A DNA stretch of 64,000 bases from Lachnospiraceae bacterium (GTDB lineage: Bacteria > Bacillota > Clostridia > Lachnospirales > Lachnospiraceae): NCBI GenBank assembly GCA_015057435.1, contig SVEJ01000012.1:1-64000 (forward strand), in the 5' to 3' direction. Below are positions 1-64,000 of the stretch, piece by piece. The notes beneath the pieces are model-generated. The model was not told the DNA's origin, searched no databases, and saw only the letters and a list, made by a program, of their open reading frames with translations. Positions within the stretch are counted from its first letter, which is position 1; every line of letters starts with the position of its first letter. The position numbers and the translations under genes were made by a program.

Positions 1-130
1 CTTTAGGGCTTAGTGGGAAAATGATGTTGCGGCTGGCGAACTATTCGGCGAGTCTTTAGACTCAGTGCCGGTAACAAGCCCTTATAGGGCTAGAGCAAAC
101 CACCGGCTAAGCCGGTGGTAATGATTTAGT
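1..130 (+). mobile_element. Putative right end / omegaRNA-like 3' tail of an IS200/IS605-family (TnpB) element; element body lies outside the window
   Basis: Three consecutive perfect hairpins: gagtc-ttta-gactc (50-63), agccct-tat-agggct (77-91), accaccggc-taa-gccggtggt (99-119), with 'agagcaaa' between the last two. Arrangement resembles Firmicutes IS605 right ends; no tnpB visible. Confidence 0.5.
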
Positions 131-149
131 ATACTGATTCTGTTGTTTT

Positions 150-350
150 TTATTCTAATTCATCTTCAATAATATTTGCCTTTTCCTCAGCATCCCACAC
201 TTGCTCATTGTGTTCATCCACAGCCTCTTTTGCATTTTCATTGGTTTCGATAACCATCTCTGCAGCTGCGTCATTATCTTCCTTATCACCACATGCTGTC
301 AAACAGCACATTGAAACTGCCAACAAACCAATCACTAAAATCTTCTTCAT
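150..350 (-). CDS. Small lipoprotein
   Basis: MKKILVIGLLAVSMCCLTACGDKED: signal peptide with lipobox LTAC; start trimmed to MKKIL. Confidence 0.7.
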   Translation of the reverse strand: MKKILVIGLLAVSMCCLTACGDKEDNDAAAEMVIETNENAKEAVDEHNEQVWDAEEKANIIEDELE

Positions 351-360
351 AAAAAACCTC

Positions 361-1275
361 CTATACAGTCGCCTCACCACTTATCATCCAAGGAGAAGGT
401 TGGGCAACCATCACACTTCTCTTATCACTCTTAGCTACTGAAATCTGCAATGTTTCCGTTGTATCAATATTATACTTTGCAAAGATATTCTTGATACTTA
501 CAACCATATCAAGCTCTAACGTATAGATAATAAACTGCATCTTTGGATTCACCGCAAGCAAGACCTTGATTTCTTCCTCTAACCGCTTAGAAGCAACAAT
601 AAATGCCAATCTCGGCTTTGGAACTTTTTCCATATTCTCTGCTGTTACATTTGGAATAATCTCAATATTATGTACACCAAACTTACTTACATTATCCTGC
701 ATCGCGCGCATATCTCTTGCATCAGGCTCTACTGCAATGATTGTTCCTTCGCTCGCTGTAATTGCAGCTTCAATCGCAATACTCTCTCCGCTCACAATAC
801 AGATTGTATCACCCACATCACAAGACAACATATTCATAATAACCGCACGAATCTCATGACCTACATAATTCACCGAACCTCTCGAGAAATATTCATTACG
901 GATACCGTACCTTGACGCTTCTCTTGTATTCTCATTGATAATAAAAATCACAATTGGTTCTTCTATTTTTTTATCCATATATTCTTTCACTTTGCAGGTG
1001 GTGACTTCTATTTCTCCACAAGGACCCTTCCCGATCCACATATCATAATCGCCATATCCGCCTTCCCATAACTCATAAAACAAATCAGCATGGCTCTCAT
1101 CTGCAAATATCATAACACGCTTATGGGTTTCTATTGTAGGAAGAACATTTTTTTTCTTACCACATATATTGAGCATCTTAATCTTTTCAGGACTAACCTC
1201 CATCAAATCTGCAAAATGCCCCACCCACTTTAGCATTTCAGTACTATCATATAATCTCATTCCGCTTGACTCCAT
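361..1275 (-). CDS. CbiE/CbiT (CobL)-like SAM methyltransferase-fold protein, stand-alone
   Basis: 'FYELWEGGYGDYDMWIGKG' and 'FSRGSVNYVGHEIRAVIMNMLSCDVGDTICIVSG' resemble the CbiE/CbiT junction; start trimmed to MESSGMRL. Confidence 0.55.
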   Translation of the reverse strand: MESSGMRLYDSTEMLKWVGHFADLMEVSPEKIKMLNICGKKKNVLPTIETHKRVMIFADESHADLFYELWEGGYGDYDMWIGKGPCGEIEVTTCKVKEYMDKKIEEPIVIFIINENTREASRYGIRNEYFSRGSVNYVGHEIRAVIMNMLSCDVGDTICIVSGESIAIEAAITASEGTIIAVEPDARDMRAMQDNVSKFGVHNIEIIPNVTAENMEKVPKPRLAFIVASKRLEEEIKVLLAVNPKMQFIIYTLELDMVVSIKNIFAKYNIDTTETLQISVAKSDKRSVMVAQPSPWMISGEATV

Positions 1276-1411
1276 AAACGATACCTCCCATCTAGTTACA
1301 TCTGTCTTATATTGTATCGCAAAAAGACTAATTTTACAATCTATTTTGAATCTTTGTATATACTGAAACATAATTCATATTGACAAGATTCTAATCTTTT
1401 GTTATCTTATT

Positions 1412-1431
1412 GTTGTTGACAAGTCAACAAC
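1412..1431. promoter_or_regulatory. Probable MarR operator
   Basis: Perfect palindrome GTTGTTGAC-AA-GTCAACAAC just upstream of the MarR-like CDS; TTGACA at 1380-1385. Confidence 0.6.
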
Positions 1432-1459
1432 TATCATTTTACGTTTCAGAGGAAATTTT

Positions 1460-1897
1460 ATGATTACACGTTTCGAATTATTTTCAACAACAATTACGCA
1501 AATATACAAGAATTTACAAAAAGTAAAAATGCAGGAAATGGCAGATCTAGAATTACGTGGTACACACGTTATGTGTCTATTCCAGTTAAATCGACATCCC
1601 GAAGGATTAACCGTAACACAACTAAGTACACTGTGTGGTGAAGACAAGGCTGCAACATCTCGTACAATGTCTGATTTGATAAAGAAAGAACTTGTTACCA
1701 ACGATCAGGAAAAGAAATATCGTGCTCCAATGCTTCTTACTGCAAAAGGTAAAATCGTTGCCGATAAAATCGATATTCAGGCTGTTCAAGCAGTAGAAGC
1801 TGTCGGACAAGGCTTAACTGACGAAGAACGCGAAACATTCTATAAAGCACTGACTATTATTGCAGAAAATCTTAAGAATTATTCAAATGAACCTTAA
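1460..1897 (+). CDS. MarR-family transcriptional regulator
   Basis: Winged-helix pattern 'LTVTQLSTLCGEDKAATSRTMSDLIKKELV'. Confidence 0.85.
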   Translation: MITRFELFSTTITQIYKNLQKVKMQEMADLELRGTHVMCLFQLNRHPEGLTVTQLSTLCGEDKAATSRTMSDLIKKELVTNDQEKKYRAPMLLTAKGKIVADKIDIQAVQAVEAVGQGLTDEERETFYKALTIIAENLKNYSNEP

Positions 1898-1924
1898 TAG
1901 AATGTGCCTATCATTCGTCTTGAT

Positions 1925-1986
1925 AATAAAAAGCGTCGCTTACAAATCAATTCTATCGCATTAATTTGTAAGCGACGCTTTTTATT
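1925..1986. terminator. Bidirectional intrinsic terminator
   Basis: Perfect 23-bp inverted repeat aataaaaagcgtcgcttacaaat / atttgtaagcgacgctttttatt between convergent genes. Confidence 0.85.
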
Positions 1987-2155
1987 ATATTGTCTTATAT
2001 TCTAACCATTCATAAATTAATCTGCTACCTTCCGCAATACCATCCGGCAGCAAAGCTCGCGCCACTAATTTTGCATCTTCGTCCGGAGACTCAATCTGTC
2101 GTAAGTGTGCATAATCTCCATCAATCTTTTCAACTATGTATAAAATCGGTTCCAT
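1985..2155 (-). CDS. DUF3006-like small protein (56 aa, not in ORF track)
   Basis: MEPILYIVEKIDGDYAHLRQIESPDEDAKLVARALLPDGIAEGSRLIYEWLEYKTI*; RBS ggagag upstream. Confidence 0.6.
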   Translation of the reverse strand: MEPILYIVEKIDGDYAHLRQIESPDEDAKLVARALLPDGIAEGSRLIYEWLEYKTI

Positions 2156-2190
2156 AATTCTCTCCTTTCGTACACCTTGTTTATAAAATC

Positions 2191-2391
2191 TTATCTGCCA
2201 TATTTTTTCTTATAAGCTTCCACTTCTTCGTCAGAACCTACCAATTCTGCATATAATAGTCTACCGGTCTTAGGATTACGAAATCCAACTGTCATCTCGC
2301 CGGTACATATACTCTTATCGATCTCTATCAAAAAATCTGTACAATCTTCCGGTATCGGAATTGTCTTTTCCTTTTTTCTAAAAAACTTCAT
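2191..2391 (-). CDS. Hypothetical small protein
   Basis: MKFFRKKEKTIPIPEDCTDFLIEIDKSICTGEMTVGFRNPKTGRLLYAELVGSDEEVEAYKKKYGR; start trimmed. Confidence 0.5.
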   Translation of the reverse strand: MKFFRKKEKTIPIPEDCTDFLIEIDKSICTGEMTVGFRNPKTGRLLYAELVGSDEEVEAYKKKYGR

Positions 2392-2501
2392 ATTCAAACT
2401 CCTAAAACTAATACTATTTAACATAATACACCAGTAATTTTTTACTTGCAAGTATGTTGTAACCCTTGATTTTACTAGTGTTTCCCATCTCCACAACAAA
2501 A

Positions 2502-2601
2502 TGACAACTTTTTTTGTCAAAAAGTATTGACAAAGATAATTGTCAATGTTATCCTATGTGCATGACAAGGATAATTGTCAATTTGCAAATATAACTTGTC
2601 A
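2502..2601. promoter_or_regulatory. Array of four TGACAA-N6-TTGTCA operator-like sites
   Basis: 2502-2519, 2528-2545, 2563-2580 exact; 2584-2601 TGCAAA-N6-TTGTCA; TATAAT at 2603-2608. Confidence 0.7.
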
Positions 2602-2686
2602 ATATAATAAAGAGTTTCCTTTCAAACTCTTTGCGCGCAGAATAAAATATTGGTTGTCATAACAACAAGGAAAGGAAGTTGATAAC

Positions 2687-2917
2687 ATGCCATTATATAA
2701 TCGACTAAAAGAATATCGAGCTAAGATATCGGTAAACCAACAGGAACTAGGAACTATGGTGGGAGCCTCAAGACAAACAATCAGTTTGATTGAACGAGGA
2801 GACTACTCTCCTTCTGTTACATTAGCCCTTAAGATTGCAAAGGTCTTTCATGTAGCGGTCGAAGATATATTTGATTACGTAGAGGATGATGAGGATATGG
2901 GAGGTAATGAAGAATGA
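2687..2917 (+). CDS. XRE-family helix-turn-helix regulator
   Basis: MPLYNRLKEYRAKISVNQQELGTMVGASRQTISLIERGDYSPSVTLALKIAKVF; classic HTH_3. Confidence 0.9.
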   Translation: MPLYNRLKEYRAKISVNQQELGTMVGASRQTISLIERGDYSPSVTLALKIAKVFHVAVEDIFDYVEDDEDMGGNEE

Positions 2918-3726
2918 GTAACAACAATAAAGTAAAAGTGGATAGCCCGGAATATAACAAGAAAACAAAGAAGAAATTTATTATCATTATGATTGTTTGC
3001 TTTGCAATCGGTGGGTTCGGCGGCTACTTTGGTGCAGCCGCAACTGATCTTTTCAAAGGCGAATTAGCAGATATAGGAAAATTACTTGCTGCAAAATTGC
3101 CGTATTTCCAAGCATATGTAATGCCATGGGTGATTTTCACATTTACTCTTGTATGCTTTGTGTTAGGTGAAATGTGGATTAAGAAAGCCAAGAAACAAAT
3201 TGCCAGTTGGGACGGCGAGGACGATGAACATATTGAAGTTGCAGATGCTTACCTTAACAAAGTTGCAACTAGCAGCAATGTACTTATGATTTCCATTCAA
3301 GTTTTATTCGGATTAACCACCTACCAATTATTGTCTGCGTTCGAGACAACAGATAATTTCCATATGCCCCTTGTTAGCATTGTCATTTATTTTGCAGGCA
3401 TGTTTATTTCTCTTTCTCAGCAGAACAGAACGGTAAAAATTGCTAAGGAATATGAACCAGAGAAAAAGGGTAGCGTTTATGACATGAAATTTCAGGAAGT
3501 GTGGTATGAAAGCTGTGATGAAGCAGAACGTCAGTTAATCGGCGATGCTTCTTACGAAACCTTCCGTTTTATGAACAGCGTATTTTCCACCTTCGAAACA
3601 ATCACCGTTATTGTTGGTATGTTTATTCCAATCGGTTTCTTATGTGCTTTCTTTATTGGTGTACTATGGTTAATTATGACTTGCTACTATACACATGTTT
3701 GTACAAAGCTTGGGAAGAAGAAATAA
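2914..3726 (+). CDS. DUF3169-like membrane protein
   Basis: Overlaps the XRE gene by 4 nt; multiple TM segments; typical XRE + DUF3169 pairing. Confidence 0.6.
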   Translation: MSNNNKVKVDSPEYNKKTKKKFIIIMIVCFAIGGFGGYFGAAATDLFKGELADIGKLLAAKLPYFQAYVMPWVIFTFTLVCFVLGEMWIKKAKKQIASWDGEDDEHIEVADAYLNKVATSSNVLMISIQVLFGLTTYQLLSAFETTDNFHMPLVSIVIYFAGMFISLSQQNRTVKIAKEYEPEKKGSVYDMKFQEVWYESCDEAERQLIGDASYETFRFMNSVFSTFETITVIVGMFIPIGFLCAFFIGVLWLIMTCYYTHVCTKLGKKK

Positions 3727-3795
3727 GAGAAGTTGAAATTTGAAGTTTCTGTTGCTTATAATGAAAATAATGATATTGAATCAGGAGGAAAAGAA

Positions 3796-3975
3796 ATGAA
3801 AGAATATAAGGTAGTATTTTTGAACAAGGGACTTAAATTTTCAAGAGAAAAAGATATAGACGAAACAGAGAATACAATTAATGAATATGCATCACAAGGT
3901 TGGGAGTTACAACAAGTCGTATCACCTAATGATCTTGGCGGCGCTATGATAGGCATTTTTTATAAAGAGAAATAA
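3796..3975 (+). CDS. DUF4177-like small protein
   Basis: MKEYKVVFLNKGLKF...NEYASQGWELQQVV pattern; RBS aggagg upstream. Confidence 0.65.
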   Translation: MKEYKVVFLNKGLKFSREKDIDETENTINEYASQGWELQQVVSPNDLGGAMIGIFYKEK

Positions 3976-4017
3976 TTAAATTTAAGATAATGAGATACAA
4001 CAGAAACTTTCAGCAAT

Positions 4018-4051
4018 GGAGCTTTCGCACTAAGAAATCGTGCGAAGCTCC
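4018..4051 (+). terminator. Intrinsic terminator
   Basis: ggagctttcgcac / gtgcgaagctcc followed by ttttctt. Confidence 0.7.
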
Positions 4052-4734
4052 TTTTCTTGTCTCGTTCTCATTTTTTTCCAGTTATAATATCCATAAAGAT
4101 CATTTGCAAAAAACATTACAAAGCAAATCACCATCGGCAAATAGGACAACTCTTCCATGGTTGCCATGACCCAAAGAACAATCAATACTATATCGTTAGC
4201 TGCATAGCCTAATGCATAATATGGACTGCGCAAAAACGCAAGATAACATGCTACAAAGCTGGTGGTAACAGAAATGGTACTGAACAAAAGATTGGCATTT
4301 CCCAAAAAGGCAAGAATGAAATGGAATACAATTGTTACAGCAATCGCCAGTATTATCATCACTAATACTTGTCTCTTTGTCACATGGGCAATCTCTACTT
4401 CCTTGGTATCCTCATAAGGATGTTTAAGCCAAGAAATAATAGAAATCATAGCAATCGGTGCCGTCATGCACAGATAGGTAATCATTTCTCCATAATAGTG
4501 AAAATAATAGGATACAATTCCATAAAAAATGGCGAATATTACAGTCAACACCTGACCTGTTACATAACCCTTTGCTATAAAAATCAACGCCGTAACTCCA
4601 ATCAAGGAGGCCATCATATTCAGCAGACCTTCCCCGCCAGCCACTATATAAGATGCTATTACTACTGCAACAGACGTCAGCCACAACGCCCACTCAAACC
4701 TTGTCAAATCACAAAACGGATTATGAAACATCAT
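4030..4734 (-). CDS. pnuC: PnuC-family nicotinamide riboside/mononucleoside transporter
   Basis: Multi-TM, PnuC-like pattern with conserved C-terminal 'FANDLYGYYNWKKM'. Confidence 0.75.
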   Translation of the reverse strand: MMFHNPFCDLTRFEWALWLTSVAVVIASYIVAGGEGLLNMMASLIGVTALIFIAKGYVTGQVLTVIFAIFYGIVSYYFHYYGEMITYLCMTAPIAMISIISWLKHPYEDTKEVEIAHVTKRQVLVMIILAIAVTIVFHFILAFLGNANLLFSTISVTTSFVACYLAFLRSPYYALGYAANDIVLIVLWVMATMEELSYLPMVICFVMFFANDLYGYYNWKKMRTRQEKELRTIS

Positions 4735-4749
4735 AATATTGCCCTCCTC

Positions 4750-4860
4750 AAAAAAAAATGCATCCGCAACACATCTTCTAAGACCTAACGATGTGCTAAC
4801 GAATGCCTGTGCATTTCACTACCCGGTGGCAGTTTTCAATATCGAGTGTATAGTAACACA
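4750..4860 (-). promoter_or_regulatory. Structured 5' leader with terminator/antiterminator potential upstream of pnuC
   Basis: Minus-strand GCATTCG...CGGATGC stem followed by U9; competing hairpin AATGC-ACAG-GCATT (4802-4815). Confidence 0.55.
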
Positions 4861-4898
4861 TTCTCAAACAATTAACAATAATAAACCTTCACCAAATA

Positions 4899-6191
4899 TT
4901 ATGACAGCAGTCCAATTAATATATGTTCCACATCCAAAATCGGATGCGCTGACAATACTAACTGCAATGATTCAAAGTTATTATAAGAGTGCTCTACCTC
5001 TTTGGAATAAGCATGAGCCACAAGTACCTGGTCCTCATATAAAAATTCCTTTTGTTGTTTTAGCCATAATGCAATATCTAATTCTAAAATCACCAAATAA
5101 GAAATCACTGCAAATTTCACCTTCGTAAAGGCATCATGATCATAAGCAGCACCCAGAAAATAGTTAAAGATATAATACACTAGTATATGTTCAAATTCGT
5201 ATTCTTTTTCTTGATAGTAGCGCATAAATTCCTGGTAAGAAACTGCGTAATTACGAAGAAAACTGTCTGTTTCCTCGCCCGGTTCTTCCTCTTCGACCAT
5301 TCCTGCTGCCACCAGCATACTTTTTAAATGATCTCTGCCGTGCATAACATCCATCCCCATAGATAATAGGTCTGTCCACTCTTCCTTAATTGTTTCCAAA
5401 CCTTCATACATGTTAAGAATCTGCTTCAACCATACTTCTTTTTCTGTGATACGCTTATTATAAGCAGAAGAAAACTTCATCCACTCTTTCTTTAGTTTCT
5501 CTGTATCCGATGATTCTATCTTGGCACGATACTTTTCCACAGTCTTCTGAATCCCTGCATAGTCCTTGTTATCAATCAACTCTTGAATTCTCTTACCCAG
5601 CACCAATACAATAGCGGCACGTTTTGAAAGAGGTTCCTTGCGATTCTGTAATATATCAAACATCAATTGTCTTGATACAAACAACACATCAAATAACGGT
5701 TTGTCCAGTTTGTTTACATTTGATTTTTTCCAAAAAGCAAGTGATTTTACAGGTTCAATGTGTTTTAGACCATATTCCTCATCCGTTCCTTCATTGCAGA
5801 CAAAAGTCATTTTTTCTTTCTTTGCAAGCATAATCCGACTTGCCTCAGGACATGACATTGTAAGACTTACTTCTTTCAAATTTTCAAACTCTTCAATGTG
5901 TCTCGGAAAATTGGTACATGTTTCACATAGACTTTCTTCTCCCATTTCAATAAAAATATCGCAAAGATTCTCCTCATTCAGAAAAGGACATCTCGTACCG
6001 TTAAGAATAAACTGTTTATCCTTAACTTTCGTACATGATTTCAGACGTTTTCCGAAATCACCACCTTGTTTCATATATTTCTTAAGTGATGCTTCATCTA
6101 GATCTATCTCCCAATTCTCACAACACGAATCTTCACAAATTCCGCCAATACATTGAAATTCCTTATAAAACTGTGCGGTTCTGTATTCCAT
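4899..6191 (-). CDS. fliB: Flagellin lysine-N-methylase FliB-like (Cys-rich)
   Basis: MEYRTAQFYKEFQCIGGICEDSCCENWEIDLD ... CPFLNEENLCDIFIEMGEESLCETCTNFPRH. Confidence 0.8.
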   Translation of the reverse strand: MEYRTAQFYKEFQCIGGICEDSCCENWEIDLDEASLKKYMKQGGDFGKRLKSCTKVKDKQFILNGTRCPFLNEENLCDIFIEMGEESLCETCTNFPRHIEEFENLKEVSLTMSCPEASRIMLAKKEKMTFVCNEGTDEEYGLKHIEPVKSLAFWKKSNVNKLDKPLFDVLFVSRQLMFDILQNRKEPLSKRAAIVLVLGKRIQELIDNKDYAGIQKTVEKYRAKIESSDTEKLKKEWMKFSSAYNKRITEKEVWLKQILNMYEGLETIKEEWTDLLSMGMDVMHGRDHLKSMLVAAGMVEEEEPGEETDSFLRNYAVSYQEFMRYYQEKEYEFEHILVYYIFNYFLGAAYDHDAFTKVKFAVISYLVILELDIALWLKQQKEFLYEDQVLVAHAYSKEVEHSYNNFESLQLVLSAHPILDVEHILIGLLS

Positions 6192-6255
6192 ATCAGGTTC
6201 ACTCCTTAAAGTCTTTCGTACACTATTCCTTACCGGACACAATTGACTGTAAGCA

Positions 6256-7050
6256 TTATTTTTCTTTTCTTACAAAATGTGTTCCTATGTCTTTCCCTTC
6301 GAGAATACGATATATATTCTCAGGATCATTTCCATGTGCAATATACATATCAATTCCATGCGATGTCGCATATTCTGCTGCTTCTAATTTTGTAACCATT
6401 CCACCGGTACCTCGATTTGAGCCCGAACCGGAACCTAATGCTTTGATTTCATCCGTAATCTCTTCTACCTGATGTATCAGACACGCATCCGGATTGGTAT
6501 GCGGATTACTATCATAAAGACCCTCGATATCTGACAATATAATCAGCTTGTCTGCTTTACATAGTCTGGCAACAATCGCAGATAACATATCATTATCACC
6601 AAAAACTTTTTTCTCAGACTCAATTTCCGCATGACTCACAGAGTCATTCTCATTCACAACCGGAATCATGCCGCTTTGCAATAATGCAGCAAATGTATTA
6701 CGAACATTTTTACGTTGCTCATGCACAGCCAAGCCATCAGCAGTCAATAAAATCTGACCGACAATATTACCATATTCCCCAAAACACTTATCGTAGATAT
6801 GCATCAATTCACACTGTCCTACTGCTGCTGCCGCTTGCTTCATACAAATATCCTGCGGTTTCATTGGTAATCGCATTTTGTTAACGCCAACTGCAATGGC
6901 ACCAGAAGAAACCAAAACAACTTGATTTCCCTCATTATGTAATGCTGACAAAACTTGCGCCAACTTGTCTATTGTTCGAAAATCTAACGCCCCATTTTCT
7001 CTCGTCAGTGTTGATGTTCCCACTTTTACTACAATTCTTTCTTTTTCCAT
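6256..7050 (-). CDS. proB: Glutamate 5-kinase, short form without PUA domain
   Basis: RIVVKVGTSTLTRENG..., VLVSSGAIAVG, NENDSV, GSGSNRGTGGMVTKLEAA. Confidence 0.92.
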   Translation of the reverse strand: MEKERIVVKVGTSTLTRENGALDFRTIDKLAQVLSALHNEGNQVVLVSSGAIAVGVNKMRLPMKPQDICMKQAAAAVGQCELMHIYDKCFGEYGNIVGQILLTADGLAVHEQRKNVRNTFAALLQSGMIPVVNENDSVSHAEIESEKKVFGDNDMLSAIVARLCKADKLIILSDIEGLYDSNPHTNPDACLIHQVEEITDEIKALGSGSGSNRGTGGMVTKLEAAEYATSHGIDMYIAHGNDPENIYRILEGKDIGTHFVRKEK

Positions 7051-7116
7051 TATCATATACAAAATGCTTCCAAGTTAAGAAGCATCTTACTCCTTTCCAC
7101 CTGACAACAGCTATCT

Positions 7117-8118
7117 CTACTGCTCGTTTTCTTTTTGTTTGTTATGTTTTTCCAATTCCTGATTAATAACATCCAAGAATCGCTGTCTTATCATAAATCC
7201 TGTGTTTGGACCTAAACTCTCTAAGCTTTCTTTTGTAACAAAGCCGCCTGCCATGGTAAAATGTCCACCGCCACCACCAAGACCATCCAAAGCTTTTTGT
7301 GTAATTGTGCCCGCATGGAATATATCCGTTTCGTTTCTGACAGAGAATTTGTATCCTCCATTTCTTGTTGCATACACTACAGAAAGCTCCACTACATCAA
7401 GTCCTAATATAAAATCAGAAATCATTGCAACCAATGCATCCGGACAATCAAAATCAATACTTGCAAATCCGACATTATCGAAAATCTTGATATTACGAAT
7501 TGCTTCACCATAAGCATGCAAATCTTCAATTTCCATATTGCTGTGATACAATGCTGTAATCTTATTATTATCTGCAAAGGCATGAAGATAACCAAACATT
7601 TCTATATCAAAATCTGTCACTCCTCTATTGAACGAATCCGTGTCCATCTTGATTCCATACAAAAGTGCAGTTGCTGTTCTTTTGTCGATACTCGTATTAC
7701 TCTGCTTAAAGTAATTCGCAACAATCGAAGAACATGCTCCGCAAATGCGAATATCACTATATTGATATGCACATGGTATCATTGTGGGATGATGATCAAT
7801 ACATGCGATTTCTTCACCCGGAAAATCCGTAATGTTAGAATTATATTTTTGTGCATCAATTGTTATAATATAATCTTCTTCACACATATCTTTCAGATCA
7901 TCAATGTGCACCGCTTCTATGCCAAACTCTTCTATCATACGCTTTGTACTGTTTTTTTCTATATTCCCTGCATAGCAGATAGTTGATTCAATGCCGTGCA
8001 CTTGTAAAAAAACCTGCATACCAAATGCGGATGCCAAAGCATCAGGATCCGGATAATTATGAGTTTGCAGGTAAACTGTATGATTTTTGAGTATTTCAAT
8101 CAAATGCATATAGTTCAT
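7117..8118 (-). CDS. DHH/DHHA1 family phosphoesterase (NrnA-like)
   Basis: 'YPDPDALASAFGMQ', 'CIDHHPT', C-terminal GGGGGHFTMAGG. Confidence 0.85.
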   Translation of the reverse strand: MNYMHLIEILKNHTVYLQTHNYPDPDALASAFGMQVFLQVHGIESTICYAGNIEKNSTKRMIEEFGIEAVHIDDLKDMCEEDYIITIDAQKYNSNITDFPGEEIACIDHHPTMIPCAYQYSDIRICGACSSIVANYFKQSNTSIDKRTATALLYGIKMDTDSFNRGVTDFDIEMFGYLHAFADNNKITALYHSNMEIEDLHAYGEAIRNIKIFDNVGFASIDFDCPDALVAMISDFILGLDVVELSVVYATRNGGYKFSVRNETDIFHAGTITQKALDGLGGGGGHFTMAGGFVTKESLESLGPNTGFMIRQRFLDVINQELEKHNKQKENEQ

Positions 8119-8280
8119 GATACTACTCCTTTTCTTATGTATATAACTTCCATTCAGGAAGTCAAAACGCACTTTCACAAATAAATATCATAACACATAT
8201 ATGTATATTTCACAACGTTTTCTCTAATAATAATGAGGTATTTTCAAACACTATCTTTACTAAAACAGAAAGGGCATAAT

Positions 8281-8910
8281 ATGGAACAAAGAATATATAT
8301 AAAAGCTGCACAGTGTATCGAAGTACAAGACAGCAGTATTTTGCTAGGTGATTTTTTAAACATCTACTGCTATGATTTCGAAATAAAAAAGAACTTGGAT
8401 TCTATGCTTTTTTTCACATTTAATCCAAAGAAAGAAGACCAGATTATTATATCTATTCTGAATGTGATTGCCTTTATCAACAAACATTATCCTAATATCG
8501 AAATTGAAAATATGGGAGAAGAAGATATTCTTCTCATCTATCATCCGGTTACTAAAGCAGATCATATCAAATCGATAATCTTTACATCTTTCATCTGCCT
8601 TGTCGCATTTTTTGGCGGCGGATATGCCATTATGGCTTATAACACAGATACCGGTGCCAAGGAACTATTCACATTCTTGTCTATGTTATTTCTTGGAAAT
8701 GCCACACAAGGCGTAACTTATCTTACAATCACCTATTCCATCGGATTAACACTTGGAATGATTTTATTTTTTAATCACTTAGGTAACAAAAAAATCGATT
8801 CTGACCCAACACCGTTAGAAGTACAGATGCGATTATATGAACAAGATCTTTGCACAACAATTATTAAAAATGCAAACAGGACAAATAAGACATTAGACGA
8901 TACGAATTAA
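8281..8910 (+). CDS. spoVAA: Stage V sporulation protein AA
   Basis: SpoVAA-like N-terminal domain and C-terminal TMs; followed by spoVAB and spoVAC. Confidence 0.75.
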   Translation: MEQRIYIKAAQCIEVQDSSILLGDFLNIYCYDFEIKKNLDSMLFFTFNPKKEDQIIISILNVIAFINKHYPNIEIENMGEEDILLIYHPVTKADHIKSIIFTSFICLVAFFGGGYAIMAYNTDTGAKELFTFLSMLFLGNATQGVTYLTITYSIGLTLGMILFFNHLGNKKIDSDPTPLEVQMRLYEQDLCTTIIKNANRTNKTLDDTN

Positions 8911-8926
8911 GAAAGGATTTCTATAA

Positions 8927-9376
8927 ATGATACAATATCTGCTATTAATAATAAGCGGTCTATCTGCCGGATTCATAACAGCTGCTGCATATGTTGCCTT
9001 CATTGCGATGCTTGGCATTTTCCCCAAAATTGCTGCAAAGACAAATACTGCAAAGCAATGCATTCTATATGAAACATGTCTGATGAGCGGCATTTTGCTT
9101 TCTACTTTGCTTCAATTTGGTGCAGTATATTCTTCATCATCCATCTTGCAATCTGATATTTTGCCCCAACCACTAGGAATCATACTCCTCTCATGCATCG
9201 GACTATTCGGCGGCATTTATATCGGATTTTTGATTAGCGGACTTTCAGAAATGTTGAATGTCATTCCCATTTATTCAAGAAAAGCAAACATACAAAAATG
9301 GGCTCTTTTAATCATTTTCTTCATTGCGATTGGAAAAGGATTTTTTTCGCTTATTTATTTTTTTCGATTTGAATAA
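8927..9376 (+). CDS. spoVAB: Stage V sporulation protein AB
   Basis: Four-TM small protein in spoVAA-AB-AC order. Confidence 0.75.
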   Translation: MIQYLLLIISGLSAGFITAAAYVAFIAMLGIFPKIAAKTNTAKQCILYETCLMSGILLSTLLQFGAVYSSSSILQSDILPQPLGIILLSCIGLFGGIYIGFLISGLSEMLNVIPIYSRKANIQKWALLIIFFIAIGKGFFSLIYFFRFE

Positions 9377-9453
9377 ATATTATAGTTGTATAATTTCTCA
9401 ACATAGACAAATACTATCAATAATAAACGAATTATAATAGGAGGCATATCGTT

Positions 9454-9915
9454 ATGAAACAAACAATAAGCAAAGAAGCATACAATGAATATGTTGAACA
9501 GGTTACCCCAACTTACAGCACCTGGAAGAATTGTTTTAACGCGTTTTGGATTGGCGGAAGCATCTGTTTGATAGGTGAAATCATTTTCTGGTTCTTTACG
9601 AATGAATTTGGGGTATCAGAAAATGATGCATCAGCCTGTACATCCATTTTTCTTATTCTTTTGAGCGTGCTCTTAACAGGTTTCAACGTCTACGGACATA
9701 TTGCCAGATTAGGAGGTGCAGGTGCATTAGTTCCCATTACCGGTTTTGCAAATTCCGTCGCTTCTCCGGCTATAGAATATCAAAAAGAAGGGCAAATTTT
9801 CGGTATTGGTGTAAAGATTTTTACAATCGCCGGACCTGTTATTCTGTACGGCATCTTCACGAGCTGGATATTAGGTATCATCTATTACATTGGCATGGGA
9901 TTTCATTGGTGGTAA
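9454..9915 (+). CDS. spoVAC: Stage V sporulation protein AC
   Basis: 'GGAGALVPITGFANSVASPAIEYQKEGQIFGIGVKIFTIAGPVILYGI' is a SpoVAC signature. Confidence 0.88.
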   Translation: MKQTISKEAYNEYVEQVTPTYSTWKNCFNAFWIGGSICLIGEIIFWFFTNEFGVSENDASACTSIFLILLSVLLTGFNVYGHIARLGGAGALVPITGFANSVASPAIEYQKEGQIFGIGVKIFTIAGPVILYGIFTSWILGIIYYIGMGFHWW

Positions 9916-10009
9916 TTTTATCATTTTTGTATGTTTTTATCATTGCCAAATGTTTACATTTCCAATATAATCTATGGTATAACGTTCATTTCACGAAAGG
10001 ATATTATGC

Positions 10010-11665
10010 ATGGAACAGACATCTCTAACAGTGCAACAATTTTGCCAGACAATTGATATGATTTATTCCTGCTCGGATGATTATCCATATGTATATGATT
10101 TCAACAATGATTTCTACTACATATCGCCTAATGCACCGAAGCGTCTTTCTATGCCAAGACATTGTTTTCGAAATGTTATAGACACCTTTCGTTCTTTTGT
10201 TCATCCTGAAGATTTCGAAGCGCTCCAAAAAGATTTGGAAGCTGTTATATCCGGAAAAAAACAATCGCATAATATGCAATACCGCATGCTTAATACAGAT
10301 AGCGAACCGGTTTGGATCAACTGCCGTGGACATGTCGTATCATACGACAACGAGACACACTATATGGTTGGCTGCATTAACGAAATCGGAACACGGCAAA
10401 AAGCTGACAATATCAGCGGTTTATTAGGAGAATCCAGTCTACAAAGCTATCTTGAAGAATTTTCTCCATTTTTTCCGAGTGGTTATCTGTTGCGGTTAGG
10501 CATTGATGATTTCAAAGGTATCAATGAACGTCTTGGAGTAAAATACGGCGATCATGTATTGAAAAAAACGGCAGAGTGTATTTCTTCTTGTATTCAACCC
10601 GGACAACAATTATATCGCTTACACGCGGATGAATTCATGGTTTTGGATTTTCTTGGAGATGGTTTGGAACACGCAATCAATCTATACAAAAACATCAGAA
10701 CCGCAATCGACCAATTTGTCGAAGCGAATCAGTATGAAGCTGTATTCACCATATCCGGTGGCATATTAGACAGTAACAGCTTAGAAGATTTTTCATTTTC
10801 CGACATTATGAAATTATCAGAATACTCGTTAAATGAAGCAAAGCGCCGTGGTAAGAATCAATGTTATCTCTATGTAAAACAAGATTATCAGACACAGCTA
10901 AAGCGCAGACAATTAAAAGAATTACTTCGTCATGCTGTATGTAATAATTTTGATGGATTCGAAGCTTACTTTCAGCCACTCTACTCATTGGAAACCAACA
11001 CCTTATACGGTGCAGAAACTTTGATGCGATTCCACACGAAAGAATTCGGAACAGTATCTCCGAACGAATTCATTCCTTTATTGGAAGAAACCGGACTTAT
11101 CATTCCACTTGGACGTTGGATTTTGCAACAGGCTCTTTTTGCTTGCAACCACATACGACAGCATATTCCTAATTTCCAAATCAGTGTTAATGTATCAAGT
11201 ATCCAGATTATGAAAAGCAATATCATTCACGAAATTCTTAACTCTGCAGATGAATATGGTATCCCACCATCTCACATTGTAATCGAGTTAACAGAGAGCG
11301 GAAAATTAGAAAACAGTACACACTTTACAAAAGTATGGAGCAAATTAAAATCCACAGGTATCCGACTTGCATTAGACGATTTTGGAACCGGCTACTCCAA
11401 CTTCCAGTATTTGAATGATTTGCAACCGGACATCATCAAGATTGATCGTTCATTTACAGCAAAAGCAATGGAAAGTACTTACGAATATAATTTGTTGCAA
11501 TTAATGAGTGAATTAGTACATAATCTCGATTTAAAAATATGTATTGAAGGAATCGAAACGCAGGAAGAAAAAGAGCGCATGCTCACGCTGAATCCTGATT
11601 ACAGCCAAGGATTTTACTTCGGAAAGCCTTGTCCTTTACTCGATTTCATCGAACAATTTGTATAA
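10010..11665 (+). CDS. PAS-GGDEF-EAL protein with degenerate GGDEF motif
   Basis: PAS-like N-terminus; GGDEF replaced by 'LHADEF'; EAL region 'GAETLMRF', 'DDFGTGYSNFQYL', 'KIDRSF'. Confidence 0.88.
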   Translation: MEQTSLTVQQFCQTIDMIYSCSDDYPYVYDFNNDFYYISPNAPKRLSMPRHCFRNVIDTFRSFVHPEDFEALQKDLEAVISGKKQSHNMQYRMLNTDSEPVWINCRGHVVSYDNETHYMVGCINEIGTRQKADNISGLLGESSLQSYLEEFSPFFPSGYLLRLGIDDFKGINERLGVKYGDHVLKKTAECISSCIQPGQQLYRLHADEFMVLDFLGDGLEHAINLYKNIRTAIDQFVEANQYEAVFTISGGILDSNSLEDFSFSDIMKLSEYSLNEAKRRGKNQCYLYVKQDYQTQLKRRQLKELLRHAVCNNFDGFEAYFQPLYSLETNTLYGAETLMRFHTKEFGTVSPNEFIPLLEETGLIIPLGRWILQQALFACNHIRQHIPNFQISVNVSSIQIMKSNIIHEILNSADEYGIPPSHIVIELTESGKLENSTHFTKVWSKLKSTGIRLALDDFGTGYSNFQYLNDLQPDIIKIDRSFTAKAMESTYEYNLLQLMSELVHNLDLKICIEGIETQEEKERMLTLNPDYSQGFYFGKPCPLLDFIEQFV

Positions 11666-11698
11666 AAATACCCGTGAATTTGATTTCACGGGTATTTT
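11664..11698. terminator. Intrinsic terminator, bidirectional
   Basis: aaaatacccgtgaa / ttcacgggtatttt. Confidence 0.85.
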
Positions 11699-11721
11699 TA
11701 TATTTTTCAATTTTCTATTCA

Positions 11722-12834
11722 TTACATATCCATTATAATTTGTCTTGCCAACGCTTCTTCGACCGGAGTTGCATATACACCCGGTGCAAATTCTACCACG
11801 TCACCAATTCCCTTTTGTATCACAAAGCGTAATTTCCCATCACGCACTTTCTTATCCGTGTACAATTTCTTCACTAACTCTTCCTTATCAATATATTCTG
11901 GAATTCCAATCGGTAACCCGGCCTTTTCCAACAAAGAAACAAGTGCATTCAATTCTTCTTCCGTCATATAACCTAACAAAACCGAAAGTTTTGCCTGTGC
12001 AACCAAACCAATTGCAACAGCTTCACCGTGCGACAAGTCATAATTACTTACTGTTTCGATTGCACGGCCAACAGTATGACCAAGATTTAGCACTTCCCTC
12101 AATCCGCTTTCTCGTTCATCTTTCATAACCACTTGATATTTTATCTTACAATTTTCCTGTGCAATATGCTCACATGCATTTTGGTCGAGTGCAAAGATGT
12201 TTTCCATATTCTGTTCAAGAAATGCAAACAAATCACGACTCGCCAATGCAGCATGCTTAATCGTCTCCGCCATACCACTTACAATCTGCCTGTGAGGTAA
12301 TGTTTTCCATGTTGCAATATCCAAATAAACCTTCTTTGGCTGATTGAAAATACCAATTAAATTCGTTGCCAAAGGTGTGTCAACTGCAGTCTTTCCTCCA
12401 ACCGATGCGTCTGCCGCTGCCAACAGTGTTGTAGCATAATTAATAAATGGTACACCTCGTCCATATGTACCAGCAACAAAACCTGCAAGATCTGTTACAA
12501 CACCGCCTCCTACAGCGATTATACAACAATCTCGTCTATATCCTTTTTCCAACATCGCATCTTCAATTTGTTCCTTAACTCTTCTTGTTTTACTCTTCTC
12601 GCCTGCAGGAAAAACAAACAAATCAACCTGATATCCGGCATCTTGCAAAAGAGAGCATATTGTTTTCCCGTACAGATCAACAACATTACTATCTGTAATA
12701 AGAGCAAACTTTTTGATATTACCTACTAACCCTTGCTTAATATCATGAACAAGATTGGACATCAACTCAAAACCAACCTCAATATCATAGCTATCATCCA
12801 CCACTTTTTTTAACTCTACATTAAAAATACTCAT
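11722..12834 (-). CDS. aroB: 3-dehydroquinate synthase
   Basis: 'CCIIAVGGGVVTDLAGFVAGTYGRGVPFINYATTLLAAADASVGGKTAVD', 'LNLGHTVGRAIE'. Confidence 0.95.
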   Translation of the reverse strand: MSIFNVELKKVVDDSYDIEVGFELMSNLVHDIKQGLVGNIKKFALITDSNVVDLYGKTICSLLQDAGYQVDLFVFPAGEKSKTRRVKEQIEDAMLEKGYRRDCCIIAVGGGVVTDLAGFVAGTYGRGVPFINYATTLLAAADASVGGKTAVDTPLATNLIGIFNQPKKVYLDIATWKTLPHRQIVSGMAETIKHAALASRDLFAFLEQNMENIFALDQNACEHIAQENCKIKYQVVMKDERESGLREVLNLGHTVGRAIETVSNYDLSHGEAVAIGLVAQAKLSVLLGYMTEEELNALVSLLEKAGLPIGIPEYIDKEELVKKLYTDKKVRDGKLRFVIQKGIGDVVEFAPGVYATPVEEALARQIIMDM

Positions 12835-12922
12835 TTGTATAATCTCCCTTTCCAACTAAAAGCACTCACAAAAATGTTTATACCACCTAAGAATTGCGAA
12901 TGCAATCCCTTTGTTTCATTTT

Positions 12923-13645
12923 TTAAAAAGTAAAGCATTTTTGTCTCATTTTTAATAAGATTTTCTTTTCCATTCTGCTCACCTGTACTTGTGACACTCC
13001 TATCACATTCGCAATCTCCGTTTGGGTACGATTCTCATAATAACGCATTTGTATAATCTTCTTCTCTATAGGTTCTAAAGTATCCAATAATTCTTCTACC
13101 AACATATGATTCATTATAGTTTCTTTTTCATCCTCTTCTTGCGCAAGCTTATCTATCAAATAAATTGTATTTCCGTCATTTTCATAAATTGTCTTATGTA
13201 TCGATTCCACTTCAACACAAGCCTCTAATGATGCAACAATTTCTTCTACATCGATATTCAATCTTTTGGATAATTCTTCTAATTTCGGTTCTATCCCCGT
13301 TTGATTCAACACTTCCTCTCTTAATCTTCTTACTTTATAAGCTGTCTCTTTCAGTGTGCGACTAATTTTCACCATACCATCATCTCGTAAAAAACGCTTA
13401 ATTTCTCCGCTTATCATCGGTACAGCATATGTAGAAAATTTCACATCGTAAGACAAATCAAATTTATCAATACACTTCATCAAACCAATACAACCAATTT
13501 GGTAAAGGTCTTCAACATCATACCCTCTTCCCATAAATCTTCTGGCAACTGCCCATACAAGACCGAGATTATTGGTAATCAGTTGTTCTTTTGCGTCCTG
13601 GTCACCTTCTTTTGCATACTTTAAAAGTTCTAAAGTATTATCCAT
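12923..13645 (-). CDS. sigF: RNA polymerase sporulation sigma factor SigF
   Basis: Sigma-70 regions 2-4; downstream of spoIIAA-spoIIAB. Confidence 0.93.
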   Translation of the reverse strand: MDNTLELLKYAKEGDQDAKEQLITNNLGLVWAVARRFMGRGYDVEDLYQIGCIGLMKCIDKFDLSYDVKFSTYAVPMISGEIKRFLRDDGMVKISRTLKETAYKVRRLREEVLNQTGIEPKLEELSKRLNIDVEEIVASLEACVEVESIHKTIYENDGNTIYLIDKLAQEEDEKETIMNHMLVEELLDTLEPIEKKIIQMRYYENRTQTEIANVIGVSQVQVSRMEKKILLKMRQKCFTF

Positions 13646-13656
13646 GACGCCTCCTA

Positions 13657-14103
13657 TTATTCTATTTCACTTGATTTATCCTCAATTACTCCTATTCTCT
13701 TTTTCATAACAACCGTCGTTCCTTCTCCCGGTTGCGAATCTACTGACAGCTCATCCATAAATGCTTCCATAAATGCAAATCCCATACCCGACCGATCCAT
13801 TTCCGGTTTTGTCGTATAAAGTGGCTCCATAGCAAGCGATATATTCTCTATTCCAATTCCAAAATCCTTTACTGTAATCGTCACTGTTCTATCGAGCAGA
13901 CGCGTTTCAATTCGAATTCTCCCTCCCTTGCTCTCATAACCATGAATAACACAATTTGTTACTGCTTCTGATACGGCTGTTTTGATATCCGCTATTTCTT
14001 CTAAAGTAGGATCCAGGCGCGTAACAAATGCCGCAACCGTCACTCGCGCAAAACTTTCATTCCTTGAATCCCCGTCAAACTCCAAAACCATATACTCATC
14101 CAT
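13657..14103 (-). CDS. spoIIAB: Anti-sigma F factor SpoIIAB
   Basis: HATPase_c of serine kinase type 'AVSEAVTNCVIHGYE...VKDFGIGIENI...SGMGFAFMEAFMD'. Confidence 0.93.
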   Translation of the reverse strand: MDEYMVLEFDGDSRNESFARVTVAAFVTRLDPTLEEIADIKTAVSEAVTNCVIHGYESKGGRIRIETRLLDRTVTITVKDFGIGIENISLAMEPLYTTKPEMDRSGMGFAFMEAFMDELSVDSQPGEGTTVVMKKRIGVIEDKSSEIE

Positions 14104-14163
14104 AGATTTCTGTACTCCTTTCTTTCCTCACATTAACATTAACCAAGGTTAAATTTCTACTAT

Positions 14164-14532
14164 TCACACAGACACCTTTTCATTCACTTCTTCTATTTCC
14201 TCAAATGCTTCCTCTACGTTTTTCACAAGTATCGCAACTCTGTACAACCCTGATATTTCCAATACCCTGGCAACTCGTTGATTTACGCAAGCAATATATA
14301 TATTACCGTTCAAGTATCTCACTTCTTTGTACTTCCCCATCACCAAGCCAATTCCGGAACTATCCATAAAGCTAGTATTTCCGTAGTCAAACACTACGTT
14401 TCTTATTCTTTTCGAATCGAAAAAACAATCTGTCTGATTGCGAATCATCTGAACTACATGATGGTCTAATTCTCTCGGCAGATGTATAACCATGGTTTCT
14501 CCATTTAATTCATAACACATTTTTTCTTTCAT
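14164..14532 (-). CDS. spoIIAA: Anti-sigma F factor antagonist SpoIIAA
   Basis: STAS domain 'VVFDYGNTSFMDSSGIGLVMGKYK'. Confidence 0.93.
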   Translation of the reverse strand: MKEKMCYELNGETMVIHLPRELDHHVVQMIRNQTDCFFDSKRIRNVVFDYGNTSFMDSSGIGLVMGKYKEVRYLNGNIYIACVNQRVARVLEISGLYRVAILVKNVEEAFEEIEEVNEKVSV

Positions 14533-14638
14533 AATTTTACACCTCTCTTTATATTTTAAAACAAAAAAAGAAGAAGCCTTTCTATTCGAAAGTCATCTTC
14601 TCTTTTGTAATTCACTATTTAACTAGGGTTAAATTTCA

Positions 14639-15952
14639 CTATTCCGAAAGATACTCATTCACTTCTTCTATATGGTCACTTTCAGGATAATTATCTCTTA
14701 TATTAATGTATGCCGTCTTCGCTTTTTCCTCATCTTGATTGCCTATATAAGCTCTTCCAAGATAATAATAAGCAAGTTCTCCTTGTTGAATCTGAAGCGC
14801 TGCGTTACACATATCAATTGCATCCGTATAACGTCTTTCATTAATAGCTCGTCCCGCTTCACTACACAGATTTTCGTATACTGTATTCGGAATCGACTTT
14901 TTGATCACTCCAAATGCTGTATCAGCATCTTCTTCCTGTTCTTGTTGCTTTTCTTCTTCTTTTTGAGCCACAGCAACCTGCTTTTCAAGACCTTCAATCT
15001 TTTTTTCCAGATCGGAAAGCTCTACATTTTTCTTAGAAATCTCTTCACTATGCGCTAATTGCAGTTCCCGGTTCTCTTTGTTAGCAGAATTCAGTTTTGT
15101 CGGAAGAATCAAAAGCCAAAATGCCAATATTCCAAGAACTAATCCTACAGATACATAAAGTAAATTAAACTTATTATGATTAATTTCCTTATAAGAATCC
15201 TTTGCTTTATCAGCATCATCGCCATTATCAATATGAGACTCAACAAAGGACTCAAGATCTGATTTGAACTGATCTTCATCAACAAATGCTGAATCGATAT
15301 CAATATGACTGCTCGATTCCTTCATATGGATAATATCTTTCGGGGAGACTCCCATCTCTTTTAAGTACTTTACAGCCAATGTATTGTTCTTATCAATACG
15401 CAGCACTCTTTTCAAAGCCTTTTTCGCTTTATCATAATTACCGTTATCTATGTAAAGTAAGGCTAATAGCAAATATCCTTTTACAAAATGCGGATATGCT
15501 CCCAAAATTCGTTTTAATTGAATGAATGCAAGGTCTTTCGTACCGCTTTTCGCATACATCAACGATTGATTGAACTGCTTTGCAAGCTGATTGGCCTCAT
15601 CAAGCTTACCTTTTTCCGCTTGCACCTCTTGAATATAACGTACTGCAACGTTATGTTCCGGCAAATAATTGCTGCTTATTACCCATTGAGTAAGTCCTTG
15701 CACAATCTCTCCCATTTCATAATGTATCAATCCCAATAGATTTCTTGCATTAATATTCTGTTTGTTATACTTTAACGCTAATTGTAACGCATCTATTGCA
15801 CCGGTAAGATCTCTGACACGCGCTTTATCTAATCCTACATTATAATAAAAAATAGATGTATTGTAAGCTTTTGCCAAGAGCTCATAGTTCATACCACAAG
15901 CACTGCAGTGTCCATGCTCTAATACAGGTGCTCCACAATTCAAACACTCCAT
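14639..15952 (-). CDS. Zinc-ribbon/TPR membrane protein with coiled coil
   Basis: CXXCG...CSACG ribbon, TPR repeats, one TM, coiled coil. ORF-track start (15961) is GTG; an ATG at 15952 has the better RBS. Confidence 0.7.
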   Translation of the reverse strand: MECLNCGAPVLEHGHCSACGMNYELLAKAYNTSIFYYNVGLDKARVRDLTGAIDALQLALKYNKQNINARNLLGLIHYEMGEIVQGLTQWVISSNYLPEHNVAVRYIQEVQAEKGKLDEANQLAKQFNQSLMYAKSGTKDLAFIQLKRILGAYPHFVKGYLLLALLYIDNGNYDKAKKALKRVLRIDKNNTLAVKYLKEMGVSPKDIIHMKESSSHIDIDSAFVDEDQFKSDLESFVESHIDNGDDADKAKDSYKEINHNKFNLLYVSVGLVLGILAFWLLILPTKLNSANKENRELQLAHSEEISKKNVELSDLEKKIEGLEKQVAVAQKEEEKQQEQEEDADTAFGVIKKSIPNTVYENLCSEAGRAINERRYTDAIDMCNAALQIQQGELAYYYLGRAYIGNQDEEKAKTAYINIRDNYPESDHIEEVNEYLSE

Positions 15953-15964
15953 ATCTTCCACCGC

Positions 15965-16114
15965 CTACTCGTTTTGATTACCATGAATCTGTAACATCAT
16001 CTCTGCCAACACATCTGTAATATCTTTTACATCATTCTTATATATTGCATCCTCAGCCTGTGACATTTCTAGACAAGGCTGGAACTTTCTAATCTCTTCA
16101 TCAAAATTAATCAT
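15965..16114 (-). CDS. Small hypothetical protein (49 aa, not in ORF track)
   Basis: MINFDEEIRKFQPCLEMSQAEDAIYKNDVKDITDVLAEMMLQIHGNQNE*; lies between folC and the TPR gene. Confidence 0.55.
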   Translation of the reverse strand: MINFDEEIRKFQPCLEMSQAEDAIYKNDVKDITDVLAEMMLQIHGNQNE

Positions 16115-16116
16115 AT

Positions 16117-17457
16117 CTATACTCCTAAACTGAGCAAGTTACCCGCAAGATATAATGAGCCTACACAAAACAAAACCGAATCACAAACATGGCTTTTTCC
16201 ATACAAAAAGCCTTCTCTTATATCCTCAAAACCGGTAATCTCGCCACCAGAAAAACGTCTAAATGCTTCTTCAACCGCCGTCACTTCCGCAGAACGGCTA
16301 CCTTCATAGCGCACAATAATCACTTCACGAAATTCAATTTCACAAAGTCTCTTTATCATACCCTCGTAATCCTTGTCCGCCGAAACGGCAAACAATAAAA
16401 TCTTCTGTTCGGTCGGGAACAGCACCTCCACTGTACGACAAAATGCATCTATTGCCTCAATATTGTGAGCACCATCTACGTAAATATGTTCACCTATGCA
16501 TTCCATCCTACCACGCCAGGTCATATTCAACAAACCTGCCTGAATTATATCTATATCTGTATCTGTCAAACTGTAATTCTCACGTGCATCTACACACTGT
16601 GATAAATTACAGAATATGTTCTTATCTTTTAAAAGTAGTTCATACGCTTTAACAGCTAATACTGCATTCTCAATCTGATAAAGCGCTGTCTTGTTAATTT
16701 TCAAATTACAATACTTATAATAACCACTCTGAAACGAAAAATCAATGGTTTTTTCTGTAATATTCAATAAATTATACTGTTTTTTTTCGACAAAATGTAG
16801 ATTTGCCCCTTTTTCACATGAAATTTCGGAAACAATTGCCGTTGCAGCGTCTTTTCTATCAAAAAAAACCAAAGGGACGCCGGGCTTAATAATGCCTGCC
16901 TTTTCTCTTGCAATTTCCTCAATCGTTGTGCCTAAAAACTGTGTATGATCCAAACCTACCGAAGTTATAATGGTCAGAATCGGTTGTACAACATTCGTTG
17001 CATCCATTCTTCCACCCATACCCGTTTCAAAAATTGCAACATCGACCTGTTGCTTTTTAAAATAAATTGTTCCCATCAAAAAAACGAATTCAAAAAAAGA
17101 GGGATGTGCGATTCCTTCTTCTTTCGCGAGTTGAACATAAGACATTGTTTCCTCAAACACTTCAACAAACATATCATCTGATATCATCTCGTCACCAATT
17201 CGAAATCGCTCGTTAATTTTCATCAAATGCGGAGAGGTAAAAACTCCTACCTTCCTATCTGCCTGTTTCAAAATAGACGCCAAAAAAGAGCAGGTAGAAC
17301 CTTTCCCATTGGTACCTGCCACATGCACAACCGGATAATCTCTTTCCGGATGTTCCATAATATCTAATATACGATTCAAGTTATCCGTCCCCAGTTTCGC
17401 AGCAAACAAAGGGATGGATAACACATAATCTACACAATCCTGATATTTCATTGTCAT
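16117..17457 (-). CDS. folC: Bifunctional folylpolyglutamate synthase / dihydrofolate synthase
   Basis: 'VVHVAGTNGKGSTCSFLASIL', 'VAIFETGMGGRMDATNV', 'VDGAHNIEAIDAF'. Confidence 0.92.
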   Translation of the reverse strand: MTMKYQDCVDYVLSIPLFAAKLGTDNLNRILDIMEHPERDYPVVHVAGTNGKGSTCSFLASILKQADRKVGVFTSPHLMKINERFRIGDEMISDDMFVEVFEETMSYVQLAKEEGIAHPSFFEFVFLMGTIYFKKQQVDVAIFETGMGGRMDATNVVQPILTIITSVGLDHTQFLGTTIEEIAREKAGIIKPGVPLVFFDRKDAATAIVSEISCEKGANLHFVEKKQYNLLNITEKTIDFSFQSGYYKYCNLKINKTALYQIENAVLAVKAYELLLKDKNIFCNLSQCVDARENYSLTDTDIDIIQAGLLNMTWRGRMECIGEHIYVDGAHNIEAIDAFCRTVEVLFPTEQKILLFAVSADKDYEGMIKRLCEIEFREVIIVRYEGSRSAEVTAVEEAFRRFSGGEITGFEDIREGFLYGKSHVCDSVLFCVGSLYLAGNLLSLGV

Positions 17458-17545
17458 CTAGTTTGACCTCATTTAATTAAAGCATTTTACTTATTTTCCG
17501 AGAAAACAAAATCATGGTTACGAATCATTTTAACCACAGTTAATC

Positions 17546-18043
17546 TTAACGATTATCCACCTTTTCCGGATACAAATCGTGATTTGTCAGACGATTCCAT
17601 GCAACCTCTTCCCATTTTGTTCCCGGTTTTCCATAGTTGCAATACGGATCAATAGAAATACCTCCACGTGGAGTAAACTTGCCCCATACTTCAATATACT
17701 TTGGATCCATCAGCTCAATTAAGTCTTTCATGATTATATTGACACAATCTTCATGAAAGTCTCCATGATTACGAAAACTGAATAAATAGAGCTTCAACGA
17801 CTTTGACTCAACCATCTTCTCTCCCGGTACATAAGAAATATAAATTGTAGCAAAATCCGGCTGTCCTGTTATCGGACAAAGAGACGTAAACTCCGGACAA
17901 TTAAACTTTACAAAATAATCGTTATCCGGATGCTTATTCAAAAACGTTTCTAAAATCTGTGGTGCATAATCCTGTGGATACTTCGTACCCTGGTTACCTA
18001 ATAATGTTACTCCATCTAACTCTTGCTTTTCTCTTCCTGACAT
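17546..18043 (-). CDS. queF: NADPH-dependent 7-cyano-7-deazaguanine reductase
   Basis: '[54 protein letters not shown]'; start trimmed to MSGREKQ. Confidence 0.93.
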
Positions 18044-18223
18044 AACGTTGACTCCTCTTTTATCTAATTTATTCCCAATAACATAATAACGACACATCAC
18101 ACATGAACACAGTATAGTATTCCAAAAGAAATTTTGCAAGAGCATTGCATCATAAAGGCTGTAATTTGAATTATTACGATTCAATGACATTCTCGAGTTA
18201 TAATTCTTCAGGCAAGCACCCTA

Positions 18224-19027
18224 TCACTGACAAAACTCCATAATTCTATCCAAGAAATCCTTCGCTTCCTCATTGGCGGCATGGCCAAACTCTTCATACA
18301 TATGTATTTCGCTTCCGGAAATTTGGGTTGATATTTCTATTGACGCCTCTCCTGTGACAATCTGATCCTTCTTTCCTCCTATAACAAGAGTCGGGCAAGT
18401 GATTTGTACTAATTCATCAAATGCATCATGTTCAATACAAGCTTGTGCCATAATTAGAAAACGTTTAAAGCTTTTGGGTTTACCCACGTTTCCCATCAAA
18501 GAAAACATCCACCTGCTTTTTTTCAAATAATGCTCTGAATAGTATTTCTCAGCTGTATCTATCATAAGAGATTTATAATCACCACATTTAGCCATATCCA
18601 TCCAAGTAGAAATCACCTTTTGTACAGTATCATTTTGTCTTGCCAGAGTAACTGTTAAGATTAATTTCTCTATCAAATCAGGGAAATCAATCGCTAAATA
18701 TTGTGCTATCATTCCACCTTGAGAAACCCCAATAACCGAAGTGCGTTCCACCCCTAATTTTTGTAATGCAACTGCCACATCCTTTGCCATATCGCTTGTT
18801 GTGAAACCTTGTGGCATTACATTTCTTCGACTCATTACATACACCCTGTAATCCTTAGCAAGCTTTTTGTACATCAATGCGAAAGGAACTGCCATTCCCT
18901 TGGCAGTTTTTAATCCATCACTTAAACCCGGAATCATCAAGAGATTCTTTTTTCCGTTACCAAAAACAATATAATCTATATCCGTATTGTCAATTGCTAT
19001 CGTTCCATTTTTTGCACTATAAAACAT
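18224..19027 (-). CDS. Alpha/beta hydrolase
   Basis: Nucleophile elbow 'VIGVSQGGMIAQYLA', catalytic D and H near C-terminus. Confidence 0.85.
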   Translation of the reverse strand: MFYSAKNGTIAIDNTDIDYIVFGNGKKNLLMIPGLSDGLKTAKGMAVPFALMYKKLAKDYRVYVMSRRNVMPQGFTTSDMAKDVAVALQKLGVERTSVIGVSQGGMIAQYLAIDFPDLIEKLILTVTLARQNDTVQKVISTWMDMAKCGDYKSLMIDTAEKYYSEHYLKKSRWMFSLMGNVGKPKSFKRFLIMAQACIEHDAFDELVQITCPTLVIGGKKDQIVTGEASIEISTQISGSEIHMYEEFGHAANEEAKDFLDRIMEFCQ

Positions 19028-19478
19028 CTACTTCCTCCTTTATCTTTTGCTGTTTAAATGCATTTAATTCCTCATTCATTTCCCTTGTACTAACCACACG
19101 TTTCACACTATAAGCCCAATAAGCACAAACATAACAAAAAAGCATAAACGCAAAATAGACTCCTGTTATAACTAAATTGCGGTCAAACCATTTCCCCCAA
19201 AAACTTACACCGGTATAGATAAGTGCACCACAAATCATTTTAATTACAACAGCTAAATCAACTTGTTCTGCCTCATCAAAATTCCCCAATAAAAACACCT
19301 GTATATATCCCATAATATAGGTTGTCGCCATCATTTCAATTAAAACCACAATATCCACTTGGCTACTTCCTTGCAGCAACTGATAAACAAAGTAGAAAAA
19401 AATGATTGTATAAAAATATATTGCCGCCTTGAATTCTATTCCCAATTCTTTTGCCAAAATTTTTTCAAACTTTCTCAT
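19017..19478 (-). CDS. DUF3021-like membrane protein
   Basis: Four-TM protein immediately downstream of a LytTR regulator. Confidence 0.7.
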   Translation of the reverse strand: MRKFEKILAKELGIEFKAAIYFYTIIFFYFVYQLLQGSSQVDIVVLIEMMATTYIMGYIQVFLLGNFDEAEQVDLAVVIKMICGALIYTGVSFWGKWFDRNLVITGVYFAFMLFCYVCAYWAYSVKRVVSTREMNEELNAFKQQKIKEEVDVL

Positions 19479-19918
19479 TACTGTTCTCCTTTCAAAATAC
19501 TTCTAAGTGTCTTCACATATCGCCTCGATATAATCACGTGTTCACCATTATCCATCGTGACATCCACCCGATTTCCGGAGATACTTTTCAAGTAGGATAT
19601 ATGATAAATGTTAATCACCATGGATTTACTACATCGAAAGAATCCTTCTTCAGCATACATATTCTCCGCCGTAGCAAGAGTTAAGCTAGTCTTTCCAATT
19701 TCACCTTTTGTGTACACATACACTGCATTATCCACACTCTCCAAATACAGCACATCACTTGGTGTAATCAATATTTTCTTTTCTTCATTCACCGCAAGAA
19801 TTTTGCCATTCTTCTGCTCTATTCTTCTTATCAAGCTATCTATTTCTTCGTTTCTTTCAATGTAACGAACAATGACTTCCTCTTGCCCCTCGCTTATCTG
19901 TTGTAATGTAAGTTTCAT
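19478..19918 (-). CDS. LytTR-domain transcriptional regulator
   Basis: 'KKILITPSDVLYLESVDNAVYVYTKGEI...FFRCSKSMVINIYHISYLKSISGNRVDVTMDNGEHVIISRRYVKTLRSIL'. Confidence 0.88.
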   Translation of the reverse strand: MKLTLQQISEGQEEVIVRYIERNEEIDSLIRRIEQKNGKILAVNEEKKILITPSDVLYLESVDNAVYVYTKGEIGKTSLTLATAENMYAEEGFFRCSKSMVINIYHISYLKSISGNRVDVTMDNGEHVIISRRYVKTLRSILKGEQ

Positions 19919-20130
19919 ATATTTTTTATCCTTCTTTCATTGTACTATGTATCGATGATTACCGTATCTTTGTTGTACCTCTTATTTCAAAATACGCTTG
20001 CTTTTATATTCCCTATATGCCTATCTTATCGAAATCTCCAAAAAATGCAATGGTTCAACTCGTAAGTTGCACTTTTAAAAAGGTAAGCGGTAGAACATAA
20101 AATATCATTAACTTAATATATTAAATTAAA

Positions 20131-20156
20131 AAGACTTTAGATTGCTCTAAAGTCTT
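20131..20156 (-). terminator. Intrinsic terminator
   Basis: aagactttag / ctaaagtctt; U-rich tract in the minus-strand direction. Confidence 0.6.
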
Positions 20157-20293
20157 CTCATCCACAGCAACTGCAACACACATCTGCATGCAATTTCATC
20201 ATAAGACAATTGTCCCAGATATATCTGAACTGGCGCGAAATAAATACTAGCAAATGGTGTGAAATTTATAATAGTTTTCATCCAATCAGGCAT
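20147..20293 (-). pseudogene. Remnant of ABC-2 family transporter permease (C-terminal fragment)
   Basis: Translation MPDWMKTIINFTPFASIYFAPVQIYLGQLSYDEIACRCVLQLLWMRRL*; matches the ABC-2 permease 'PDWLQTI.NF.PFASIYF.P..IYLG' pattern. Rest of gene missing. Confidence 0.6.
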
Positions 20294-20320
20294 ATGCTCC
20301 TTCTACCAATAAATCCTTTT

Positions 20321-20653
20321 TCATCTTTCTGACGGTTCCATCTTTACGAAAGGAAAATTCACCATAAGATTCGCATCCATTTCCATCATATTTAAGATAC
20401 GACTAGCTGCCCCTGATGGGTGATTCAATCCTGCTTCCCATGCTTCTACAGTCTTAACCGAAATCCCCATATAACCTGCGAAAAGTCTTTGAGATAGACC
20501 CATTTTATTACGAATTGCTTTAATTTCTCCCGCACTATAGCTCTTAACCGGAACAACCTCGACCACATGTCTTTTTAACTTTTTGTCTTTGCTTTGTGCA
20601 TCTTCAATAGCTTCACTGAGACCCCTCATAATACTTTCATATACTTTACTCAT
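20321..20653 (-). CDS. XRE-family antitoxin (HigA/RelB-like)
   Basis: 'YSAGEIKAIRNKMGLSQRLFAGYMGISVKTVEAWEAGLNHPSGAASRIL' adjacent to a toxin-like ORF. Confidence 0.8.
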   Translation of the reverse strand: MSKVYESIMRGLSEAIEDAQSKDKKLKRHVVEVVPVKSYSAGEIKAIRNKMGLSQRLFAGYMGISVKTVEAWEAGLNHPSGAASRILNMMEMDANLMVNFPFVKMEPSER

Positions 20654-20667
20654 ATTAAAACCTCCTA

Positions 20668-20868
20668 TTACAAGTTTTTTTCCAAGAATTCAATCGCTTT
20701 TTTGATATCTTTACACTCTCGCCTTGTCAAATTTGTCTTTTCACTTTTAGAGTAAGCTGTAATTAAGTATATGGTTTCATACACAACAAAATCAACATAA
20801 CAAACTCTTATACCACTTCTTTTCCATGCATCTTCAAATTCAGAGGTTTGAATAAACGTTCTCTCCAT
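20668..20868 (-). pseudogene. RelE/HigB-like toxin with internal in-frame deletion
   Basis: N-terminus 'MERTFIQTSEFEDAWKRSG' joins directly to the C-terminal half 'IRVCYVDFVVYETIYLITAYSKSEKTNLTRRECKDIKKAIEFLEKNL'; 66 aa versus about 105-110 expected. Confidence 0.65.
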
Positions 20869-20894
20869 TCAACCACCTCTATCTAATCAAATTT

Positions 20895-20913
20895 TACCCT
20901 ATCAAATAGGGTA
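20895..20913. promoter_or_regulatory. Palindromic operator upstream of TA-like module
   Basis: TACCCTAT-caa-ATAGGGTA. Confidence 0.55.
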
Positions 20914-21106
20914 TTGTCAACTAAAAGTATCACACAAAAACAATTTTTCTCCATATACTTCCTCCTTGGTATAAAATAGAAAATAATAAAATAATGGGAA
21001 TTCGTATACGATAGTATACTTACAGAAAGATAAGTAAATATTACCCTTTGATGTGGCACTTATTATATGCTAGTCTGTCGTAAAAATCAATTACTTTTGG
21101 AGTAAC

Positions 21107-21142
21107 AAAAAAAGGATTCTGCAATTCACAGAATCCTTTTAA
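21107..21142. terminator. Intrinsic terminator
   Basis: aaaaggattctg / cagaatcctttt. Confidence 0.75.
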
Positions 21143-21154
21143 ACTATAGTTAAA

Positions 21155-22192
21155 CTAGTTTATATGCATCATTTTTTTCCAACGTTCATCCTCTTTCAGA
21201 AAACCAAATGTTTCTTCATCATGAAATGTACGAAGCAAATCTTTTTGCATTTCCTTTACAACCTCCCGTTCCATCTTCTTAAATGTCATATGTTCATAAA
21301 GTTCTGATTCACTAAAATCACCAATCTGTTCCACACTATCAAGCATGGTTTTCACAACTTCAATCACTTTATCTGCATCCTGTTCTAATACTGCAAGTTC
21401 TAATTGGCAAGAAACCTCATAGTAATTACCCATTTCAAAAAGCTTTGCCAGCTCTTGCTGCTTTGTAACATACTTGTGCGCTTTGGCTAAATTATTACTT
21501 TCCATTGCCAAAGCACATAGACTATTAAAAACCATACTAATCATCTGATAGCCAGAAAACAACAATTCTTCGTAGGCTTTATATGCTTCATCCAATCGAC
21601 CTGTTTTGCTATAGATAAACGCTTGTTTTCTCTTACGCTCCGGATTTTGTTCTGACAAGTACGTCAAATATTGCCCAGCTATTTCATACTCTTCTTTTCG
21701 CACATAGTAACCGTACAATGAATCCGCTGCACAATTTCGAAGCGTTTCCTCTTCGCTCTCTAGGACTTGTTCGTAACAACGAAGTATATACATATCATAC
21801 TTAGCAACATCCACTACATCCTTAAATAATCTTTGTGCATCAAGAATAACCGCCATCTGCCAAATTAAAGCTTTACAATTCGGATATTGTTCCATGATAT
21901 GCTTTGCCCATTGAAACACTTCCTCGTAAGTTTCGCTTTTCATACGTATATCTAATTCTTGTACATAATTCTTTATCTTCTCCTCGGAAAGATGTTCTTG
22001 AAAGGACAGCAACTCCTCCAGTGTGATATTCAGCAATCTCGCTATTGGTGCTAGCATTGTAATATCAGGATATGCATTCCCTTTTTCCCATTTATTCACT
22101 GCAGGAGCTGTAACTCCTAATCGATTGGCCATTTCTTCTTGTGTCATATTCTGCTCTTTTCTGTACTTTCTTATCACATCTCCAATTTGCAT
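21155..22192 (-). CDS. XRE-family regulator with C-terminal TPR-like region
   Basis: MQIGDVIRKYRKEQNMTQEEMANRLGVTAPAVNKWEKGNAYPDITMLAPIARLL. Confidence 0.85.
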   Translation of the reverse strand: MQIGDVIRKYRKEQNMTQEEMANRLGVTAPAVNKWEKGNAYPDITMLAPIARLLNITLEELLSFQEHLSEEKIKNYVQELDIRMKSETYEEVFQWAKHIMEQYPNCKALIWQMAVILDAQRLFKDVVDVAKYDMYILRCYEQVLESEEETLRNCAADSLYGYYVRKEEYEIAGQYLTYLSEQNPERKRKQAFIYSKTGRLDEAYKAYEELLFSGYQMISMVFNSLCALAMESNNLAKAHKYVTKQQELAKLFEMGNYYEVSCQLELAVLEQDADKVIEVVKTMLDSVEQIGDFSESELYEHMTFKKMEREVVKEMQKDLLRTFHDEETFGFLKEDERWKKMMHIN

Positions 22193-22330
22193 ATACGAGC
22201 CTCCTAATATGATTACATTCACTGACGAATGCTGTTTTTTGTATCATAACAAACACAGCTTTCCTACACAATTGAATTCACGTTAATAATATTGCAATAA
22301 ATTTAACTGTCATTCAATTTTTAAGCAAAA

Positions 22331-22358
22331 GAAACCAGATTCATCTAAATCCGGTTTC
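22331..22358 (-). terminator. Stem-loop/terminator downstream of addA
   Basis: gaaaccagatt / aatccggtttc; minus-strand U-rich side. Confidence 0.55.
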
Positions 22359-22367
22359 TCCATACGC

Positions 22368-25300
22368 TTAATCTTGTAACACCAATATTTCCTTTCCTAG
22401 CGCAAAGGAATAGATATAACTTTCCGCAACCAAAGTTCCGGTCAAACGTTCTAACGTCTCCTTGTAATATCGCATCTGTGTTTCGTATCGGTTCACAAGA
22501 ACATCTTCTTGACCTTCCTTAATCCGGTCTGTCTTATAATCCACCAAGATCAGTTTCTCGCCTTCTTTAAAATACGCATCAATAATACCTTGCACAACAA
22601 TCGGTGTATGATTATCAGATCCTTGTTGATGCTGCTCACTTGCCAAATCCTTTTGTATTAATTCCCGAGCCGCAACACCCACAACAAACTGTTTCTCTTT
22701 CAATAGATTGCCCTTCTTTGCAGCATCATGCATTCTCTTTCCGAGATTCGATGTAACAAACGTATATATTGCATCTACAGTAATAAACTGTTTTGTCTCT
22801 TCCGGAAGACGCCCACAACTCCACATATCAGATAATGCATGTTTCACTTGCTCTTTTGTCATCACTTCCGCATTCGGAAGCAATTCCATTACTTTGTGCA
22901 TCCACGTACCCTTTTGTGCTGCATCCATCATTTTTTCTCCCTCAACAAAACGAGGAAGCGGTGCCACATAATCTTCTTTCACCGATAACTCTACCAATTC
23001 ATCTGCACTTTCTGTCTCGATTTCATACATACGTTTGATTTCCGTAACAGAAAGTTTTGATTTTTGCAATGTATACGGCATATTTTTATACTGCCACAAC
23101 AAACGCTGTTTGATTATTGACTTCCGGTCAGTCGGTGCATGAGAAAATGCCAACAACTGTTGTTCACGGTCCATCTGTTTTTCTAATCCGGACTGAATAT
23201 GTTGTACTACCACATCAAAATAATTATACACTCCGACATGCAATCGAATATCCGGTTCCTTTATCGGAATATCTAATTCATATTCTCCTGACAAGATATG
23301 CTCACCTTTTTTATCAAATCTCTTTTCCACTAACTGCATAGCATCATGAAATGTCGCATTTCTAATAAGAGCCATCACTACCAAATCCAGATAATTCTTA
23401 GCTGTATGCACAACAGCATACCTTAATTGTTTCTCTTTCATCTTCGCGATATTCTCATACTTCTTAACCAACACGGTTATATCCGGAACAACCCCTGTCA
23501 TAATTAATTTTTCTTTCGCTCTGGTAAGGGCAACATACAAAATGCGAAGTTCTTCCGCAATGCTTTCCGTTACCATAAGTGATGCAAAGGCTTTTCTTGC
23601 AAACGTATCATTTCCACATCGTCTATCCGTATCCACATACTTGGCTCCAACATAATAATCCGAATGAATAATAATCGGAGACTTCGTATCCATCAGGTTA
23701 AAGTTCTTAGCCATTCCCGATACAAATACAACAGGAAATTCTAATCCCTTGCTTTTGTGTATACTCATAATGCGGACAACATTTTCATCACTCTCAGGTG
23801 CAGGATCACCTCCAAGTGCAATTGATTTTTTCTGCAACTTCTCAATAAAATGCAAAAACCGAAACAGATTATGAACGCCATTACTATCAAAGCGTCTGCA
23901 TTCTTCATAGAACAAATCAAGGTTACGAATTCTTTGTTTACCTTCCGGCAACACTTCTACATAATAGTAATAACCTGTATCATAATATATGTTAGAAACA
24001 AGATTACTAACCGTAATATATTGCTTTTGTTCTTGCAGCTTATCGATAAAATGCACAAAAGATATACATTTATCACGAAGTTGTTCATCCTTGTATTCAT
24101 CATGGTCCGAAATCGCTTTTATAACTTCATATACACATAATTGTTGTTCTGATTTCAAAAACTTTCGCTTTTCAATCGCCAGTAACGCAAGCTCTTCGTT
24201 ACTAAATCCTGCAAAATAACTTCGAAGTACCGCTACTACTTCCAGATCATTATGAGGATTGTCTATCACGCGAAGCAGACTCAAGACCAGACTAATTTCG
24301 GTCGTGTCAAAATAGCCATTTTCATTCTGGACTTTCACAGGTATTCCATAGCTCATAAGAACTTCAGAGAAAATGTGCTGATATCCGCTTGGCGCACGGA
24401 ACAAAATTACCATATCACTCAATTGCACATTGCGTAGAATTTCCTCTTCTTCACCTGTTTGCTGATTAATTGTCTTTTCAACTACTTGATATGGAGCACT
24501 TCCATCTTCTCCAAGCATGGATAAGATTTTCTTTGCCACAATTGACGCTTCAAGTTCCTTTTTGCCGATATCTTCAAGCTTCTCATCTAATGTCTCCTCT
24601 TTGACTGCAGTCATCACTTCATCAGATGCTTTCAAAAATTCAAAATCCTTGCTCTCCGCCAGCAAAAGTTCCACACTGTCATCCGGTCCGCATAAAAAAT
24701 CTCTTCCCGGTACCAGCGCCTCATCCTCTGTATATTCAATACCACCCAAATCTTCTCCCATAATCTGATAGAACATATAATTGATGGTTTCTAATACATT
24801 AGAACGGCTACGGAAATTATTCTTAAGCAGAAGCTTACGACAATCTGCTCCTTGCTCAGTACCATAAGTCCGATACTTCTCCATGAACAAATCAGGGCGG
24901 GCCATACGAAAACTATAGATACTTTGCTTGACATCGCCAACCATAAAAATGTTATAAACACCGCAATGCAACTTAGATACACACTTAAGAATCGCTTCCT
25001 GCAAAAAATTACTATCCTGATATTCATCAATTAAAATCTCTGCAAAATCTTCAGACATTTCTTTCCCAATATCACTCGGAATCGGCTCTCCATCTTCCGT
25101 ATATTCCTTACACAAAACCTGTAATGCAAAATGTTCGATATCACTAAATTCCAAAATACCACGTTTTAATTTGGCTTCCAAAAAACGATTACGAAAAGCT
25201 TCAGAAACATCCAACAATGCGCCCAATACGTGTTCTTGTTTTTCAAACTGTGCCAGCACAGAAACAAACGGCAATACAAAAGCCTCTAAAATAGCGCTAA

Positions 25301-26213
25301 TTTCCTTTTTGTAGCCATCTCTTATGTTCTTTACCTCTTCTGCAATTTCTTCGTCAAATTCGCCCTTTTTGCCCCTTCCGAGTCCTGCAAACTTACTCTT
25401 AGATGCTTCATGAAAATGTGTATACGTCTTGGCTGCGAGCAAATCATCAATCATCATAATATCCGAAAGCAAAGCTTTCTCCATATAAAGCGGACCATCT
25501 AATCCTCTTACCAACAATAACGCTTTCTCGATCTTATCTCTGATTCCTTTTACTGTCGATTTCACTTCAGTAAAATATTGTTTTACAAAGATAAGATTCA
25601 TGAAATCTTCCTCCGAAGTAACATGCAAACTTTCTTTTGCTTTATAAATCCATTCTGACGGTCTTGGATAGCTTGAGGACACATCGTATACTTTCAGGAT
25701 ATAACTCTCAATCAGCGCATCATTTTTATCTGCCGAATAACTTTCCGAAAACTTTACAAACTCCGGATTCGTAGCATAAAAGTCCTCTATCACTTCTTCC
25801 AAAACTTCACTCCGTAAAAGCCCTAACTCTCCGGCCTCTCCAACTCGAATTCCGGGATCAATTCCAAGAATGTGAAAATGCTCTTTTACCACCTGGTAAC
25901 AAAAACTATCTATAGTTAATATATTCGCCTTTTCGATATAATTCAGTTGCTTTACAAAATGTTCATTAGAAGGTTCCTTTTCCAACATCTTCTCTATCGC
26001 AGCAGCAATCTTATCACGCATCTGTGCCGCAGCAGCTTTTGTAAAAGTCACCACCAACAATCGATCTATATCTATTGGATGCGTCGTATCTGATATCATC
26101 TGAATAATACGTTCTACCAATACTGCTGTTTTTCCGGAACCGGCAGCTGCCGACACTAACAAATTGCATTGTCTCGAATCAATAATTGTTTGCTGATCCG
26201 GTGTCCATCTCAT
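22368..26213 (-). CDS. addA: ATP-dependent helicase/nuclease subunit A
   Basis: UvrD-like helicase 'LVSAAAGSGKTAVLVERI', 'ILIDEYQDSN', nuclease motif 'LILVDYKTDR'. Confidence 0.95.
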   Translation of the reverse strand: MRWTPDQQTIIDSRQCNLLVSAAAGSGKTAVLVERIIQMISDTTHPIDIDRLLVVTFTKAAAAQMRDKIAAAIEKMLEKEPSNEHFVKQLNYIEKANILTIDSFCYQVVKEHFHILGIDPGIRVGEAGELGLLRSEVLEEVIEDFYATNPEFVKFSESYSADKNDALIESYILKVYDVSSSYPRPSEWIYKAKESLHVTSEEDFMNLIFVKQYFTEVKSTVKGIRDKIEKALLLVRGLDGPLYMEKALLSDIMMIDDLLAAKTYTHFHEASKSKFAGLGRGKKGEFDEEIAEEVKNIRDGYKKEISAILEAFVLPFVSVLAQFEKQEHVLGALLDVSEAFRNRFLEAKLKRGILEFSDIEHFALQVLCKEYTEDGEPIPSDIGKEMSEDFAEILIDEYQDSNFLQEAILKCVSKLHCGVYNIFMVGDVKQSIYSFRMARPDLFMEKYRTYGTEQGADCRKLLLKNNFRSRSNVLETINYMFYQIMGEDLGGIEYTEDEALVPGRDFLCGPDDSVELLLAESKDFEFLKASDEVMTAVKEETLDEKLEDIGKKELEASIVAKKILSMLGEDGSAPYQVVEKTINQQTGEEEEILRNVQLSDMVILFRAPSGYQHIFSEVLMSYGIPVKVQNENGYFDTTEISLVLSLLRVIDNPHNDLEVVAVLRSYFAGFSNEELALLAIEKRKFLKSEQQLCVYEVIKAISDHDEYKDEQLRDKCISFVHFIDKLQEQKQYITVSNLVSNIYYDTGYYYYVEVLPEGKQRIRNLDLFYEECRRFDSNGVHNLFRFLHFIEKLQKKSIALGGDPAPESDENVVRIMSIHKSKGLEFPVVFVSGMAKNFNLMDTKSPIIIHSDYYVGAKYVDTDRRCGNDTFARKAFASLMVTESIAEELRILYVALTRAKEKLIMTGVVPDITVLVKKYENIAKMKEKQLRYAVVHTAKNYLDLVVMALIRNATFHDAMQLVEKRFDKKGEHILSGEYELDIPIKEPDIRLHVGVYNYFDVVVQHIQSGLEKQMDREQQLLAFSHAPTDRKSIIKQRLLWQYKNMPYTLQKSKLSVTEIKRMYEIETESADELVELSVKEDYVAPLPRFVEGEKMMDAAQKGTWMHKVMELLPNAEVMTKEQVKHALSDMWSCGRLPEETKQFITVDAIYTFVTSNLGKRMHDAAKKGNLLKEKQFVVGVAARELIQKDLASEQHQQGSDNHTPIVVQGIIDAYFKEGEKLILVDYKTDRIKEGQEDVLVNRYETQMRYYKETLERLTGTLVAESYIYSFALGKEILVLQD

Positions 26214-29200
26214 GCATCTTCACCCCCTTCTTTCGATTCCACATCAGATTTTCTTGAAAAAATCAACGCTTTCGCTTCTTCCTTCTCAAGTCCGGAGCTA
26301 ATCCGATAGGCATTACCCCCAACTCCTGGTTCAAAGCGACATATACTCTTGTAATCACAGAAATTACATGGCGAATTATGTTCTCCTTTTTCCGGATTCA
26401 TCGCAATATCACCGGATATCATCGTTTCTCCGATTTCTACCATCTTCTCTCTGACAAAATCGGATAATTGCAACAATTCATCTGTTGAAACCAAAGAAGC
26501 ATTACGCGCTCCCAAACTTCCATCAGCCTTGTAATTCACCGGTGTCACTTTACCTGTTCTTTTATCCATCAGTTCAAGACACTTGTCATCTGCATTCACA
26601 AGCCCAGTCAGACGATTTTGTTTTTGACGTTCCTCCTCTATCTTCTCATCCTCAGATCCATCAACAATCGGATCATGCAGACGATAATAATACATTCCCG
26701 TCGGAACAATTCTCTTATCCGGATACTTCCGTGCCAACAGTTCTAGCATTACACTCATATAAACTGTGAGCTGCAATTGTTTTCCTTCATATATCTTCAC
26801 ATAATCAAGATCTTTTGCACCTGATTTATAATCGATTACCTTTACATAGATCGTGTCTTCATCTTCCTTGATATCTACACGATCTACCACTCCATTCAGT
26901 TCCATCCGTATACCATCAGACAACGCCATATTGATATAATTCAACTTACTCTCCGGTGTAAAACGTTCTTCAAAATAAGCCGGTTTCATCTCTCCCTGTT
27001 TCAAATGCCAAGACAGATTATGAATACTTCTTTTCGCAATCCGCACCATCACATCTAATTGATGACGATTTCTCGCGCTACTTGTAAAGATTGTTTCATT
27101 CTCCTGTTCAGCAGCTTCTCTTGTCAGTTGCTCTGCCACATGATCTAACATATCGTTAGATGCTTCAGTCAATGATATTTCTCCGTTTTTTACTTTTTGG
27201 AAAAAGACTTCCATTACCGCATGCAAAATGGTCCCGATATTATTGGACTCAACTGTATACTCTTCTCTTTTTGATATTTTTAATCCATATTGTAAAAAGA
27301 ACTTATAAGCACATCCTGTATAGGTTTCTAAACGTGATACACTATGAATCATCTGCTCTCCGTACAATTTTTTTGCAATAGCTCTATCTAATACGCCTGC
27401 CTCATTGTTGTAAAAAAATCCATGTAAGAGTTTTGCTACTGCATCTTCACATTCGTCTTTCATAATCGAATATACAGACGCATCTGTCAGTTCCTCCTCA
27501 GACAATTGTTTAGCAAGTTCTGCTAAAAGCTCATCATCTGATACCGGCAAAGCGGATTGCAACATTTTTTCCGAATCAATCTTTCTGATACTAGGAAATA
27601 AAGACTGTACACGATTAACAAAATACGCAGGTCTTAATTCTGTTCCTTTCTCGTCTGTCTGACGATAACTAATCACTAACCTTTTTGACGCCTGCGCCAT
27701 CTGCAAATACAGATAAAACTGCTTGATAAAAACATCGTCTTTACTATCCGGTGCAAGCATAATTTGCATATCCTTAAGCTGTCTTCTGTCTTTATCTGCA
27801 AGAACACCTTTTCCCGATGTATACTTAGGAAAAATACCTTCATTCGAACCTGCAAAAAAGACAACCTTGACTTCATGCAAACGGGTTCGTTCCATATCAC
27901 CAACCACAACTTGATCAAGGGTAGACGGAATCACACCAAGCTTTACTTGAGATATTCCCGTTCTTAATATGTCAATGAGTATATCTCTTTCAATCTCTTC
28001 CTCTCCTAAGATGTCCATTGTCTTATCCAAAACAGCAATAAACTTATCATATGCCTGTATATAGGCTTTTGCCTCTCGTAACCTTCCGCTTGTTTCCAGA
28101 TAACGGCTTCTGTCGTACAATCGGTTTGCAACTTCATTAGTTGACATAAAACTATATAGTGCCATCAAATACTCTTTTGTTTTTGATGTTGTTTTCAAAA
28201 AACATTCTGCTAACTGCCCGATACGATTGATAAATTGTTGTCTTGTTTCGTTAATCTCCTTAAGGCCTTTCACACCACCCCGAAACGGCTTACTCCACCA
28301 TGAATATCCTCTGACACCGTACTTCAACGCATAGTTTTCCAAATCGCAGATTCGATTCATATCGATATCAAAAAAACCGCTTTTCAGCAAAGAAAACACA
28401 CTGTCATAAGAAAAATCCTGCGTAAATACTTCTAACAGCATGGTAACAAATTCCGCTAACGGATTGTGTGCAAGTTCTTCCGTACAATCAAGAAAATAAG
28501 GAATCTTAAGCATTTCAAATGTTGTTCTCCAAACATCACTTTGTTGTCTCAAATCACCGGTAATAATAGCAAAATCCTTATATTGATATCCTTCTTCCAT
28601 CACACAATCTTGAATCACCTTTGCAATATACAATGCCTCCTGTTTGCAGTCCTTGTTACTTACAATACAGAGAGCTTCGCAATCTTTTGTGTACGGATTA
28701 GCAGGAAATCGGAAAATCTGTCTCTCAAGATGTTGCAAGCAATCTAAACCTTGCAAACGATGATTGATTTCTAATGAAACATGCGGCAACACCGGTACGC
28801 CGTTATCGCTTGCCAGTTGACATAATCTATCCACTGATTGCTTTGAAAGTGCAAACAACCCCTGTTCACTGTATCCGTTATCACCAAATATATCCCCATC
28901 CATAGTAAATGAAAAATAGAGATTCTTACACACCTTCATTAACTCACCAATCACTTCATACTGTATTGGTGTAAAACCTGTAAATCCATCAAAGTAAATC
29001 TCAACTCCCTGCAAAGCTTTCGACTCATGAAGAACTTCTTTTAAGACCGACAATAATTGTTCTGCCACCATATAAGAATCCGCCATTGCCTCATTAAATC
29101 CGGTTAAAATAATCTTCAAATCCGTAAGCTTATGGTATAGACTTTTGTCAGGATTCAAGGCTGCTATTGCCTGATCAAGTACTTCTTCGCTAACCTGATA

Positions 29201-29593
29201 CTGATAAAATTCCGAAAGAGCAGATTTTATCTCATCTACAAATCCCAGCTTCCCAAGCATATTCTTATAGTAAGTCAATTCATGGGCATGTTCCTTTAAT
29301 ACTTTCATCAAAAGCATACTCTTACCATAATCATCAAGCACATCTGCCGTATGCACATTAAGCTCATCAAGTACTTTGAATGCAAGTCTGGTAAAACTAA
29401 GGATGGAAATATCCATCGTTCCACCGCGAGGATGCTTCGTCACCATATCTTGTTCTGCCGCCATATTAGATTGTTCCGGCAATACGAACAAAATTGGTGC
29501 ATGCCCTTCCACTTGCGAATCTTTAATCATCTTATCATATATATATATCGTTTTCCCGGTACCACCGGCACCTAATATAAATTGTATTGCCAT
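26210..29593 (-). CDS. addB: ATP-dependent helicase/nuclease subunit B
   Basis: 'FILGAGGTGKT', nuclease 'VIDYKSG', C-terminal Fe-S cysteines 'CNFCDYKSIC'; overlaps addA by 4 nt. Confidence 0.95.
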   Translation of the reverse strand: MAIQFILGAGGTGKTIYIYDKMIKDSQVEGHAPILFVLPEQSNMAAEQDMVTKHPRGGTMDISILSFTRLAFKVLDELNVHTADVLDDYGKSMLLMKVLKEHAHELTYYKNMLGKLGFVDEIKSALSEFYQYQVSEEVLDQAIAALNPDKSLYHKLTDLKIILTGFNEAMADSYMVAEQLLSVLKEVLHESKALQGVEIYFDGFTGFTPIQYEVIGELMKVCKNLYFSFTMDGDIFGDNGYSEQGLFALSKQSVDRLCQLASDNGVPVLPHVSLEINHRLQGLDCLQHLERQIFRFPANPYTKDCEALCIVSNKDCKQEALYIAKVIQDCVMEEGYQYKDFAIITGDLRQQSDVWRTTFEMLKIPYFLDCTEELAHNPLAEFVTMLLEVFTQDFSYDSVFSLLKSGFFDIDMNRICDLENYALKYGVRGYSWWSKPFRGGVKGLKEINETRQQFINRIGQLAECFLKTTSKTKEYLMALYSFMSTNEVANRLYDRSRYLETSGRLREAKAYIQAYDKFIAVLDKTMDILGEEEIERDILIDILRTGISQVKLGVIPSTLDQVVVGDMERTRLHEVKVVFFAGSNEGIFPKYTSGKGVLADKDRRQLKDMQIMLAPDSKDDVFIKQFYLYLQMAQASKRLVISYRQTDEKGTELRPAYFVNRVQSLFPSIRKIDSEKMLQSALPVSDDELLAELAKQLSEEELTDASVYSIMKDECEDAVAKLLHGFFYNNEAGVLDRAIAKKLYGEQMIHSVSRLETYTGCAYKFFLQYGLKISKREEYTVESNNIGTILHAVMEVFFQKVKNGEISLTEASNDMLDHVAEQLTREAAEQENETIFTSSARNRHQLDVMVRIAKRSIHNLSWHLKQGEMKPAYFEERFTPESKLNYINMALSDGIRMELNGVVDRVDIKEDEDTIYVKVIDYKSGAKDLDYVKIYEGKQLQLTVYMSVMLELLARKYPDKRIVPTGMYYYRLHDPIVDGSEDEKIEEERQKQNRLTGLVNADDKCLELMDKRTGKVTPVNYKADGSLGARNASLVSTDELLQLSDFVREKMVEIGETMISGDIAMNPEKGEHNSPCNFCDYKSICRFEPGVGGNAYRISSGLEKEEAKALIFSRKSDVESKEGGEDA

Positions 29594-29821
29594 ATCAACC
29601 CTCTTTTCCAAACAATTCGCGTTATATCCATATAACCCGCGGCAAAATCACCTATTCATTAACACCTATTATGCCATACTTTTTTACAATTGACATCCAC
29701 ATTTTTACGATATCATTAATCCTATCACACGAACCTGACACCTCATGTCAATTTCTAAAAAAAAGTTCTAAAATATTATTTTTGACATATCCTTATACTA
29801 ACAATCATTAGGAGGAATTTT

Positions 29822-30259
29822 ATGGGCGCACAGACAAAAATCGTTGTAATCAAAGCTAAAGAAATGATCTATACCGGCATTTTTCTTGTTCTTGGTATTT
29901 TATTAATTGTTCTACTCATGAATATGTTTGGACACGAAAATAATAAAAAAGAAAAAACCACGGGCAAATACAATCCCGGCGTATATTCCTCAACCATCAC
30001 ACTTGGAGATAATACATTAAATGTTTCGGTAAGCGTTGACGAGAATACAATCAGCGGTGTAGACATCGAAAATCTGGACGAAGCTGTTACCACCATGTAT
30101 CCTCTTTTAGAACCTGCATTAAATGAAATAAACGATCAGATTTCACTTGTAGATAATGTAGATGACATTACATATTCAAAAGATAACCAATATACCTACA
30201 TCGTTTTAAATCAAGCAATCAAAAATGCCTTAGAGCAAGCCAAAACCAAAGACCAATAA
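29822..30259 (+). CDS. Membrane-anchored FMN-binding-domain-like protein
   Basis: Single TM then 'GKYNPGVYSSTITLGDNTLNVSVSVDENTISGVDI'. Confidence 0.5.
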   Translation: MGAQTKIVVIKAKEMIYTGIFLVLGILLIVLLMNMFGHENNKKEKTTGKYNPGVYSSTITLGDNTLNVSVSVDENTISGVDIENLDEAVTTMYPLLEPALNEINDQISLVDNVDDITYSKDNQYTYIVLNQAIKNALEQAKTKDQ

Positions 30260-30276
30260 ACTGCTTTCTGCATCGT

Positions 30277-30339
30277 AAAAAAGCAGCAATGCATAAACAC
30301 TTATGTTAAATACGCGTTTATGACATCGCTGCCTTTTTT
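30277..30339 (+). terminator. Intrinsic terminator
   Basis: aaaaaagcagc...gctgcctttttt imperfect hairpin. Confidence 0.6.
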
Positions 30340-30366
30340 CTGTTCTATCAAGCAATAACCGAAAAA

Positions 30367-31038
30367 CTAATTTCTCTTTGCCTCAACATTTCCTTTTTCC
30401 TTGTAAATAGAATGTGGCGGAACAACCCCTCGCACCATACTAACAGGATACACATTCGAATTCTGACAAATAACTGATCCGGGATTCAACACTGAATTAC
30501 AGCCAATTTCTACATGGTCTCCTAACATCGCACCGAATTTTTTCAATCCTGTATCAATATCAAAATCATCACCTTTCACATGTACAAGCGTCTTGTCAGC
30601 TTTCACATTAGATGTAATAGATCCTGCCCCCATATGAGAATAAAAACCTAATATCGAATCTCCAACGTAATTGTAATGCGGAACTTGAACATGATTGAAC
30701 AAAATCACATTTTTTAGTTCTGTGGAATTGCCTACCACACAATCATCACCTACTAAAGCATTACCACGAATAAATGCTCCAGGACGAACTTCTGTACGCT
30801 CACCTATAATACACGGACCGGCAATATAATTATTCGGATAAATCTTTGCAGACTTGGCAATCCACACATTTTCTTCCACTTCCTCATAAATATCCGTTGG
30901 TAATGTTTTTCCTAATTCTTTAATAAAATCTCCAATTTTCGGAAGCGCTTCCCAAGGATAAGTAAGATTCTCCAATAATGGTTTTGCAAAAGTCTCCTCT
31001 AACGTATATAGCTCACTAATTGTAACCTGTTGCTTCAT
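30367..31038 (-). CDS. Left-handed beta-helix nucleotidyl/acetyltransferase-like protein (GlmU/LpxA-like fold)
   Basis: Hexapeptide repeats 'IAKSAKIYPNNYIAGPCIIGERTEVRPGAFIRGNALVGDDCVVGNSTELKNV'. Confidence 0.8.
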   Translation of the reverse strand: MKQQVTISELYTLEETFAKPLLENLTYPWEALPKIGDFIKELGKTLPTDIYEEVEENVWIAKSAKIYPNNYIAGPCIIGERTEVRPGAFIRGNALVGDDCVVGNSTELKNVILFNHVQVPHYNYVGDSILGFYSHMGAGSITSNVKADKTLVHVKGDDFDIDTGLKKFGAMLGDHVEIGCNSVLNPGSVICQNSNVYPVSMVRGVVPPHSIYKEKGNVEAKRN

Positions 31039-31095
31039 TGTATCTCCTCCATTTTACATATATTAAAATCTCATTTACCTACTCAATCTAAGTAG

Positions 31096-33201
31096 TTATT
31101 CTGCCTCTTTATCAGTATCTTTCTTGCCGGCACTTTTTTTAGAACCGGATTTCTTAGCAGGTTCTTTTTTGTAAAACTGTGCCGCATAATCAAAGTATGT
31201 TCTTAGCTGATATTGATTATTAAGTTCTTTCACCGCAACAGTACGCTTTGTAATATAGTCCTCAAGCTTTTTCATATATTCCTGTTCAGTAATTGAACCT
31301 TCCGCCACATAAGATAATCCTTTCTCCCAACTTGCAGTAAGTTCCGGATTCAGTAATGATTTGATAGAAAATGCCACCACATCATGTATCATTTCTCCCA
31401 TAAGTGTTGGTGTAATAATCTGTGTTTTTTTATTCAAATCCAAGTACTTATTTCCCACAAGCTTTTTAATAATCTCTGCCCTTGTTGCAGAAGTTCCGAT
31501 TCCGCTTCCTTTGATCTGTGCACGAAGTTCCTCATCCTCAATTAATTGTCCTGCATTTTCCATGGCAAGAATCAATGTACCGGAATTATAACGTTTTGGA
31601 GGTGATGTTTCACCTTCTTTTATCTCAAAACTATCAAGCGGCAACTTCACGCCTTTTTTCAGGTTCATTGCTGCTTCCACCATTTCTTTTGAATACTTCT
31701 CTTCCTCATCTTTTTGCTTTCCAAATGATGTCATCGTAATCGGAAGATATCCTTCATCTACAAGCACTTTAAAATTAGCAAAAAGTTTTTCTCCGTTACG
31801 ATCAATCGTTAACGCAAGCTTCTGGTAAACTGCCGGCGGATAGAAGATACTAAGGAATCTCCTCACAATAATCTCATAAACCTTCTTAGCCGTATCATGC
31901 AGGCTTCCAAATGCATTCAATCCCTGTCCGGTCGGAATAATTGCATAGTGGTCTGTTATCTGTTTATCATTCACATATCTTGTTTTTGCAATTCCTTTAT
32001 AACTGCCACTTTCTAATATATGCTCTGCATATGATTTCATTGAAGGAATATTCTTAAGTCCCGAAATATTTTTGTATATTTCTTTACTAACCGCTGTGGA
32101 CAACACCCTCGCATCCGTTCTCGGATAGGTAACCATTTTCTTTTCATAAAGCTCTTGTGCAATCTGCAACGTCTGGTCCGGACTAATCTTAAACAGTCTT
32201 GCACAATCATTTTGCAACTCTGCAAGATTGTAAAGTAACGGAGCATTCTTATTCTCCTTCTTCTTTTCCACCTTTTCAACCAAACCAAGCGGCTTTTCAC
32301 TTTCAGCTCCACTACGCAATTCTTGTATCAAGACATTGGCATCTTTTTCTTCTTTGAAACCATTCTCCTTATAAAGTAATGGTGAATTGAAATACTTAGT
32401 GCCTTCCACTGCTTTCCATTCTGCTTCAAATGTTCCATCAGCCAGTGACACATTAGAAATCACGCGATAAAACGGTGTTTTGACAAACTGTCTGATCTCA
32501 CGTTCCCTTTTTACAATCATCCCAAGAACACATGTCATTACACGTCCAACCGACACAACACATTTGTCCTTACCAAGATAATTCTTAATGGCATAACTAT
32601 ACTTCAAAGTCAAAAGTCTTGAAAAATTAATTCCCATAAGATAATCTTCTTTTGCACGTAGATATGCCGATGCAGAAAGGTTATCATATGCATGTAAATC
32701 TTTTGCTTCTTTGATTCCGCGAAGAATCTCTTCTTCCGTCTGAGAATCAATCCATACACGTTTTTTCTCCTTTGTCTCAGGAACCTGTGCCAATTGATCT
32801 ACCAAACGATAAATATATTCTCCCTCACGTCCCGAGTCTGTACAGACATAAATGCAGCCCACATCTTCTCGGTTCAAAAGTCCCTTTACAATATTAAATT
32901 GTTTTGACACTCCGTCAATCACTTGGTATTTGAATGTTTCCGGTAAAAACGGCAATGGTTCCAATGTCCATTTTTTTAATGCTTCATCATATTCCTCCGG
33001 ATAACTCATCGTGACTAAGTGTCCGACACACCATGTTACAACAGAATCTGCAGACTCAATATAACCGTCCTTACTACCACCGCTAATCTTCAACGCCTTT
33101 GCAAATTCTCTTGCCACACTTGGTTTCTCTGCTATGTATAAATTTTTCAAATTCGTACCTGTCTTTCCTAATAAATCAATCTTTTCTTGTAACATTTCCA
33201 C
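31096..33201 (-). CDS. topB: DNA topoisomerase III (type IA)
   Basis: 'LYIAEKPSVAREFA', 'TDSGREGEYIYRL', 'VTYPRTDARVLS', 'GIGTSATRAEII'. Confidence 0.92.
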   Translation of the reverse strand: MEMLQEKIDLLGKTGTNLKNLYIAEKPSVAREFAKALKISGGSKDGYIESADSVVTWCVGHLVTMSYPEEYDEALKKWTLEPLPFLPETFKYQVIDGVSKQFNIVKGLLNREDVGCIYVCTDSGREGEYIYRLVDQLAQVPETKEKKRVWIDSQTEEEILRGIKEAKDLHAYDNLSASAYLRAKEDYLMGINFSRLLTLKYSYAIKNYLGKDKCVVSVGRVMTCVLGMIVKREREIRQFVKTPFYRVISNVSLADGTFEAEWKAVEGTKYFNSPLLYKENGFKEEKDANVLIQELRSGAESEKPLGLVEKVEKKKENKNAPLLYNLAELQNDCARLFKISPDQTLQIAQELYEKKMVTYPRTDARVLSTAVSKEIYKNISGLKNIPSMKSYAEHILESGSYKGIAKTRYVNDKQITDHYAIIPTGQGLNAFGSLHDTAKKVYEIIVRRFLSIFYPPAVYQKLALTIDRNGEKLFANFKVLVDEGYLPITMTSFGKQKDEEEKYSKEMVEAAMNLKKGVKLPLDSFEIKEGETSPPKRYNSGTLILAMENAGQLIEDEELRAQIKGSGIGTSATRAEIIKKLVGNKYLDLNKKTQIITPTLMGEMIHDVVAFSIKSLLNPELTASWEKGLSYVAEGSITEQEYMKKLEDYITKRTVAVKELNNQYQLRTYFDYAAQFYKKEPAKKSGSKKSAGKKDTDKEAE

Positions 33202-33280
33202 TTATGCACACTGTTTCTATTTTACCTTGAAAGCATAGTTTTGTAAACCACATGTCTGTCAACCCCAAAAACGAAAACAT

Positions 33281-33330
33281 AAAAAAGAAATGCCGCAAAA
33301 TGCTTTTTGCATCTTTGCAACATTTCTTTT
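33281..33330 (-). terminator. Intrinsic terminator downstream of chemosensory operon or topB region
   Basis: aaaagaaatg..gcaaaatgc-ttttt-gcatctttgc..catttctttt. Confidence 0.7.
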
Positions 33331-33362
33331 GTAAGCAATCGTTTCTTCAAATCATAAGACAA

Positions 33363-34724
33363 TTAGTATTTTCCAAAATCTCCGTCTAACGAGATAATAG
33401 ACTCATTATCTTGTTTCACAGGTGCGTTATACTTAGAAAAGCTACCTGTAGACAAAGAAACCTCTACATTATTCTTTCTGTCGTCTTTCAACTGATACTT
33501 CGATAGCATTAATATTAATGCATCTGCCTGATTTGACAACTCTTCACTACTTGCAGCACATTCTTCACTACTTGCCGAGTTATTCTGAACAACAATTGAA
33601 ACCTGATTGAGCGCCTGATTAATCTCTGTAACCGCACTTGCCTGATTATTCGTTGCGATTGCAATATCACCAATTAATTCTGCTGTCTTTTCAACGTCAG
33701 CAACGATATCTTCTAATGACTTCGCTGTCTCTTTCGCAAGTTCAGCACCGGTATTGATTCTCTGAATCGAACCGGTTATCATATCATTCGTTTCGTTCGC
33801 AGCCTGCGCACTCTTCTCTGCAAGATTTCTAACTTCTTCCGCAACAACAGCAAAACCTTTACCGTGCACACCTGCTCTTGCAGCCTCCACTGTTGCATTT
33901 AAAGCGAGAATATTGGTTTGAAAAGCGATATCATCAATTGTCTTAATAACTTTCGAAATCTCAACAGAAGATTTATTAATCTCTTTCATTGCTGAAACCA
34001 TTTCTTGCATCTTTTCATTGCCGGTTTCTGCTTCTTTTGCAACATTATGTGCCAATTGATCTACCTCACCTGTTTTTGTTGCATTAATACCTGTCTTTTC
34101 AGCTATATCACTCATAGATGCCGTAATCTGTTCAATTGCACTAGCCTGCTCTGTTGATCCTTGTGCTAGTGCCTGACTTGCACTTGCAACCTGTCCGGCA
34201 CCTGCTGTTACCTGTATTGTGGATTCTTTCATAGTAGCAAGTAATATATTATAGTCATCTACAATTTCTTTCAATGCAAAGCCAAGCACATCCTTATCTG
34301 AACGAGGTGTTACATCTAATTGTAAATTTCCTTGTGATATTTCATGTGCAATCCGTGTCTGGTCTTTTATATTATCTGCCATCAAGCGAAAAGCTTCTAC
34401 CAAATCATAAATCTCATCTTTACAATTATGATCCTTAACAGTCACATCAATATCTCCGTCTGCCAACTTATGTGCGACATTCGTTAACTCTTGAAGCGGT
34501 GTAGCAATACCTCTTACAAGCATCACCGTTCCTAAGACTGCAGCAAGAATAAACACTAACATTACAAGCCCAACTGTTCTTGCAACCGAATCAACAGCTT
34601 CTTCCATCCCTGTTTCTGATGCTCTCATAACTGCGCTACCACACAACACACCCATCGCCACATTCAAAAGTGTAAGCAGTGCATAACTCACAATAATTCT
34701 GGTCTTAATCGTAACATTCTTCAT
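33363..34724 (-). CDS. Methyl-accepting chemotaxis protein lacking a large extracellular sensor domain
   Basis: TM-short loop-TM-HAMP; signalling tip 'IDDIAFQTNILALNATVEAARAGVHGKGFAVVAEEVRNLAEKSAQAANE'. Confidence 0.92.
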   Translation of the reverse strand: MKNVTIKTRIIVSYALLTLLNVAMGVLCGSAVMRASETGMEEAVDSVARTVGLVMLVFILAAVLGTVMLVRGIATPLQELTNVAHKLADGDIDVTVKDHNCKDEIYDLVEAFRLMADNIKDQTRIAHEISQGNLQLDVTPRSDKDVLGFALKEIVDDYNILLATMKESTIQVTAGAGQVASASQALAQGSTEQASAIEQITASMSDIAEKTGINATKTGEVDQLAHNVAKEAETGNEKMQEMVSAMKEINKSSVEISKVIKTIDDIAFQTNILALNATVEAARAGVHGKGFAVVAEEVRNLAEKSAQAANETNDMITGSIQRINTGAELAKETAKSLEDIVADVEKTAELIGDIAIATNNQASAVTEINQALNQVSIVVQNNSASSEECAASSEELSNQADALILMLSKYQLKDDRKNNVEVSLSTGSFSKYNAPVKQDNESIISLDGDFGKY

Positions 34725-34728
34725 ACAA

Positions 34729-35283
34729 TCATTCCTCACTTTCCTGTGCAATCTCATTTGCTCCGTTATCTGCCTGATTTGCCATCTCATCCAAGAAATT
34801 CAATTCTTCATCCTGAATTAATTTTTCCGGATCCAAGAGCATCTTAACGGAATCGCCAACTTTTCCCAAACCATACACATACTGGTTTTTCGCATTCTTA
34901 GAAGTCAATGTAGGCGGCGGAACAATCTTAGAATCTTCTATCTCTACTACCTCTGCAATTGTTTCTACAATCAATCCCACTAAAACGTCATTTACACGAA
35001 TGATAATAATACATGTCCTGTCATTATATTCAAACGGTTCTTGCTTGAACCTCACTCTGACATCAATAACCGGGATAATCTTCCCTCTCAGATTAATCAG
35101 ACCTTTTATATAATCTTCCACTTCCGGAATTGCTGTAATTCGCTGAATTCCCACAATCTCAACTACATACTTTAATGCAATACCATAATATTCGCCCAGA
35201 TTTTTAAACGTCATATATTTACCTTTTTCTGTATCCAACGTTTCTTCTTGCATAATATCTTCTTGCATGATTACATCTTCCAC
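34729..35283 (-). CDS. cheW: Chemotaxis protein CheW
   Basis: 'GIALKYVVEIVGIQRITAIPEVEDYIKGLINLRGKIIPVIDVRVRF'. Confidence 0.93.
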   Translation of the reverse strand: MEDVIMQEDIMQEETLDTEKGKYMTFKNLGEYYGIALKYVVEIVGIQRITAIPEVEDYIKGLINLRGKIIPVIDVRVRFKQEPFEYNDRTCIIIIRVNDVLVGLIVETIAEVVEIEDSKIVPPPTLTSKNAKNQYVYGLGKVGDSVKMLLDPEKLIQDEELNFLDEMANQADNGANEIAQESEE

Positions 35284-35295
35284 AAAATCGCCCCC

Positions 35296-37449
35296 TTAAC
35301 TCTTTAAACCTGCAACATCTAAAATGAGTGCAATGCTTCCGTCACCTAATTGTGTACATCCCGACAACCCTTCAACCTTCGGAATATAGCTTGGTATCGG
35401 CTTCACTACAATCTCTTGTTGTCCTATCAGCTTTTCAACAAATACCGCTATTCTTTGTCCTTCATGTTCTAAGATGACAACAACATGTTTCTCATCATCC
35501 GAAACATCAAGGTGATATTTGTTTTCTAATCGAACAACCGGGTAATACTCATCTCGTACCACTGCATATTCTTCACCGCTCGGTTCTTTGACTATCTTGC
35601 AATCTTTGCGCTTGATAAACTCTTGAATATTACTTGTCTCAATCACAAACATGCTCGTTCCGAGTTTCACAACAATTCCTTCTATAATTGCAAGTGTAAG
35701 CGGAATCTTAAGCGTCATCGTCGATCCGGCGCCCTTTTTACTATCAATTTCTAATCTTCCGCCTATATTTTGAATATTCTTGACTACCACATCCATTCCA
35801 ACGCCGCGTCCTGAATATTCAGTAACACTTTCTTTCGTAGAAAAACCCGGATATGTAATATATTGATATAATTCTTTATCTGTAAAATCTGATCGATGTT
35901 TGCCATCCGGTATCAATTCATTTTTCTTTGCTTTCTTATAGATTGCATCGCTGTCTAAGCCCTTACCATCATCTCTTACAACAATGAACACCTTACCGGA
36001 TTCGTTAAATGCCTCTAACGTAATCTTTCCCTTTGCCGGTTTTCCTGCTGCCACACGGTCTTGCGGCATTTCAATTCCATGATCAACAGAATTTCGAATC
36101 AGATGCATAAGTGGGTCAGAAATGTTTTCAATAATCTTTTTATCTACTTCTGTCTCCTCACCTATAATTTCTAACTCAATTTCTTTTCCAAGCTTTCTCG
36201 AAACATCAAAAACAATACGATTCATTTTTTGAAATGTATTCGTCAACGGCATCAGGCGCATCGACATAATAACATCCTGCAATTCTGACGAAAACTTCAT
36301 CATCTGTCTTGCCGCTTTTTGGAAATTGGACAATTCTAATCCCGGTACTTGTAAATCCGGATTTTGCAATACGCCCGATTGCGCAATCACAAGTTCTCCG
36401 ACCAAATCCATAAGTGCATCCATCTTTGCAATATTCACACTTATATAACTTTGTTTTTGTTGCTTTTCTTTCTTTTGATGCTTTGCAAGTGTCTGTTTGC
36501 GCCCCGGCGTCTTTTCCTTAACAACATAGTCACCGGCTTCCACTGCATCTTCTTGTTTTTGTGTTGTTTCCTGTTCTTTTTCTAATCTTGCTTTTGTCTG
36601 TATTTCCTCTACACTAGACTCCAAATCAATACGAATCGGTTCATCTTCTTTTTTTGCGTCAAACCCTTTTGCAAACGTCATCGCATCACATTCATCTATA
36701 TCGATTTGTAAAATATCCGGACAGTTATCTACTAACTTATGTACTTCCTCTTTAGAAGATTGCGTTTGCAATAACATGGCAAATCCGTCTTCTAATATTA
36801 TCTCTGCAGATTTTTCATCTCCTAAGATATCTTCCGGTGTGTAAAGCAAATCTTCCGCAACATCTTTTAAAGCATACACCGTATTGTATGCTCGGATATT
36901 ACACATCAATGTATCCTCACGATAACGAATCAGAATCTTAAAGAACTTACTATTCGCAGTTGCCATTGGCGCAATATAAAACTGACTCGGTTCTATATAT
37001 ACATTTTCTTGCGGCAAAGCCTCACCGGAACTTTCAATATGATTCTTCATATTCGACAAAAAATCATCCATCACCTGCATAAGTGATGAATTATCGCCAT
37101 CCGGATCATTCCCATCTTCAATCTTATCAAATTCCTCTGTAATAAATCCCGATACATCTAATACAATAGAAACCAATTCCTTATGATCAAGATGATCCGG
37201 TTGAGATTCACGGATATAATAGAATATATCTTCGAGTTTGTGGGAAACATGCGTGATATTATCATACATCATAATTCCCGATGATCCTTTGATTGTATGC
37301 ATGACACGGAAAATGCTATTGACATCATCCTCATCAAACCTGTCAGCATTTTGTTTTTCCAAAACAATCCCGTCTAGATTTTCCAGTAACTGTCTGTTTT
37401 CAAACAGATACATATCTAACATGCTGTCTGTACTAAATTCCTCTGCCAA
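35296..37449 (-). CDS. cheA: Chemotaxis histidine kinase CheA
   Basis: Hpt 'VMHTIKGSSGIM', 'HLIRNSVDHGIE', HATPase and CheW-like C-terminus. Confidence 0.95.
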   Translation of the reverse strand: MAEEFSTDSMLDMYLFENRQLLENLDGIVLEKQNADRFDEDDVNSIFRVMHTIKGSSGIMMYDNITHVSHKLEDIFYYIRESQPDHLDHKELVSIVLDVSGFITEEFDKIEDGNDPDGDNSSLMQVMDDFLSNMKNHIESSGEALPQENVYIEPSQFYIAPMATANSKFFKILIRYREDTLMCNIRAYNTVYALKDVAEDLLYTPEDILGDEKSAEIILEDGFAMLLQTQSSKEEVHKLVDNCPDILQIDIDECDAMTFAKGFDAKKEDEPIRIDLESSVEEIQTKARLEKEQETTQKQEDAVEAGDYVVKEKTPGRKQTLAKHQKKEKQQKQSYISVNIAKMDALMDLVGELVIAQSGVLQNPDLQVPGLELSNFQKAARQMMKFSSELQDVIMSMRLMPLTNTFQKMNRIVFDVSRKLGKEIELEIIGEETEVDKKIIENISDPLMHLIRNSVDHGIEMPQDRVAAGKPAKGKITLEAFNESGKVFIVVRDDGKGLDSDAIYKKAKKNELIPDGKHRSDFTDKELYQYITYPGFSTKESVTEYSGRGVGMDVVVKNIQNIGGRLEIDSKKGAGSTMTLKIPLTLAIIEGIVVKLGTSMFVIETSNIQEFIKRKDCKIVKEPSGEEYAVVRDEYYPVVRLENKYHLDVSDDEKHVVVILEHEGQRIAVFVEKLIGQQEIVVKPIPSYIPKVEGLSGCTQLGDGSIALILDVAGLKS

Positions 37450-37488
37450 CCAAATCCCCTCCTTTCAAAACGAAAGTTGCTGTTCACA

Positions 37489-37881
37489 CTATACAAGTGA
37501 CAACTTTTGCATAACACCTTTGAGCTTTTCAATATCAACCGGTTTTGCACAATACACAGTACATCCCATTTCAAATGCTTTCTTCACATTTCTTTCTTCA
37601 TTCAAGGCTGTCATCATAATAATCTTAACACGTTCTGCTATCGGAATACCTTTTTCTTCTTCAATATCCCGAATTGCCTTTAATGCCTGGTAGCCATCCA
37701 TGACCGGCATCATCACATCAAGACATACCAAATCATATGGTTCTTCATCCTCATACGCCATCATAAATGCATCTACAACCTCCATACCATCAACTGTGGC
37801 ATCACATTCACCAAATTGGCTTAGATAGTTCGTAATAAACTTGCGACTTGCAAAATCGTCCTCGGCTACTAATGCTTTCAT
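37489..37881 (-). CDS. CheY-like single-domain response regulator
   Basis: 'ALVAEDDFASRKFI', 'LVCLDVMMPVMDGYQAL', 'IIMMTAL', 'CAKPVD'. Confidence 0.9.
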   Translation of the reverse strand: MKALVAEDDFASRKFITNYLSQFGECDATVDGMEVVDAFMMAYEDEEPYDLVCLDVMMPVMDGYQALKAIRDIEEEKGIPIAERVKIIMMTALNEERNVKKAFEMGCTVYCAKPVDIEKLKGVMQKLSLV

Positions 37882-37898
37882 AGTTGTATACCTCCTCT

Positions 37899-38930
37899 TT
37901 ATATTTCATCTTCTAATATGCGATACACGCGATCTGCAATATGATCAATATGTTCCTGATAGACAACAGCACCGTTTAAAAAGGCTTCTTTCGGCATTCC
38001 GTAGACAACGCAGCTTTCTTGATTCTGACCAATCGTCTTAGCCCCTGCTTGTCGCATCTGCAACAATCCCGCTGCACCGTCTCTTCCCATTCCTGTTAAA
38101 ATCACGCCAACTGCATCCTTACCTGCCTGCTCTGCCACAGACGAAAACAACACATCAACAGATGGACAATGTCCGCTCACACGCTCTCCGTATTGGCAGG
38201 AAACTTCATAATGTCCTGCAACTTTTTTTAGCCGCATCTGTTTATCCCCGGGTGCAATTAGAACCTGACCCGGTAAAACCCTGTCTCCGTCTTCAGCTTC
38301 CTTAACAACAACTTTACATTGTTGATTCAATCTATTTGCATACATATTCGTAAATCCCGGCGGCATATGTTGAACAACAACCACACCCGGAATATCTGCC
38401 TCAAACTTTGAAATGACATCAAAAATTGCTTCTGTTCCTCCTGTGGATGCTCCGATTGCAATTACTTTATCAGCATTTCTATTCTTCAACAGACCAACTC
38501 GATGATATTCCATCTTCGGTTTCTTCAATCCGTCTACTTTTACAGTCGATGCAATCTTCACCTTCGTTGCCAATTCATTGCATATAAAACTTTCAACTTG
38601 TACCCTACTTTTGCCGGATGGTTTTGCAACAAAATCCACCGCTCCGGCCTGAATGGCATCAAACACCTTATCACTTAAAGATGATATAACAACCGTCGGA
38701 ATCGGAACCTGTGGCATCAGTTTTTGCAAAAATTCTAACCCACCCATTCTTGGCATTTCCAAATCCAACGTCATAACATCAGGTTTTTCTTTGATAATCT
38801 CATCTCTTGCTTCATACGGATTGCTTGCAACAGCAATCACTTCTATCATCGGATCCTTATTCAGATTATCTGCCAGCAAACGTTGGAACAAAATGGAATC
38901 CTCCACCACCAACACTTTTATCTTTCTCAT
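37899..38930 (-). CDS. cheB: Protein-glutamate methylesterase CheB
   Basis: REC domain plus 'VIAIGASTGGTEAI', 'VVQHMPPGFT', 'VILTGMGRDGAAGL'. Confidence 0.95.
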   Translation of the reverse strand: MRKIKVLVVEDSILFQRLLADNLNKDPMIEVIAVASNPYEARDEIIKEKPDVMTLDLEMPRMGGLEFLQKLMPQVPIPTVVISSLSDKVFDAIQAGAVDFVAKPSGKSRVQVESFICNELATKVKIASTVKVDGLKKPKMEYHRVGLLKNRNADKVIAIGASTGGTEAIFDVISKFEADIPGVVVVQHMPPGFTNMYANRLNQQCKVVVKEAEDGDRVLPGQVLIAPGDKQMRLKKVAGHYEVSCQYGERVSGHCPSVDVLFSSVAEQAGKDAVGVILTGMGRDGAAGLLQMRQAGAKTIGQNQESCVVYGMPKEAFLNGAVVYQEHIDHIADRVYRILEDEI

Positions 38931-38947
38931 TCTATATCTCCTGTAAT

Positions 38948-39751
38948 TCATTTCTTACGATACACTGACGGCATTACATATTCTAACCCGTAAGCTTCTC
39001 GATCAACCGACTCTGTCGTCCCAACAAAGAGATAACCGCCGGATTCCATACAATGTACGATTCTATTAAGCAACTGATGCTTTGTGTTATCTTCAAAATA
39101 AATCATTACATTTCTCAAAAAAACAACATGCAACGGTTTCCGAAACGGCAACGGATTCATCAAATTGAACTGCCGGAACAATACCTGGTTCTTCAACTGT
39201 TCTTTTGCTTCATAATAATGATTGTCTATCTTTTGGAAATAAAGTCTTTTCCATTGACCTGGCAGAACGTCTAATTGTTCTTCCGAATACACGCCACGAT
39301 TTGCAAACTCCAAAACTTTTTTAGAAACATCTGTTGCCAGAATCTGTGTGTCCCACATATCATGTTCAAATCCAAAATAGTCCATATTAATCATCGCAAG
39401 TGTATATGCCTCTTCTCCTGTAGAAGCTGCTGCTGACCAGATTCGCAAATCCTTCGTCAAAGCTTCCTTTTTCTTAAGGTATGGCAAAACCTCATTACGA
39501 TACAACTCAAAATGAATCGGTTCTCTCCAAAAGTATGTATGATGCGTTGTCAAAATGCTAAGCATCTCTTCCATAGCTTTTCCGGAAACATCCCGAAGCA
39601 CATGCTGCATATATTCTGTAAAATTTGAAAAACCTTTTCTTGCCAGTTGCGGCTCCAAACGACCTTCAATCAACGTTCTTTTATGACTCAAATCCACACC
39701 AATCTTTTCTTTTACAAATTGTTGTACCTGAATAAACTCTCCATCTGTCAT
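38948..39751 (-). CDS. cheR: Protein-glutamate O-methyltransferase CheR
   Basis: 'LTTHHTYFWREPIHFE', 'RIWSAAASTGEEAYTLAM', 'VVFLRNVMIYF'. Confidence 0.94.
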   Translation of the reverse strand: MTDGEFIQVQQFVKEKIGVDLSHKRTLIEGRLEPQLARKGFSNFTEYMQHVLRDVSGKAMEEMLSILTTHHTYFWREPIHFELYRNEVLPYLKKKEALTKDLRIWSAAASTGEEAYTLAMINMDYFGFEHDMWDTQILATDVSKKVLEFANRGVYSEEQLDVLPGQWKRLYFQKIDNHYYEAKEQLKNQVLFRQFNLMNPLPFRKPLHVVFLRNVMIYFEDNTKHQLLNRIVHCMESGGYLFVGTTESVDREAYGLEYVMPSVYRKK

Positions 39752-39755
39752 AAAA

Positions 39756-40829
39756 TCATTTTCCTTTTTTCATACGTTTTTCTATTTTCCAAAAAACCTC
39801 TATAATATCCGGATCAAAATAACCTTCATAAACGGTATCCATCCGCTTCTTAGCCTCTTCTAATGAATACTCCGGCTTGTAGCATTTTTCGCTTCTCAAT
39901 GTATCATAAACATCTACAATTGCTACAATTCTTGCTTCTAACGGAATCTCTTCCCCTGACAAACCATACGGATATCCTGTTCCATCATATCGCTCGTGAT
40001 GATACATCACTACATTACGTGCCATTGACATAAATGCATCTTCTTTCATATCACGAAAAACTTCATCAAAGATTTTCCTTCCATATTCCGGATGCATCTG
40101 CATTTCTTTCTTTTCCTCTTCCGTCAATATTCCGGGCTTATCCAATATATATGGCGGCACAGCAATCTTTCCTATATCATGTATCATAGAAGCAACTTCA
40201 ATCAATTCAATAAAACGATCGGATATTCGGTTCTCATATTTGTGTGTAAATGCTAGTGCCTGCGCCAACAACTTGCAGTTATATGAGATATTATCCAAAT
40301 GATTCTCTGTCTGAATTATCATGTTACCTTCTGTCACTTTCGCAAGTGCAACCAATGCTGTTTTTTTGGCATTCTCAATCACCTGCATTTGCTTTTTGAC
40401 CATTACATTAAGCTGATAATTATTCTGCTCTAACTGCTCTTGCATCAGTCTGAATTTCATATGGGTCTGAATACGAATCTGAACTTCCTCTTTTACATAT
40501 GGTTTTGTAATATAATCAACCGCTCCAAGTCTCAAACCTTTCACTTTTTCCTGATCCGAAATTACAGCTGACACAAATATAAAAGGAATATCCCTTGTTC
40601 TCGGCTCGTTCTTTACCAATTCACAAAATTCATACCCATCCATATCCGGCATGGCAACATCCGATATAATCAAATCCGGCAATTCTATATTCATTTGTTC
40701 TAATGCTTCTTTTGCTCCCTCGCACATAACCGGCTGATATCCGATTCCCTCTATGATCTTACTGAGCAATACGCGCATCAACTTTTCATCGTCTACTATT
40801 AAAACGGTAGGATGTTTTTCTGTATCCAT
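39756..40829 (-). CDS. Response regulator with HD-GYP phosphodiesterase domain
   Basis: REC 'LIISDVAMPDMDGYEF'; 'MIHDIGKIAVP', 'HHERYDGTGYPYGLSGEEIPLEARIVAIVDVYDTL'. Confidence 0.92.
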   Translation of the reverse strand: MDTEKHPTVLIVDDEKLMRVLLSKIIEGIGYQPVMCEGAKEALEQMNIELPDLIISDVAMPDMDGYEFCELVKNEPRTRDIPFIFVSAVISDQEKVKGLRLGAVDYITKPYVKEEVQIRIQTHMKFRLMQEQLEQNNYQLNVMVKKQMQVIENAKKTALVALAKVTEGNMIIQTENHLDNISYNCKLLAQALAFTHKYENRISDRFIELIEVASMIHDIGKIAVPPYILDKPGILTEEEKKEMQMHPEYGRKIFDEVFRDMKEDAFMSMARNVVMYHHERYDGTGYPYGLSGEEIPLEARIVAIVDVYDTLRSEKCYKPEYSLEEAKKRMDTVYEGYFDPDIIEVFWKIEKRMKKGK

Positions 40830-40850
40830 TACAACTCCCCCTCGCATTCT

Positions 40851-42299
40851 CTACAATTCCACGTACAAAGAATCTTCTATCATCTCTTTTAATGCATCAT
40901 ACATCGCAACCGACTTCTCGTAATTTTCCTTGCGCACTGCCATTTCCATTCTAAGTGCTTGTTTCCTCCATGCATCGTCTCCATCTGCTAACAACTGTTT
41001 CACTGTCGCCGCAAACTGCTCCGCTTTCATCCAATTGCCGATTTCAATACAAATGATAAGCTTTTCCATATTAGATTTTAACTGCGCAATATTCTCTTCT
41101 GTCCCAAGTCGATGCGTATGTTCCTCAATCTGTCGTTCAAGCTCCAGTTCCCGAAAGACATGGGTTGTGTCAGTTACAGCTTCATCAACCGAAGTTTCTG
41201 CCTGTTCCATTGTTTGCAAAACCAGCGAAAAAGAGAACGTACTACCTTTTCCCTTTTCACTTTCAAGATTGATACTACTTCCCATCATCTGTAACAAATC
41301 CTTTGTTATTGACAAACCTAAGCCTGTTCCGCCGTATTTTCTGGTAATACTCGCATCGGCTTGAACAAAGCTTTCAAACACTTTGTCACGTTCTTCTGCG
41401 GAAATACCAATTCCGGAATCAACCACAACAAAAAACAGTTCTATCTTCCGTCCCAACTGATAGACTTTCACTACCTTAACTTTTACAAATCCATTGTCAG
41501 TAAACTTGATTGCATTGGAAACAAGGTTATTCAAAATCTGTTGTAAATGCATACCGTCACCATACAATCTGTCCGGGATATCCTCATCAATTGTTGTAGT
41601 GAAATTAATCCCCTTTTCATTCGCGCGCATCTGATTCGTTTCATAAACTTGCATAATACAATCAGACAATGAAAACTCTGTCTCTTCGAGTTCAAATCTT
41701 CCGGATTGCAGCTTATTAAAATCCAATATGTTATTAATAATCTTTTCCATATTCATGCTACAACGATTCATTATCTTATAGATGTCATAATGCTTGTCCG
41801 TATTGCCTTCTAAAGCTTCAAGCTGAACCAAATGTCCCTTAATACCATTCAGCGGTGTACGAAGTTCATGTGTTACATTGGCAACAAAGCTATTGCGTAC
41901 ATCTCTTAATTCTTTTGTTTCATTCTCTACTTTGGACAACTCATGCCTGACTTCCTCTAACACTTTCACATTCTCTGCAATGCAAAATGCATAGCCGATA
42001 TCTTCCCATACACCAAATCTCACATTAGCAGGAAAACAAACACGGTTGCTGCGATACAGATTCATTTCATAATTCTTACCAAATGAACGCATTGCCAAAT
42101 CATAAAACGAAAGTTCCTGTTCCTGATATGACGGAATTATCGTTTCCATATGTGGGTATGAATCATCCGAAATCCCCAATTCATCTATCGCTGTAGAATT
42201 CGCATAGCAAATAGAACCGTCAGAATCAAAAACCAATATAATTCTACCGGTCGTATCAAAAAAATGAACTAAATTATCATCCAATATACACTGTCCCAT
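40851..42299 (-). CDS. PAS-containing sensor histidine kinase with C-terminal helical extension
   Basis: 'FVANVTHELRTPLNGIKGHL', 'GTGLGLSITKDLLQMMG'; about 100-aa C-terminal region after HATPase. Confidence 0.9.
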   Translation of the reverse strand: MGQCILDDNLVHFFDTTGRIILVFDSDGSICYANSTAIDELGISDDSYPHMETIIPSYQEQELSFYDLAMRSFGKNYEMNLYRSNRVCFPANVRFGVWEDIGYAFCIAENVKVLEEVRHELSKVENETKELRDVRNSFVANVTHELRTPLNGIKGHLVQLEALEGNTDKHYDIYKIMNRCSMNMEKIINNILDFNKLQSGRFELEETEFSLSDCIMQVYETNQMRANEKGINFTTTIDEDIPDRLYGDGMHLQQILNNLVSNAIKFTDNGFVKVKVVKVYQLGRKIELFFVVVDSGIGISAEERDKVFESFVQADASITRKYGGTGLGLSITKDLLQMMGSSINLESEKGKGSTFSFSLVLQTMEQAETSVDEAVTDTTHVFRELELERQIEEHTHRLGTEENIAQLKSNMEKLIICIEIGNWMKAEQFAATVKQLLADGDDAWRKQALRMEMAVRKENYEKSVAMYDALKEMIEDSLYVEL

Positions 42300-42545
42300 A
42301 ACCCCACACTCCTATGACTATATTTTACAATATTTGACTTTCCTTTGCAATAAACCACCTCCTTTTTCGCTTTGTCGTAAAACGACGATTCTCCTTTGTA
42401 TGTTTTTACTTTGCAAAGCCTTATTTCACCTGACTTTTTTGCACTTTTTTCCATAGAAATATATAAGATAATATGCTATCATGAAACACATCTTAAGGAA
42501 TTTTTCACTATTTAAAATTAGACGTTTTGAAAGGATTGAATACAT

Positions 42546-44486
42546 ATGGCATATGAAGATTATTTGAAAGCTCAAAAAAACGCACAAAAAGCATTCAAGA
42601 GTGCTACTTCAAAAGGACAATATCCTTATCTACCGGTGTTAGACGAAATCTTATCTCATGCGCAGGTAGAATGTGAAGTTAACCTTGGTGTTATGAATAT
42701 TCCACTATATCAGGTAGTGGGAACAAGTACTTTTGGACGCACACAAGCATTCGCCTCTAATTTTATGCCTCTTTTAGACTGGGGAACAGAATTTGCAGCA
42801 AAATGGTCTCACCTTGTAGACGCACAATTAGAGGAGGGCATCCACCATGCAATCAAAGTCTATGAGTATATGAACCGCTATTACGTTGTAGAAGGTAATA
42901 AGCGTGTTTCTGTCTTGAAATATTTTGATTCTCCGACAATTTTGGCAGAAGTAATTCGCAAAGTCCCAAAACGTACGAATGATTTAGAAAACAAAATCTA
43001 TTATGAATATATGGACTTTTACAAATTAACCAAGATTAATTATCTCAACTTCTCAAAGTTGGGAAATTATCCAAAATTGCAATCTGCAGTCGGAAAACAG
43101 CCGGATGAAACTTGGACAGAAGATGAGTTAATGGATTTTTCTTCTTTCCACATATCATTTAACAAAGCATTTTATGATAAGGGTGGACTCTCCCTTGCAC
43201 CTTTAACCAACGATGATGCCATGCTCTTCTTCCTCTCGCTCTATCCATATGCAGAGGCAAAAGAAATGCTAGGTTCAGAAATAAAAGAAAATCTAGACAA
43301 AGTATGGTCTGAAATCGAATTATTAGGAGCTGAAGATTCCGTAGAATTGTTAATGGATCCTACTGAGGAAAAACAGATTGTTACTTCTGTTCTTAACAAG
43401 ATGAAGATTAATCGTCGTAAAAAAGTCGCCTTTTTATATGACAAAGAACCATCGGTATCAGATTGGATTTACGGACATGAACTAGGCAGAATTCACCTTG
43501 ACGAAGTAATGGGAGAATTCATTGAAACCAAAGCTTTCATTACGAATGACACAGATGAACACGCTGAAGATATGTTGAACCAGATATGTGCAGACGGATA
43601 CGATATCGTATTCACTGTGTCTCCGCAGTTTATCAAAGCATCACTAAAAATTGCCGGCAACTATCCTGATGTTAAGATATTAAACTGTGCACTTAACTCA
43701 CCTCACAATTCTGTACGAACATACTATACAAGAATGTACGAGGCAAAATTTTTAACAGGTATGATAGCAGGTGCTCTTTGTGCAAACGACAAGATCGGTT
43801 ACATTGCTGATTACCCAATCTACGGCGTATCTGCCAATATTAATGCATTTGCGCTTGGTGCAAAAATGGTCAATCCGCGAGCAACAGTTTACCTTACATG
43901 GTCAACGAAAAAAGATTTTGATATAGACGCTTATTTCAAAGAAAATGGTATAACTTACATATCAACACAAGATATGATAACACCGCAGACAAGCGAACGA
44001 GAATTCGGTCTGTATGTAGAAACCAATGCAGAAAAGAAAAACTTGGCAATGTCAATTTACCATTGGGGTGCATTTTACGAAGAATTAATCAATACGATTG
44101 CACGTGGTTCTTGGAAAGTGGAAGAATCGGACGAAAACAAAGCACTTAATTATTGGTGGGGATTATCTGCGGGTGTTATTGATGTGATATGCTCAAGTAG
44201 TTTGCCGGCGGAAACAGCTAAGCTCATACAGCTTATGAAGCAATCCATCTCATCCGGCATTTTCCACCCATTTTCCGGTCCTATTACTGATCAAGATGGG
44301 ACTTTGCGCTGCGCGGAACAAGATTTTATAAAACCGGAAGAAATTATGACCATGAACTGGCTAGTCGACAACGTGATTGGAAGCATCCCAAGCATTGACG
44401 AATTAACAGACAACGCAAAGCCTGTTGTTCTGCTTCGTGGTTTAGACAGCACAACCGCTGATGAAGGAGGCTCGTCTATACTATGA
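42546..44486 (+). CDS. BMP/PnrA-family substrate-binding-like protein with N-terminal ParB-like region; no signal peptide
   Basis: N-terminal 'HHAIKVYEYMNRYYVVEGNKRVSVLKYF'; BMP region 'DKIGYIADYPIYGVSANINAFALGAKMVNPRATVYLTWSTKKDFD'. Confidence 0.75.
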   Translation: MAYEDYLKAQKNAQKAFKSATSKGQYPYLPVLDEILSHAQVECEVNLGVMNIPLYQVVGTSTFGRTQAFASNFMPLLDWGTEFAAKWSHLVDAQLEEGIHHAIKVYEYMNRYYVVEGNKRVSVLKYFDSPTILAEVIRKVPKRTNDLENKIYYEYMDFYKLTKINYLNFSKLGNYPKLQSAVGKQPDETWTEDELMDFSSFHISFNKAFYDKGGLSLAPLTNDDAMLFFLSLYPYAEAKEMLGSEIKENLDKVWSEIELLGAEDSVELLMDPTEEKQIVTSVLNKMKINRRKKVAFLYDKEPSVSDWIYGHELGRIHLDEVMGEFIETKAFITNDTDEHAEDMLNQICADGYDIVFTVSPQFIKASLKIAGNYPDVKILNCALNSPHNSVRTYYTRMYEAKFLTGMIAGALCANDKIGYIADYPIYGVSANINAFALGAKMVNPRATVYLTWSTKKDFDIDAYFKENGITYISTQDMITPQTSEREFGLYVETNAEKKNLAMSIYHWGAFYEELINTIARGSWKVEESDENKALNYWWGLSAGVIDVICSSSLPAETAKLIQLMKQSISSGIFHPFSGPITDQDGTLRCAEQDFIKPEEIMTMNWLVDNVIGSIPSIDELTDNAKPVVLLRGLDSTTADEGGSSIL

Positions 44487-45082
44487 AGATACTTGTACTA
44501 TCAGATGAAGAGTCAAAATACTACTGGGATTATTTTGAGAAAAGCAAATTAGAAGATCTTGATCTTATTATTTCGTGCGGTGATTTAAAACCTGAATACC
44601 TGTCATTTTTGGCAACGTTTGCAAAAGTGCCTATTCTCTATGTACACGGCAATCACGATGGCAAATATAAAAAGACACCACCGGATGGATGCATCTGCAT
44701 TGAAGATACAATTTATGTATATAACGGCATCCGTATTATGGGACTTGGTGGTTCCATGCATTATAACGGAAGCGGTTTTCAGTATACGGAATCCGATATG
44801 AGATTTCGCGTTTTCAAAATGCTTGGAAAAATTCTATGGCATAGAGGAATTGATATTCTTGTCACACATTCACCGGCTTATCAATTCAATGATGCCGAAG
44901 ATATTCCACATATGGGATTTAAGGTATTCCGCACAATTTTAGACAAACTGAAACCAAAATACTTTTTGCATGGGCATGTACATTTAAGTTATAAATGGAA
45001 CCAGCAAAGAGAATGCAAATACAACGAACATACCACCGTAATTAACGGATATGAGCGGTATATATTTGAATATGAGGAATAA
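44483..45082 (+). CDS. Calcineurin-like metallophosphoesterase
   Basis: 'ILVLSDEES...LIISCGDLK', 'VHGNHD', 'LVTHSPAY', 'HGHVHLSY'; overlaps the preceding gene by 4 nt. Confidence 0.9.
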   Translation: MKILVLSDEESKYYWDYFEKSKLEDLDLIISCGDLKPEYLSFLATFAKVPILYVHGNHDGKYKKTPPDGCICIEDTIYVYNGIRIMGLGGSMHYNGSGFQYTESDMRFRVFKMLGKILWHRGIDILVTHSPAYQFNDAEDIPHMGFKVFRTILDKLKPKYFLHGHVHLSYKWNQQRECKYNEHTTVINGYERYIFEYEE

Positions 45083-45086
45083 AAAC

Positions 45087-45117
45087 AAGAGGTCACGCAT
45101 ATGAAACGTGACCTCTT
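45087..45117. terminator. Bidirectional terminator
   Basis: aagaggtcacg / cgtgacctctt between convergent genes. Confidence 0.85.
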
Positions 45118-45125
45118 ATTTTTTA

Positions 45126-45881
45126 TTATCTTTTCATCGTTTTTAATAAGTTCTTTACTTCATCCGTCGGAATCCTTGATTCCACAATCTTTTGAATTCC
45201 CTTGTTGTAGGTTCGATTATCTAAACTACTGATTTTTATGTATTCATAGGTATGATACGGATAACAGCAAAATGCTTCTGCAATAAGCCATGAAGCTGCC
45301 ATGGACGCATAGTAATCCGTGGTATCCACTTTATCTACCTGTGCTAATACTCGTTCCACATACAACCCGGCTTCCTCGGATACATTCTTCACATCTGCCG
45401 CATCCACCGTCCGAAGTCTCGGTATCTTCTTCCCATTCTTATCACATTTCAACAGATGCTGCATCATAATAATCAAAGCAACACGAACCTCGAATTCTTT
45501 ATGTGACTGCAGATAAGGCTCTATAAATTTCCAAGCACGTTCCCGATCCTTTTGAAAAATCTCCATTCCCATAAACACACTGTCGCAAACAGACCAGTTA
45601 TCCACTAACGGAATAAATGCCTCAATATATGGTAACATTTCATCCATATCCTTTGAGACATAACTTAGTACCATTCCCCGAAGCATTCTCTCCTCAAAAT
45701 AGAAATCTTCGTCTTCTATAGCTTCTTTCCAGTTTGACTTTGCGATTATTTTTGCTAATTGACGAAGCTGCGGTAACCGGATTCCCAACATATGTTTCAC
45801 ACCCGGTATTAATGCTGAAGAAAATTTCTGATAGTCATGCTCCGACATCGCTTCTAGTTTTTTTCGTATATCACTGTGCAA
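45126..45881 (-). CDS. DNA alkylation repair (AlkD/HEAT-like) protein
   Basis: HEAT-like 'GVKHMLGIRLPQLRQLAKIIAKSNWKEAI', 'LVDNWSVCDSV'; TTG start at 45881 with upstream RBS ggaaggga. Confidence 0.8.
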   Translation of the reverse strand: MHSDIRKKLEAMSEHDYQKFSSALIPGVKHMLGIRLPQLRQLAKIIAKSNWKEAIEDEDFYFEERMLRGMVLSYVSKDMDEMLPYIEAFIPLVDNWSVCDSVFMGMEIFQKDRERAWKFIEPYLQSHKEFEVRVALIIMMQHLLKCDKNGKKIPRLRTVDAADVKNVSEEAGLYVERVLAQVDKVDTTDYYASMAASWLIAEAFCCYPYHTYEYIKISSLDNRTYNKGIQKIVESRIPTDEVKNLLKTMKR

Positions 45882-45961
45882 GTAAACCGCTCCCTTCCAC
45901 TCGATAATCAACACTTTATAATGAAGAAAGGTGAAGTACAATACTTCACCCTTTCATCATT

Positions 45962-46456
45962 TTATTTTACAGTTACAGTAGATGCCCAATTTGCAAATTG
46001 AGGCTGATAATTTTGATACTCCGCTGTTTCACATCCGAACAGTACCAGCCAATAATCTGTTTCTGTCTCATAAAAAGCGGCATAAAATGATGTCGGCACC
46101 CCATTGGAAGTACCTGTAAATTCACAATAAGAGTGGTTCAAACCATCACGTACAAAAGCATTATCTGCACCTTCATAACTTTTCAATGCCAGAATCGCAT
46201 AACGATTTAACGAAGTAATATTAATGTTCGCATCTTTTATCTTTTGTTTTGAATCTTTTCCTGCTACAACAACAGCCTTTTTGTCCTTATAAACATATCC
46301 TCTTGGATCTGTCATTTTCTCAAAGTGGCTATTCAGCGTAATACTAAAATCACTCTCTGTAAACGTCATCTCTGTTGCCGGACCACAAGCTGTGCAAAAG
46401 CACATTAACATACAAGTACATACCATTACTGCAATTTTCTTAATATATCCTCTCAT
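45962..46456 (-). CDS. Lipoprotein
   Basis: MRGYIKKIAVMVCTCMLMCFCTACGPATEM: signal peptide plus lipobox. Confidence 0.75.
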   Translation of the reverse strand: MRGYIKKIAVMVCTCMLMCFCTACGPATEMTFTESDFSITLNSHFEKMTDPRGYVYKDKKAVVVAGKDSKQKIKDANINITSLNRYAILALKSYEGADNAFVRDGLNHSYCEFTGTSNGVPTSFYAAFYETETDYWLVLFGCETAEYQNYQPQFANWASTVTVK

Positions 46457-46475
46457 CTTATACTCCTCATTTCCT

Positions 46476-47753
46476 TTATCCTTGTTCTAAATCCTGTACT
46501 AATTCATCGTATCCATAAATTGTAATTTCTTCCCCGCCAATCTGTGTAACTTTGTATTCTTCATTTTCCATATGTAACTTTAGTTGTTTACACGGTGGAA
46601 TATCAAAAAAACCAAGGTCTACTGATTCAGCCGGTGTAATATCATAAAATTTCCCTTTGTATTTTATACGGTAACCTTTCACCTCTTTTCCAAGATATAA
46701 CGCATATACCACAACTTGTGAATCTGACATCTGTCGAGGTTGGACTAAAATCACGTTGTGTTCCTCGCCTGCCTTTTTTCTTCTTTCTATTTCTTTTGCT
46801 ATGTCACTCACAAAATGAGTCTGTGCTATGTGCGTGTCTGTTCCATAACACACTAACTTCAATTCCTGTAACATGCGAAATATAAATTTCACGTTATTGA
46901 GCATATCTTTTGGCATACACTTTCGTATCAACATAGAATATTCATTAATCACCCGAATCCGAAATGCTTCATTCAACTGAACACCAAGAGCATCATCAAA
47001 TTCCGGAACAAATCCCAATACAAACGATTGTACACTATGATATAGCGGACTCTCCTTCGGTATAACGCTTGCTATATCACCATTATAATTCTCGACATGC
47101 AATTCATCTGCATCATAGATTTGTAAATCTTTTAGCAACCGACATCCGGCAAATGAGTTGTCCATGTGGATATCAATTCTTTTATCTGCTCCATTATTAA
47201 ACAAACGAACCCGTTCAAGCGTTGCACATTCTTTAAACATTTCTCTCATATCCGTATCATTTTTCAAATAAATACTAGATAAATCTATTGCTGTAAGATT
47301 GGTGTTGGCAAACATCCCAACCATATTGGTACATCTTGATAAATTAATTGCACGCAAATCAATGTTTTCTAAAGCTGAGAATTCAAATGCAGACTCTGCT
47401 GTCTGTATATACACAGGTGCTTGAAATCCTTTCAACTCAACATGCTTGACACACGTTTTATACAACATATAATCGATATCAATCAAACTCGTAGAATGAT
47501 TCACAATCGTAATCGAATCCCATTCATCATACCCTTCTCTCAAAAGATACGGAACAGCCATAACACCTTGTGGCAACTCAATTACATTCTCTTTTCCAAT
47601 ATATCGAAGTACATCTGTCTGACGATCTTTGATATCTGCAAACGTGATGCAAAACTTCCTTGGATCATAGCTAAATTCACCAAGCATTCCCTTATAAAAT
47701 GCCACTTCCTCAAACAAGTTATTATCTAAACTGTTTTCAATAATTATCTCCAT
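46476..47753 (-). CDS. BspA-like/DUF285-type leucine-rich repeat protein, no signal peptide
   Basis: 'NMVGMFANTNLTAIDLSSIYLKNDTDMREMFKECATLERVRLF' repeats. Confidence 0.65.
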   Translation of the reverse strand: MEIIIENSLDNNLFEEVAFYKGMLGEFSYDPRKFCITFADIKDRQTDVLRYIGKENVIELPQGVMAVPYLLREGYDEWDSITIVNHSTSLIDIDYMLYKTCVKHVELKGFQAPVYIQTAESAFEFSALENIDLRAINLSRCTNMVGMFANTNLTAIDLSSIYLKNDTDMREMFKECATLERVRLFNNGADKRIDIHMDNSFAGCRLLKDLQIYDADELHVENYNGDIASVIPKESPLYHSVQSFVLGFVPEFDDALGVQLNEAFRIRVINEYSMLIRKCMPKDMLNNVKFIFRMLQELKLVCYGTDTHIAQTHFVSDIAKEIERRKKAGEEHNVILVQPRQMSDSQVVVYALYLGKEVKGYRIKYKGKFYDITPAESVDLGFFDIPPCKQLKLHMENEEYKVTQIGGEEITIYGYDELVQDLEQG

Positions 47754-47867
47754 ATATAACCCTCCAATACACTGTAACCCGTTAACGAAATCAAAGACTT
47801 CTTCTCCGTTTTGCAACAGATATTTTAATTATATTATGCACCTTGAAGAACATCAAGTAAAAATACA

Positions 47868-47904
47868 AGAAACCTGATGTCAAATAATCTGACATCAGGT
47901 TTCT
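47868..47904. terminator. Intrinsic terminator
   Basis: agaaacctgatgtca / tgacatcaggtttct. Confidence 0.8.
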
Positions 47905-47939
47905 ATAATAATTATCAATTATAAAGTGTTGTTCAAAAT

Positions 47940-50057
47940 TTACGCATAGAACAGCATATCTTCATACTGTGGGAATGGCCAATACTTCTTATCCACCAAA
48001 TCTTCAAGCTTATCTGCCGGCATTCGAACCGCCTCCATAGCCGGAACGACATCTGCATGGAAACACTTGGCTGCAGCTTCCATATCCTGCATTGCTCTGG
48101 CTTTATCATCGATTGCATCTAACACTTCAACTGCATCAACCAGATTCTTAAGCTCTGTTGTAATATTCGTAAGAATTGTCTCTTGCACAGACACATCCAT
48201 GCCCATAGCTTTGACTGCATTCGCGCCTTGTGCCAAATCTCCCGCATATTTCATAACTGCAGGAATAATCTGCTTTCTTGCCATATCAAGCATTGTCTTC
48301 GTTTCAATGTTAATCTGCTTTGCGTAATTTTCATAATAAATTTCCGCACGAGATTCCATCTCCACCTTATTGAGAATACCATACTTCTCAAACAACGCAA
48401 TATTCTCCGGATTCTTATAAGCTTCTACAGCATCTACCATAGATTTAATATTCGGCAGTCCTCTTCTTGCAGCTTCTTTTACCCATTCTTCTGAATAACC
48501 ATTACCATTGAACACAATTCTCTTATGTTTTCCGATTAATTCCTTAATCTTATCATGTACTGCCATTTCAAAATCGTCTGCCTGTTCTAATTCGTCCGCA
48601 ATCTGGCAAAGTGCATCTGCAACAATTGTGTTAATAACTGTATTCGGTGTTCCGGTTGACTGCGTCGAACCGACCATACGAAACTCAAATTTGTTACCTG
48701 TAAAAGCAAATGGAGATGTACGATTACGATCTGTTGCATCCTGTCTAAATGATGGTAATGTAGCAACACCTGACTCAAAACGCTTACCTTTAATTGAGCT
48801 TGTCGCCTCACCCGTAGTATCTAACTGTTCTAGCACATCATCTAACTGCTCTCCAAGATAAACCGAAATAATTGCAGGTGGTGCCTCATCTGCACCTAAT
48901 CTGTGGTCATTACCTGTTGCAGCAGCAGAAAGTCTAAGTAAATCCGCATGCTCATCCACAGCTTTCAAAATCGCTGTCAAAAATAACAAGAACTGAATGT
49001 TGTCATGTGGTGTCTTTCCCGGCTCTAGGAGATTTTGTCCTTCATCTGTACATAAAGACCAATTGTTATGCTTACCGGAACCATTTACTCCTGCAAATGG
49101 TTTCTCATGCAACAAACACGCAAGATCATGGCGTTCTGCAACTTTTTTCATCGTCTCCATAATCAGCTGATTGTGATCTGTACCAACATTCGTCGTACCA
49201 TAAACCGGCGCAAGTTCATGCTGACAAGGTGCAACCTCATTATGCTGTGTCTTAGCAGAAATACCAAGTTTCCACAACTCCACATTCAAATCATGCATAT
49301 AAGATAAAACTCTTGTCTTTACAGAACCAAAATAATGGTCATCTAATTCCTGGCCCTTTGGTGGCATTGCACCAAATAATGTTCTTCCTGTAAAAATCAA
49401 ATCTTTACGTTTTTCATAATCCTTTTTATCAATCAGGAAGTATTCCTGTTCTGCTCCCACATATGTAGTAACCTTCGTTGCTGTTGTATTGCCAAACAGA
49501 CGAAGAATTCGAAGTGTTTGCTTATTAATTGCTTCCATCGAACGAAGCAATGGTGTTTTCTTATCTAATGCTTCACCTGTATATGAAGAAAACGCTGTCG
49601 GAATACAAAGAATGGTACTTCCGTCCGGAGATTCCTTTAAAAATGCCGGTGAAGTACAATCCCATGCTGTATAACCACGCGCCTCATTCGTAGCACGAAG
49701 CCCCCCTGACGGGAATGAGGATGCATCGGGTTCTCCTTTAATTAATTCCTTTCCGGAAAATTCCAACATCACCTTACCATCACCGGTAGGATTAATAAAT
49801 GCATCATGTTTTTCTGCTGTAATACCTGTCATAGGTTGGAACCAATGTGTATAATGTGTTGCTCCATTCTCTACCGCCCAATCCTTCATTGCATTAGCAA
49901 CCGTATCTGCAATCGCAGGATTCAATTCTTTGCCGAGCTCTATTGTCTTTTGTAATTCCTTATAAACCGCCTTTGGTAAGCGTGCGCGCATCACATTGTC
50001 ATTAAAGACATTGGCGCCAAAAATTTCTGCAACATCAACTTTGTTATTCATCATCAA
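47940..50057 (-). CDS. glnN: Type III glutamine synthetase (GSIII)
   Basis: '[26 protein letters not shown]', '[15 protein letters not shown]'; 705 aa. Confidence 0.95.
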
Positions 50058-50299
50058 TCTCCTTGTGCAACTGCCTCATATGATTACAGTTACAATTATT
50101 TTCTTACTTTATTCATCATTCACCTAGCTTATACTACCAGATTAAAAAAAGCAAGCGATTTTTTCTCTCGCGCTATAAAATTCAGCACTTTTCCTTAATA
50201 TTATTAAGTCATTTTCTATTTTTTGTACAATTTCCTAATGGTTTATATTGTTTTTCTTAAGATTGGGCTACTTTTTTCAAGAAATCTTTTCCATAATTT

Positions 50300-50336
50300 A
50301 ATAAGAGGTGGATTCATCAAGAATCCACCTCTTATT
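50300..50336. terminator. Intrinsic terminator
   Basis: aataagaggtggattc / gaatccacctcttatt. Confidence 0.85.
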
Positions 50337-50346
50337 ATAATCGCTC

Positions 50347-51906
50347 TTATTCTTCGATCGTATCATTCGCCGTAGCATCCTGCTCAGCCTGAACAACCGG
50401 GGTTACAACCTTCACCACAGTTGTATCCTTTTTATCATCTTTGTCTGTAATACCTGCAAGTTTCGTACCTGCAAAACTTGATAATAATACGGACGGATTA
50501 ATACCAAGACTATCGCCGACACCATCCATAATCTGTTTTAAAGAAGTCGTGACATCCTCTGTCAATTTTGCAGCATTACCGGAACCATACATCGTGATGG
50601 AATCAACATTGGCAAGTGGCGTAGCAACAGCCTGTGCCACCAATGGATACATCTGACAAAGCATTTCAATAATCGCTGCCTCACCATACTTCTGCATCGC
50701 TTCTGCCTTCTTATCAATACCGGCAGCCTCCGCTTCTGCCTTTGCCTGAATTGCTGCAGCTTCTGCTTCACCCTTCGCACGAATACCGGCAGCCTCTGCT
50801 TCCGCCTTTGCTCTAATTGCTTCTGCTTCCTGTTCCATTGCATACTTGACAGCTTCTGCCTTAATCTTTTGCGCTTCTGCTTCTTGTGCCTGCTCGTACT
50901 TTTGCGCTTCTGCTTCTTTTTGACGCTTATAAAGTTCAACATCCGCCATCTGTTGCTGCTTATATTTCTCTGCATCCGCCTGCTTACGAATATTCGCATT
51001 CAACGTCTGTTCCTGCACTTCCGCTTCTCTCATCTTAAGTTCAACTTCACGTTCCTGACGAGCGATATTGGCATTGGTTGCAGTAACCTCAATCGACTTA
51101 CGCTGTTCCTCTTCCTGAATCTTATACGCAGCATCTGCCTGAGCACGTTTTGTATCCTCTACCGTCTTAAGTTCAGCTTTCTTGATTGCCAATTCATTCT
51201 GCTTAATTGCAATCTCTGTCTCTGACATAACAGATGCATCATTTGCTTCCTTCTTTGCCTGTGCCTGTGCAATGGCAACGTCACGGTCTGCATTTGCTTT
51301 TGCAATAGAAGCATTCTTTTGAATCGCTGCCATATTATCCTGACCTAATGCCGGAATCAAATCATTCTGATCAATTACATGCTGAATATTACAAGAAATA
51401 ATCTCGATACCAAGACTATTCATGTCCTTCTGTGCCTTTTCCTGAACCTGATCACCAAATATCTTACGATCATTACAAAGTTCCTTCAAAGTAACGGTAC
51501 CAATAATCTCACGCATGTTACCCTGCAAAGAATCTACCAACGCTGTAATAATTCGATCTTCTTTCATATTAAGGAAGTTCGTCATAGCACGTTGTAAACC
51601 TTCCGGATCCGTCATCACGCGAACCTTCGCAACGGCATCAATATTAACACCGATAAAATCCAAAGTCGGAACAAAATCATCTGTTTTAATATCAATCGAA
51701 ATCTGCTTTAATAAAAGTTCATCCTTTCGCTCAAAAAATGGAAGTTTGAATCCCGCACGTCCGATTAATACCTTTGGTTCCTTTCTGATACCCGAAATAA
51801 CAAATGCTACATCAGGTGGTGCTTTCACATAACTTGCAAACATTATGATAATGGCAAGAATAACGATTAGAATAACCCACCAAAAATTAAGAATCAAACC
51901 TAACAT
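50347..51906 (-). CDS. SPFH/flotillin-family protein
   Basis: N-terminal TM, SPFH domain, long AEA-rich coiled coil 'IRAKGEAEAAAIQAKAEAEAAG'; start trimmed to MLGLIL. Confidence 0.9.
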   Translation of the reverse strand: MLGLILNFWWVILIVILAIIIMFASYVKAPPDVAFVISGIRKEPKVLIGRAGFKLPFFERKDELLLKQISIDIKTDDFVPTLDFIGVNIDAVAKVRVMTDPEGLQRAMTNFLNMKEDRIITALVDSLQGNMREIIGTVTLKELCNDRKIFGDQVQEKAQKDMNSLGIEIISCNIQHVIDQNDLIPALGQDNMAAIQKNASIAKANADRDVAIAQAQAKKEANDASVMSETEIAIKQNELAIKKAELKTVEDTKRAQADAAYKIQEEEQRKSIEVTATNANIARQEREVELKMREAEVQEQTLNANIRKQADAEKYKQQQMADVELYKRQKEAEAQKYEQAQEAEAQKIKAEAVKYAMEQEAEAIRAKAEAEAAGIRAKGEAEAAAIQAKAEAEAAGIDKKAEAMQKYGEAAIIEMLCQMYPLVAQAVATPLANVDSITMYGSGNAAKLTEDVTTSLKQIMDGVGDSLGINPSVLLSSFAGTKLAGITDKDDKKDTTVVKVVTPVVQAEQDATANDTIEE

Positions 51907-52065
51907 AATATCCTCTCCTTTTCTCTTTTGAATTCGTTTCGGAATTATCCGACACGCATTTCTATTATAAACTCTTACAATAGAAGTTGCAATTTCAAAT
52001 AGTAAACAATTATAAAAAGAGAATTGGTTGCATTCCAATCCTCTTTCTAAAATCATGCAGCATTT

Positions 52066-53178
52066 TTACAAATAGACAATATCCTGTTTCAAATCGACTG
52101 CTAAGTCATGTAAAACCGCATTTAATGCTGTACATACTTCCTTCATATTCTTGTCTGTACAGTTGTAACCCATATGTCCGATACGAATCACTTCACCGGC
52201 CAACACATCAAAGGAGCCTGCGAGAAGAATATTGTAATCTTTTCTCATCTTATCTAATATTTGTTCCGCCGTAGCTCCCTTTGGTACCTGAAACACTGTG
52301 ACTGTATCAGAATATCCATTCCTCGCATACAAAGATATTCCCGCGCGTTTCAAAGCACTTCTGGTCTTTTGTGCAACTGTGTGATGTCTTTCCAAAAACT
52401 TATCATCCGCTTTTATATTTTCCAATGCCTGTCGCAACCCATATATATCACTTATTGGCATGGAATATGGAAACCACTTTTTCTCATAATAGCTGTCGAA
52501 CACAGTAAGGTTAGCATAGAATGATGCTATCTTGCTTTGCCTATTTTTCATGACACATTTTGCATCATCACTAATTGTTACCAATGTCAAACCAATCGGT
52601 GCCGAGATTGCTTTTTGTGAACCGCCGCAAAGGACATCTATCCCCCACTCATCTACTCGTACCTCATTACCAAACATTCCTGATACCGAATCAACCACAG
52701 TTAATATTCCATATCTTTTGAGTAATGGACAGATTTTATCAATCGGATTTAACATACCGCTTGGTGTGTCACAATGCACAACAGTTGCATATTTGAATCC
52801 TGAATTCTCCTTTAGATACGCTTGCAGCTGTTCTACATCTATCTCCTTCATATAGTCCGTCGTATATAATACCGCTTCCCCTCCATACATCGTCACAAAA
52901 TCCGCAAAACCTTTTCCAAACACACCATTATCTAGCACAAGTACTCTATCCCCTTGTTCTGTCAGGGATGCAACTGCTGCCTCTAAGCCAAGAATCCCTT
53001 CTCCGCTTAATATCAGACTTTCATTTTTTGTATGCAATAATTCACTATACAAATCACATGTCTCTTTGTAATATTCTACAAAATCCAAATCAAAATCAGG
53101 ATTTCCGGTTTCTAAGCTTCTCGCAATTCTAACATTTTCAGCAACCATCGTTGGTCCCGGTGTCATCATCATATACAT
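52066..53178 (-). CDS. Class V aminotransferase (alanine-glyoxylate aminotransferase-like)
   Basis: 'MTPGPTMVAENV', 'HCDTPSGMLNPI', 'DVLCGGSQKAISAPIGLTLV'. Confidence 0.88.
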   Translation of the reverse strand: MYMMMTPGPTMVAENVRIARSLETGNPDFDLDFVEYYKETCDLYSELLHTKNESLILSGEGILGLEAAVASLTEQGDRVLVLDNGVFGKGFADFVTMYGGEAVLYTTDYMKEIDVEQLQAYLKENSGFKYATVVHCDTPSGMLNPIDKICPLLKRYGILTVVDSVSGMFGNEVRVDEWGIDVLCGGSQKAISAPIGLTLVTISDDAKCVMKNRQSKIASFYANLTVFDSYYEKKWFPYSMPISDIYGLRQALENIKADDKFLERHHTVAQKTRSALKRAGISLYARNGYSDTVTVFQVPKGATAEQILDKMRKDYNILLAGSFDVLAGEVIRIGHMGYNCTDKNMKEVCTALNAVLHDLAVDLKQDIVYL

Positions 53179-53269
53179 ATTATCATCTCCATTCAAATTT
53201 TATATTGGCATTTTAATCCGATTCTGATACTATGTATATATTCAAAAAAGGAGTTTTTTATATAACCAG

Positions 53270-54325
53270 ATGAAAGAAAAAAAATATTTCAATATATACA
53301 AAAGTATTAAAAAACAGATTCTATGCGGAGACTATAAACCCGGAACAAAACTACCGTCCAAGCGTCTTGCTGCGGATAAATTGGGGTGCAGTGTTATTAC
53401 AATAGAAGCCGCATACGATATGTTAGCAGATGAAGGTTACATTACCTCGAAAGAACGAAGCGGATATTATGTTAACCATATAGATATATCCGAATTATAC
53501 CCGAACAATTCCAATCAAGACGAATTGAATTATCTGCAAATACCTACAGTTGATTATACGATTCATGATTTTGAATATTCACTGTGGTTTAAGACCATTA
53601 GAAAGGTTATTGCTGAAAAAGGACAGGAACTATTTATCAAATCACCAAACATGGGATGTGCTATCCTTCGTAATGCAATATCTGATTATCTATATCATTA
53701 CAGAAACATGATTGCACAGCCTGCGCAGATTATTATCGGTTCCGGAGCAGAACAGCTATATGAGATTGTGGTAAAGACATTAGGCGCTTCTCTTACATAC
53801 GGAATTGAAGATCCTTCCTATCCACTTATTGAAGCGGTTTATCAAAATGCAGGAGTTAACATAAAAAAGCTAAAGATGGAACATGACGGTATTGCATCTT
53901 TTGCACTTTATGACGAATCAATCAATGTATTGCACGTTACGCCTTTTAAAAGCTACCCAACAGACATCACCATATCTGTCAAAAAGCGTTATGAATATCT
54001 TCAATGGGCATCCGACGGAAAGTATATTGTAGAAGATGATTTTAACAGCGAATTTTTCAAACCGGGACAACCAACGGAAACACTTTACTCCTTAGATAAC
54101 AACAATTCCGTTATCTATATTAATACCTTTTCCAAAAGTCTTTCACCCTCCATGCGAATCGGTTATATGATTCTTCCAGAACCGTTACTATCCATATATG
54201 AAGAACGACTTGGGATATTTTCCTGCTCTGTTCCTGTACTTGACCAATATATTCTGGCCGACTATATTTCCAGTGGTAATTTCGAGCGTCATCTTAACCG
54301 CATGCGCAGAAAGAAGCTATACTAA
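53270..54325 (+). CDS. MocR/PdxR-like GntR-aminotransferase regulator, C-terminally short
   Basis: wHTH 'YKSIKKQILCGDYKPGTKLPSKRLAADKLGCSVITIEAAYDMLADEGYI' plus PLP fold 'VEDDFNSEF', 'YINTFSKSLSPSMRIGYMILP'; 351 aa. Confidence 0.85.
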   Translation: MKEKKYFNIYKSIKKQILCGDYKPGTKLPSKRLAADKLGCSVITIEAAYDMLADEGYITSKERSGYYVNHIDISELYPNNSNQDELNYLQIPTVDYTIHDFEYSLWFKTIRKVIAEKGQELFIKSPNMGCAILRNAISDYLYHYRNMIAQPAQIIIGSGAEQLYEIVVKTLGASLTYGIEDPSYPLIEAVYQNAGVNIKKLKMEHDGIASFALYDESINVLHVTPFKSYPTDITISVKKRYEYLQWASDGKYIVEDDFNSEFFKPGQPTETLYSLDNNNSVIYINTFSKSLSPSMRIGYMILPEPLLSIYEERLGIFSCSVPVLDQYILADYISSGNFERHLNRMRRKKLY

Positions 54326-54399
54326 CCCTTGCTTTTTTCGCACATTTGTACTATCTTAATAAAGAATTTACGTATATGAAATCTTAAAGGAATGAATTT

Positions 54400-55233
54400 A
54401 TGAAAAAACAACAATCAATTGCAATTGTGAATGATATATCGGGCTTTGGCCGTTGCTCCATCACGGTAGCACTTCCTATTCTGTGTGCCATGAAAATACA
54501 ATGCGGCATTGTGCCAACTGCTATACTTTCGAATCATACCGGTTATCCGGATTACACATTGTTGGATTTTACTGCACATATGGATTCCTACCTTGAAAAG
54601 TGGAAATCCCTGCAGTTTTCTTTTGACGGACTCTATACCGGCTACCTCGGATCAAAGGATCAGCTTCGCGTAATTCGACACATGCTAAAGAGCTTTGATT
54701 TCGAAAAAATTATCGTAGATCCGGTAATGGGCGATGATGGTGTCTTATATCCATCCTACACACAGGAAATGTGCAACTCCCTAAAACAGTTAGTTACACA
54801 TTCTACACTAACTACACCAAATGTGACAGAGCTTTGTTTTCTAACAGACACACCATACAAAGAGAATCTGACAGAAGATGAAATATTCGAAATGTGTAAG
54901 ATGCTCAGAAAAAATGGTGCCAAGAAAATCGTTGTAACTGGCATTGTAAAGGATAATCTAATCGGTAATGCAATCTACGAAGATGATTCGTTCGATGTAT
55001 TATACGACGAACGAATTCTACCGTTACGTCCCGGAACCGGAGATGTATTTTCCGCAATTCTTGCAGGTGAAAGTCTGTTAGACATGCCACTTAAAGAATC
55101 AGTAAAGACCGCTGCTCATTTTATCAAAACATGTCTGATTACTTCTTCAGAAATGGAAGTTCCGATTAATGATGGTGTATGTTTTGAAGAACACCTTAAT
55201 ATGTTGATACCAAAAAAAGGATGTACAAAATAA
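54400..55233 (+). CDS. pdxY: Pyridoxal/pyridoxamine kinase
   Basis: 'VNDISGFGRCSITVALPI', 'VDPVMGDDG', 'TPNVTELCFLT', 'RPGTGDVFSAILAG'. Confidence 0.9.
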   Translation: MKKQQSIAIVNDISGFGRCSITVALPILCAMKIQCGIVPTAILSNHTGYPDYTLLDFTAHMDSYLEKWKSLQFSFDGLYTGYLGSKDQLRVIRHMLKSFDFEKIIVDPVMGDDGVLYPSYTQEMCNSLKQLVTHSTLTTPNVTELCFLTDTPYKENLTEDEIFEMCKMLRKNGAKKIVVTGIVKDNLIGNAIYEDDSFDVLYDERILPLRPGTGDVFSAILAGESLLDMPLKESVKTAAHFIKTCLITSSEMEVPINDGVCFEEHLNMLIPKKGCTK

Positions 55234-55248
55234 TTGTACATCCTTTTT
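55213..55248. terminator. Bidirectional terminator
   Basis: aaaaaggatgtaca / tgtacatccttttt. Confidence 0.85.
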
Positions 55249-56368
55249 ATTCTTCTCCTCTGATCTTATCTCTCATCGCAATATAATGGGATACATATTG
55301 CTTCGAAATCAATCTTGCCTTGAACAGATTCTCTAGTGTTATCACATATTCTCTCCTTGAAACTTCTGCGTAACACATCTCTTTCAAAGCGAGTTCTACT
55401 TCATCTTTATATTCATTGATACTGATGACTTTATCCTTGAACATAATATTCGCAGCATAGATTCGTTTGAAAAATCCATTCACCATATCTGACTCTGTAA
55501 TCTTATCCTTTGGCATAAAATTAAGCAACAAAAGGTCCTTCACCTGATATGCTGAACGATTCGAGATGCAGATATCCGGATAAATTGTGTATAGATTCTT
55601 AATCTTCAATGGATCATTTTTAATCTTGGCATCATGATAATCCGGCAGATACTCTGAAAAGACTTGCGTCACAAGATTATCCTTTTCAAAAGCAACATAT
55701 TCTCTCGCTCTGTCTGCTTTCACATTGGCTTTATATCCGAGATTATGAATCATCTCACGCGGGATCACAATCTTTCTTGGCTCTTTTTCCAAAAGTAACA
55801 AATATACTTTGTTATGCGCTCTCCATATAAATGCCGGACACTGCTTAATATGATATTTCTCACTTTGATCAATAATAATCGGACGATGATCCTTTTTTAC
55901 GTGGTACTTTTTCTTAACCTTTTTCATCATCTTTTGATTATACTTTGCATAACGGTTAAGATCTTGCAAATCATCTGTTTTAACAGTCGACTTGTTTTCA
56001 TCTTTTGGGTCGGCAATGCTTTCACTCACATTACTTCCCTTAGGTGTATTGGCTTCCTTCTTTTTAGATGATGTCGGCTCTTGTCCATAAATCAGACCAT
56101 TCTTCTTAACCGAAACCGAATATACGGTTTCCTTGTCTCCATCCTTTGACACTTCTGCCACAAAGTCATCATCAACAAGCGTAAATGTCTGAGAAATCAT
56201 AATTGCAACAATTGCAGCAAGCATACCGAATATGAATAGATTAAACATACTCGTAAAACCGGCCACAGCAATCAATACCACTGCCAAAACCGAAAAAAAG
56301 ATTACACTACCTATACATTTTCTTGTTTCATTATCTCCATATATTAATGCGTTCCAAATTCTTTTCAT
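55247..56368 (-). CDS. Hypothetical membrane protein (two N-terminal TMs)
   Basis: MKRIWNALIYGDNETRKCIGSVIFFSVLAVVLIAVAGFTSMFNLFIFGMLAAIVAIMIS. Confidence 0.6.
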   Translation of the reverse strand: MKRIWNALIYGDNETRKCIGSVIFFSVLAVVLIAVAGFTSMFNLFIFGMLAAIVAIMISQTFTLVDDDFVAEVSKDGDKETVYSVSVKKNGLIYGQEPTSSKKKEANTPKGSNVSESIADPKDENKSTVKTDDLQDLNRYAKYNQKMMKKVKKKYHVKKDHRPIIIDQSEKYHIKQCPAFIWRAHNKVYLLLLEKEPRKIVIPREMIHNLGYKANVKADRAREYVAFEKDNLVTQVFSEYLPDYHDAKIKNDPLKIKNLYTIYPDICISNRSAYQVKDLLLLNFMPKDKITESDMVNGFFKRIYAANIMFKDKVISINEYKDEVELALKEMCYAEVSRREYVITLENLFKARLISKQYVSHYIAMRDKIRGEE

Positions 56369-56457
56369 CCGGGACACCTTCCCTTTCGAGTTCCGTCTCT
56401 TCAATCTATAATTTTATTTTATCATTTTCTTCTTTTTTTTACAATAAATGCAATAAA

Positions 56458-56479
56458 AAAGACGCCATTTGGCGTCTTT
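56458..56479. terminator. Intrinsic terminator
   Basis: aaagacgcc-attt-ggcgtcttt. Confidence 0.8.
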
Positions 56480-56524
56480 CCACAAAAACTCATATAAATT
56501 TAAGATTTGTATTCAAATTCATTT

Positions 56525-56953
56525 CTATTTATCTGTGCATAACATTATCGGTTGCTTTGGAGCAAAATTGGTTTCCATTGTCCATGTCACAGCCTCACAA
56601 TTTTTCATTCTGAATATCTGTAACAAATGATCGATTCCATTTTCCTTCCATGCCTGCAAGAACTTTCTAGATGGATGATTGAATATCTCTTCCTTCAATT
56701 CATCATCAAATACCTGCTCTAAGACACCGGTCACACGAATCTGGGTACCTTCACCGAAGAAACACATTTCCACCTTTGGATTTTTCTGTATCTGTGCATA
56801 TACATCCTTTGTGGATGCTGTATGAAAAATGATTCCATTTTCATCTGCACGGAATAGAAACATTCCACGTACTCTTGGCTGGTCACCGTCCATAGTTGCT
56901 AAATGAAATCCTGGGTTTGCATTCATTAATGCATACATCTCTTTTTCTGACAT
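56525..56953 (-). CDS. Pyridoxamine 5'-phosphate oxidase family protein
   Basis: 'NPGFHLATMDGDQPRVRGMFLFRADENGIIFHTASTKDVYAQIQKNPKVEMCF'. Confidence 0.85.
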   Translation of the reverse strand: MSEKEMYALMNANPGFHLATMDGDQPRVRGMFLFRADENGIIFHTASTKDVYAQIQKNPKVEMCFFGEGTQIRVTGVLEQVFDDELKEEIFNHPSRKFLQAWKENGIDHLLQIFRMKNCEAVTWTMETNFAPKQPIMLCTDK

Positions 56954-57044
56954 AAAAAACACTCCTTTGCATAAATTTTCATCATTATACAAGGAGTGTT
57001 CATGTCATTCTTTTAAAATAATGTCATTTTCTTTCAAAATAATG

Positions 57045-57887
57045 CTAATTGGCATATTTGTCCCTATACTCAGAAGGAGAAATACCCACATGCTTTTGAA
57101 AACAAGAAGAAAAATGTGCACTACTTCCAAATCCACATCGCATAGCAATATCCGTCATAGGATTATCCTTTCGCTTTAACATAAGCTTCGCCATCTTAAT
57201 TCGAACTTCAATCAAGTATTCAATCGGTGTAATTCCAATCTCATTTTTGAAACGTCTGTTAAAAGATGTCTTCGACATGTATCCAAGATTTGCCAGCTTA
57301 TCCACAGTAATGTTATCCATATAGTGCTGTTCTATGTAATGCTGTGCTCTCGCCACGGAATAATCTGAAGAAACCGCTCGCATATCCAAAGTCTCTCCAA
57401 AGATGCTTCGAATCATCCAATGTGTGATAATCTCTGTCTGTGCATCCAACGTGATGTCTGAATTCATCATAGCTTTGCTGTATTCAAACACAAAGGTATT
57501 CAAGGCTTTCAGAATGTCTGAGCAAAACTCAAATTGCTTATCCTTAAATGTAGGTATTTTCAACTCATACATCTGAAAACGAGTTTCAAAGTACTCTTTT
57601 TCAATCAGTATGGAATAGCAATGCATACTTTTATTTTTCTCATGCAACACATTCGGTGATGTAATTGCTGCCCAATAATGTCTTGGTTTATCAGCATTCA
57701 TATCGAAGTTAATGACAATCTCATAGGCTGGATGTTTGTGCCTGAACGCCTGCTTTTCCTTATCTACAAAAATAGGAATAAAGATTCCAAAACCATCTCT
57801 CACATAGCAATCATATTCTGACGTATTAAATTGTGTGCTGTCACCAGCTAGTTTTGTTATTAACGAATTAACATTCACCTGATGCAT
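57045..57887 (-). CDS. AraC-family transcriptional regulator
   Basis: 'VDKLANLGYMSKTSFNRRFKNEIGITPIEYLIEVRIKMAKLML...DIAMRCGFGSSAHFSSCFQKHVGISPSEYRD'. Confidence 0.93.
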   Translation of the reverse strand: MHQVNVNSLITKLAGDSTQFNTSEYDCYVRDGFGIFIPIFVDKEKQAFRHKHPAYEIVINFDMNADKPRHYWAAITSPNVLHEKNKSMHCYSILIEKEYFETRFQMYELKIPTFKDKQFEFCSDILKALNTFVFEYSKAMMNSDITLDAQTEIITHWMIRSIFGETLDMRAVSSDYSVARAQHYIEQHYMDNITVDKLANLGYMSKTSFNRRFKNEIGITPIEYLIEVRIKMAKLMLKRKDNPMTDIAMRCGFGSSAHFSSCFQKHVGISPSEYRDKYAN

Positions 57888-57913
57888 AACTTTTGCCTCC
57901 CAGATTAACACTA

Positions 57914-58120
57914 CTAATCTTCTTTGTACTCCAACAAATCTTCCGGCTGACATTCTAACACTTTACATATTGCATCCAAGGTTTCAAAACGGATACCCTT
58001 CATCTTGCCTGTCTTCAAATTCGAAAGATTCACATTACTCATCTCCACCTTTTCTGCAAGTTCATTTAATGAAATCTTGCGGTCTGCCATCATTCTATCA
58101 AGTCTCACTATAATAGCCAT
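57914..58120 (-). CDS. XRE-family regulator (YozG-like, small)
   Basis: MAIIVRLDRMMADRKISLNELAEKVEMSNVNLSNLKTGKMKGIRFETLDAICKVLECQPEDLLEY. Confidence 0.9.
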   Translation of the reverse strand: MAIIVRLDRMMADRKISLNELAEKVEMSNVNLSNLKTGKMKGIRFETLDAICKVLECQPEDLLEYKED

Positions 58121-58132
58121 ACTATAACCTCC

Positions 58133-58600
58133 CTATGCGATGGAATCCACATCTTCCTGCAATTCATGTCCATAATAAAATATTTCCGAAATGATAATGA
58201 GTAATACTCCCAACAAGGAAACAAATACATTGCTCATATCAGGAAAAAAGTACCCTTCATTATTCTTCAAAAATTCAACAATAAATGATACAACATCAAG
58301 CAAATACGCACTTAACATCACCCAAATACCTAACACTCGCAGCTTTACAATAATACGTTTTGAAAAAGGCTTGCCGTGTTTCATAATTTCAAATATGATA
58401 AGACTTATTATAACAAACGTTATAGACATTACTAAACCCTGAACGGAACCATTTAACATATTTGCAAATTCTCCATTACATGAAAAATACATAGACAGTT
58501 CTGCTATTGCAAACACTCCCATCACAACTGCAATAATAATACAATAAATTGCATCTCCTGTTAATCTTTTCTTTAATCTTTCTACCTTATTGTCTTTCAT
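58133..58600 (-). CDS. DUF2975-like membrane protein
   Basis: Four-TM protein paired with the YozG-like XRE gene. Confidence 0.75.
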   Translation of the reverse strand: MKDNKVERLKKRLTGDAIYCIIIAVVMGVFAIAELSMYFSCNGEFANMLNGSVQGLVMSITFVIISLIIFEIMKHGKPFSKRIIVKLRVLGIWVMLSAYLLDVVSFIVEFLKNNEGYFFPDMSNVFVSLLGVLLIIISEIFYYGHELQEDVDSIA

Positions 58601-58652
58601 AGCTCCATCTCCTTTAAACTCTTGCTTTAAATTTTTAAAAAGACAACTTAAA

Positions 58653-58676
58653 AGCCCACACAACACTGCATGGGCT
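58653..58676 (-). terminator. Intrinsic terminator downstream of the hydrolase
   Basis: agccca / tgggct, U-rich in the minus direction. Confidence 0.55.
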
Positions 58677-58708
58677 AGGTCTCAGTAAGCGGCTTGGTTC
58701 TCTTACTT

Positions 58709-59764
58709 CTATAGATACTTTCCGAAAAAGTCTAGATGAAGCTTTGAAAGTCTCTCATACATCTCCATTGCATCCATTTTTCCTACTACCATTTTTAATG
58801 GAATGAAAAACTTAGCATCTGTGAATCCTATATGTTTCATACTTTCAAAAATCTCAATCTCCACCGGTGCTTCTGTTCCAAATAACGGTCTGGTTTCCAC
58901 ATTATAGTTTTCCTTACAGCATATCTGCAAAAATGGTTTCTTCATCACCATTCCATTATATTCGCCAAACAAACCGCCATCAATATTGATACCACAAGCA
59001 AACTCCTCTTCATGATGACAGAGATAATATGCCGTAGCTCCGCCCATAGAATGCCCAGTTGCACCAATTCCTTTTGAAAAATCAATCCATTCCGCATATC
59101 GAGATTTTAATTCAGTAATGACACACATAGTGTCCTTCGCCCATTCAGTCACGCGCCCCATAATATATCTACAATGTTTCTTTTGAAATGCATCAAATTT
59201 CTCAAACAATTCCTCTGGTGTCCCTTTTGCTTTCAACACTTTTCCTTGTGCAATCAATGTCTTAATAACACTATCATACATCATCTTATTAATCTTTTTA
59301 TCATACATATCGTAGGTTCCATCTTCATACTCATTAGCAACCGCCTCATGTGCATGACCAACAGAAACAACAATATAACCATTGGATGCTAATTCACAAC
59401 ATAAAAAGGTATTAGCTTCCACATAAGCATTATAACCATGATTGTATACAACAAGCGGAAACTTTTGGTTTTCTACATGAGCGACTCCTTCATAATAATC
59501 GCCCTTTAACAAATCTGAATCTATCTTTTTAGCATTGAAGTGAAATGCCTTTGACAAGCCCTGAAGTTTTCTTTCTGTAAAAATGTCGGCTTTTTCCAAA
59601 CCACTCACATTGGATTTGTCTGTTGGATAATACATACGCACTGCAATCTTTCGAGGACCTGTTCCCGGTCCTAACACTTCCTGTCTTTCTTCATCAATAA
59701 CAGTGAAACATTCTGTTCCTACTGCATATTCACCGGTAATATAATTTGGTAATGTGATACTCAT
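58709..59764 (-). CDS. Alpha/beta hydrolase (PAF acetylhydrolase/dienelactone hydrolase-like)
   Basis: 'IGATGHSMGGATAYYLC', 'FPLVVYNHGYNAYVEANTFLCCELASNGYIVVSVGH'. Confidence 0.85.
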   Translation of the reverse strand: MSITLPNYITGEYAVGTECFTVIDEERQEVLGPGTGPRKIAVRMYYPTDKSNVSGLEKADIFTERKLQGLSKAFHFNAKKIDSDLLKGDYYEGVAHVENQKFPLVVYNHGYNAYVEANTFLCCELASNGYIVVSVGHAHEAVANEYEDGTYDMYDKKINKMMYDSVIKTLIAQGKVLKAKGTPEELFEKFDAFQKKHCRYIMGRVTEWAKDTMCVITELKSRYAEWIDFSKGIGATGHSMGGATAYYLCHHEEEFACGINIDGGLFGEYNGMVMKKPFLQICCKENYNVETRPLFGTEAPVEIEIFESMKHIGFTDAKFFIPLKMVVGKMDAMEMYERLSKLHLDFFGKYL

Positions 59765-59778
59765 ACTTTTTCCTCCCT

Positions 59779-60444
59779 TTATTTCTCTATTCCCAAAAGA
59801 TAATTTATCGTCTTTGCAAGCACTTTAAATTGTATTCTTGGTTGATAAGCTGGCGTAAATGGACTCTTGTTATAACAGTTATAGACGATGCAACAGGATT
59901 GAATTCCGGTGTAAGCAGATGAAATGAAGCTTAATAATTCTATTTCATTTACTTTTGCATGTAGTTCGCCACTATCTAGTTTCTTTTTATAGAACTCGGA
60001 CATGCGTCGCATCAGATATTCTTTATTTCCCATGCCTTGTGCCTTTGTAAGAATCTTATCTACTCGCTCTGGTGCATTCATGGCAAGAATGGACATTTCA
60101 AAATCTATTTTCTGAATTCCCATAAGCTCTGCTTCCATGTGCTCTGCTAACATATCGCAAATACGATATGTAACCTCTGCAGCCGGCAACTCATCCGCTT
60201 GTCCAAGGATCTCGTCTACCTGCTCTTTGATAGTAACCTTCTTTCTCATGTCTGCTAACATATCTCCGAATATCTCATCGATATCACGATAAAACCGATA
60301 AATTCCACCTTGACTAAGACCAGTGCGATTGATAATGTCCTGCATTGTCACCGTGCTGACTGTTTTCTCTAGGCACAGCTCATATGCTGCATCCGTAATC
60401 ATCTTCTTTTTGTTAATAATATATTCCTCTGTTACTTTTGGCAT
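59779..60444 (-). CDS. TetR-family transcriptional regulator
   Basis: N-terminal HTH 'AYELCLEKTVSTVTMQDIINRTGLSQGGIYRFYRDIDEIF'. Confidence 0.9.
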   Translation of the reverse strand: MPKVTEEYIINKKKMITDAAYELCLEKTVSTVTMQDIINRTGLSQGGIYRFYRDIDEIFGDMLADMRKKVTIKEQVDEILGQADELPAAEVTYRICDMLAEHMEAELMGIQKIDFEMSILAMNAPERVDKILTKAQGMGNKEYLMRRMSEFYKKKLDSGELHAKVNEIELLSFISSAYTGIQSCCIVYNCYNKSPFTPAYQPRIQFKVLAKTINYLLGIEK

Positions 60445-60506
60445 AGCGTATCCTTTCTAATTCGCATGATAAATCGTATTATGGATCATATTTCTTAATC
60501 TGCTCC

Positions 60507-60578
60507 AAAATGAATGTAGTTTCATTTTAATCACATAACGACAGTTTGTCAATAACAAAATGAATGTTGTTTCATTTT
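60507..60578 (-). promoter_or_regulatory. TetR promoter with two identical-arm operators
   Basis: AAAATGAA-N6-TTCATTTT at 60507-60528 and 60557-60578; minus-strand TTGACA (60547-60552), 17-nt spacer, TAAAAT (60524-60529). Confidence 0.8.
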
Positions 60579-60632
60579 TACACCCATTAACCATTTACTC
60601 GTCGTAATGTGAATTTCAAAATTCTAGTCTTT

Positions 60633-62159
60633 CTACAACCCTATCACCTTCGTCGCAATTTTCTCTCGAAAACGTACATCATGCTCCACAAATAATATAG
60701 TTGGCTGATATTCCAATATGAGTTTTTCAATCTGCATCCTTGAAAACACATCAATGTAGTTAAGAGGTTCATCCCATATGTAAAGGTGTGCCGGTGTCAT
60801 CAGACTAGCAGCCAATAACACTTTCTTCTTCTGTCCTTCTGAATATTCTTCCAGATTCTTCGCAAACTGTACTCGGTCAAAGTCTAACTGACGAAGGATC
60901 GCACAAAATAAACTTTGATCCAAATTGTACTCCTTACAAAATGTTGTAATATCACCTTTTAGGCCAGTTGCATCCTGCCCCACATAAGAAATAACAAGTC
61001 CTGATGCAACTTCGCACACTCCCTCTTCTGAAACAATCAGCGCCTCTTCACTCATATCTGCTTTTTGCAAAATCATTTTAATGAGCGTTGATTTACCACA
61101 TCCATTTTTCCCTGACAATGCAATTCTTTCACCTCGATTAATTGCAAACGTTAATCCTTCAAAAACGGATTGCTCTGCATCCGCATATCTTAAGCTATAA
61201 TCCTTCACATCCACCACTGTACTCTTATGATGCGTTAATGGAACAATTTTCAAATCAACCGGTGTTTCTATATCCTGTAGCAGTCCTTCTTTCTCCTCTA
61301 ATTCCCGACCAATTCTTCGTTCCATCTGTTTGACTCTGCTCTGCATTTTCTTGGTTTTCGCACCGATGTAAGCCCTTGTGCTGATGCAACGATCCGGTTC
61401 TTTGATTGGGTCAAAGCCAATCTTTGTGCTCTCATTTTTATCCGCCCAATCCGCAGTACGCCTTGCTGCTTGCTTAAGCTTTCTAATCTCCTTTAGGTGC
61501 TTTTCGTTTTCCGCCATTGCAAATTGGTCTTTGCGCTGCTTATTCTCCCACCAGCTTGAGAAATTACCGCTTTGTACTTCAATACTTCCTCGATTGAGCA
61601 CCAAGCAGTGGTCGGTACAAGCATCTAACAAATCTCTGTCGTGGGACACCAGAATGAATCCCTTCTTTGACGCAAGATATTTTTTCACGACCTCTCGTGC
61701 CTCCTGGTCCAAATGATTCGTCGGTTCATCAATTAGTAAAAAATCATTTTCACCGGAAAATAATACCGCAAGCAAAATCTTTGTCCGTTCGCCCGGACTC
61801 AAGGTACAAAATGGTCTATATAAAAGCTCTGCGTTTTCTTCTAAATGTTCCAATTCACACGTCACGCGCCAAAACTCGCATCCTGCTTTCAATTCCTCAA
61901 TAAAACCTACTGCGGGCAACTGCTTCTGCTTTTCGGTTATCTGATACGGAAAATAGTCAAATACCGTTGTCGTATCTATGGTACCTTTGTAATCATACTT
62001 GCCTAGCAGCAATTTCAAAAATGTGGTTTTCCCCTTTCCATTTCTACCGATAAATCCTAACCTCCAATTGGTGTCAACGGAAAAGGATACATTTTCAAAT
62101 ATATTATCAAAACTTCCATCATAATAAAAAGTCAAATTATTCACACTGATTTGTGCCAT
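60633..62159 (-). CDS. ABC-F family ATPase (Lsa/ARE-like)
   Basis: Two ABC cassettes 'GFIGRNGKGKTTFLKLLLG', 'ALSGKNGCGKSTLIKMIL', 'LLIDEPTNHLD'; no TM segments. Confidence 0.88.
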   Translation of the reverse strand: MAQISVNNLTFYYDGSFDNIFENVSFSVDTNWRLGFIGRNGKGKTTFLKLLLGKYDYKGTIDTTTVFDYFPYQITEKQKQLPAVGFIEELKAGCEFWRVTCELEHLEENAELLYRPFCTLSPGERTKILLAVLFSGENDFLLIDEPTNHLDQEAREVVKKYLASKKGFILVSHDRDLLDACTDHCLVLNRGSIEVQSGNFSSWWENKQRKDQFAMAENEKHLKEIRKLKQAARRTADWADKNESTKIGFDPIKEPDRCISTRAYIGAKTKKMQSRVKQMERRIGRELEEKEGLLQDIETPVDLKIVPLTHHKSTVVDVKDYSLRYADAEQSVFEGLTFAINRGERIALSGKNGCGKSTLIKMILQKADMSEEALIVSEEGVCEVASGLVISYVGQDATGLKGDITTFCKEYNLDQSLFCAILRQLDFDRVQFAKNLEEYSEGQKKKVLLAASLMTPAHLYIWDEPLNYIDVFSRMQIEKLILEYQPTILFVEHDVRFREKIATKVIGL

Positions 62160-62197
62160 ATATATTCCTCCTCATAGATTATAAACACAATAAAAAA

Positions 62198-62533
62198 GAA
62201 ACCATTTGTTGCCAAACAGTTCCATTACATACTATAACCTCATATATTTGTTAAAATGAATTTCCATAATTGCATTACAGAATTTCAATTCTATTTACAA
62301 TATTCATCTCATTTATAACATCACGAATTTCACTGTCATATCATAAATGTTTGCATACAAAAAGAGAGGTTATGAGAACATAATCCACTTTTGGCAACAT
62401 GAGAAACAGTATGCATATTCCTATCCATACCATTCATAAATCTTCATGCAATCAAAAGTAAATTATCTCCTCATCTTTTCACCTCTCTCCTTAAGATGTG
62501 GGTATTGTAACATGCCCCAATTTATAGTGTCAA
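62198..62533 (-). promoter_or_regulatory. Long attenuator-like leader of the ABC-F gene with mini-uORFs
   Basis: -35 TTGACA (62528-62533), -10 TACAAT (62504-62509); SD plus uORF MRR* (62463-62474); uORF MKIYEWYG* (62421-62447); SD-pairing terminator arm 62363-62370; second hairpin 62198-62223 followed by U-run. Confidence 0.6.
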
Positions 62534-62587
62534 GAAATAACACTCTTTTCGCTAGATTATCCATACAATCATATATATAAGAGTTGC

Positions 62588-62616
62588 TTGTATATACGCT
62601 CTGCGTGTGATATAGT
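62588..62616 (+). promoter_or_regulatory. Putative promoter of the small hydrophobic toxin
   Basis: TTGTAT - 17 nt - TATAGT with upstream TGTGA. Confidence 0.5.
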
Positions 62617-62744
62617 TATGTTGTGTAATTGAACAGAAAGCAGGATGTGATGTTCCGATATTATATGCCCTCTAGTACATATAAGTGAGGTGATGCCTAT
62701 GAGCTGAATTTCTAAGTATGTATCGAAAGGAGGGTGATGCCCCG

Positions 62745-62828
62745 ATGAATACAATGGAAGTCTTAACTTTGTTGTTAGTAGTCTTTGCGGCTCTATCTTT
62801 TATAGATAATCATAATAAAAAGAAATAG
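62745..62828 (+). CDS. Small hydrophobic putative holin-like type I toxin (27 aa, not in ORF track)
   Basis: MNTMEVLTLLLVVFAALSFIDNHNKKK*; strong RBS aaaggaggg; single TM with basic tail. Confidence 0.75.
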   Translation: MNTMEVLTLLLVVFAALSFIDNHNKKK

Positions 62829-62856
62829 CATCCCACCGCCTAAAGTTGGATGCTAT
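62825..62856. terminator. Bidirectional terminator overlapping the toxin stop codon
   Basis: atagcatcc / ggatgctat with U-rich flanks on both strands. Confidence 0.75.
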
Positions 62857-62909
62857 CTCTTTTAGTATCATACTGAGGGCAATCGGATATTACATCCGAT
62901 GACCTTTCT
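62825..62909 (-). ncRNA. Putative antisense antitoxin RNA, convergent with toxin
   Basis: Minus-strand promoter TTGCAA (62939-62944) - 17 nt - TATAAT (62916-62921); terminator hairpin 62825-62856 followed by TTCTTTTTATT on the minus strand. Confidence 0.6.
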
Positions 62910-62925
62910 GAGTAAATTATATACT

Positions 62926-62952
62926 AGAGCCACCTGTTTTGCAAGTGGCTCT
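62926..62952 (+). terminator. Intrinsic terminator of toxin mRNA
   Basis: agagccac-ctgttttgcaa-gtggctct followed by tttt. Confidence 0.8.
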
Positions 62953-63090
62953 TTTTAATTGTTTGATAGCACCTTTTAATAGTATTTATAACACTTTGTT
63001 CACAGAAATATCATTTTTCTTTTACTTCCCATTGCATTATAATAAGTGTTATTGCAGATAATACATAATCATGAAAAGGACCGACACGAA

Positions 63091-64000
63091 ATGAATAATC
63101 AAACAAACGAAGTTAAGAAAGAACACGCAAAAACAAATGAAATGGGTACAGGAAGTATCCCTAAGCTGTTCCTAAAACTAGCTATTCCTGCGGTAGTGGC
63201 ACAGCTTGTAAACCTGCTTTACAACATTGTAGACCGAATCTACATTGGACATATTCCGGAGGTTGGTGCAACTGCCCTTACCGGTGTTGGGTTGTTTGCA
63301 GCAATTCTTATGTTTATCAATGCTTTTGCCATGCTGGCAGGTGCCGGTGGCGCACCATTAGCTGCCATTGCTCTCGGCAAACAAGATAAAGACCACGCAG
63401 AGAAGATTATGGCCAATTCTTTTTCTTTGTTATTAGTATTCGCTGTGATACTAACTATTGCATTTTATATAGGAGCTCCTGCACTGCTTACTTGGTTCGG
63501 TGCAAGTGAGGCAACCTTACCATATGCTGTGGACTATGCCCGCATCTATATTCTCGGAAGTATCTTTGTGTTAATTGTCATGGGGATGAATCCATTCATT
63601 ACCACACAGGGATTTGCGAAAATCAGTATGCTGACTACCGTGATTGGTGCTGTTATCAATATCATTCTCGACCCAATCTTTATCTTTGTATTTAAAATGG
63701 GAGTAAAAGGTGCTGCTCTGGCAACAATCTTAAGCCAGGCTGTGGGAGCAATCTATGTGCTTTGGTTTTTGTGCAGTGAAAAAACCATTCTAAAGCTAAA
63801 GAAAAAGAACCTAAAGCTTGATCCGAAGATTTTTGGACCAACTTTGGCTCTTGGAATTTCTACCTTTGTAATGCTTTCTACAGAAAGTATCCTATCCATC
63901 AGTTTTACTACAAGTCTTGCCAAATTCGGTGGTGACTTGGCAGTGGGTGCTATGACCATTATTACCAGTGTAAGCATGCTAGTTACCATGCCAATGCAGG
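63091..64000 (+). CDS. MATE-family efflux transporter (partial, runs off window)
   Basis: MNNQTNEVKKEHAKTNEMGTGSIPKLFLKLAIPAVVAQLVNLLYNIVDRIYIGHIPEVGATALTGVGL; open at window end. Confidence 0.9.
   Translation, partial: MNNQTNEVKKEHAKTNEMGTGSIPKLFLKLAIPAVVAQLVNLLYNIVDRIYIGHIPEVGATALTGVGLFAAILMFINAFAMLAGAGGAPLAAIALGKQDKDHAEKIMANSFSLLLVFAVILTIAFYIGAPALLTWFGASEATLPYAVDYARIYILGSIFVLIVMGMNPFITTQGFAKISMLTTVIGAVINIILDPIFIFVFKMGVKGAALATILSQAVGAIYVLWFLCSEKTILKLKKKNLKLDPKIFGPTLALGISTFVMLSTESILSISFTTSLAKFGGDLAVGAMTIITSVSMLVTMPMQ

Follow-up and report, generated by a model that had tools for sequence, protein, structure and literature searches.

The ABC-F gene in the window, the 64,000-nt stretch of DNA analysed here as part of a 2.7-Mb draft genome, is preceded by a leader that is very probably a ribosome-sensing transcription attenuator of the vmlR/cplR type. 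The leader is a variant of an already known kind of attenuator, with a single upstream open reading frame (uORF) and a bipartite antiterminator. An attenuator had been proposed in a preliminary description of the sequence, and the interpretation is supported by covariation, by conservation of the uORF, its Shine-Dalgarno (SD) sequence, the promoter and the U-runs, by the ribosomal-protection ABC-F encoded downstream and by an architecture like that of vmlR and cplR. From these we infer that ribosome stalling and transcription termination occur at the leader. Pleuromutilins, lincosamides and streptogramin A would be the likely inducers, given the Lsa relationship of the ABC-F protein. The leader family is absent from Rfam, yet it is strongly conserved in related bacteria.

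Leader, promoter and downstream gene

When the minus strand was read directly, all of the elements named in the preliminary description were found where it had placed them. The transcription unit comprises:

62533-62504, minus strand: sigma-70-type promoter, TTGACA-18-TACAAT, with TG before the -10
62498-62160, minus strand: leader of 339 nt, preceding the ABC-F gene
60633-62159, minus strand: gene for an Lsa-like ribosomal-protection ABC-F ATPase, 508 aa

The promoter had been called good, and this held: TTGACA (62533-62528) and TACAAT (62509-62504), separated by an 18-nt spacer, give 11/12 matches, and the promoter is kept among homologs. Within the 60 nt before the uORF SD, at least 10/12 matches occur in 85% of 74 leaders, against 2% of shuffles. 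The end of the -10 usually lies 13-16 nt upstream of the SD in homologous leaders, and from this fixed spacing the transcript is expected to start only a few bases before the SD. Folding of the minus-strand leader RNA, suggested earlier as a check, gave -97.3 kcal/mol, compared with -65.5 (sd 5.1) for shuffled sequences (z = -6.3, 0/100 as low), and in the minimum free energy structure the second hairpin stands alongside the long uORF hairpin. Rfam 15 gave no match in the window at gathering cut-offs and none up to E = 1 in 62100-62560. No description of the leader was found in the literature searched, the coverage of which leaves out most subscription journals.

The ABC-F ATPase predicted downstream was borne out by a score of 449 bits against the NCBIfam model ribo_prot_ABC_F (cut-off 380). 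The nearest solved structure is that of Enterococcus Lsa(A) (7nhk, E 1.8e-114). The best specific model is the Lsa family (NCBIfam NF000167), but its 619.9 bits fall below the curated cut-off of 750, and the protein is therefore called Lsa-like only.

Some neighbouring features were also noted. Upstream of the leader, a divergent MATE-family efflux gene (63091-63999, plus strand) runs off the window. A small ORF with a strong SD (62718-62828, plus strand; MNTMEVLTLLLVVFAALSFIDNHNKKK from an inner ATG) encodes a product resembling a small hydrophobic type I toxin or holin-like peptide; Pfam gave no match for it and NCBIfam only an insignificant one. Between the ABC-F gene and a TetR-type gene lies a good promoter-like site, TTGACA-17-TAAAAT (60524-60552, minus strand), flanked by near repeats AAAATGAAAC(A/T)ACATTCATTTT that look like its operator.

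The uORF and its hairpin

The 5' part of the leader holds three overlapping elements:

62481-62490, minus strand: SD of the uORF, GGAGAGAGGT, doubling as the 5' arm of the uORF hairpin
62463-62474, minus strand: uORF ATG-AGG-AGA-TAA (MRR*), ATGAGGAGATAA, read directly and conserved in homologs
62359-62492, minus strand: uORF hairpin, anti-antiterminator and possibly intrinsic terminator 1, ending in the U-run 62363-62359

Upstream DNA of homologous ABC-F genes yielded 99 leaders after duplicate removal; 84 of them have both the SD-uORF block and a downstream block, and 75 of these are non-redundant. The strong SD and MRR* uORF reported earlier are both in place and both conserved. The SD reads AAGGAGAGAGGTG, with AGAGAGGT at 62488-62481, and in the great majority of the 84 leaders the uORF follows the consensus M-[R/K]-[R/K/I/M]-stop. 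Of the non-redundant leaders, 72/75 have Arg or Lys at codon 2 and 72/75 have Arg, Lys, Ile or Met at codon 3 (Ile or Met in 14/75). The Arg of codon 2 is spelled AGA, AGG, CGG or CGA; synonymous AGN-to-CGN changes there mostly break a hairpin base pair, a sign that the peptide is under selection in addition to the RNA. The erm-type R/K-x-R/K arrest motif is absent after Met in this three-residue peptide. Several close homologs lack the uORF or the terminator.

The SD and start codon of the uORF are buried in the first hairpin, a 5' sequestering hairpin of the vmlR/cplR type as judged from covariation and folding. Its 3' arm, CTCAT-A-ACCTCTC (62376-62364), is followed by T5 at 62363-62359. The pairing of this arm with the SD and uORF start, proposed from the window alone, recurs in the homologs: the 32 pairs are 97.1% standard in 69 aligned leaders, and sliding the partner by 1-3 columns lowers this to 44-61%. 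Poor covariation in homologous leaders had been named as grounds for giving up the attenuator, and the opposite was found, with 34 double-changed cells in the 69 leaders against 10.3 in shuffles that ignore the relatedness of the sequences (0/500 as high). Compensatory G-C to A-U changes occur in 12 sequences at columns 7/191 and in five at columns 24/179, the latter being cases in which the 3' arm has changed in step with a Lys codon 2. Hardly any variation is seen among leaders in the downstream block CATGTTGCCAAAAGTGGATTATGTTCTCATAACCTCTC-TTTTT, as is expected of a strand that has two partners to pair with, and each of the five positions of the U-run is T in at least 64/75.

Predicted terminator 2 and antiterminator

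The 3' part of the leader carries the predicted second terminator, the helices that compete with it and the SD of the gene:

62192-62223, minus strand: terminator 2, hairpin 62223-62198 plus U6 62197-62192, found by terminator scan
62390-62398, minus strand: antiterminator outer helix, upstream arm GTTGCCAAA
62208-62216, minus strand: antiterminator outer helix, downstream arm TTTGGCAAC, overlapping the 5' arm and loop of terminator 2
62366-62373, minus strand: antiterminator inner helix, upstream arm ATAACCTC, overlapping the anti-SD arm of the uORF hairpin
62234-62241, minus strand: antiterminator inner helix, downstream arm GAGGTTAT
62166-62173, minus strand: SD of the ABC-F gene, GAGGAGGA, read directly, outside terminator 2

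The second hairpin and U-run described before the gene are present (GGAACTGTTTGGCAACAAATGGTTTC, then T6) and were called by the scan; a U-run follows the second element in 59/70 homologs, the window's leader included. The 9-nt antiterminator proposed earlier was correct as far as it went, being a perfect complement (GTTGCCAAA:TTTGGCAAC) that covaries, but incomplete, since a second helix of 8 nt had been missed. The antiterminator is bipartite, with the inner helix ATAACCTC:GAGGTTAT nested in the outer one. With the arms placed by consensus, not by complementarity, the outer helix is 97.8% paired versus 96.0 (sd 0.3) in shuffles, with 10 double changes versus 2.6, and the inner helix is 93.1% paired versus 90.4 (sd 0.3), with eight double changes versus 0.9 (0/2000). 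Two of the shuffle measures are modest, because the antiterminator segments barely vary; the count of outer-helix pairs with a double change gave 894/2000. Covarying examples are CCAGA:TCTGG (L014, L029, L058, L096), GTCGCC:GGCGGC (L045, L055, L061, L069) and CTAACC:GGTTAG (L061). By sequence and computation, a mutually exclusive antiterminator and intrinsic terminator are predicted before the gene.

A candidate second uORF (MELFGN..., with its ATG in terminator 2, ATGGAACTG...) was rejected. Its SD is badly spaced and its ATG is unconserved, being missing from several homologs (e.g., L024, L026, L098). The plural "mini-uORFs" of the preliminary description was therefore dropped, and only one uORF is supported.

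Predicted switching and alternative explanations

The switch was modelled on leaders truncated so as to lack the 3' arm of terminator 2. In these the antiterminator reached a probability above 0.5 in 1/70 when the leader was free and in 66/70 when the uORF footprint was blocked; a block of equal length placed in the apical region of the hairpin gave 20/70. In full-length leaders at equilibrium, terminator 2 remained dominant in 49/59 homologs even with the uORF blocked, so the switch must act during transcription, through co-transcriptional kinetics, like other attenuators.

In the mechanism that we propose, the nascent leader would, without drug, bury the SD and AUG of the uORF in the long hairpin. 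With 62398-62364 locked in this hairpin, terminator 2 would form and end transcription ahead of the ABC-F gene; some transcripts may end even earlier, at the U-run of the hairpin itself. A ribosome halted by an inhibitor of the peptidyl-transferase region, at the start codon of the uORF or just beyond it, would cover the 5' arm, loading of the ribosome on the sequestered SD being assumed to occur co-transcriptionally. The freed 3' arm could then pair with 62241-62234 and 62216-62208 before the 3' arm of terminator 2 is made. With the bipartite antiterminator formed, polymerase would read into the gene, and the ABC-F protein would protect ribosomes, closing a feedback loop.

The best-supported role of the first hairpin is that of an anti-antiterminator, and it may plausibly also be a terminator that stops part of the transcripts. 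Quite possibly, at a little less than even weight, terminator 2 is instead the sole terminator, and the uORF hairpin is purely an anti-antiterminator with a U-run that acts as an RNA polymerase pause (e.g., of the NusG TTNTTT type), coupling transcription to uORF translation as in vmlR. There, the SL-1 uORF hairpin is an anti-antiterminator and NusG-dependent pausing at TTNTTT prevents leaky expression (PMC9226507); the U-run fits TTNTTT in many of our leaders, too. The stem and apical part are very long for an intrinsic terminator, and the terminator scan did not call the first hairpin, the loop of which is beyond the limit of the scan. The geometry, however, is that of an intrinsic terminator, as the U-run begins right at the foot of a helix containing G+C, and where the helix is shorter the U-run still adjoins it (a C-to-T change in column 191 paired with G-to-A).

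It is improbable that attenuation is mixed or mainly translational, with the switch mostly governing access to the SD of the ABC-F gene. The cplR and vmlR leaders do combine both layers (PMC10201436, PMC9226507), and in a few homologs without terminator 2 the TTTGGCAGC arm forms a hairpin with the gene's SD, which blocking of the uORF in silico exposes (L009, 0.01 to 0.71; L027, 0.01 to 0.42; L036, 0.11 to 0.42). Some homologs seem, in these models, to hide the SD of the gene in place of terminator 2. Against this reading, the gene SD stayed unexposed on the same blocking in L014, L016 and L035, most homologs have the U-run after the second element (59/70), and the window's own gene SD lies outside terminator 2.

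We consider it very improbable that the uORF senses charged Arg-tRNA or general translation stress and not a drug: it does encode Arg-Arg with the rare codons AGG and AGA, but codon 2 is Lys in 19/75 leaders, codon 3 is Lys, Ile or Met in 29/75, synonymous Arg codons interchange, and the downstream gene encodes a ribosome-protection factor and not a protein of Arg metabolism. Conservation for some other reason, such as an mRNA stability element or a chance hairpin beside an ordinary terminator, is hardly credible, for although conservation falls in short, A+T-rich blocks, covariation is seen in two structures that exclude each other, the uORF is kept at the peptide level together with its SD, and promoter spacing is fixed.

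Distribution and other downstream genes

The covariance model R1 matched 62357-62492 at 143 bits, the only copy in the window's own genome, whose nearest relatives in the collections searched are Lachnospiraceae. Among 397 Lachnospiraceae genomes, 52 carry an R1 leader at E <= 0.01, and 44 of these leaders lie, by position, directly upstream of the same ABC-F gene. Weaker minus-strand matches of the model were rejected as extra copies, being the palindromic shadow of the same hairpin. When 392 genomes of the order were searched with the model, every match fell within Lachnospiraceae; relatives annotated as Ruminococcus flavefaciens and other non-Lachnospiraceae carry the leader. A cultured strain that has it is Roseburia hominis An869 (L047). 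No leader copy was found in the plasmid or phage records searched, nor a strict 31-base pattern in the viral contigs searched, so these elements show no direct sign of its mobility.

Other R1 leaders precede different genes. A second type of ABC-F follows three of them (L125 and L126, both weak matches, and L127, where a PRK06761-like kinase comes next). The leader stands in front of a GNAT acetyltransferase in L122, and in L123 in front of a PRK06761-like P-loop kinase fused to the same GNAT type. It precedes a truncated ABC-F joined to a kinase-GNAT remnant in L120 and an ABC-F cut to 13 codons, followed by a MATE gene, in L124; in L121 it has no large adjacent ORF. In L140, L141 and L161 a PRK06761-like P-loop kinase starts a few bases from the stop of an Lsa-like ABC-F, suggesting an operon. 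The same kinase type was also seen in L142, adjoining GNAT-like and phosphotransferase-like ORFs (the latter judged by eye). On another contig of the window's own genome (L135, bases 1419-1500, G000:C36), directly after a HIT-family gene, a kinase-GNAT gene has only the antiterminator/terminator-2 half of the leader, the uORF half being missing.

Some of these arrangements may stem from deletion of the ABC-F in an ancestral leader-ABC-F-kinase/GNAT operon. Tentatively, and with rather more doubt than confidence, the leader may be a portable drug-sensing module that moves between genes, the kinase and GNAT genes being inducible antibiotic- or ribosome-modifying enzymes and thus unrecognised resistance genes. 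Most leaders of kinase/GNAT genes have no R1 match, so general control of that family by the leader is unsupported.

Among more distant Lsa-like genes of the family, the layout is shared but the uORFs differ. Genes with about 60-68% protein identity have the uORF Mx[I/N]R* (L180, L182, L189, L195, L196, L198, L199), and this class of leader has the antiterminator GCCGAA:TTCGGC. At about 49-60% identity (65% in one case) the uORF is M..SC[K/R]*. The uORFs in L166-L179 and L200-L219 end in SC, SCK or SCR (e.g., MINFSCK, MIIISCR, MENTSCK); those ending in CK or CR were missed by the regular-expression count and were read by eye. The UUCUUGC of these uORFs has complements both in a downstream GCAGGAAAG and in the terminator; the SC-ending leaders look like a sister attenuator class. 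Many of the distant leaders gave no recognised uORF.

Implications

If our reading holds, an inducible ribosome-protection system under a control element outside Rfam is present in a large group of the Lachnospiraceae, which are abundant as gut and rumen commensals, and standard susceptibility tests without inducer could underestimate their resistance. With the covariance model, candidate resistance genes can be sought through their leader; the GNAT, kinase-GNAT, second-type ABC-F and kinase genes linked to it (L122, L123, L127, L120) are such candidates. The uORFs before related ABC-F genes provide natural sensor variants, M[R/K][R/K/I/M], Mx[I/N]R and M..SC[K/R], with which a question of the cplR paper, how uORF sequence relates to inducing drug, becomes testable (PMC10201436).

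Comparison with known attenuators

The predicted layout and logic of the leader are those of the vmlR and cplR attenuators, both established experimentally. In the vmlR leader of Bacillus subtilis, a uORF hairpin acting as anti-antiterminator is followed by an antiterminator and a terminator (PMC9226507). Our leader shares with it a tripeptide uORF in the first stem-loop, an antiterminator and an intrinsic terminator before a resistance ABC-F (PMC9226507). The vmlR uORF, however, is MIN and not M[R/K][R/K/I/M], its SD is single-stranded whereas the SD and AUG are buried here, and vmlR has a separate SD-sequestering stem-loop, SL-4, before the gene.

The cplR leader of Clostridioides difficile and other Clostridia is an attenuator with an MR[I/M] uORF (PMC10201436). 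Both have a three-codon uORF, the cplR consensus overlapping the MRI and MRM variants found here (PMC10201436), and in both a 5' hairpin sequesters the uORF, a terminator precedes the gene and an antiterminator is predicted or known to form on induction. They differ in several ways. In cplR, with a leader of 212 nt, the SD of the gene is held within the terminator hairpin, which extends to the start codon. The leader in the window is longer, at about 340 nt; it leaves about 30 nt between terminator 2 and the gene start, has a U-run behind the first hairpin and is predicted to form a bipartite antiterminator. The gene downstream, moreover, encodes an Lsa-like ABC-F and not one of the CplR subfamily.

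Two further systems are comparable in part. In Enterococcus, the lsa(A) leader likewise has a short uORF and controls the closest of the characterised ABC-F relatives (PMC10201436), but the uORF is reported as MAGN and not M[R/K][R/K/I/M] (PMC10201436). In Listeria, the rli80 leader of hflXr (lmo0762) also works by transcription attenuation, through ribosome stalling on a small ORF that contains an Arg motif (PMC6310831), although that uORF is 14 aa long with RLR and its target is a ribosome-splitting GTPase, not an ABC-F (PMC6310831).
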